Part shown: piece after piece, positions 1-33,135 of the stretch
Layout: each line of letters begins with the position of its first letter
How positions within the stretch are numbered: position 1 is the first letter of the stretch
Source: an uncultured Erysipelotrichaceae bacterium
GTDB taxonomy: Bacteria; Bacillota_I; Bacilli_A; RFN20; CAG-288
Direction: 5' to 3'
Assembly: GCA_902773085.1 (NCBI GenBank)
Contig: CACYDF010000095.1
Span: 1 to 33,135 of the forward strand
Length of the DNA: 33,135 bases
Translations under genes and position numbers: made by a program
The notes under the pieces: model-generated
Seen by the model: only the letters and a program-made list of their open reading frames with translations
What the model was told of the DNA's origin: nothing
Database searches by the model: none

Positions 1-32
1 AACGTAGATTTGGTAAAATAAGTAGTCGATAA
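1..32 (+). CDS. uppS: Isoprenyl (undecaprenyl diphosphate) synthase, C-terminal tail only
   Basis: Only the last ten codons are inside the window. Read from position 3 they give RRFGKISSR and a TAA stop at 30-32. The RRFG ending is the usual C-terminal signature of cis-prenyltransferases of the UppS family. The next gene is cdsA, starting three bases after the stop, and uppS-cdsA-dxr-rseP is a widespread gene order in Firmicutes. UppS makes the C55 lipid carrier for cell-wall synthesis. The call rests on a very short peptide plus context; extending the contig upstream would settle it. Confidence 0.7.
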   Translation, partial: RRFGKISSR

Positions 33-35
33 AAT

Positions 36-1133
36 ATGTCAGTAAATAAGATTTCAAGTGCTCAACGCCAAGATTCAAAAATAAGAGTTTTAACTTCGAT
101 CGCTTTAATCGGAGCTATTATTCCTACTACTTTATTTGGTGGCTATTTTTTCTTATTTCTGATTATCTTCCTTTGCTTTTTTGGTACAAAAGAAATATTA
201 GAAGTTCCTGGAAAAACTAAATATACTCCTGTTACAAAAGTAGTAGTTTTTCTTTTTGTTTTTTCATTTATTTTTTGGACAATTATTAAGGCCAGTTTAA
301 TTAACGAAGAAGTCTTTTCTCGAGCAAGTATTGCTCTATCAGAAATGAGTGTTTCTCTTCTTGCTATAATGCTATATTTCTTCATCTTATTTTTTATTGC
401 TATTGTTGATAAAAGAGTCCAGTTAATTGATGTTACTTTTCTATTTACTTCTGGACTAATTTTGGCTCTAGGATTTCAGTCAATGTTATACCTAAGATTG
501 TTCCCAAATAGTGCAGGTTTAGATTTCCTTTCCAATACTAAAGTTTCTACTTCTTTTGGTGAAACAACATACGGAAATTATTTTAAAGATTATTATGCTT
601 CAGTTGTCGGATCAAAGGGCCAAGATTTAGCAAGTTCAGTCTTACTTGGATTTACATTTATTGGAGTATGGATGAGTGATGTTGGAGCTTACTTTACTGG
701 TATGCTTTTTGGTAAACATCGAATGAATCCAAGAATCTCTCCACATAAGACTTGGGAAGGCTTTTTTGGTGGAATAATTGTATCAGTAATTTTTTCTATT
801 TCTGCTGCTGCAATAATGGAATTTGCTTTTAAACTACCTCTAATTCCTGGCCTTGTTCAATTTAGTTATTCTCCACTTCTTGCTAAGATGCATGTCTTTG
901 GTGGATATAGTTTTATTAATATAATTCTTCTTGCTTTATTAATGCCTACTGTCGGTGCATTAGGAGGCCTTGCATTCTCCTTAATTAAAAGAACTTATGG
1001 CATTAAAGATTTTGGAAAAATATTCCCTGGACATGGTGGAGTTATTGATCGATTTGACTCTGTCTTATTCTCTTCTATTGCTATGTCAATTCTAATTCAA
1101 TTTTCTGCAAATGGCTGGAGCTTTTTAGTGTGA
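36..1133 (+). CDS. cdsA: Phosphatidate cytidylyltransferase
   Basis: This integral membrane enzyme makes CDP-diacylglycerol from phosphatidic acid and CTP, the branch point for phosphatidylglycerol and cardiolipin. The family signature is complete near the C-terminus (about residues 315-342): SLIKR, then KDFGKIFPGHGG and DRFDS, which carries the conserved metal-binding aspartates. Several hydrophobic segments span the rest. At 365 residues it is longer than the usual 260-305, because of an N-terminal and loop extension. The ATG lies three bases after the uppS stop, and the stop overlaps the dxr GTG start by four bases (GTGA), so expression is probably translationally coupled. Confidence 0.95.
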   Translation: MSVNKISSAQRQDSKIRVLTSIALIGAIIPTTLFGGYFFLFLIIFLCFFGTKEILEVPGKTKYTPVTKVVVFLFVFSFIFWTIIKASLINEEVFSRASIALSEMSVSLLAIMLYFFILFFIAIVDKRVQLIDVTFLFTSGLILALGFQSMLYLRLFPNSAGLDFLSNTKVSTSFGETTYGNYFKDYYASVVGSKGQDLASSVLLGFTFIGVWMSDVGAYFTGMLFGKHRMNPRISPHKTWEGFFGGIIVSVIFSISAAAIMEFAFKLPLIPGLVQFSYSPLLAKMHVFGGYSFINIILLALLMPTVGALGGLAFSLIKRTYGIKDFGKIFPGHGGVIDRFDSVLFSSIAMSILIQFSANGWSFLV

Positions 1134-2308
1134 AAGATTTAGTCCTTCTTGGTGCTACTGGTTCTATTGGTAGACAGGCTTTAGACATATTAAAATATTC
1201 ATATGAATACGATTTAGTCGGGTTAACATTTTCTTCTAATTATAACAAGATTGAAGAATATTTACTCTATTTTCCTAATCTAAAATATGTCGGAATCATT
1301 GATGAAAATGCTGGAAAAGAATTTCAAAATAAGTATAAAAATTATAAAGTAATTATCGGAAAAGATGCTAATATAAAAATACTTGAATTAAATAAAGAAT
1401 CAGTTGTTTTAAATTCTATTTTAGGTAATGATGGATTAGTGCCAACACTAGTGGCACTAAAGCAAAATCAAGTACTGCTTTTATCAAATAAAGAATCGCT
1501 TGTTATTGGTTCTTATTTAGTTAATCCTATTAGAAAAAAATCTAAATCTAAAATATATCCAATCGATTCTGAACATGTTGGTTTGTATAAATTACTTAAT
1601 CAAATAAAAGAAGAAAAAAGGAACAAAAAAGATATTGAATCTTATGTCATTACAGCTAGTGGTGGTGCACTAAGAGATAAAGAAAAAAGAGACTTAAAAA
1701 ATGTAAAACCTGAAGAAGTTTTATCTCATCCCACTTGGAATATGGGAAATAAAATAACCATCGATTCTGCAACATTAATTAACAAAGCATATGAAGTAAT
1801 TGAAGCTAGTGTTTTATTTAATATTCCTATTAAAAAAATTAAGCCACTAATATGTCGAAGTTCTCTAATTCATGCATCAATTATTTTTAAAGATAAAAGT
1901 CAAATATTTGAACTTTCTCCTGTTGATATGAAAGTTGCAATTTCTTTTGCTTTATCTTTTGGAAAAACTAAGGCTCATAAGATTAATTTTGATGAAGAAA
2001 AAATGCTTAAAGAAAACACTTTAGAAGAGATAGATTTTTCTTTTTATCCTTGCTTTAAACTTACTCTAAATATGTATAAAAAATTTGGTAATGTTGGTAT
2101 GATTTTTTTCAATGCTTTAGATACTAAATTGATCGATGAATTTATTGCGAATAATATTCCTTTTACTGATATATATTTAGGACTAAAATATTTGTATTTA
2201 AACTTCAATATTAAGGAAGAATTAACTGAAGAAAATATTGATAAAATTTCAACTGATGCAATTAAATATGCAAACAAAATAATAGCAAATAAGGAATATA
2301 AAAAATGA
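1130..2308 (+). CDS. dxr: 1-deoxy-D-xylulose 5-phosphate reductoisomerase
   Basis: Dxr is the NADPH-dependent second enzyme of the MEP isoprenoid pathway, converting DXP to MEP in the cytoplasm. It probably feeds the UppS step encoded upstream. Residues 8-14 (GATGSIG) form the nucleotide-binding loop. SNKES lies at 119-123. The metal ligands appear as D146, E148 and E225 within PIDSEH and EVIEA. ASGGALRD (176-183) and HPTWNMG complete the family hallmarks. The 392-residue length is normal. The start is GTG at 1130, chosen because it places the dinucleotide fold at the very N-terminus; it overlaps cdsA by four bases. The 3' end overlaps rseP as ATGA. Confidence 0.97.
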   Translation: MKDLVLLGATGSIGRQALDILKYSYEYDLVGLTFSSNYNKIEEYLLYFPNLKYVGIIDENAGKEFQNKYKNYKVIIGKDANIKILELNKESVVLNSILGNDGLVPTLVALKQNQVLLLSNKESLVIGSYLVNPIRKKSKSKIYPIDSEHVGLYKLLNQIKEEKRNKKDIESYVITASGGALRDKEKRDLKNVKPEEVLSHPTWNMGNKITIDSATLINKAYEVIEASVLFNIPIKKIKPLICRSSLIHASIIFKDKSQIFELSPVDMKVAISFALSFGKTKAHKINFDEEKMLKENTLEEIDFSFYPCFKLTLNMYKKFGNVGMIFFNALDTKLIDEFIANNIPFTDIYLGLKYLYLNFNIKEELTEENIDKISTDAIKYANKIIANKEYKK

Positions 2309-3657
2309 CTTTCTTATATGTCCTGCTTTTTTTAGTTTTGCTATCCATTGTTGTCTCTTTGCATGAACTAGGTCACTATTCCATTGCAAGTATATTCAAT
2401 GTCTACTGCGCAGAATTTTCAATTGGTTTTGGACCAAAAATTTTTAGAAAAAGATTTAAATATAAAAGAAAAAAACCTTTATTTAACTCTCCAAATATTG
2501 AACCTGAAAGAATCTTACCTTGTCGAAATCCAAACTATGAATATATTCAATCAGAGACTTATTTTTCTGTAGGTGTCATTCCTCTTGGTGGATATGTATT
2601 AATGGCCGGAGAACAAAATATAGATTTGTTAAATAAAGAAATTCCTGTTGAAAGAACTATTGAAGGAATTAATCATTTAAAACAAATAATGATTTTTTTA
2701 GCAGGAGTATTTACTAACTTTCTTTTAGCTCTTGTTCTTTTATTTGTTAATTATTCTTCTGTTAAACAAGTAATATCCTTAGGTGATAAATCTAATGAAG
2801 TTATGGTTAGTGAATCATCCTTAATAAGTGAAAAAGGTATTTCTTCTTATGATCGAATCTTATATGCATATCAAGAATATCATAATCTAGAGGGTTCTTC
2901 AGATATCTTTTATTTTCCTCAAAACGGATATGGAGAAAAACTAGATAAATATTTAACATATAAAGAAGGAACTTCTTATCTTTCCCCAACTTGCGTGTCT
3001 TATGCAGTTCAAGATTGTTTCTTATATAAATATTATTCTTCACTTGATTCTAGTCATTATTCATATCCAGAAGAAATTAAAAATTATTCAGTTAAATATG
3101 ATTCATATCGATTAGTCCATATAAAGTATCAAAAACAAAATAGTGATGATATTTTAGAAACATCCATTAAATGTTTAACTCAAGAAACACAAGTTGGAAA
3201 TGAAAAGATTAAATCTTTTCAACTCCTTGGTATTTCTCCTTTAACTAAAGAAGAAAGACTCGGAATAAAACAAGCTTTTATTACAACTGGTTCTCAGTTT
3301 GGTAATCTTTTTACTTCATTATATAAAGGACTTTTTTCAATCTTTACCCCAACAGGTTGGAAACAAACTGGAGGAATCATAGCAGTTTATCAAGTAACAA
3401 CAGATGCTTTTAAATCTAGTGATATAAGTTACTTCTTATTAATCTGGGCATATATATCTATTAATCTTGGTTGCTTTAATCTTCTTCCATTTCCCGGACT
3501 TGATGGATGGCAATGTTTTATTGCTTTAACTGAAACAGTAACACGAAGAAAAATATCTTTAAAAGTTAGAGGAATAATTAATGCCATTGGTTTAATCTTA
3601 TTATTTGCTTTTGCTGGACTACTAATTGTTAAAGATATAATTAGGTTTATTATTTAA
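2305..3657 (+). CDS. rseP: RseP/RasP-type site-2 intramembrane zinc metalloprotease
   Basis: This membrane protease cuts transmembrane segments of anti-sigma factors and leftover signal peptides. The zinc site HELGH is at residues 20-24 in the first membrane helix, and the third ligand motif NLLPFPGLDG at 392-401 supplies D400. GFGPKIF (41-47) and FLAGVFTNFLLA (about 131-142) are typical of the family. The region between helices (about 150-310) is tyrosine-rich and I could not recognise a standard PDZ core, so the periplasmic-type sensor part is diverged. The ATG overlaps the dxr stop by four bases. In many Firmicutes proS and polC follow; here the operon ends and an accessory stretch begins. 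Confidence 0.93.
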   Translation: MTFLYVLLFLVLLSIVVSLHELGHYSIASIFNVYCAEFSIGFGPKIFRKRFKYKRKKPLFNSPNIEPERILPCRNPNYEYIQSETYFSVGVIPLGGYVLMAGEQNIDLLNKEIPVERTIEGINHLKQIMIFLAGVFTNFLLALVLLFVNYSSVKQVISLGDKSNEVMVSESSLISEKGISSYDRILYAYQEYHNLEGSSDIFYFPQNGYGEKLDKYLTYKEGTSYLSPTCVSYAVQDCFLYKYYSSLDSSHYSYPEEIKNYSVKYDSYRLVHIKYQKQNSDDILETSIKCLTQETQVGNEKIKSFQLLGISPLTKEERLGIKQAFITTGSQFGNLFTSLYKGLFSIFTPTGWKQTGGIIAVYQVTTDAFKSSDISYFLLIWAYISINLGCFNLLPFPGLDGWQCFIALTETVTRRKISLKVRGIINAIGLILLFAFAGLLIVKDIIRFII

Positions 3658-3715
3658 AGCTTTATTGTACTTTAAAATTACTAAATATCTAAACTAAAAA
3701 CTATGTACTTATATT

Positions 3716-3888
3716 AGAGTGTCTCAAAAAGTATAGTTTTTGGCACAAGTTGTTTTAAATAAAAAAAGGCGTGCAATATTGATAAAACTATACAAAAATC
3801 GTATAATTTAGAACGAAAAATAGGAGTACCAAAAACTATAAGTTTTGGAACTTTTTATTTAATTCTACTTTTTGGCGAGTCATTCTCT
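3716..3888. mobile_element. MITE-like or IS-relic element with imperfect terminal inverted repeats
   Basis: The left end reads AGAGTGTCTCAAAAAGTA and runs straight on into TAGTTTTTGGCAC (3716-3746). Read inward on the opposite strand from 3888, the right end gives AGAGAATGACTCGCC, then AAAAAGTA, a spacer of about 28 bases, then TATAGTTTTTGGTAC. The shared blocks are AGAG, TG(T/A)CTC, AAAAAGTA and the 12-base TATAGTTTTTGG, with indels between them. No transposase frame lies inside, and flanking bases (ATATT and TAATT) do not form a clear target duplication. A decayed non-autonomous element is the best explanation; a chance AT-rich match is not excluded. Confidence 0.4.
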
Positions 3889-3889
3889 T

Positions 3890-3916
3890 AATTGGTTATT
3901 TACAAAATAACTAATT
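3890..3916. promoter_or_regulatory. 12-bp dyad upstream of the XRE gene, candidate operator
   Basis: AATTGGTTATTT, loop ACA, AAATAACTAATT: twelve positions pair, with one G-T mismatch that would be a wobble in RNA. It ends 31 bases before the ATG of the XRE-family gene and just before its Shine-Dalgarno AGGAGGAG. XRE regulators commonly repress their own promoters through such dyads, so autoregulation is the inferred role. No T-run follows, which argues against a terminator. Confidence 0.45.
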
Positions 3917-3947
3917 AAAAATATTATTTCTAGGAGGAGATATTATT

Positions 3948-4886
3948 ATGACTTTTGGAGAGAAGTTAAAACAATTGCGTACTGAGAAAGGTATTACACA
4001 AAATGATTTGGCAGAAAAACTCTATGTTACCTTTCAAACAGTTAGCAAGTGGGAAAATGATGTAAATCAACCAGATATTCCAACCTTAAAAAAGATTGCT
4101 CTTTTTTTTAATTGCTCAATTGATTATCTTCTTGATATTGATTCCAAAAGTAATAATCAGAGTGATAAAGTAAAATGTTCTCTTTGTAATAAAGAAATTC
4201 TCCCTAATGAAAACAAACACAAGATAGCAAGAAATAATCCTGATGGAAGTGAAATGACACTAGTTTTATGTGATTCTTGTTATAGTAAGACACATAATCA
4301 AAATAACCAATCACAACAATCAATAAATATCTTTCCTATTGGATTTCAAAATAAATCTCAAGAAACTAAATCATATTCTCAAGAAAACAAATCTAAGTTA
4401 AATCCAATTGAACCGACAATTAATAAACCAAAGGAAGAGAAATTAGTCCCTGAAGTAAAAGGAAAACATAGACTTTCTAATAGGGATGATAAAGTTCCTC
4501 TAATTTGGAGTATTGTTCTTGGTATTATTGCATTAATAGTAGTAATTGTTGTTAGTGCAGTCACTAGTAATTTTTCAGGTGCAACTATTGGTGTTGCTCT
4601 AGGTGTAGGATACACTACTACAGCAACAATATATTGTATATTCTCAGCATCATATATAAGTGATGTGTTTTTAGAAATATCAAGTTGGACTATTAAATTT
4701 CCTGGGTTAATTTTTTCTTGGGATTTAGAAGGTTTTGCTTGGCTTATAGGTATGAAAATACTTTTTGCAGTTCTTGGCTTCTTAGCTGGAGTTGCAGTGA
4801 CTGTACTTGCTATTGCAGTTTCAGCCTTTTTATCTATATTTTCTTTTATACCAGTGTTGATATCAAATCGAAGAAATTCATTTTAA
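3948..4886 (+). CDS. XRE-family HTH / zinc-ribbon / membrane protein
   Basis: Three parts are visible in 312 residues. Residues 1-62 are a classic XRE (Cro/CI) helix-turn-helix, with the recognition region FQTVSKWENDVNQPDIPTL. Residues 77-111 carry CxxC and CxxC pairs (C77, C80, C108, C111) spaced by 27, like a zinc ribbon. After a polar linker rich in Q, N and K, residues 185-306 are strongly hydrophobic and form about four membrane segments, ending in RRN. It should therefore be a DNA-binding protein held at the membrane, or one that senses something there. Strong Shine-Dalgarno AGGAGGAG precedes the ATG. A lipoprotein gene follows after 26 bases and is probably co-transcribed. Ligand and targets are unknown. 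Confidence 0.85.
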   Translation: MTFGEKLKQLRTEKGITQNDLAEKLYVTFQTVSKWENDVNQPDIPTLKKIALFFNCSIDYLLDIDSKSNNQSDKVKCSLCNKEILPNENKHKIARNNPDGSEMTLVLCDSCYSKTHNQNNQSQQSINIFPIGFQNKSQETKSYSQENKSKLNPIEPTINKPKEEKLVPEVKGKHRLSNRDDKVPLIWSIVLGIIALIVVIVVSAVTSNFSGATIGVALGVGYTTTATIYCIFSASYISDVFLEISSWTIKFPGLIFSWDLEGFAWLIGMKILFAVLGFLAGVAVTVLAIAVSAFLSIFSFIPVLISNRRNSF

Positions 4887-4912
4887 TAAGTTTTATATAG
4901 GAGGGAAATGAA

Positions 4913-6502
4913 ATGAAAAAAACTTTATTATTAACCGCATTATTTGCTCTTACTTCTTTTGCAGCCTGTTCAAATGGTGAGACAGCTGAGACCAGTAAAA
5001 AAGAAGTGTTGCCTACTGCAGCACAATTAGTTAAGGCACGACAAAGATCTTCAACGACAGTTGATAGTCAGGGATATGATTTTAATTTACAACTAGTTGC
5101 CGATGCTTCTTTTGCTGGTTTAAGTAAAACACTAACTGGTAACTACAACTGCCAGTTTAGGAAAAAAACAAGTGATAATACGTTAAACTTTAAACGTACA
5201 ACAAGTGGAGATTTACTTTTTGATTCAACTAAATACATTATTTGCAAAGGTGATAGTAAGATTGCTTTAAAGTATAATGACGAAGGTGAATTTAAAAAGA
5301 GCTCTGTTGCTCAAAATGATATTGATGTAGATTTACTTAATCTTCCTTTTGAAAAATTCATGGATTCATTACAGGATTCTGATATATCAAGCGTTGAAAC
5401 AAATGATAAATCAGGATATAAATATAAATCAAGAGTTAAACTAAGTTCAGAAAACAAATATTTAGAGCCTGTTCTTTCTCTTATTGGTAGTATGGGACCT
5501 AAGATTAAAATTAAAGGTGCTGAGTTTGATAATCTTGCAAATGGTATTGATTTAAATTTCAATATGAACAGTGACTATTCATCTCTTGAAGGATTTTCTT
5601 TCTCCTTCAATCTAAAATTCCCGTTTGCTATTAAAGGTAAACAAGGTAATGCAGGATTTACTCTAACTTATTCTCAAAAACTTGCCTCTTCTGATATTTC
5701 TATTCCAGACGATTCAAATATTAAAATAAAAGAAAGTGAAATTACTCCTATTATTAACAAAATTAATAGTAGTATTGATGCATATAAAGCTAATAACACT
5801 TATTCACTAGGAATCGAAGCAAAAAACGAACTTGATCCTGCATGGAATAAACTTGCGATTAAGGATTCATATACTGCATTAATGTATAAAAATGGTGATG
5901 CTTTTAATCACTCTTATAAATATAAAACTCATACAGAAGAAGATGGAAAAGAAAACTTTAAATACATCATTGGTAATTTAACTGACAATACTGTTCATAA
6001 AGTTAAAGTAAAAACTTTAGCAAACGAAGATGTTGGCACAGTCTCTAACATTACAGCTAATTCTCAATATGAATATTTAACTAACAATTTTAAACTTAAT
6101 ATTTCAGATGTGGATTGCATTAAAGAAGAGAAAAAAGATACTAAGACTACATATACCCTATTTTTAAGTAACGCTGAAACTTATAACATTCAAAACAAGA
6201 TATTAGCTTATGTAAACTCTAATAATGAAGAAGGAGTAATTAAAGCCAACAACTATTTTGATAGTGCTGAAAATACTATCCGTAAATCTAAGTTTAATAT
6301 TACTTATGATGGGGATGAATTAAAAGAAATTATTTGCAAAACAAAATTATCGTATGCTCCAACTGATGGAGATTACATTGGTTACAATGTGACCTTAGAT
6401 AACATCCTTAAAGCTTCCTTTAACGAAAAATTAAATGCTGCAAGTAGTTATGAGAAAGCATCAAAGGCTACCCTTGTTGGTGGGTTAAAATATTTGCTCT
6501 AA
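4913..6502 (+). CDS. Large secreted lipoprotein of unknown function
   Basis: The N-terminus is a lipoprotein signal peptide: MKK, a hydrophobic stretch, then FAAC with the acylated cysteine at position 19 (Phe at -3 is slightly unusual). The mature 510 residues are polar, rich in Lys, Asn, Ser and alternating beta-like segments. The first part, about 60-280, looks like a LolA/LppX-type beta-rich lipid-binding or carrier fold, but this is only an impression. Shine-Dalgarno AGGAGGG sits eight bases before ATG 4913; an in-frame alternative is not evident. It follows the XRE/zinc-ribbon membrane gene by 26 bases. Its last 35 bases overlap the 3' end of a convergent recombinase gene, so its natural C-terminus may have been altered. 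Confidence 0.8.
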   Translation: MKKTLLLTALFALTSFAACSNGETAETSKKEVLPTAAQLVKARQRSSTTVDSQGYDFNLQLVADASFAGLSKTLTGNYNCQFRKKTSDNTLNFKRTTSGDLLFDSTKYIICKGDSKIALKYNDEGEFKKSSVAQNDIDVDLLNLPFEKFMDSLQDSDISSVETNDKSGYKYKSRVKLSSENKYLEPVLSLIGSMGPKIKIKGAEFDNLANGIDLNFNMNSDYSSLEGFSFSFNLKFPFAIKGKQGNAGFTLTYSQKLASSDISIPDDSNIKIKESEITPIINKINSSIDAYKANNTYSLGIEAKNELDPAWNKLAIKDSYTALMYKNGDAFNHSYKYKTHTEEDGKENFKYIIGNLTDNTVHKVKVKTLANEDVGTVSNITANSQYEYLTNNFKLNISDVDCIKEEKKDTKTTYTLFLSNAETYNIQNKILAYVNSNNEEGVIKANNYFDSAENTIRKSKFNITYDGDELKEIICKTKLSYAPTDGDYIGYNVTLDNILKASFNEKLNAASSYEKASKATLVGGLKYLL

Positions 6503-7100
6503 TTCTTTTCATCCTATACTCACTAACTAATCTAAAGAAAGAACTACGAGATATTCCAATTATATTAATAGCTTCTTTACTATTAATATTGTTACTAAAA
6601 TATTTCTTTAAAGTAATAAAGGTGTTAGATGGCAATTCCTTTTTTGGTCTACCGAATTTGACACCTTTTTCTTTTGCAATCCTGATTCCTTCTAATTGCC
6701 TTTCTTTAATATTATTTCTTTCATTTTCTGCAACAAAAGAAAGAACTTGTAAAACAATATCTGAAATAAACTTCCCTACTAAGTTTTTACCTTTAATTCT
6801 TGTATCAAGTAAAGGCATATCAAGAACTTTTATATCTGCACCAATTTTCTTAGTAATTCTAGACCATTCTTCTAAAATCATATGATAGTTTCTTCCTAGT
6901 CTATCAATTGATTTAACTATTAACAGATCATCTCTTTTTAATCTTCTAATTAATCGTTGATAGTTAGTCCTATCAAAATCTTTTCCTGATTCTTTATCAA
7001 TATAGATGAATCTTTCATCTATATCCAATTCTTTAATCTCTTCATATTGTCTATCAATATTTTGATTCTTTGTTGAGACTCTAATATAAGCATATGTCAT
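6468..7100 (-). CDS. Serine recombinase (resolvase/invertase family)
   Basis: Small serine recombinases cut and rejoin DNA through a serine-DNA intermediate to resolve cointegrates or invert segments. The catalytic block YIRVSTKNQ gives R7 and the nucleophile S9; IVKSIDRLGRNY supplies further active-site arginines. The E-helix and GRPK hinge (around 150) lead to a C-terminal helix-turn-helix (INIIGISRSSFFRLV) that binds the site. At 210 residues the protein is full length. A good Shine-Dalgarno (GGAGGA) precedes the ATG at 7100. It is alone, with no transposase nearby, convergent with and overlapping the lipoprotein gene by 35 bases. It could be a remnant of a transposon or a resident dimer resolvase; I favour a horizontally acquired gene. 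Confidence 0.93.
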   Translation of the reverse strand: MTYAYIRVSTKNQNIDRQYEEIKELDIDERFIYIDKESGKDFDRTNYQRLIRRLKRDDLLIVKSIDRLGRNYHMILEEWSRITKKIGADIKVLDMPLLDTRIKGKNLVGKFISDIVLQVLSFVAENERNNIKERQLEGIRIAKEKGVKFGRPKKELPSNTFITLKKYFSNNINSKEAINIIGISRSSFFRLVSEYRMKRIRANILTHQQG

Positions 7101-7266
7101 ATTTATTCCTCCATTAATAATATGTTTATTACAAAGAAATATTATGACAAGAAATTAAAAAAGTACCAAAGAATATATATTTATTACAGTCCATTATTAG
7201 ATTATGATTCTCAATTTAGATAATTATCAATACTGTTGTATAGTAATGCATTAATTTAATATATTT

Positions 7267-7330
7267 TGATGCAAATTATCTGCACTTTTACTTGAAAATT
7301 TGCATCATTTATAATATTATTAGTGCAGAT
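7267..7330. promoter_or_regulatory. Interlocked inverted repeats with four phased TGCA cores
   Basis: Arm A TGATGCAAATT (7267-7277) pairs with A' AATTTGCATCA (7297-7307). Arm B ATCTGCACT (7278-7286) pairs with B' AGTGCAGAT (7322-7330). Both matches are perfect, and the order is A-B-A'-B'. Each arm has a TGCA core, at 7270, 7281, 7301 and 7324, that is 11, 31 and 54 bases from the first, close to whole helical turns. A TATAAT box lies at 7310-7315. It sits between the recombinase and the decayed Fic gene, so it reads as a multi-site operator or, in RNA, a possible pseudoknot. Confidence 0.5.
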
Positions 7331-7349
7331 AGAAAATTAAATAACTGAT

Positions 7350-7743
7350 ATGAGAAACTTTGATTATTCATTCCTTAAAGACTTAAAAGTTCCTTCTAAT
7401 TTTTTAACATTGACTAGTATTATTTATTCTATAAAAAAAGAAGAAGAGCAAAGAAAAAAAGAGTATCCAAATATTTTTACTAATCTTCAAAAAATAGCAA
7501 TTATTCAATCTGTTAAAGAAAGGCAGTAATGCTATTGAAGGAATTATTACTAGTGATAAAAGGATTGAAAAAGTTGTTCTTTCTTCTATAATTACAATTT
7601 CTAAAAAACAAATTAAAGAACTATTACCAGATATTTCAATTTCAACAATTGAAAGAGTTTTATCTAATCTAATATCTGAAAACAAGATTTCTAAAATAGG
7701 TACTACAAATAAGGCTAGATACTTTAGAGTAAATAAAAAGTGA
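7350..7743 (+). pseudogene. Fic-family protein relic, frameshifted and lacking the catalytic core
   Basis: An opening frame from ATG 7350 encodes the N-terminal part of a Fic protein (MRNFDYSFLKDLKVPSN onward) and stops at 7527-7529. Removing one G from AAGGCAGT near 7522 restores SVKESSNAIEGI, the inhibitory-helix motif (S/T)xxxE(G/N) seen in N-terminally autoinhibited Fic enzymes. The restored frame then jumps from TSDKRIEKVV straight into a C-terminal winged-helix segment (LSSIITISKKQ, then STIERVLSNLI) and ends at 7743. The HPFxxGNGR AMPylation motif and about 200 residues around it are missing. Such enzymes transfer AMP from ATP to target proteins; this copy cannot. Single-base errors in assembly could explain the frameshift but not the deletion. 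Confidence 0.75.
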
Positions 7744-7822
7744 TTCGTTTAACAAAAGCATTTTTCAATAATAATCACTAATAGCAAAGCTAACAAAATA
7801 TTTATGTGAATTTTGAATAAAA

Positions 7823-7851
7823 TGTCAAGTTTTTATAAAATTTACTTGACA
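7823..7851. promoter_or_regulatory. Inverted repeat overlapping a -35 box before abiEi
   Basis: TGTCAAGT (7823-7830) and ACTTGACA (7844-7851) form a perfect 8-bp inverted repeat around an AT spacer that contains the palindrome TTTTATAAAA. The right arm contains TTGACA, a consensus -35. AbiEi antitoxins are known to autorepress by binding inverted repeats in their promoter, so this is a candidate operator. Confidence 0.5.
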
Positions 7852-7879
7852 AAATACTACATAGAAATAATAATATATT

Positions 7880-7885
7880 TAGAAT
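7880..7885 (+). promoter_or_regulatory. -10 box TAGAAT six bases before abiEi ATG
   Basis: TAGAAT is followed by exactly six bases and then ATG 7892, and no Shine-Dalgarno is present. This geometry predicts transcription starting at or next to the A of the start codon. An alternative -10 (TAATAT at 7871) would pair at 19 bases with TTGACA 7846 and leave a leader of about ten bases. Confidence 0.4.
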
Positions 7886-7891
7886 TTAATT

Positions 7892-8620
7892 ATGGGTAAA
7901 ATAAGTAAAAAAGTATTATCAGAGATTAAGAAATATTCACCTAACCAATTAATTATGGCTAGTGAGCTTTATCGTGATAGATTTTCTAGTGATATGAGTG
8001 AAACTGCTTTTGCTAAACTTATAAGTAGACTTTGCCTTTCTGGAAAAATAGAAAGAATATCCAAAGGTATCTACTGTATACCTGAAGATACTAGTTATGG
8101 AAAGATACTTCCTTCAGAAAGTGAAATAGTTAAACTATATACTAAAAATGAAAACGGAGTAGTTATCGGCTATGAGATGTATAACTATTTTGGAATAACA
8201 ACTCAAATTGCAAAACTATTCGAAGTTTATTCTTCATCTATTGATGAAAAAGAAAAGAATATTGGTAATGTTAAAATTAAAAAATATAACTTGCATTACA
8301 ATCAAAAAACTAAATCCATGATTTATATTCTTGAACTTTTATATAACTATAAACATATACAAGATTTAAATACAAACATTTTCGTTAAAGAAATAGAAAG
8401 GCTTTTAAATGGATATGATGAAAAAGTATTTGAAGTAGTTCAAAAAGAAATTAAGTATCCAAAATGGGTAATAGCTTTTTTATATGAAGCATTAGAGTAC
8501 TACCATATATCCAATAAGTTGAATAGATACTTATCATCTTTTTCAACTTATTCAATTCCAAAAATGAGAGATCTATATGAATCTGCACGACAAGAAAGAG
8601 AAGTTTTCAATTTTAATTAA
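7892..8620 (+). CDS. AbiEi-family antitoxin / DUF6088-like
   Basis: This is the likely antitoxin of a type IV toxin-antitoxin pair. The first 75 residues form a winged helix with the typical antitoxin ending ERISKGIYCIPE, followed by a larger C-terminal domain (242 residues in all). In AbiE systems the antitoxin represses the operon and opposes the toxin without a stable complex. The 3' end overlaps the nucleotidyltransferase toxin gene by 44 bases in another frame, which couples their translation. Upstream are a TTGACA-containing inverted repeat and a -10 close to the ATG; no Shine-Dalgarno is seen. The N-terminal domain is clear; assignment to DUF6088 rather than classical AbiEi is from memory of the family. 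Confidence 0.82.
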   Translation: MGKISKKVLSEIKKYSPNQLIMASELYRDRFSSDMSETAFAKLISRLCLSGKIERISKGIYCIPEDTSYGKILPSESEIVKLYTKNENGVVIGYEMYNYFGITTQIAKLFEVYSSSIDEKEKNIGNVKIKKYNLHYNQKTKSMIYILELLYNYKHIQDLNTNIFVKEIERLLNGYDEKVFEVVQKEIKYPKWVIAFLYEALEYYHISNKLNRYLSSFSTYSIPKMRDLYESARQEREVFNFN

Positions 8621-9509
8621 ACTAACTTCAGACGAAAAGAATATACCTGTAGACGCAGTTGAAAGAGACTATTATATAGTTCAGTCTTTGTTATTTCTTT
8701 CAAAATCTGAATATAGTAATGACTGTGTTTTTAAAGGTGGGACATCTCTTAGTAAATGTTTTTCAAGTTCTATAGAAAGGTTTTCTGAAGATATTGATTT
8801 AACATATATGAACACTGATGGAAAAAGTGATAAAGAAATTGAAAGAAACCTCAAGTCCATTGAAAAAATAATGACATATGGTTTTGAAAGCGAAAAAATT
8901 GAAAATGAAAGAAACAGAAGAAACAAAAGTATTTGGTTTTGGCTTAATGATAGAAACAAACGGGTTAAACTAGAAATAGGATCCTCGGTTAAACCTGAAC
9001 CTTATTCTAAGAAAATAGTTAAAACATATATTCATGAATATCTTGAAAAAATTGGGAGGACAGAAGATATCAATGAATTTGGGTTAGTGCCAATTGAATT
9101 AAATGTTTTAAATATTGAAAGAACATTTATTGACAAAGTGATGGCTGTTAAAAGGCACTCAATCTGTGGAAGCATAATAAATAAAGCAAGACATATATAT
9201 GATGTTAAAAAATTGTTTGACATGAAAGAGATTAAAAATTTTTTATCAAACAAGGATGAGTTGAAAAAAATCATTAGATTAACAAAACAAACTGATTCGT
9301 TTTATTTACAAAAAAGAAATATTCCTAAAGAATATAATCCACTTGGTGAATTTAATTTTAAAAGTTGGGAAGAAGATTTTATAAAAGCTAAAAGTGAGTA
9401 TGAAAACTTACACAAAAGACTTTTATTTACATCTAAAAAGCAAGACTTTGATGATGCTATTAAAACATTTATTGCTATTGATGAAATACTTAAGGAAATA
9501 AACGAATAA
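8577..9509 (+). CDS. AbiEii/AbiGii-type nucleotidyltransferase toxin
   Basis: The protein belongs to the DNA-polymerase-beta-like nucleotidyltransferases that act as toxins in AbiE systems; some members (MenT) add nucleotides to tRNA and stop translation. Motif I is FKGGTSLSK (52-60), with the metal-binding pair in SEDIDL (70-75). KLEIGSS (131-137) gives the third acidic residue, and IERTFIDKVMAVKRH (180-194) carries the conserved lysine of motif IV. All expected catalytic positions are present, so it should be active. 310 residues is normal. The ATG at 8577 lies within the antitoxin gene. The pair sits beside a recombinase and a dead Fic gene, consistent with a defence or plasmid-maintenance island. 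Confidence 0.9.
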   Translation: MNLHDKKEKFSILIKLTSDEKNIPVDAVERDYYIVQSLLFLSKSEYSNDCVFKGGTSLSKCFSSSIERFSEDIDLTYMNTDGKSDKEIERNLKSIEKIMTYGFESEKIENERNRRNKSIWFWLNDRNKRVKLEIGSSVKPEPYSKKIVKTYIHEYLEKIGRTEDINEFGLVPIELNVLNIERTFIDKVMAVKRHSICGSIINKARHIYDVKKLFDMKEIKNFLSNKDELKKIIRLTKQTDSFYLQKRNIPKEYNPLGEFNFKSWEEDFIKAKSEYENLHKRLLFTSKKQDFDDAIKTFIAIDEILKEINE

Positions 9510-9556
9510 TAACTTTATTGAAGTTATTTAACTGATTGTGATATAAATTAGGTCAT

Positions 9557-10033
9557 ATGGAAAGTAAGAATAAATTAAAAGTAATATTAAATAGAATTAA
9601 AAAATGGTGTTACCAAAACATTTCATGTTTATGCTTAGTTTTATTATTTGTAATTGTATATATTTTAATTCATAATAGTGATGAAATCTTCTTAGCAACC
9701 ACTGTGCCATTATATACGGGTGAAAATGTTGCATTCTATCGTTATTTCACTGCAATACTAAGTCATGCAAACCTTTTTCATCTTATAGCAAATTCAATAG
9801 GTCTTCTATGTATTAGTTCAATCTTAACTCCTATAGTTGGTAGATATAAAATCATTATTTTATTTTTTATTGGTATTATTTCTCCTCTATCTGAAGTTTT
9901 AACAAACATTCAATATCAATACAATAGAGTATCTCCTAATACTACTTATAGAGGGGGTTCTTCTTGGGGTATATTTGCTCTATATGGTTCCTTCTTAATA
10001 GTTTATCCTATATATAGAAAAAGCTTTAAATAA
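9557..10033 (+). pseudogene. Rhomboid-family intramembrane serine protease, 5' part (frameshifted)
   Basis: Rhomboids cut membrane proteins with a Ser-His dyad inside the bilayer. This part has four or five hydrophobic helices, the SHANLFHLIAN motif (H70, H75, N79) of helix 2 and the nucleophile motif GGSSWG (S136) of helix 4. The frame stops at TAA 10031. In the -1 frame, WYRFDLLFSLVYFLLAGL continues directly from here and carries the missing histidine helix, so one base has been lost near 10030-10033. An extended -10 (TG at 9539, TATAAA at 9542-9547) lies nine bases before ATG 9557, with a weak AGGT between. Sequencing error, true decay or frameshifting are all possible; the heptamer at the shift does not fit a -1 slippery site. 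Confidence 0.75.
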
Positions 10034-10053
10034 AATGGTATAGATTTGATTTA

Positions 10054-10290
10054 TTGTTTTCACTTGTATATTTCCTATTAGCAGGTCTTAATCTAACTGA
10101 TTTATACGGTCAAAGGGATACTACTTTAAGATATTGGTTTGCTCCAGATACTCATGCTATGGGTTTAGCTGCTAGAGCAGTAATAACATTTATTTTAGTT
10201 CTTGTCGGATTTATTAAACCAAAAGAGGTTTTAGATAATTCCAAAACCCAAGAAATAACTGACAGTTCAATAGAGAATAAAGAAAACTAA
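10054..10290 (+). pseudogene. Rhomboid-family protease, 3' part with catalytic histidine
   Basis: This is the continuation of the rhomboid gene after the frameshift. Homologous sequence starts at about 10033, before the first ATG at 10054. The helix FSLVYFLLAGL is followed by an aqueous loop and then DTHAMGLAARAV, whose histidine with small residues downstream matches the AHxxGxxxG helix of rhomboids. The final helix VITFILVLVGFI and a charged tail close the protein. As a separate product it would lack the serine and be inactive. Joined to 9557-10033 it makes a protein of about 240 residues, normal for a bacterial rhomboid. Confidence 0.7.
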
Positions 10291-10338
10291 TTTATATTTT
10301 GTCAGTAGTAACTTCAAAATTAGTTTTGTATCATTTTA

Positions 10339-10368
10339 TTCACCTTCTTATAAAGAAAAGTTTATAAT
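10339..10368 (+). promoter_or_regulatory. Promoter of yebC
   Basis: TTCACC at 10339-10344 and TATAAT at 10363-10368 are separated by 18 bases. A Shine-Dalgarno (AGAGGT) lies before ATG 10392. The -10 is consensus; the -35 is weak. Confidence 0.5.
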
Positions 10369-10391
10369 ATACTAGATAAAAGAGGTAAATT

Positions 10392-11111
10392 ATGGGTAGA
10401 GCACACGAAGTACGAGCCAAAAAAATGGCCCAAACAAACGCTGCAAAATCAGCACTGTATAATAGAGCAAGCAAGGAAATTTATCTTGCTGCTAAATCTG
10501 GTGTTCCTGACCCTAAAGATAATTTAGCTTTACGTTCAGCAATTGAAAAATGGAAAGCTCAGCATGTTACAAGAGAAGTAATTGATAGAGCTGTTGCTAA
10601 AGCAAAAAGTAAAGATTCCACTGATTTTGTATCAGGAAGATATGAAGGCTTCGGACCTGGTGGAGTAGCTATTATGGTAGATACTTTAACTGATAATGAA
10701 AAAAGAGCATTTGCTGGAGTAAGAGCAGCTTTTACTCATCATGGTGGAAATATCGGTAATAGCGGATGCGCAGCTTTTAATTTTACATATACGGGTCTTA
10801 TTTCTTTTGATACAACAAAGAGTAAGGAAGAAATTGAAGAAGCTTTAATTCTAAATGATATTGATGTATTAAATGTGGATTTAGATGAAGGAAATATTGA
10901 AATCCAAGTTTCTCCTGAATCATTTAATAAATGTCTTGAACAAATCACTTCTGATTTTGGTATTAATGAATTTACTCAAGCAGAAGTAACTTACATTCCT
11001 CAAATGAATGTTTCTTTAAATGATGAAGATAAAGGAAAATTAGAAAGATTAATTGAAGCATTAAATGATATTGAAGATGTTCAAGCCATTTATTACAATG
11101 CTAGTTTATAA
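10392..11111 (+). CDS. yebC: YebC/TACO1 family protein (YebC2/YeeN-type)
   Basis: The 239-residue protein is an end-to-end YebC family member. The N-terminus MGRAHEVRAKKMA marks the YeeN/YebC2 branch rather than the MAGHSKW branch. Other hallmarks are RASKEIYLAAKSG, YEGFGPGG (84-91), THHGG and the C-terminal alpha-beta repeats. The family was long called a transcription regulator (PmpR). Mitochondrial TACO1 and recent bacterial work point instead to a ribosome-linked role in translating proline-rich or difficult stretches. A good promoter and Shine-Dalgarno precede it, and two small genes follow closely (2 nt gap, then 8 nt overlap), suggesting a three-gene operon. Confidence 0.95.
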   Translation: MGRAHEVRAKKMAQTNAAKSALYNRASKEIYLAAKSGVPDPKDNLALRSAIEKWKAQHVTREVIDRAVAKAKSKDSTDFVSGRYEGFGPGGVAIMVDTLTDNEKRAFAGVRAAFTHHGGNIGNSGCAAFNFTYTGLISFDTTKSKEEIEEALILNDIDVLNVDLDEGNIEIQVSPESFNKCLEQITSDFGINEFTQAEVTYIPQMNVSLNDEDKGKLERLIEALNDIEDVQAIYYNASL

Positions 11112-11113
11112 AT

Positions 11114-11476
11114 ATGAAAGAATTCTTTAAAAATAGGTTTTCAAAGTTTACTATTCATGACTATATAATAGTCGGTTTTAGTTTTTTCATGAGTATTATT
11201 GGACTTTATTTTTCAATTGGAATGAGTGTTACCCTTTCTAAAGGTTTAACTTTATTTGGTGATACCACCTATAGAGGTAGTGAAGTAGAAAAAGTAGGTC
11301 CTACTCCAAGTGATAAAAATATTCTCACCTTGTTTTGGATATTAACTATTGCTGTTCTTCTTTTTTCTTTTTATTATTTATTCTTATATAAAGTCGATAA
11401 AGAAAAGCCAAAAAGAAAAGAAGTGGTTGATTTTGCAGTTGAAGAAATGGAAGATGATACTTCTGTAAATGAATAA
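11114..11476 (+). CDS. Small membrane protein of unknown function
   Basis: A 120-residue protein with two clear membrane segments (about 15-40 and 76-96) separated by a short polar loop containing YRGSEVEK, and a charged C-terminal tail rich in Lys then Glu/Asp that should be cytoplasmic. It starts two bases after the yebC stop without a visible Shine-Dalgarno, so it is probably translated by coupling. Its end overlaps the next gene by eight bases. I recognise no family. Confidence 0.7.
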   Translation: MKEFFKNRFSKFTIHDYIIVGFSFFMSIIGLYFSIGMSVTLSKGLTLFGDTTYRGSEVEKVGPTPSDKNILTLFWILTIAVLLFSFYYLFLYKVDKEKPKRKEVVDFAVEEMEDDTSVNE

Positions 11477-11846
11477 AGAAGATTTTTATAATAACTTGAA
11501 AGTTATTAATGATTGTAGTTTTATTAGATATATTCTTGGTGGTGAAACAACTATTTGCTTACAAGTTATTTCTATTGTTGAATTAAGTGAAATAGAACAC
11601 GATCATATAGATAATATTAATGGAAAATTATTTAAAATAGTTTTCCATAATATTTCCAATTTAAAAATAAATGGTGAAGAAGCAGATAATTATTCACTTC
11701 TTGAATCTAAAATTGAAAAAGACTATATCTATTTAAAATACCATGGAAATAATTATATTGGAAAAAACTCTATATTAGAAATATCTTTTAACTATAAACA
11801 GTATGAAGTAATTGATTGTGGACTTATTTCAGGACCAGACGCATAA
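11469..11846 (+). CDS. Small soluble protein of unknown function
   Basis: A 125-residue acidic protein with no signal peptide or membrane helix. Alternating hydrophobic stretches (LFKIVFHNISNLKI, YIYLKYHGN, SILEISFNY) suggest a beta-sheet-rich fold. It overlaps the membrane protein gene upstream by eight bases in a different frame and ends four bases before a convergent gene. It is the last gene of the yebC cluster. No family is recognised. Confidence 0.65.
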   Translation: MNKEDFYNNLKVINDCSFIRYILGGETTICLQVISIVELSEIEHDHIDNINGKLFKIVFHNISNLKINGEEADNYSLLESKIEKDYIYLKYHGNNYIGKNSILEISFNYKQYEVIDCGLISGPDA

Positions 11847-11850
11847 AAGA

Positions 11851-12354
11851 TTACTTCTTATTTTTAATATTCATTAAAGCTTTATATAATTCTTCAGGTG
11901 ATGCATTTGGATTTTCATCAATATATTTTTCATATTCTCCAATTACATCTCCCATAAATGGTTCTTCATCGTGGTCATGATCTGAATCAACTTTAACCAT
12001 GTTATCATCTTTCATATATAAAGGATATGAGTCATCTTTAAGAAGAAGTTCTTCATCTTTATCTTTATATGTAAACCTAAAATAGAAATGAATTGCAGTA
12101 TCTGAAAGTATCTGTTTTATTTTTCTAGTCACTTCTTTTTCTTTACCTTTATATTCTTTATCAGCATCAATATATACGAATAAAACAAATGATGTTTGAT
12201 CAACTCCATTATGAGTAACATAACCTTCTTGTGCATAAAAAATTAAGTCTTCTTCATTCTTAAGATTATATAAAGACACTAAAGCAGGATGAAGCTCTTT
12301 TGTCTTCTTCATGATGTGATAAACATCCATTCCTTTAATTGTTACAATTACCAT
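11851..12354 (-). CDS. Uncharacterised protein, possibly DUF1904/tautomerase-like, coupled to priA
   Basis: The protein has 167 residues. Residues 1-110 alternate beta strands and helices (MVIVTIKGMD at the start, then SFVLFVYIDAD and AIHFYFRFTY), which resembles the two-strand pattern of DUF1904/tautomerase-like proteins; I hold this only loosely, and no N-terminal catalytic proline is present. The C-terminal third is acidic with a DSDHDHDEEP stretch that could bind metal, followed by a predicted helix with NPNASPEELYKALMNIK. The ATG is two bases after the priA stop, so it is co-transcribed with and probably coupled to priA. Confidence 0.7.
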   Translation of the reverse strand: MVIVTIKGMDVYHIMKKTKELHPALVSLYNLKNEEDLIFYAQEGYVTHNGVDQTSFVLFVYIDADKEYKGKEKEVTRKIKQILSDTAIHFYFRFTYKDKDEELLLKDDSYPLYMKDDNMVKVDSDHDHDEEPFMGDVIGEYEKYIDENPNASPEELYKALMNIKNKK

Positions 12355-12356
12355 TT

Positions 12357-14561
12357 TTATTCACTCCCTGGATCTACATTTATTGAGATAGAAACATCAC
12401 TAATTTTTGATTTAATTTCTTTAATAGAATCAAGAATTGGAGACATCTCTTCAAGCGATTTATATTTTATCAAAAACTGACGATAATACCTATAATTAAT
12501 CTTGCTTACATATGGTAAATACGGACCGTAAATATTTATTCTTTTATTATTGGCAGAAACAATTAAAAGGTTTTTAATATCAAGAGAAACTTCTGTTAAT
12601 TTTTTTTCATTTACACTTGATAAAGTTAGTTGAACTAAGTAGACATATGGAGGATATAAATACTTTTTTCTTTCTTCCATTTCATATGTATAAAAAGATG
12701 AGTAATCTTGCTTACTTGCATAGTCAATAATCTTGTTATCTTTTAAGTATGTTTGAATATAAATATCAGTCTCTTTATTATTCCTTCCTGCTCGACCAAC
12801 AAACTGAGAAATTAAATCAAAAGTTTCTTCATTTGCAAGGTAGGTAGGAAGCCTTAAAAGATTATCAGCATCTACAATAACTGCACATGTGACTTTTGGA
12901 AAATCATGTCCTTTTGCAATGATTTGAGTACCGATAAGAATATCTGCTTCTCCTTGTTTAAAAGTATATAAAACTTCGTGTCTATTTCTATTAGATGAGT
13001 TATCAGAATCAAGTCTATATATATTTGCTTGTGGAAATAAAAATCTGATTTCTTCATATGCTCTTTCAGTCCCGTACCCAAGAGAAGTAAAGACGTGTGA
13101 ACCGCAAATACATTTATGTTCAGCCTTACTAATTTTATATCCACAATAATGACATCTAAGGGTGTCATCTTTCTTGTGATATACAAGTGGAATATTACAA
13201 TTTTCACATTTTGCAACAAGATGGCAATCCCGACAAATATAGATAGGAGAATAACCTCTTCTATTTATTAAAATCATTGTTTGTTCTTTCTTTTCAATTC
13301 TTTTTTTGATTGCATCAATTACTTCTGCAGTAAAAAAAGAAGAAATTTTTAAATCAAAATTTTCTGCTTTAGATAAATCAATTAAATGGATTTTATTTTG
13401 ATTTTCATAAAATCTTTCTTTCAAAACAAGATGTTTAATTAAGCCTTTTTCAGCTTTTGCTTTTGTTAATATTTGTGGTGTTGCACTTCCATAAATCACT
13501 TTACATCCTTCAATTTCACTTCTAAATCTTGCAACTGTTCTAGCATCATAAAAAGGTGAAGAGTCTTGCTTGTAACTTGTTGAATGTTCTTCATCAATAA
13601 TTATTGTAGATAAATTTTTTACAGGTGCAAATATTGCACTTCTTGTTCCTAAAACAATTTTCGTTTCTCCACTTGCAATCTTGTTATATTCTTCATATTT
13701 TTTTATGTTAGATAAAGAAGAATTTAATATTGCTATATTCTCTTTAAAATAATTTGTTAAAAGTAAGTATAAATTATCAGTTAATGCTATCTCTGGAACT
13801 AAGATAATCGCACCTTTATCTTCTTTTAAGTAGTGCTGAATAATCCTTATATAAATTTCTGTTTTTCCACTACCAGTTACTCCTTCAATTAAGTATTCTT
13901 TTTCTTTCCCACTTATAATAGAATCATATACTTCTTGTTGTTTATTTGTAAGTTCAAATTCTTGTAAATTTGTTGATTCTATTTCACTAACTTTATTTCT
14001 TGGAACTTGTTTAATTTCAACAAGGTCTAAAGTTAAAAGCCTTGATAAAATATTCTTATTTAACTGACTCTTTTTTATACCTAATTTATTTGCTTTAGTT
14101 TTGTTAAATAATGCTATATCTCTTTTAGTTAAATCATACTTAGATAAATCAGTTTCTTTTGCTAAAACATAGTCTACATAACTTGGAGTAGTTGAAATAT
14201 TTAATGAACCTTTTTTGGGTTTTAAAGCAGAAGGTAGAAAAGCAGAAATAACACTAATTAGTTCACATTTATAATATGCTGAAATCTTTTTTGAAAGAGT
14301 AATTAAATTATCATCAAGAAGAGGCTGAGTATCAATCTTGCTTTTGATTTTTGCAAGTTTTATATCGCTATTTTTTTCATATTCTTCAATTGAATTTACT
14401 TCTTCAATTTCTAAAACAAAACCTACTTCTTCTTTATTTTTTCCAAAAGGAAGAAGAACTCTTTCACCAACTAAAATATCTTCTCCTTCATATACATATG
14501 AGAAAAGTCTATCAAGTGATGATACATTTCTTCCAATAAGGACCTTATATATTTTTTCCAA
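12357..14561 (-). CDS. priA: Primosomal replication restart helicase PriA
   Basis: PriA recognises stalled forks and D-loops, unwinds the lagging arm and reloads the replicative helicase. Order of parts in 734 residues: N-terminal DNA-binding domain (1-105), winged helix, helicase lobe 1 with Walker A GVTGSGKTE (227-235) and DEEH (323-326), a zinc-binding insertion with eight cysteines (443, 446, 452, 455, 470, 473, 484, 486), and lobe 2 with GTQIIAKGHDFP and QFVGRAGR. The length is standard. The start is TTG at 14561, chosen because MEKIYKVLIGR then LDRLFSY matches the family N-terminus and no ATG or GTG is better placed. A second gene follows after two bases. Confidence 0.96.
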   Translation of the reverse strand: MEKIYKVLIGRNVSSLDRLFSYVYEGEDILVGERVLLPFGKNKEEVGFVLEIEEVNSIEEYEKNSDIKLAKIKSKIDTQPLLDDNLITLSKKISAYYKCELISVISAFLPSALKPKKGSLNISTTPSYVDYVLAKETDLSKYDLTKRDIALFNKTKANKLGIKKSQLNKNILSRLLTLDLVEIKQVPRNKVSEIESTNLQEFELTNKQQEVYDSIISGKEKEYLIEGVTGSGKTEIYIRIIQHYLKEDKGAIILVPEIALTDNLYLLLTNYFKENIAILNSSLSNIKKYEEYNKIASGETKIVLGTRSAIFAPVKNLSTIIIDEEHSTSYKQDSSPFYDARTVARFRSEIEGCKVIYGSATPQILTKAKAEKGLIKHLVLKERFYENQNKIHLIDLSKAENFDLKISSFFTAEVIDAIKKRIEKKEQTMILINRRGYSPIYICRDCHLVAKCENCNIPLVYHKKDDTLRCHYCGYKISKAEHKCICGSHVFTSLGYGTERAYEEIRFLFPQANIYRLDSDNSSNRNRHEVLYTFKQGEADILIGTQIIAKGHDFPKVTCAVIVDADNLLRLPTYLANEETFDLISQFVGRAGRNNKETDIYIQTYLKDNKIIDYASKQDYSSFYTYEMEERKKYLYPPYVYLVQLTLSSVNEKKLTEVSLDIKNLLIVSANNKRINIYGPYLPYVSKINYRYYRQFLIKYKSLEEMSPILDSIKEIKSKISDVSISINVDPGSE

Positions 14562-14644
14562 ATTAAATACCTACTACAATATATTATCTTATATTTATGT
14601 GATTGTTTATTCAATTAAGTGTAATCTTTATAAGTTAGATAAAT

Positions 14645-14876
14645 CTATTTTATCTTGATTAGGAAGAATAATTGGTGATGTTTATAATTAGAGCTACTTT
14701 TAACTTCTATTGGAGTATCCTTCCCATTAAACTCTATTACAAAGTCAAGCTAACCTTCTTTAAACATTCTTCTATAAAAAAGTTTTTCCAACCTGTCTTG
14801 CACCAGTAACAAGAAGAGCTTGTTTGCCTTCTTTAATCCATGAGGTAATTTGATTTTCTTTTTTCCACCAAAGCAT
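14645..14876 (-). pseudogene. Relic of an AAA/DUF4143 (COG1373-type) ATPase gene
   Basis: On the minus strand an ATG at 14876 opens a 34-codon frame containing ALLVTGARQVGKTFL, the P-loop typical of COG1373 ATPases, then stops at 14772. Shortly after, in another frame, comes LDFVIEFNGKDTPIEVKSSS, the C-terminal nuclease-like ending of the same family, closing at 14645. The roughly 300 residues normally between them are absent. The gene is therefore an internal-deletion and frameshift relic. Intact members are common in gut bacteria; their role is poorly known. A 33-bp repeat lies just upstream of its start. Confidence 0.8.
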
Positions 14877-14917
14877 ATTACTTAATTTGATATATTGTAA
14901 ATTTACCTTTTTCACTT

Positions 14918-15016
14918 TTTTGTAACCTTTTTCGTATTACTTTGGGCTTATTTTGTAACCTTTTTCATAGTTTTTAGTGCTTGTTTTGTAACCTTTTTCG
15001 CTTTTATCTCGCTTAA
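14918..15016. repeat. Three tandem 33-bp units with a conserved 16-base core
   Basis: TTTTGTAACCTTTTTC occurs at 14918-14933, 14951-14966 and 14984-14999, exactly 33 bases apart, each followed by 17 unlike bases. The period is a multiple of three and also near three helical turns. On the minus strand, toward the ATPase relic, one frame reads EKGYK at the same place in each unit but contains a TAA between the second and third copies. It could be the coding remains of an 11-residue repeat or a protein-binding array before the ATPase gene. Confidence 0.85.
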
Positions 15017-15108
15017 AATACCTAATATAGATTAAATATTGTATTAAATCAATAAGAGCTATTTAAATAGGTGTTGCATTTACTTTTTAAATCAACAATA
15101 TTAAGTAT

Positions 15109-15151
15109 ATGATTTATTCTTTATATAAAATAAATCATGTTTTGATATACT
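15109..15151 (+). promoter_or_regulatory. Dyad and extended -10 promoter of the flavodiiron gene
   Basis: ATGATTTATT (15109-15118) and AATAAATCAT (15129-15138) form a perfect 10-bp inverted repeat with a 10-base loop. Just downstream is an extended -10: TG at 15143-15144, TATACT at 15146-15151. The dyad covers the -35 position, where no consensus hexamer is visible, so a regulator bound there could block or assist polymerase. A redox, oxygen or nitric oxide sensor is an inference from the gene served. Confidence 0.5.
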
Positions 15152-15172
15152 ATTTTAGTAGGAGTTAGTCTT

Positions 15173-16384
15173 ATGTATTGTACTAGAAAAATATCTAAAG
15201 ATTTATTTTATGTAGGTTGTGATGATTATAAAATTGATTTATTTGAATCAACTTTAAATATTAATCATGGAGTATCTTATAATTCATATATTATTTTAGA
15301 TGATAAAACATGTCTATTTGATACTGCTGATCAAGATGTGTCAAGATTATTTTTAGAAAATGTTGAACATGTCCTTGGTAAAAGAAAGTTAGATTATCTA
15401 GTTGTCCATCATATGGAACCAGATCACTGCTATAACATTAAAGAAGTATTACTTAGATATCCAGATGTAAAAATTGTATCTAATGAAAAAGTATTTGAAT
15501 TTATGAAGAACTTTTTCCCAACTTTGAATATAGAAAGAAACAAGAAAGTAGTTAAAGAAGGTGACAAACTTAAACTTGGACATCATACTTTACAATTTGT
15601 TTTCACTCCGATGGTCCACTGGCCTGAAGTTATGATGTCATTTGATATCGATACAGGAACTTTATTTTCTGCAGATGCTTTTGGTTCTTTTAATACTCTT
15701 GATGGGAATTTATATTCAAGTGATGTTGATTATGATAAAGAATTCCTTTCTTCTGCAAGAGAATACTATACCAACATAGTTGGTAAATACGGAGTTCAAG
15801 TTCAAGCTGCATTTAAAAAACTAGATCCAGGTAAAATCAAACTTATTCTTCCTTTACACGGATTACTTTGGAAAGGAGAAGAAATAAGTTACATTCTTGA
15901 TAAATATATTAAGTGGTCTACTTATACTCCTGAAGATAAAAATGTTATTATTCTTTTTGCATCAATGTATGGAGATAATAATGAAGTTGCTAGAGTTTTA
16001 GCAAATAAATTATCTGAAAAAGGAATAAAACAATTGAAAGTATATGATACATCTAGAACTAGTATGGCCAAACTTGTTGGTGAATCATTTAGAGTTTCTA
16101 ATATTGTTTTAATTGCACCAACATATAATATGACTATTTTCCCAAGTATGCTTTCATATTTAGATGATATTATGAGGATGAATTTATCAAATCGTACTTT
16201 TACTATTATTGGAAATGGTTCGTGGGCTCCTGTTGTTGGAAAACTGATAAAAGAAAAATTATCTACTAATTCTACTTTATCTTTCACCCCTAGTGAACTT
16301 ACTATTACTTCTTCATTAAAGAAAAACGATTTGACTACTCTAGATACAATTTCTAATGAAATTATATCTAGTATTAATAAATAA
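15173..16384 (+). CDS. fprA: Flavodiiron protein (A-type flavoprotein, O2/NO reductase)
   Basis: Flavodiiron proteins reduce oxygen to water, or nitric oxide to nitrous oxide, and protect anaerobes. The N-terminal metallo-beta-lactamase-like domain carries the di-iron ligands HxExDH (H80, E82, D84, H85), H149, D168 and H229. The C-terminal flavodoxin domain begins near 257 (VIILFASMYGDNNEVA) and ends with IIGNGSWAP. The 403-residue length is that of the simple class A form, without a rubredoxin extension. The usual Gly after DH(S)G is replaced (DHCYN). ATG 15173 has a Shine-Dalgarno TAGGAG, and an operator-like dyad with an extended -10 lies upstream. It suggests an anaerobe that meets oxygen. 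Confidence 0.94.
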   Translation: MYCTRKISKDLFYVGCDDYKIDLFESTLNINHGVSYNSYIILDDKTCLFDTADQDVSRLFLENVEHVLGKRKLDYLVVHHMEPDHCYNIKEVLLRYPDVKIVSNEKVFEFMKNFFPTLNIERNKKVVKEGDKLKLGHHTLQFVFTPMVHWPEVMMSFDIDTGTLFSADAFGSFNTLDGNLYSSDVDYDKEFLSSAREYYTNIVGKYGVQVQAAFKKLDPGKIKLILPLHGLLWKGEEISYILDKYIKWSTYTPEDKNVIILFASMYGDNNEVARVLANKLSEKGIKQLKVYDTSRTSMAKLVGESFRVSNIVLIAPTYNMTIFPSMLSYLDDIMRMNLSNRTFTIIGNGSWAPVVGKLIKEKLSTNSTLSFTPSELTITSSLKKNDLTTLDTISNEIISSINK

Positions 16385-16416
16385 TCTTCTTTTTTATAAA
16401 TTAATATTCCTTTCTT

Positions 16417-16425
16417 TGCTATAAT
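16417..16425 (+). promoter_or_regulatory. Extended -10 for a leaderless GTG start
   Basis: TGC TATAAT (16417-16425) is followed by six bases and then GTG 16432. Transcription would begin at the start codon itself. No Shine-Dalgarno is possible in that distance. Confidence 0.5.
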
Positions 16426-16431
16426 AAAATT

Positions 16432-17154
16432 GTGAATTTTTCATTTACGTTAATATTTGGAATCTTATTATTTGTTGCCTTTACTTTATTAAGAAAGAAA
16501 ATGGATGTTTTCTTTTTAATTACTTTTGCAATTGGTGCTGCAATTAATGCAAATATATTTAATTCATATATATATCCAATAACTTTCACTGATAATTCAT
16601 ATTTTGTATTTGGATTAAATCAATTTTTATATCCTCTTTTTGTTTTAACCATTATGATACGTGCATTTGATTATTCTTTAAAAGATTCTAAACAAATGCT
16701 TGTATCTGCTCTTGTTGCAATTACTCTTAGTGCATTTATTCAATTCTTTGCAGAAATTGCATTCTACTATCCATTTAAAGAAAAGAAGTTTATTGAAGTA
16801 TTACTTACTTTACTACTCTACTTAGTTAGTACTCTTGCAACACTCATTGCATTTGTTATTGTATTTAAGATCTATCCTATACTTGAAAAGAAGAAAGTTA
16901 ATAAATATTTAATTTTAGTTATTGCTCTTGTTATAACAAATATTATTAATCCATTTATTTATACTGGATTTGCTTTGCTATTTAGTTCACATTCAATCTT
17001 ATCTTCAAATATGTTAGATAATTATCCAGCTTATATTTTTGGTTCTCTTATTATTAGAACTTTTGCAATTGGATTATCACTTTTATCATATCTAGTAAGT
17101 AATACTATTTGGAAATCTGAAAACTTAATTCAAGTTCAAAAAGATAGCAAGTAA
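16432..17154 (+). CDS. Polytopic membrane protein of unknown function
   Basis: A 240-residue, mostly hydrophobic protein with about six membrane helices (near 3-20, 25-45, 58-77, 90-115, 123-146, 160-180 and 200-225) and a short Lys/Gln-rich tail. The arrangement resembles small vitamin or precursor uptake proteins, but I see no family motif and do not assign one. The start is GTG at 16432, seven bases after a consensus extended -10, which points to a leaderless mRNA. It lies between the flavodiiron gene and thyA, all on the same strand, but thyA has its own -10 and Shine-Dalgarno. Confidence 0.75.
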   Translation: MNFSFTLIFGILLFVAFTLLRKKMDVFFLITFAIGAAINANIFNSYIYPITFTDNSYFVFGLNQFLYPLFVLTIMIRAFDYSLKDSKQMLVSALVAITLSAFIQFFAEIAFYYPFKEKKFIEVLLTLLLYLVSTLATLIAFVIVFKIYPILEKKKVNKYLILVIALVITNIINPFIYTGFALLFSSHSILSSNMLDNYPAYIFGSLIIRTFAIGLSLLSYLVSNTIWKSENLIQVQKDSK

Positions 17155-17217
17155 TCAAAATAAAATCTAACTATATTTTATAGATAATTTGGTGATAAAA
17201 AATAAGCCGTTTTTTAA

Positions 17218-17243
17218 TATAATATATGTTGTGAAAAGGAGGA
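17218..17243 (+). promoter_or_regulatory. -10 box and strong ribosome binding site of thyA
   Basis: TATAAT at 17218-17223 is followed by AGGAGG at 17238-17243 and ATG 17250. No convincing -35 is visible at the normal spacing. Confidence 0.5.
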
Positions 17244-17249
17244 CTAACT

Positions 17250-18080
17250 ATGTCAAAAGCAGATGAGATTTTTGTAGATAATATGAATGATATTTTGAAG
17301 AATGGATTTTGGGATACTAAATTAAATGTTAGGCCAAAGTGGGAAGATGGAACTCCAGCCCATACTGTTAAAAAATTTGGTGTTGTTAATAGATATAATT
17401 TAAAAGAAGAATTACCTATTCTTACTATTAGAAAAACAGCATTTAAAAATTGCCTCGATGAGATTCTTTGGATATGGCAAAAAAAGTCAAATAACATTCA
17501 TGATCTTCATTCTCATATTTGGGATAGTTGGGCTGATGAATCTGGTTCTATTGGAAAAGCGTATGGATATCAACTTGGTAAAAAAGCAAAATATCCAGAA
17601 GGTGAATTTGATCAAGTGGATAGAGTCCTTTTTGACTTAAAAAATAATCCTCAATCAAGACGTATTATGACTAACATTTATAACTTCGAAGACTTACATG
17701 AAATGCACCTATATCCTTGTGCATATTCAATGACTTTTAATGTTAGTGGAAAGACATTAAATGGTATTTTAAATCAACGAAGTAATGATATGTTAACTGC
17801 TAATAACTGGAATGTTTTACAATACTCTTTACTACTTATGATGTTTGCACAAGTATCCGATTTAGAGGTTGGAGAACTTGTCCATGTAATTGCAGATGCC
17901 CATATTTATGATAGGCATGTTGACATAGTAAAAGAAGTTATTAAAAAGAAACAACATAAGGCTCCAAAGCTAATTATGGATAAAAAAATAAAAAATTTTT
18001 ATGACTTTAAAACTGATTCTTTTGAGCTAGTTGATTATGAATTTGAACCACTAGACAAAAAAATTCCAGTTGCTATTTAA
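17250..18080 (+). CDS. thyA: Thymidylate synthase ThyA
   Basis: ThyA methylates dUMP to dTMP using methylene-tetrahydrofolate, which leaves dihydrofolate for the reductase encoded next. The nucleophile lies in LYPCAYS (C157), phosphate-binding arginines in SRRIM (R137, R138), and QRSNDMLTANNWN (176-188) binds dUMP and folate. LTIRKTAFKN is the conserved N-terminal loop. 276 residues is normal. It has the best Shine-Dalgarno in this region. folA starts 11 bases after its stop, forming a thyA-folA operon. Confidence 0.97.
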   Translation: MSKADEIFVDNMNDILKNGFWDTKLNVRPKWEDGTPAHTVKKFGVVNRYNLKEELPILTIRKTAFKNCLDEILWIWQKKSNNIHDLHSHIWDSWADESGSIGKAYGYQLGKKAKYPEGEFDQVDRVLFDLKNNPQSRRIMTNIYNFEDLHEMHLYPCAYSMTFNVSGKTLNGILNQRSNDMLTANNWNVLQYSLLLMMFAQVSDLEVGELVHVIADAHIYDRHVDIVKEVIKKKQHKAPKLIMDKKIKNFYDFKTDSFELVDYEFEPLDKKIPVAI

Positions 18081-18091
18081 AAGATTTTAAA

Positions 18092-18604
18092 ATGATTATT
18101 TCAATATTAAACTGTGACAAACACTTTGGGATAGGAAAGAAAAATGGTTTGTTGTTTTCTTTGCCTAAAGATATGGAGTTTTTTAGAAAAACGACACTTA
18201 ACCATATCGTATGTATGGGCGAGAATACCCTACTTTCTTTTCCTAAGAGCAAACCCCTACCTAATAGAACAAATGTCGTCTTATCATCAGATCCTACACA
18301 TAACTATGAAGGTGTAATTAATATCCATTCTTTCGATGAATTCTTGCTTTTTATAAAGGAAAAATCTCAAAAAGAAGATGTATATATTATTGGTGGAGCA
18401 TCGATTTATAATCAAACTTTAGACTATGTCGATAAGGTCTTATTAACTAAAGTTGAGGCTGATGGACAAGCAGAAGTCTTTTTCAACAACTTAGATGAGA
18501 ATAAAAACTTTTCTCTAATTGAAGAAAGTGCTTCTATCACTGATGGTAACTTTAAAATTAAATTCTTAACTTATATTAATTTGTCAAAAAAAGAAATCAA
18601 ATAA
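18092..18604 (+). CDS. folA: Dihydrofolate reductase
   Basis: This NADPH-dependent enzyme regenerates tetrahydrofolate after thymidylate synthesis. GIGKKNGLLFSLPKDMEFF gives the flexible loop and the catalytic acid D27. VYIIGGASIYN is the cofactor-binding motif, and LTKVEADGQAEVFF matches the C-terminal signature. The 170 residues are typical, though the usual Trp in the LPW loop position is Phe-Ser. It begins 11 bases after thyA with no clear Shine-Dalgarno, so expression probably relies on coupling. Altered loop residues could influence trimethoprim binding, but this cannot be judged from sequence alone. Confidence 0.94.
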   Translation: MIISILNCDKHFGIGKKNGLLFSLPKDMEFFRKTTLNHIVCMGENTLLSFPKSKPLPNRTNVVLSSDPTHNYEGVINIHSFDEFLLFIKEKSQKEDVYIIGGASIYNQTLDYVDKVLLTKVEADGQAEVFFNNLDENKNFSLIEESASITDGNFKIKFLTYINLSKKEIK

Positions 18605-18651
18605 AGCAAAAATTAGTTCAAATAAAAAACAATCTAATTAAAATTTTTTTC

Positions 18652-18680
18652 TTGCAAAAGGAATATATATCTATTAGAAT
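18652..18680 (+). promoter_or_regulatory. Promoter of the RNase J gene
   Basis: TTGCAA at 18652-18657, 17 bases, then TAGAAT at 18675-18680. This predicts a start near 18687 and a 35-base leader before ATG 18722. No strong Shine-Dalgarno is visible in the leader. Confidence 0.6.
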
Positions 18681-18721
18681 ATTAGCATCCTAATTTAAAC
18701 GCAAGTTAATTATTTTTGCTT

Positions 18722-20404
18722 ATGGACAAAGAAAAGTTAGACTTGTCATCTCCAGTATTTATTTACGCCCTTGGTGGTCTTGGAGAAGTCGGCAAGAACA
18801 TGTACTGCATCGAAGATTCTTCCTCAATCATTATTATTGATTGTGGTGTTTTATTTCCAAATGCTTCTATGCCTGGAATTGATTATATTATTCCTGACTT
18901 TTCACATTTAAAAGAAAATGCTGAAAAGATAAAAGCATTAATAATTACTCACGGACATGAAGACCATATTGGTGGTATCCCTTATTTATTAAATGAATTT
19001 AAAATCCCTATTGTATATGCACCAAGAATTGCTGTTGCCTTAATCAAGAATAAATTAAAATTAAATAAGGTTAATTATGAACCAAATATTTCAGAATACC
19101 AAGAACAAACCAAAATAAAGCTTGGAGATTTTTCTCTTAAGTTTTTTCATGTTACTCACTCTATTCCAGACTCTTTTGGAATCCATATAGAAACACCACA
19201 AGGAACGATTATTGAAAGTGGTGATTTTAAAATTGATTTAACTCCTGTTGATAAAGATTTTGATTTCCAAAAAGTTGTTGGTTTTGGAGATGCAGGTGTT
19301 GACCTTCTTCTAGCTGACTCAACCAATGCTGAAAAAGAAGGATATACTCCAAGTGAAAGAGATGTTATCAATGGTATTGAAGATGTCTTTTCTGAAGCAA
19401 GTGGAAGAATTATTATTTCTACATTCTCTTCTAACATTTCACGTCTTGCACAGATTATTAATACAAGTGTAAAAAATAAAAGAAAAATAGTTATCTTTGG
19501 TCGATCAATGGAAAACAATATTCAAGCTAGTAGAGACTATGGATATATAAAAGTTTCTGACGATTATATTTTAGATGGTTCTTCATTTACAAACGTTCCT
19601 CCTAATGAAGTTACAATTTTATGTACTGGTAACCAAGGTGAACCTTTAGCAGTCCTTTCTAAAATATCTCGAGGTGAACATAAAGATATAACTATTATTC
19701 CTGGTGATACAGTTGTTTTCTCATCATCTGTAATTCCTGGTAACTCTAGTGCAGTTAATCCTATGATTAATGCATTTACTCGTCTTGGAGCTTCAGTTGT
19801 TACTAATTCATCTAAAAATAGAATTCATGCTTCTGGTCATGCTTCTAGACAAGAAATGAGATTACTTCAAAAACTTATCAGACCAAAATATTTCATGCCA
19901 ATACATGGTGAATATAGAATGCTTAAACTCCATGCTGCAATTGCTGTTGATTGTGGAATGCCAAGTGAAAATACTTTTGTATGTCAAAACGGTGACGTCT
20001 TAAAACTATTTAATCATAAAGTAACACGTGGTACTTCTTTCCCAGTTGATTCAGTGTATATTGATGGAAAGAATACAATTGGTTTAACTAATACCATTAT
20101 GAAAGATCGAATCACTTTAATTAATGAAGGTGTAGTTGGAGTTATTGCAATAATCAACCTAACTACAGGAGAAGTAATCTCTTCTCCAATAGTTGAATCA
20201 AGAGGTTTTATTTCAAATAATAAAAAAGCACTTGAAGAAAAGACTGGTCAATTTGTAAATAAAGTTCTTTGTGAAAAAATCAAAGAAAAGAAATTATCTG
20301 TCCAGGAAATTAAATCAATATTAAGAGGTGCAACATCTCAGTTCTTACAAAGAGAATGTGGAAGAGAACCAGTCGTGGTTCCTTTAATTATTAATCAAAA
20401 ATAA
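18722..20404 (+). CDS. rnjA: Ribonuclease J
   Basis: RNase J is the 5'-3' exonuclease and endonuclease of Firmicutes mRNA decay and rRNA processing. ALGGLGEVGKNMY (16-28) opens the metallo-beta-lactamase domain, and THGHEDHIGG (76-85) gives the zinc site. LADSTNAEKEGYTPSE marks the beta-CASP domain, and SGHASRQE with MPIHGEYRML are further family motifs. 560 residues is normal. I chose ATG 18722 over an in-frame TTG six bases earlier. J1 and J2 cannot be told apart here. Its stop is only two bases from the stop of the convergent ABC exporter gene. Confidence 0.95.
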   Translation: MDKEKLDLSSPVFIYALGGLGEVGKNMYCIEDSSSIIIIDCGVLFPNASMPGIDYIIPDFSHLKENAEKIKALIITHGHEDHIGGIPYLLNEFKIPIVYAPRIAVALIKNKLKLNKVNYEPNISEYQEQTKIKLGDFSLKFFHVTHSIPDSFGIHIETPQGTIIESGDFKIDLTPVDKDFDFQKVVGFGDAGVDLLLADSTNAEKEGYTPSERDVINGIEDVFSEASGRIIISTFSSNISRLAQIINTSVKNKRKIVIFGRSMENNIQASRDYGYIKVSDDYILDGSSFTNVPPNEVTILCTGNQGEPLAVLSKISRGEHKDITIIPGDTVVFSSSVIPGNSSAVNPMINAFTRLGASVVTNSSKNRIHASGHASRQEMRLLQKLIRPKYFMPIHGEYRMLKLHAAIAVDCGMPSENTFVCQNGDVLKLFNHKVTRGTSFPVDSVYIDGKNTIGLTNTIMKDRITLINEGVVGVIAIINLTTGEVISSPIVESRGFISNNKKALEEKTGQFVNKVLCEKIKEKKLSVQEIKSILRGATSQFLQRECGREPVVVPLIINQK

Positions 20405-20406
20405 CA

Positions 20407-23400
20407 TTAATTTAAAGACCTAATAATTCCATTTGGAGTTCGTGCTAGCATTATAAATGACGGCACTAGCTCACAAACAAAACTGATTATTAATATTCCT
20501 ATTAAGAAAATAAATATATATAATCCCATAAAGAATAGATTAAAAATTGATAAGTACATAGTAACTAATAAAATAGGTAATAAAGAAAATAAAGCAAATT
20601 CAAATAAGAAAGAATAAATATTTTCAAGATTTACTTCTTTCCTTGTTTTACCAATGTTTCTTAATACCCCGTAATAATACTTTTCATAATTTGCTTTTGA
20701 ATATCCATTAGTAAATAAAGTGATGAAATAAACAAGAGTAAATACTCCAAGAGTTATTAAAACATCTAGTGAATTTACTAGCCCTGCTTCTTTTAAAAAT
20801 GAAGAACGGACATCACTAATTAAATAACCTTGTAAATCTTCTTCACCATATTTATATTCATCAAAGAATTCTTTTGTCTTATTAACATCGTTAGATAAGA
20901 AAGAAGTATTTAGCAAGGTTGATGGGTTTCCAGTATATTCACGAATTTCTATTCTTTTTTCAATTGGCTTTATTTGATCAATGAATTCTTTATATACGCT
21001 CGCTTTATCAGAATATGAACTGACAAGATCATATGATAAAGGTATGTGTCCATTATAAACACATGCAAGTTTCAAATAATTAAAACCAGTTGAAGAAATA
21101 TAAACTTTATCATCAATTTCTCCTTCATATGTTTTATAAACTTTGGCATTATTAGATGTACTAGTACTTAAAGAAAATCTATCAGTAAATGGAAGTGAGT
21201 TATAAGAAGAAATATCAAATCCGAAAGTAGAAAGCATTTTATTAGGAACAATAATATAATTTCCTTTATTAAATTCTTCTTTCTCATCATTAGATAACAT
21301 ATCATTAATATTACTTGGAAGAATGTTAGATGAATTATTAATTATCTGACTCTTAATATAGTTAAAACCAAAAGCTGATTTAGAATCTTCTTTTTTATTC
21401 TTCGCTGCGTTAATTTTTTCACTTACTCCTTCTTCACTTGGCGCATAATTAATTGATCTATCTTTAAAACATATAACTTTCTTTTCTGGCTGAGGATTAT
21501 AAGTAACTTTTAAATCACTAGTAGTAAAATATGTCCTTGTTCTATTCTTTAATAATTTAATTTCACTTTCAGTTATTTCTTGTTCAAAGGCGATTTCATC
21601 AAACATGCTTTTAGAAAATAACATAAATGATTTATTAGTTTCTTTACCAATAATTGTGGTAATTGTTTCATCAGTTATATTGCTATTAGTAAAAGTATAA
21701 TCAGGATTATTTTTTATTTCTTCATAATCAACAAAAGTTACATCTTTTAAATTAGGATAGATTTGATATGAATCTTTATATAAATCATTAAAAGTAATTA
21801 AATTAGCAAGGTCATTTTTAATAAAGCAAACATTATATGGGGTATCAACTATTGCTTTAATCTTTAAATTTAATGGAGCAAGAAAGTAAGATGTATCAGA
21901 ATTTAAGGAAATACTAATTTCTTTATTAATAAACTCGCTTGCCTCTTTACTACTAAGTGCACTTGCAAGTGATTTATTTAATAGTACTTCATTATCACTT
22001 ATATCATATTTTTCAAGTTCTGGACAAAGGCCATCTTTTTTTGCTTTTTCAAACGAATAAAAATAAATATTTTTATTTGGAACAAATTGGTCAAAAAGAG
22101 ATGTAAAAGAATGAACATCATTAACATTAGTAATAATACTCGCTCCTAAGTAGCCACCAACTAAATTTGGAACTAAATTTTCTACACCACTTAATAAAGA
22201 ACTGGATTGTTGAACATATACATATGTAGGATTATAGAAACTATCTTCTATTATTCCTGATTCCGGATTATTTATCATTTGAAGAATAGTATCTCTTTGA
22301 ATACTAAAATCTTTTCCTTCTTCTGCTTTATTTGCATTTAATAATACTTGGCTTTTTGTTGAAACATCTCCAATACTAAGTTTAATATCTCTTACAGTTG
22401 CAAAGAAAATATTAGCAACAATAAAAATGATAGCTGAGAATAAAATCTTTGAGATGTTATTAAAGACAAAGTTAACCTTTCTCTTCTTTTTTGCATTACT
22501 TTGTTTTAACTTATTAGTTAAAAAGTAATGTTTAAATAATCCTTTAAGTGTCTTTTTAGATTTGATGTTATCAAAATCCAGATCATTTTTTTCATCAATA
22601 ATTTTTTCTTTCTCTTCTTCTTTATTAACAAAAACTACTTCACTAGGTTTTGCAACTGAAATATTTTCACCAACTACTAAAATCTTATCTCCTCTTTTAA
22701 TAATTTGAATTTCATCCTTAATAGTTGAATCATCACTATATACTTTTAATAAGAGATTGCCTTCTTTAATATCTGACTTAGTTAAATTATTTGAATATAT
22801 CTTTTTAGAATCAACAAAGTTTTTATCTTCTTGAATATTATCAATATTATACTGTTCAATCTTTTTATTATTAATTGAAAAGGCATAATCTGCATATTTC
22901 TTAACAAGTGTTTGATTATGAGTTACGCAAACAATTAAATGATTACGAGATAAACTCTTTAAGATATCCATTATCTTATATGCATTTGCACTATCTAAAT
23001 TCCCTGTTGGTTCATCAGCAAGAATAATCTTTGGCATAGTAGCAAGTGCCCTAGCTATTGCAACTCTTTGCTTTTGACCAAGAGATAAATCCCCTGCTTT
23101 TCTTAAAGCATTAACATGAAGATTAACTGCATCAAGAAGTTTAGCAACCCGATAATCAACTTCTTTTTGAGAATTGATCCCGGCATTTTCAAGTCCTACT
23201 AAAATGTTATCTTTAATAGATACATCATCAAAAAGTAAAAAGTCTTGGAAGATAACTCCAATATTCTCTTTTCGATATTTTTCAATATCAACTTTAACAT
23301 TGTCGTAAGTTATTTCTCCTTCATAGTTAATTAGTCCACCTAGAGCATTTAATATTGTTGATTTACCAATTCCAGATTGACCAACAATGAAAATCATTCC

Positions 23401-23496
23401 AGTATCAGGTAAAGAAAGATTTACATTATCTAGTACTTTTACTTCTTTTGAAGAATTAGGATAAAAGACTTTAGTCAAATTCTTAACATTAATCAT
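20407..23496 (-). CDS. ABC exporter: ATPase fused to FtsX-type permease, second of a pair
   Basis: This large single-chain protein (1029 residues) belongs to the MacB/LolCDE-like class. The ATPase occupies 1-230: Walker A GQSGIGKST (39-47), Q-loop FQDF, signature LSLGQKQR (137-144, Leu in place of the first Gly), Walker B IILADEPTGNLD and the H-loop THNQT. A Lys/Glu linker leads to one membrane helix near 345-368, then a very large extracytoplasmic domain of about 520 residues, then three C-terminal helices. MacB-type pumps use mechanical transmission rather than substrate channels. A strong AGGAGGAGG precedes the ATG, and the gene overlaps the partner exporter by eight bases. Substrate unknown. 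Confidence 0.9.
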   Translation of the reverse strand: MINVKNLTKVFYPNSSKEVKVLDNVNLSLPDTGMIFIVGQSGIGKSTILNALGGLINYEGEITYDNVKVDIEKYRKENIGVIFQDFLLFDDVSIKDNILVGLENAGINSQKEVDYRVAKLLDAVNLHVNALRKAGDLSLGQKQRVAIARALATMPKIILADEPTGNLDSANAYKIMDILKSLSRNHLIVCVTHNQTLVKKYADYAFSINNKKIEQYNIDNIQEDKNFVDSKKIYSNNLTKSDIKEGNLLLKVYSDDSTIKDEIQIIKRGDKILVVGENISVAKPSEVVFVNKEEEKEKIIDEKNDLDFDNIKSKKTLKGLFKHYFLTNKLKQSNAKKKRKVNFVFNNISKILFSAIIFIVANIFFATVRDIKLSIGDVSTKSQVLLNANKAEEGKDFSIQRDTILQMINNPESGIIEDSFYNPTYVYVQQSSSLLSGVENLVPNLVGGYLGASIITNVNDVHSFTSLFDQFVPNKNIYFYSFEKAKKDGLCPELEKYDISDNEVLLNKSLASALSSKEASEFINKEISISLNSDTSYFLAPLNLKIKAIVDTPYNVCFIKNDLANLITFNDLYKDSYQIYPNLKDVTFVDYEEIKNNPDYTFTNSNITDETITTIIGKETNKSFMLFSKSMFDEIAFEQEITESEIKLLKNRTRTYFTTSDLKVTYNPQPEKKVICFKDRSINYAPSEEGVSEKINAAKNKKEDSKSAFGFNYIKSQIINNSSNILPSNINDMLSNDEKEEFNKGNYIIVPNKMLSTFGFDISSYNSLPFTDRFSLSTSTSNNAKVYKTYEGEIDDKVYISSTGFNYLKLACVYNGHIPLSYDLVSSYSDKASVYKEFIDQIKPIEKRIEIREYTGNPSTLLNTSFLSNDVNKTKEFFDEYKYGEEDLQGYLISDVRSSFLKEAGLVNSLDVLITLGVFTLVYFITLFTNGYSKANYEKYYYGVLRNIGKTRKEVNLENIYSFLFEFALFSLLPILLVTMYLSIFNLFFMGLYIFIFLIGILIISFVCELVPSFIMLARTPNGIIRSLN

Positions 23497-25912
23497 TTAC
23501 TCTTCCTCCTCCTATATGTCTAAATGGGATAGATAGATAAGAAATAAATAGTAAATTAATAATGATGGTTGCTATAAAGAAATATGGTACTGCAAAAAAT
23601 AACAGCTTTGGTATTTCAAAAAATGGATGAGCAAAAACGAATGAGTAAATAATAATATTAGATATTATCGCAATAGCTTCAAATTGAATAAGATTAGTAA
23701 AGAAAATATCTTTTCTCTTATATCCAATATAATTTAAAACGAATTGATCAGACGCTTTTCTAAAATATAGTTTATTAAATATTAAACGGAATAAAGCAAG
23801 TCCTCCAAAAAGTGCAGCTACATAGAATAAGAATAGTATAGCTTGTAAAACAGAACCAGGAATACCAAGATTACTTCCTTTTGTTGGGACATAAGAGATA
23901 GCTTTTCTAGCATCATATTTAAAAATATCTGCCTTATCTTTTAACTGATTCATTGCACTATAAGCATCATTTTCACTTTGATAATATAACTTACCACTTT
24001 GCTTTGACTTATTTATTATATTAGCTAAAGGATTACCAATAGTATAGAAATAATATTTGTTATCTATTAAATCATTAGAAACATATCTGATATTACTTAA
24101 TTGGGATTTTTTATAAACAGTATTATTTATTATGATATCTAGTTCTGCTTCTTGCCAGTAATCAGATAAATATATTGTATTTAGTTCATTAAAATTCAAT
24201 TTAGAAATAATACTAGGTTCAATTTCACTTTCATAATATATTCCACTATATTGGTCTTCTTTTCCTTGTTTAACTAAGTATTTACCATTACTTGTTGCTA
24301 TAGCTAAATTATATGATCCTGAACTTGGTTGAGTTATATATACTTTCTCTTTTGAAACAATGTCTATATCTTTAACTTCAAAATGAGATGTTAATTGTTC
24401 ACCAATGTCTTTTAATACATTAAAAGAAGGTGCGTAAATATATTCTTCAGTATAGTTAGTATAGTTTTTTGAATATACGTATATACCAGCTAGTTTAAAT
24501 GTTTTTGCTTCTTTTAAGTTATTAGCTACGTATTGACCTAAAAGAGAATAATAATCTTCTTCCATGTTTCCGTTTGATGAAGTTTTATAATCTTCAAGAG
24601 ATTTTTTACTATCATAGTAATAACTTTTTGTACTTTGTGAAGCAAGAACGACATCCTTGCCAATAGCAGCTTCGTATCTTTCTTTTACTGCCTTATTAAA
24701 TACGCTACTTACACTGCTTTCATCTAAAACTAAGTAAATAGCATCTGGATCTTTGCTCTCTTCTCCATATCTTAAATCTAACCCCTTATCAAGTGATGTA
24801 TTAATACTCATTGGATTATTGTTAATTACTGAACTAGCTAACTTTCCAGAAATAGTTTTACTATCTCCAGTTAATGAATCAGCAAAATCTTTATAATACA
24901 AAGAAAAATTACTATTGAAGATTAATGAATTAACATCGTAATATGCATTTGAAGAAAGTTTATCAACTTCCACATCATTCTTGTTTTTTACGTTAATAAC
25001 ATTTCCTTGCAAATAGGTGTTTTCACCTATTCCAGTTACAGGACTTGTAAAAGTAGTTGCAAGAATAATAGATACACCAAAAGATGTTAAAACTGACGCA
25101 AATAAAACTAAGATACTAAAAATCAGCCTTCCGATTCTTTTAAAAGTAAATAGTCTTGTTATATATAAAAGAGATTTAAATGAAAACTTAGTTTCTTTAT
25201 CTATAACTTTAGTATTATCATTTTTTTCTTTCTTAAAACTTTTATCTTCTATTACATGTCCATCTTGTAAAGTAATATGTCTTGTTGCTGCATCTTGAAC
25301 AAGGGAATATTCATGAGTTACATAAATAATTAATTTATCTTTGCATGTTTCTTTTATTACATTAATTAAGATTTCACTAGTTTCTTTATCAAGGTTTCCT
25401 GTTGGTTCATCAAAAATAATTACTTTACTTTCAAGTGACAAAGCTCTAGCTATAGCTACTCTTTGTTTTTCTCCCCCACTAAGTTTACTTACTTTTTTCT
25501 TTTGTAATTTTTCTATTTTAAGTTTCTCTAATGCGCCAAGAGCTTTCTTACTTGCTTCTTTTTTCTCTACTCCTTTTTTAAGTAAAGCAAGCATTATATT
25601 TTCTTTAACTGTAAAACCTTCAATTAAATTATAGTCTTGAAAAACAAATGAAATATTTTGACTATAGATATCTTGTCTTTTATTTGGAGACAGAGTTGAA
25701 ATAGGAATGTCATCAAAATATATTTCACCATCATCGTAGTTTTCAATACCAGTTAATAGTTTTATTAAAGTCGTCTTACCAGATCCTGATTCACCAGTAA
25801 CAACTACAAAAGAAGAATCAGTTGTAAAAGTTAGATTAATATTCTCTAATCCTTTAACTGACTTTTTCCCTGTTTGATAAAACTTTGATACATCAACTAA
25901 TTTTAATTCCAT
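23489..25912 (-). CDS. ABC exporter: ATPase fused to FtsX-type permease, first of a pair
   Basis: The partner protein has about 807 residues from ATG 25912; a TTG three codons upstream (25921) is possible, but the GGGAG ribosome site would then lie inside the gene. The ATPase has Walker A GESGSGKTT (40-48), Q-loop FQDYNL, signature LSGGEKQR (144-151), Walker B VIIFDEPTGNLD (164-175) and THEYS. A first membrane helix follows near 255-280, then an extracytoplasmic domain of about 370 residues rich in Tyr and Ser, then three helices and an RHIGGG tail. The two genes overlap by eight bases, so a heterodimer is likely. Roles seen in related pairs include peptide resistance, lipoprotein transfer and cell-wall hydrolase control. 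Confidence 0.9.
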   Translation of the reverse strand: MELKLVDVSKFYQTGKKSVKGLENINLTFTTDSSFVVVTGESGSGKTTLIKLLTGIENYDDGEIYFDDIPISTLSPNKRQDIYSQNISFVFQDYNLIEGFTVKENIMLALLKKGVEKKEASKKALGALEKLKIEKLQKKKVSKLSGGEKQRVAIARALSLESKVIIFDEPTGNLDKETSEILINVIKETCKDKLIIYVTHEYSLVQDAATRHITLQDGHVIEDKSFKKEKNDNTKVIDKETKFSFKSLLYITRLFTFKRIGRLIFSILVLFASVLTSFGVSIILATTFTSPVTGIGENTYLQGNVINVKNKNDVEVDKLSSNAYYDVNSLIFNSNFSLYYKDFADSLTGDSKTISGKLASSVINNNPMSINTSLDKGLDLRYGEESKDPDAIYLVLDESSVSSVFNKAVKERYEAAIGKDVVLASQSTKSYYYDSKKSLEDYKTSSNGNMEEDYYSLLGQYVANNLKEAKTFKLAGIYVYSKNYTNYTEEYIYAPSFNVLKDIGEQLTSHFEVKDIDIVSKEKVYITQPSSGSYNLAIATSNGKYLVKQGKEDQYSGIYYESEIEPSIISKLNFNELNTIYLSDYWQEAELDIIINNTVYKKSQLSNIRYVSNDLIDNKYYFYTIGNPLANIINKSKQSGKLYYQSENDAYSAMNQLKDKADIFKYDARKAISYVPTKGSNLGIPGSVLQAILFLFYVAALFGGLALFRLIFNKLYFRKASDQFVLNYIGYKRKDIFFTNLIQFEAIAIISNIIIYSFVFAHPFFEIPKLLFFAVPYFFIATIIINLLFISYLSIPFRHIGGGRVND

Positions 25913-25963
25913 ATCTCCCAATATTAGTTTATCAAATTTATAATTATTTATTTAAATAAATAA

Positions 25964-26929
25964 TTAATCTAAATTGAAAAAAGTTGATACTTCATCTAAT
26001 AAAGAAATGTTTAATACATACTTGTTATCTTCGTTTTTTATTTGATGTACCATATGTCCTGCATTTTGAAATTTCTTAAAATAGAACCTATTATTATCTT
26101 TATATTTTTCATAGTAGATATCATATCCGTATTTTATTTCTACAGTTCTATCATCTTGACTATGAACAATAAAAACTTTGGTAGTAGTTTTTTCAAATCC
26201 ATCCATTGCTTTTAGTTTTGAATAATCTCCAAACAATCTTTTTTCATGACTTTTCAAAAAAGGTTTAGAATAACTTCCTAGTGGTCCAACAATCTCTGTT
26301 CCAGATGAAACAACTAAATCAATTGACTCATTAAAACCAGCAAGAGACACAACTCCTTTGATGTCAGTATGAAGATTAAGTATAGCTGTTACTGCATATC
26401 CACCACAGCTATGACCAACTAAATAAATAGGAAGATTATTCAGTTCAGCTTTTGATTTAATAAAATTTAAAACATAATCTAAATCAATTACAAATTGAGG
26501 AATTCCATAAGTAGTATTAAGTTCAGATTCTCCAGTCCCTGTTCCATCATATCCAAAGCAATAATAGTTTTTATTAACAAAATAAGAAATCATATCACTA
26601 TAACTAAGATGGCCTCCACCAAAACCATGAGAGATTATAACTAACCCTTTTGGATTAACTTCTTCTTTATAATAGTTATATCCAATTAGTTTTTGATTTC
26701 TATTTGAAATAATTTCATACTTAGTTGAAGAAATACTTTCTTCTTTTAAATCTTGTTTGTACCTATCAGCATCTAGAACATTTATGTGATCTTTAAATAT
26801 CACATCATAAATAGTAACAGATAATACTAGCGGAGTAATATATAAAGACTGAAAAAGAAATCCTATAACTGAACCAATAATAATAATTAATCGATGAATT
26901 AATTTAAATGGGCTTTTCTTCATCTTCAT
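25964..26929 (-). CDS. Membrane-anchored alpha/beta hydrolase
   Basis: The first 45 residues include a hydrophobic anchor (LIIIIGSVIGFLF); the rest is an alpha/beta hydrolase. The oxyanion loop is SHGFGGG (100-106), the nucleophile elbow GHSCGGY (172-178, S174), the acid lies in HSQDDRTV (D259 or D260) and the histidine in NAGHMV (H292). Substrate is unknown; esterase or peptidase activity is plausible. Two starts are possible: ATG 26929, or ATG 26923 two codons later. An extended -10 ends at 26931, which puts the mRNA start at about the second ATG. It is separate from the ABC exporter genes by about 50 bases and may be read through into them. Confidence 0.9.
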   Translation of the reverse strand: MKMKKSPFKLIHRLIIIIGSVIGFLFQSLYITPLVLSVTIYDVIFKDHINVLDADRYKQDLKEESISSTKYEIISNRNQKLIGYNYYKEEVNPKGLVIISHGFGGGHLSYSDMISYFVNKNYYCFGYDGTGTGESELNTTYGIPQFVIDLDYVLNFIKSKAELNNLPIYLVGHSCGGYAVTAILNLHTDIKGVVSLAGFNESIDLVVSSGTEIVGPLGSYSKPFLKSHEKRLFGDYSKLKAMDGFEKTTTKVFIVHSQDDRTVEIKYGYDIYYEKYKDNNRFYFKKFQNAGHMVHQIKNEDNKYVLNISLLDEVSTFFNLD

Positions 26930-26930
26930 A

Positions 26931-26939
26931 ATTCTATCA
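26931..26939 (-). promoter_or_regulatory. Extended -10 for the hydrolase gene
   Basis: On the minus strand TGA TAGAAT (26939 to 26931) lies seven bases before the ATG at 26923, leaving no room for a leader. The first ATG (26929) would be upstream of the expected transcript start. Confidence 0.45.
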
Positions 26940-27008
26940 TATTTAGATTAATATAATATTTATCCTAGTTAGCCCTCTTGTATATCCAAAATAAAATTAA
27001 AAAAAGAG

Positions 27009-27014
27009 TATAAT
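27009..27014 (+). promoter_or_regulatory. -10 box of uvrA
   Basis: TATAAT is followed by six bases and an in-frame TTG at 27021, then ATG at 27033. The expected transcript start is near 27021, giving a leader of about 12 bases for the ATG. Confidence 0.45.
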
Positions 27015-27032
27015 ATAGTTTTGGTTAAGTGT

Positions 27033-29867
27033 ATGGGAAATAATAGTGATATTAAAGTCATCGGAGCTAGAGAGAATAACTTAAAAAACTTGAGTGTTTC
27101 TTTCCCAAAGAACAAATTAGTAGTTTTTTCTGGAGTTAGTGGATCAGGAAAATCCACCCTTGCTTTTGATACTATTTTTGCTGAAGGTCAAAGAAGATAT
27201 GTCGAATCTCTTTCTTCTTATGCACGAATGTTCTTAGGCGACTTTACTAAACCTGATGTTGACTCAATTGAAGGATTATCTCCTGCAATTAGTATTGATC
27301 AAAGAACAACAAGTCATAATCCTCGTTCAACAGTAGGTACAGTAACAGAAATATATGATTATTTAAGATTATTATATGGAAGAATTGGCATAGCTTATTG
27401 TCCACATCATAATATTAAAATTGAAGCTTCTTCAATTCAAAAGATATTTAATATTGTAAAATCTAATAAAGAAAATGAGATAGTTGAAATCTATGCACCA
27501 GCTGTAAGGCACGAAAAAGGTACACATGTAGATACTTTGAAGAAATATTTTGCAGCAGGCTTTTATAATGCCAAAATAGATGATAAACCTACTCAAAGAT
27601 ATGAATCTATTCCACTACTTGAAAAAAATAACAAACATACTATTTCTTTTTGTATTGATAAATTTAAGATTAGTGAAGATAATAATGATCGTTTATTTGA
27701 AGCTCTTCGTTCTGCTTTAGATTTTGCAAATGGCTATGTAAGTGTTGTCGTGAATGGCAAAGAGACTTTATTTTCTGAACATATGTCATGTCCAGAATGC
27801 GGTTATTCTATTCCTAAACTAGAACCAAGACTATTTTCTTTTAATAATCCACTTGGATGTTGTCCTGAATGCAAAGGCCTTGGAGTAAAGATAGAAGCCG
27901 ATCCAAATTTAATGATTACTGATGAAGAACTTAGTATTGATGAAGGTGCAATTGGATGTTTACCAAAACACAATCATGAGACAATTGAATGGAATGATTT
28001 TTATGCTGTTTTATCTAAATACAAGATCCCTACAAAAGTGCCATATAAAAACCTTACAAAAGAACAAAAAGAAATTGTTATTTATGGACCAAAAGAACCG
28101 GTTAGATATGTCATGACTTCAAGAAATGAATCTAAGTTAAATAAACTTGTTACTGAGGGACTCAAGGCAAGAATCGATAGATTATATTACACAACAAAAA
28201 GTGAATTTATGAAATCTTATTATGGTTCATTTATGTCTGAAACTACTTGTACTTTATGTCATGGTGCAAGACTATCAGAACAAGTTCTTTCAATCAAAGT
28301 TGGCGGACTAAATATTTATGAGCTTTGTTCACTATCTTTAAATAAGGCTTATGAATTTTTTGATACTTTAAAATTAACTAAGATGGAAGAAGAAATTTCT
28401 AGACTAATTATCAGTGAAATTAAAAATAGATTAAAATTCTTAATTGATGTAGGACTTGAGTATCTTACTCTTGCAAGAAATGCTTCAACTCTCTCTGGTG
28501 GAGAAGCTCAAAGAATTAGACTTGCAACTCAAATTGGATCAAAACTATCAGGTGTCTTATATGTCCTTGATGAACCTAGTATCGGTCTTCACCAAAGAGA
28601 TAATGATAAACTAATTTCAACTTTAAAAGAAATGAGAGATTTAGGAAATTCCTTAATTGTAGTTGAACATGATGAGGATACAATTCTAAGTGCAGATTAT
28701 ATTGTTGATATCGGTCCAAAAGCTGGTGATAGTGGAGGCGAAGTTGTCTTTTCTGGGACTCCAAAAGAGCTTGCCTCTTGTACTAAATCTTTAACAGCTG
28801 ATTACATTACTGGAAAGAAAATTATTAACTCTCCCAAGACAAGAAGAAGTTCAAATCAGTATATAAAAATCATTGGGGCAAAACAGAACAATTTAAAGAA
28901 TATAGATGTTAAATTTCCAACCTCTTGTTTAACTGTTGTTACTGGTGTATCAGGCTCTGGTAAGTCATCCTTAGTTGAAGAAATTTTATATAAAAATGTT
29001 AAATTAAAACTCGGCCAAAAAGTTACTCATCCAGGAGACTGTACAAAGGTCGAAGGGACTAACTACATAACAAAGATAGTTAACGTAACTCAAGAACCTA
29101 TCGGAAGAACGCCAAGAAGCAATCCGGCAACTTATATAAAAGTTTTTGATGATATACGTGTTTTATTTGCTTCTCTTTTCGATGCAAAAACAAAAGGAAT
29201 TACTTCAACAATGTTCTCTTTTAATATGCCTGGTGGAAGATGTGAAGCATGTCAAGGTGCAGGAATAAAAAGAATACCAATGAACTTCCTTCCTGATGTC
29301 TATGTGACTTGTGATGTATGCAATGGAAAAAGATATTCTGATGATGTTCTTTCTGTTAGATATAAAGGGAAAAATATTTCTGATGTTCTTAATCTTAGGG
29401 CAAGTGCAGCTCTTGAACTTTTTGCATCCCATCCATCTATAAAAAGCAAACTTCAAACTTTAGTTGATGTAGGTTTAGGTTACATTCAACTTGGTCAATC
29501 ATCAACTACTCTTTCTGGTGGAGAAGCACAAAGGGTTAAACTTGCTTATGAACTACAAAAATCAAATGACGGAACAACTTTATATATTCTTGATGAACCA
29601 ACTACTGGACTTCATCCTTATGATATAGCTAAGCTTATTGAAGTACTAAATAGATTAGTCGATAAAGGAAATACTGTTGTAGTAATTGAACACAATCTTG
29701 ATGTAATTAAATGTGCAGATTATATTGTTGACCTTGGAAAAGAAGGTGGAGATAATGGAGGTCAGTTAATCTTTGAAGGAACGCCTGATAAGATTGTTAA
29801 CTGCGAAGATTCTTACACTGGTCAATACTTAAAACGAGAACTTAAAAAACCAAAATATAAACATTAA
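27033..29867 (+). CDS. uvrA: Excinuclease ABC subunit A
   Basis: UvrA dimers find bulky DNA damage and load UvrB in nucleotide excision repair. Both ATPase modules are complete: Walker A GVSGSGKST (34-42) and a second GVSGSGKSS; signatures LSGGEAQRIRLATQIG and LSGGEAQRVKLAYEL; Walker B VLDEPSIGLH and ILDEPTTGLH. Zinc-site cysteine pairs occur as CPECG, CPECKG, CTLCHG, CEACQG and CDVCNG. From ATG 27033 the protein is 944 residues, typical. This start gives six residues before IKVIGARENNLKN, as in other UvrAs; an in-frame TTG at 27021 sits exactly six bases after the -10 and is an alternative. uvrB is not in the window. Confidence 0.97.
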   Translation: MGNNSDIKVIGARENNLKNLSVSFPKNKLVVFSGVSGSGKSTLAFDTIFAEGQRRYVESLSSYARMFLGDFTKPDVDSIEGLSPAISIDQRTTSHNPRSTVGTVTEIYDYLRLLYGRIGIAYCPHHNIKIEASSIQKIFNIVKSNKENEIVEIYAPAVRHEKGTHVDTLKKYFAAGFYNAKIDDKPTQRYESIPLLEKNNKHTISFCIDKFKISEDNNDRLFEALRSALDFANGYVSVVVNGKETLFSEHMSCPECGYSIPKLEPRLFSFNNPLGCCPECKGLGVKIEADPNLMITDEELSIDEGAIGCLPKHNHETIEWNDFYAVLSKYKIPTKVPYKNLTKEQKEIVIYGPKEPVRYVMTSRNESKLNKLVTEGLKARIDRLYYTTKSEFMKSYYGSFMSETTCTLCHGARLSEQVLSIKVGGLNIYELCSLSLNKAYEFFDTLKLTKMEEEISRLIISEIKNRLKFLIDVGLEYLTLARNASTLSGGEAQRIRLATQIGSKLSGVLYVLDEPSIGLHQRDNDKLISTLKEMRDLGNSLIVVEHDEDTILSADYIVDIGPKAGDSGGEVVFSGTPKELASCTKSLTADYITGKKIINSPKTRRSSNQYIKIIGAKQNNLKNIDVKFPTSCLTVVTGVSGSGKSSLVEEILYKNVKLKLGQKVTHPGDCTKVEGTNYITKIVNVTQEPIGRTPRSNPATYIKVFDDIRVLFASLFDAKTKGITSTMFSFNMPGGRCEACQGAGIKRIPMNFLPDVYVTCDVCNGKRYSDDVLSVRYKGKNISDVLNLRASAALELFASHPSIKSKLQTLVDVGLGYIQLGQSSTTLSGGEAQRVKLAYELQKSNDGTTLYILDEPTTGLHPYDIAKLIEVLNRLVDKGNTVVVIEHNLDVIKCADYIVDLGKEGGDNGGQLIFEGTPDKIVNCEDSYTGQYLKRELKKPKYKH

Positions 29868-29967
29868 TCTTTCTTCCTTTTTTATATTTATATCTTTGTT
29901 ATTTTTAACTTTAAAAAAAGACTAGAAAATAATAAAATATATATGTTGATACATAGGAGGAAATAAT

Positions 29968-30678
29968 ATGTCAACTCCACATAATACAGCCAAGGTAGGC
30001 GAAATCGCAAAAACAGTTTTAATGCCTGGGGATCCACTCAGAGCAAAGTTTGTTGCCGAACATTATTTAAAAGATGTTAAGCAAGTAAATGAAGTTAGAA
30101 ACATGTATGCATTCACTGGTACTTACAAAGACAAAAAAGTTACCATTATGGGACATGGTATGGGTATACCATCAATAGGTATATATGCATACGAACTTTA
30201 CACTCATTACAAAGTCGATCGTATCATTAGATTCGGAACTGCAGGAAGTATGGACAAGGACTTAGATTTATTTGATATTGTTATTGCTTCTGGTGCAAGC
30301 AGCAATTCTAATTTCTTAGCCCAGTTTAATATTCCAGATAATGGACATGTTTCAGCTGTTGCTAATTATGATTGTTTAGTTACTGCTGTTGAAAGTGCTA
30401 AAAAACATAAATTTAAATACAAAGTAGGGCAAGTCCTTTCTTCTGATTTCTTCTATAATCATCCAAAAGAAAAATGGGAACAATATGCAAAGATGGGTTG
30501 TCTTTGTACTGAAATGGAAACTTACGCATTATATTTAATTGCTCAATCATTACAAAAAGAAGCTTTAGCTGTCTTAACAATGTCTGATAGTTTAATTACA
30601 CATAAAGAAACTACACCACAAGAAAGACAAACTGGCTTCTCAAATATGATGGAAGTTGCCTTAGATTGCATTAAATAG
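29968..30678 (+). CDS. deoD: Purine nucleoside phosphorylase, DeoD type
   Basis: DeoD splits purine (deoxy)nucleosides with phosphate for salvage. The N-terminus MSTPHNTAKVGEIA and PGDPLRA are family features. GHGMGIPSIGIYAYEL (59-74) contacts the substrates, RFGTAGS (88-94) binds phosphate, and EMETYALY and MSDSL hold the ribose-binding Glu and the catalytic Asp. 236 residues is standard for the hexameric bacterial form. A strong AGGAGG precedes the ATG. The gene is single, without deoC or deoB beside it; a small membrane-anchored protein follows 20 bases later. Confidence 0.97.
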   Translation: MSTPHNTAKVGEIAKTVLMPGDPLRAKFVAEHYLKDVKQVNEVRNMYAFTGTYKDKKVTIMGHGMGIPSIGIYAYELYTHYKVDRIIRFGTAGSMDKDLDLFDIVIASGASSNSNFLAQFNIPDNGHVSAVANYDCLVTAVESAKKHKFKYKVGQVLSSDFFYNHPKEKWEQYAKMGCLCTEMETYALYLIAQSLQKEALAVLTMSDSLITHKETTPQERQTGFSNMMEVALDCIK

Positions 30679-30697
30679 TCATATTTAAGGTCAAAAA

Positions 30698-31360
30698 GTG
30701 AAAATATTCCTTTTTATATTAGTTACTTTTGTAGTGCTTGCTATTTTAATAGCCTTACTTTTCTTTTTTGAAATAAGAACTATATATGAAAAGAAGAATT
30801 TTTCAAATATTGTCTATCGTCGATTAAATTTTCTTGCTGAAGACTGTGATTATCTCCTTTTAAATGGGGTAAAACTTAATCTTGACCCAACAACTAATAA
30901 AGTTACAACATTCCACCACGTGCTTTTTGCAGATAAATATATCTATATTATTCAAGATGTATTTCTAGAAGGTGGTATTAGTGGAACTTATGAAGATACT
31001 TATCTAACTATTAAAGATAAAAAGAATGAACATTCAGCAAAACTAAATAACTTTCTTCTAGAACAAAGATCTAATATTGAAATGCTTGCTAGAAAGCTGC
31101 AAATTGATCCAGAAGAAAGTTTTTTATTTAATATTGTCGTATATAACTCTGATTTAATTGTTTCTCCTAATCTTCAAAGAAGAGAATACTGTGAATGGTT
31201 TATACCTCTTAGAGAACTAATTAAGCTTATTAAACTATCTGAAAAAGATGGAATAAAAGCCTTGAAGAAAGAAGCAAGTAAGTTTATATTCGACACATTA
31301 AAAGATAGCAGTGATACTCTCAAATCATATCAGAATATCGAATACCCCAAAGTTAACTAA
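30698..31360 (+). CDS. Membrane-anchored NERD-like protein, probably catalytically inactive
   Basis: A hydrophobic helix (about 2-24) anchors a soluble domain. Residues around 60-115 (VKLNLDP, FHHVLFADKYIYIIQDVF, GGISG) align by eye with the NERD domain, whose pattern is roughly ID-hhhh-hhhIEVK-x-G-x-I-x-G. The Asp of ID is His here and the E-x-K pair is replaced by Q-D-V, so nuclease activity looks lost. The later part (FNIVVYNSDLIV and REYCEWFIPL) matches the closing strand and helix of such domains. Start GTG 30698 has an AAGG ribosome site. It is followed by a polytopic membrane gene and then glgB. A modified, structural or regulatory role is an inference. Confidence 0.6.
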   Translation: MKIFLFILVTFVVLAILIALLFFFEIRTIYEKKNFSNIVYRRLNFLAEDCDYLLLNGVKLNLDPTTNKVTTFHHVLFADKYIYIIQDVFLEGGISGTYEDTYLTIKDKKNEHSAKLNNFLLEQRSNIEMLARKLQIDPEESFLFNIVVYNSDLIVSPNLQRREYCEWFIPLRELIKLIKLSEKDGIKALKKEASKFIFDTLKDSSDTLKSYQNIEYPKVN

Positions 31361-31363
31361 TTT

Positions 31364-31372
31364 TGGTAGAAT
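31364..31372 (+). promoter_or_regulatory. Extended -10 for a leaderless GTG start
   Basis: TGG TAGAAT (31364-31372), six bases, then GTG 31379. Same geometry as at 16417 and with no ribosome binding site between. Confidence 0.5.
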
Positions 31373-31378
31373 ATAAAC

Positions 31379-32683
31379 GTGAATAGAAAAGATATTTTAA
31401 CTAAGATTAATAAACGCAAAAAAGAACTAAATAAGAAAGAAGTTTTTTCCACTTTTTTACTTTTGCTTTTACCAAGTTTATTAGTTACTCTTATCTTTTC
31501 TGTTATTATTGGATTAGTTATTTACGCATGGTATGTATCGCTTGTATTTTTGATGATTATTGCTCTTGTTTTACCTATGTTTTATGTAGTTGAAAAAAGA
31601 GTACGAACAAGCATCTATAAAGTCGGTAAAAAAAACTTCAATTATGTTGATGGATATTCTTCGTTTTTTGCTAATAAACAACTAGGATTATTTGGTGTTA
31701 TAACTTCTTTATCCTACGCAATAATGTTAGGCCTTTTAGTCTATTTAATTTTCTATCGTTACTTTGACCTTTTCTGTTCTCCTTTTACTGGTGCAAGTGA
31801 AGCATATGAAAAAATTCTTACTGCACTTCAAAGTGAAACTACTAATAGCACAGTTGATATAATCACTACAAATATTCCTTCTTTAATTAAACCCGGAATT
31901 GTTTATTTTAGTACAATCTTTTTCTTACCATTATTCTTTATAATTTTCTTTTTCTTTAATAATAATTTATCCGATCATTATCTAGCTACTGTAGTTCTTC
32001 CTGATATTGATTTGAATCTTACTGCAGCTCAATCAAGAGGACTGTCAAAGGCTAGTTTTAAAAAATACATTAGAAGAAATCTTCCTACCCTTAGGCTAAT
32101 AACTTCCTGGCCAATATATGTATCATTTATTTTAGTCTATGTTGGTTTAACATTTCTCTTTGTTTCTTTTTCATACACTAATATTACTAATATATTTTTG
32201 GCTTTAATCCTAGTTTGTATTGTCCCAATAGTTTCTCTATTTTTGGGACTGCTTCTCAACTATGAATGTTTAATAAATGAATATATTATTGTTGATGAAC
32301 TTTCTGTTCTTTTACATTCTGCTCTGCCAAAAGCAATTAAAGATAGTATAAGACTGACTTATAAAAATCCTGGTTATGTTCATGGTGAAGAATCTGTTAT
32401 TAAAGGCGAGTTTTTCCCAGAAGATAACTATGTTTTTTCTTCTACCAACTTGAACAATAGTAATGCAAATGCTACAAAACAAGAGACATATAATGCTTAT
32501 ACAGATAAAGAAGATGTCAAAGGTGGAGTATTTGATTTTTCAGATGTAATAAAAGAAAAGAAAGATGATACTCAAATTGTTAAACCAAAAGTTATTAATC
32601 CAAAAAATGCTAAAAAAACTCTAAATAAAAAAACAAATAAAACAACTAAGACTCCGCAAAAAAAGACTACTAAAAAGGAGTAA
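31379..32683 (+). CDS. Polytopic membrane protein with Lys/Thr-rich tail, unknown function
   Basis: The 434-residue protein has about six membrane helices (near 22-44, 46-66, 104-126, 173-198, 243-263 and 270-292). The central loop has DIDLNLTAAQ. After residue 330 the chain is polar, and the last 50 residues are a disordered basic stretch (repeated KT and KK), which could bind nucleic acid or the membrane. The start is GTG 31379, seven bases after an extended -10, hence probably leaderless. Its last codons carry the AAGGAG ribosome site of glgB, so the two are likely co-expressed. No family recognised. Confidence 0.75.
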   Translation: MNRKDILTKINKRKKELNKKEVFSTFLLLLLPSLLVTLIFSVIIGLVIYAWYVSLVFLMIIALVLPMFYVVEKRVRTSIYKVGKKNFNYVDGYSSFFANKQLGLFGVITSLSYAIMLGLLVYLIFYRYFDLFCSPFTGASEAYEKILTALQSETTNSTVDIITTNIPSLIKPGIVYFSTIFFLPLFFIIFFFFNNNLSDHYLATVVLPDIDLNLTAAQSRGLSKASFKKYIRRNLPTLRLITSWPIYVSFILVYVGLTFLFVSFSYTNITNIFLALILVCIVPIVSLFLGLLLNYECLINEYIIVDELSVLLHSALPKAIKDSIRLTYKNPGYVHGEESVIKGEFFPEDNYVFSSTNLNNSNANATKQETYNAYTDKEDVKGGVFDFSDVIKEKKDDTQIVKPKVINPKNAKKTLNKKTNKTTKTPQKKTTKKE

Positions 32684-32686
32684 ATT

Positions 32687-33135
32687 ATGGATAGAGAAAA
32701 TTACATTGACTCTTATCTAAATGGCCACTTACCAAATGCGTTTGAATTCTTTGGAGCCCATAAAATGAAACAGGGTGGAAAAGATGGTTATGTCTTTAGA
32801 GTGTATGCACCTCTTGCACAAGAAGTTGATGTCATTGGTGATTTTAATTCTTGGGATCCAGGCAAAGGCAAGATGGAAAAAATAGATTATCGAGGAATAT
32901 ATGAACTATTTATTCCTGGAGTAAAAGAAGGTGAAAGATACAAATTCCATATCCTTGGTTGTGATAACTTTTGGAAAGACAAACTTGACCCATATGCTTT
33001 TAGAAATGAGAGCACTGAGTTTAGATGTTCATCAGTTGTTGATATTACTTCAATCAAAATTGATGATAAAGAATTCATTTCAAAAAGAGATCGAAACTTT
33101 AATAAACCTATATCAATTTATGAGTTCCATTTTGG
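32687..33135 (+). CDS. glgB: 1,4-alpha-glucan branching enzyme, N-terminal part
   Basis: The frame is open to the end of the window (149 codons seen). It begins MDRENYIDSYLNGHLP, then NAFEFFGAHK, and carries the CBM48 immunoglobulin-like domain with EVDVIGDFNSWDP and YKFHILG and the start of the linker to the catalytic barrel (ISIYEFHFG at the edge). GlgB makes alpha-1,6 branches in glycogen. AAGGAG at 32675-32680 lies six bases before ATG 32687. The catalytic residues are beyond the window. Glycogen storage by this organism is implied; the rest of the gene set is not seen. Confidence 0.9.
   Translation, partial: MDRENYIDSYLNGHLPNAFEFFGAHKMKQGGKDGYVFRVYAPLAQEVDVIGDFNSWDPGKGKMEKIDYRGIYELFIPGVKEGERYKFHILGCDNFWKDKLDPYAFRNESTEFRCSSVVDITSIKIDDKEFISKRDRNFNKPISIYEFHF

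Follow-up and report, generated by a model that had tools for sequence, protein, structure and literature searches.

The genome sequences compared here point to a widespread arrangement whereby the genes of the very common DUF4143 ATPase family each have private, evenly spaced repeats directly upstream. The window, by which is meant the whole 33,135-nt stretch of DNA that was analysed, contains one such array, and we consider it probable that this is the promoter-overlapping recognition array of a PDC-S01 ATPase gene that has since been gutted, in a family whose members may bind their own arrays and so restrain their own promoters. The spacing of the repeats tracks the clade of the protein rather than the genome in which the gene resides. 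If each gene does carry its own recognition sequence, the DNA target of every member could be read from the genome, so that binding, specificity and release would be testable together, with the arrays of paralogues serving as built-in negative controls. The spacing classes would also predict, in physical terms, how the ATPases assemble on DNA, and a unit made up of array and gene would account for the spread and build-up of these genes in small genomes.

On the minus strand of the window the 16-nt core GAAAAAGGTTACAAAA is present in three exact copies at a spacing of 33 + 33 bp, as the first-pass annotation had observed, and its remark that the spacers differ was likewise borne out, the whole 33-nt units being only 73-79% alike. 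Taken in the direction of the relic gene downstream, the copies lie at 14984..14999, 14951..14966 and 14918..14933, which places them at -123, -90 and -57 from the relic ATG, and the array of 33-bp-spaced repeats as a whole (14918..15016, minus strand) is the putative operator or recognition array of the ATPase gene. Arrays were detected by comparing each upstream region with itself and assigning a score to each lag; the window array has a self-match score of 31.5 at lag 33, reached by 0 of 500 dinucleotide shuffles (shuffle maximum 18.5). It falls within the 33-bp class, defined by direct repeats 32-34 bp apart and no more than 180 bp upstream of the start, and its positions are canonical for that class, as comparison with the copies of L115 at -125, -92 and -59 illustrates. 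The core is private to the window gene, with three exact copies in the whole genome, all in this array, and with 12 further sites at two mismatches in the same genome as against 7 for a reversed control pattern. In CRISPR arrays the repeats are nearly identical over about 23-50 nt and each spacer is unique, and a CRISPR reading of the window repeats was rejected, given that the identical part is just 16 nt and the full units diverge to the degree noted above. Chance, a microsatellite or the relic of a coding repeat of 11 residues might also be entertained, given that 33 is divisible by 3 and that the peptide EKGYK, to which the earlier annotation had drawn attention, can indeed be read in one minus-strand frame of each copy. 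A stop codon nevertheless falls between the copies in that frame, and 29 of 63 strong arrays of the WK clade, to which the nearest relatives of the window gene belong, carry stop codons in each of the three sense frames, so that arrays of this clade are in general no coding repeat. The shuffle result and the class-wide position upstream of the ATPase start also count against such an origin, to which we assign a negligible probability for the window and which is untenable for the class as a whole.

The AAA/DUF4143 ATPase relic that had been claimed next to the array was found downstream of it, on the minus strand, as two pieces. The start codon (ATG, 14874..14876) reads ATGCTTTGGTGG, with the translation MLWWKKENQITSWIKEGKQALLVTGARQVGKT. 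The N-terminal piece, which includes the Walker A motif (14763..14858, minus strand), matches residues 6-37 of L096 at 53% identity (E 1e-7), and the C-terminal piece, which is in another frame and has a stop inside it (14672..14779, minus strand), matches residues 356-391 at 50% (E 7e-8). L096 is an intact AAA_14/DUF4143 protein from the window's own genome and is the reference for the relic and for all residue numbering. From the residues matched it follows that about 318 codons have been lost between the two pieces, the second of which corresponds to the PD-(D/E)XK-like region of L096. Both pieces are below the Pfam cut-offs (AAA_14 at 18.4 bits, with 27 required; no match to DUF4143), and judged by its sequence the window gene is a relic of an AAA_14/DUF4143 gene and no working member of the family. 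The best BLAST matches of the N-terminal piece are L096, L098, L085 and L103, all of them WK-clade proteins, which assigns the window gene to this clade. With the window ATPase dead, binding of the kind proposed here would be impossible at this site unless carried out by a paralogue, and the nearest paralogue, L096, has a core different from the GAAAAAGGTTACAAAA of the window.

The family divides into clades, which are named here by their N-termini: WK for RK...WK...GARQ or GARR..GK, PK for GPK.CGK, and RR, the third, for KVITGIRRCGK. Score thresholds (13, 11 or 17) were set after inspection of the genus set; the sets assembled afterwards (phylum, viral, plasmid and Bacteroidales) serve as independent tests. 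In the WK clade 76 of 109 genes, drawn from the genus, phylum, other-phyla and IMG/VR sets, score at least 13 at a lag of 32-34 bp and 93 have their best lag there, and a score of 13 was reached in only 4 of 545 shuffles, with the lags scattered. By set, the counts are 27 of 35-36 in the genus, all at 32-34 bp, 23 of 27 in the phylum, where genes were picked by protein score alone from 245 genomes, 14 of 28 in other phyla, in genomes reached via loci of the GGTTAC search described below, and 12 of 18 on IMG/VR contigs; a separate Bacteroidales sample gave 10 of 28 by score and 20 of 28 by best lag. Neighbouring genes used as controls reached the threshold in 6 of 180 cases, two of these being the same arrays viewed from a divergent neighbour. 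The 33 WK genes that fall short (17 with a best lag of 32-34 and a score below 13, and 16 with a best lag elsewhere) indicate that some members have no clear array or have decayed copies.

Other clades have other geometries. Repeats spaced at 23 bp precede 43 of 44 PK genes (shuffles, 3 of 220), with 16 of 17 in the genus set at 23 bp (or 22, 24 or 46), 29 of 29 in the phylum set, one of these being an own-genome gene already counted in the genus set, and 6 of 7 on IMG/VR contigs. RR genes often have two distant and often palindromic copies, with lags commonly of 71-77. In the phylum set 18 of 28 RR genes score at least 13, at lags of 62, 71-77, 81, 85 and 92 (controls, 9 of 180); in the genus set 23 of 41 score at least 11, against 24 of 180 controls, the genus controls of the WK and PK clades being reused for RR; and the viral contigs are weaker, with 7 of 19 at a score of at least 13, including two whose lag is 39-40 bp. 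The spacing is supported by plasmid copies, with lags of 32 in Acinetobacter baumannii, 33 and 66 (twice 33) in Glaesserella parasuis, 33 in Parabacteroides distasonis and 66 in Bacteroides (pMMCAT), and scores of 11-19. Within the window's own genome all 8 parsed WK genes are at 33 bp or its double, and both PK genes are at 23. On a tree of 95 proteins a single branch separates each of WK, PK and RR from the remainder (support 89, 100 and 99, respectively), and the spacing labels switch three times, one of these switches being a single odd row. Direct repeats were not found in the 6 genes of a PVTLITGARQ clade, and inverted repeats are not enriched in the 33-bp and 23-bp clades (2 of 35 and 0 of 17 at a score of at least 12; controls, 12 of 180). 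These counts leave out genes whose start was misparsed (L226 of the 33-bp set, L012 and L029 of the 23-bp set), genes with too little upstream sequence (L182 of the former, L301 of the latter) and the loci with no parsable gene (L195, L230, L256, L261, L316, L356, L379, L387 and L390); the motif filter passed over 5 of 30 loci, of which 4 were recovered, all with 32-33 bp. Genes for DUF4143 proteins are present in 15 of 15 genomes of the genus, and the one archaeal genome examined had no DUF4143 match. Copy number swings widely within the genus, from 18 matches in the 1.2-Mb window genome (G000) and 28 in a 1.9-Mb relative to 1-3 in several others.

What is shared within a clade is geometry, and the idea that a conserved element precedes COG1373/DUF4143 genes is supported as regards spacing and position, on the strength of the 76 same-clade genes counted above, but not as regards the GTTAC sequence, the cores being specific to each gene. 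A pattern search for a double GGTTAC core, the kind of check that the first-pass annotation had proposed, returned 48 stretches in 84,980 genomes, none of them with a DUF4143-family reading frame, and a search of 22 other genomes of the taxonomic family did not find the double core, so that the check, taken literally, failed. Many of the 48 are AAGGTTACA microsatellites, coding repeats or sites spaced by 11 bp in promoters of Oscillospiraceae. The suggested GTTAC repeats in front of COG1373 genes have a counterpart in the GTTACAAA-containing arrays, with 33-bp spacing, at L234 and L239 of one Bacteroidales genome, although the phylum is not the Firmicutes that had been proposed. In metagenome-assembled genomes of Oscillospiraceae and other Clostridia (L037, L047, L049, L064, L065, L066 and L071) there are GGTTACA direct repeats, several about 11 bp apart, which lie directly upstream of promoter-like sequence; several share the leader GGAAATC...AAATCCTCC, and the repeats resemble what we take to be sites for an OmpR/PhoB-type regulator of some regulon.

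Strong WK arrays consist of 2-5 copies, three being the commonest number (35 of 63), and WK arrays often lie within or just upstream of -35/-10 boxes predicted by consensus; in many genes the best-scoring predicted promoter is not locked to the last repeat. When orthologues from different genera are compared, the cores prove almost identical while the spacers drift, as in L115, L117 and L208 from three genomes, a footprint-like conservation, and the upstream repeats look like candidate binding sites at promoters. With A-rich cores some three helical turns apart beside predicted promoters, the repeats might be thought to act through the shape of the DNA, as phased A-tracts or an UP element, and not through recognition of a sequence. 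The cores of L098, L115 and L104 are not simple A-tracts, however, and near identity between genera is a property of the cores and not of the spacers, and we regard an effect of shape as highly improbable.

Similarity between repeats also follows similarity between the proteins that they precede. In Mantel comparisons of protein identity with repeat similarity the observed association was attained by 0 of 999 permutations in the WK clade (67 genes) and 2 of 999 in the PK clade (36 genes), the correlation being weak (rho 0.24) and drawn from genes already selected for having arrays. Once overall identity is removed, the association remains significant over all windows for two stretches of L096 only, residues 241-270 and residues 256-285 (familywise 8 and 28 of 2000, respectively), and on our reading of fold matches and helix positions this co-diverging segment, 241-285, would lie in the predicted winged-helix part of the protein. 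Each ATPase is likely to be the reader of its own array, as far as sequence and model comparisons can indicate. Were the repeats instead operators of some different host regulator, with the ATPase gene merely its target, each gene would need a private regulator, given that the genes of a single genome have unlike cores and that the spacing follows the ATPase clade; repeat similarity would not be expected to track a segment of the ATPase, nor would the unit of exchange contain the array and the ATPase gene only. We consider this explanation improbable. Comparison of L115:1118 with L089:2633-2760, both in genome G002, shows that one ATPase gene's private repeat recurs as a single copy on another contig, upstream of a different AAA ATPase gene, with some of the flank also matching; it is possible that this copy is a relic or a site that acts in trans. 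An array-bearing ATPase on the Acinetobacter towneri plasmid NZ_CP114602 adjoins another ATP-binding protein, which is divergent and of the GVRRSGKS type (L404:955-2187), and a clear direct repeat in front of the GVRRSGKS-type gene was not found at lags of 12-60.

The intact proteins are recognizable members of a named family. L096, L011 and L021 match both Pfam AAA_14 plus DUF4143 and the PADLOC model PDC-S01 (E 5e-169 for L096), and L085 matches the PADLOC model only. In the C-terminal domain E341, E365, E380 and K382 are invariant in 14 of 14 sequences, and in a set of 50 K382 is invariant and E341, E365 and E380 are conserved in at least 90%. These four residues presumably constitute the PD-(D/E)XK motif of DUF4143 ATPases, and the sequence of the C-terminal domain of intact relatives fits a PD-(D/E)XK-like fold and a putative nuclease. 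The AlphaFold2 model of L096 is confident (mean pLDDT 89.5), and its structural matches lie mainly over residues 1-320. It is closest to the archaeal AAA+ ATPases 2qen (Z 16.0) and 2fna (Z 15.3), and it also resembles CED-4, plant NLRs and the origin-bound Cdc6/Orc1 structure 2qby (Z 11.2, Foldseek E 7.8e-8). A 2026 survey describes PDC-S01 as an ATPase fused to PD-(D/E)XK and places it fourth in abundance among prokaryotic defences, with counts of about 29,500 in bacteria and 10,000 in archaea, most such candidates being, by the same account, still without experimental validation (PMC12988326). The DUF4143/PDC-S01 proteins are candidates for phage defence by virtue of their PADLOC name.

The mechanism that we favour can be set out as follows. 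Intact genes carry two to six, mostly three, gene-private copies of a core at a distance fixed by the clade, in the stretch from about -170 to -20 relative to the start codon, the distance being 33 bp (about three helical turns) for WK, 23 bp for PK and, for the two copies of RR, commonly 71-77 bp, and these arrays often overlap or abut the predicted -35/-10 boxes. The encoded protein, a predicted AAA+ ATPase of the STAND/Orc1-Cdc6 type in which a winged helix is combined with a PD-(D/E)XK-like domain at the C-terminus, may bind its own repeats cooperatively through the winged helix, and the clade-fixed spacing would be set by the packing of protein along the DNA. Bound in this manner, the ATPase would restrain transcription of its own gene, a trigger such as phage infection would lift the repression, and the private sequences of the cores would prevent cross-talk among the many paralogues.

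The array and the gene also appear to travel together, and the suggestion that the repeats are mobile-associated was supported by pairs of nearly identical genes. Among 27 testable DUF4143 pairs, 78-98.5% identical and at different loci, 13 have homology whose upstream edge lies 40-230 bp ahead of the start codon and whose downstream edge falls between -10 and +15 relative to the stop codon, as compared with 0 of 25 pairs of other genes, the control pairs being few and partly from the same loci as the DUF4143 pairs. These edges indicate that array plus gene behaves as one moving unit. On pMMCAT (L392, NZ_CP072253) an ATPase unit extending from -134 to stop+5 replaces the hip-operon HipA genes of a Bacteroides thetaiotaomicron plasmid (L401, NZ_CP103120). 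Direct duplications of the flanking DNA bracket array plus gene in 15 of 125, 3 of 42 and 7 of 36 genes across the three clades, the third count covering genus genes only, as against 2, 0 and 3 in an opposite-strand control (in total, 25 of 203 genes against 5); examples are about 170 bp of the 5' end of a host gene (L153) and 75 bp on a Glaesserella plasmid. At three loci of one Bacteroidales genome (G292), L224, L234 and L239, the ATPase gene is flanked at either end by the same array, in matching orientation.

Such observations lend themselves to a reading in which the array serves as the recognition end of a mobile cassette with one gene. The ATPase/nuclease-like protein would recognize the array so as to move or home itself, control of transcription would be secondary, and array plus gene would form a minimal mobile element, of which the window has a dead copy. 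The unit edges, the replacement on pMMCAT, the flanking duplications and the three genes with arrays on both sides all speak for it. Set against it, the lengths of the duplications vary and one case replaces its target, so that there is no fixed signature of transposition, a clean empty site, in which the two flanks are joined, was not found, plasmids included, and the window has no convincing duplication, its flanks sharing just a 12-nt match (score 9, equalled or exceeded by 86 of 100 shuffles). The PriA-flavoprotein synteny of the window is not kept in 10 other genus genomes that have the flavoprotein, and the window accordingly has no readable empty site. Homing by the ATPase is possible, in our estimation, yet doubtful as the main role of the array. 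A classical transposable element was rejected, given duplications that range from under 20 to about 170 bp with no fixed length and the one replacement; the array-gene unit is no standard transposon, inasmuch as the duplication lengths vary. Self-binding and restraint of the promoter is our preferred account, and a broader and more speculative view would join it to movement: the DUF4143 ATPases might be a new kind of minimal mobile unit, gene plus private array, in which the ATPase reads the array through its winged helix both to silence itself and for a second purpose, either the distinction of self from non-self or movement. Private specificity would then let many copies coexist in a genome with no cross-talk, and the three geometries (spacings of 23 and 33 bp and a distant pair some 75 bp apart) would reflect three packings of the same ATPase on DNA.

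Several known systems bear comparison with this arrangement. Intact relatives of the window relic match the models of PDC-S01 (AAA_14 plus DUF4143; COG1373), and the passages on PDC-S01 in the survey make no mention of upstream repeats, of clade-specific spacing or of an array-gene unit (PMC12988326). Open-licence PubMed Central titles and abstracts likewise contained no description of repeats upstream of DUF4143, COG1373 or PDC-S01 genes, earlier mention elsewhere being possible, and in the literature retrieved no demonstrated function for the family was found. The archaeal Orc1/Cdc6 initiators have an AAA+ plus winged-helix fold that the L096 model may share, 2qen and 2fna being closer to the model than 2qby. 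These initiators bind repeated elements near their own gene. In contrast to Orc1/Cdc6, the DUF4143 ATPases have a PD-(D/E)XK-like C-terminal domain and many divergent copies per small bacterial genome, and their arrays are at promoters with a spacing fixed by the clade. Self-controlled replication genes that bear iterons have gene-private direct repeats at a fixed spacing, which are read by the winged-helix product of the adjacent gene; unlike these, the DUF4143 units are dispersed over chromosomes and plasmids. RptR, as described in its published account, is a 9-kDa repressor that silences its own defence-island promoter through three direct repeats overlapping that promoter (PMC12255303). 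It is a separate small protein with one conserved 6-bp palindrome, whereas each DUF4143 gene has a core of its own, which the ATPase itself is suspected to read; among the published accounts consulted, RptR is the nearest working analogy.
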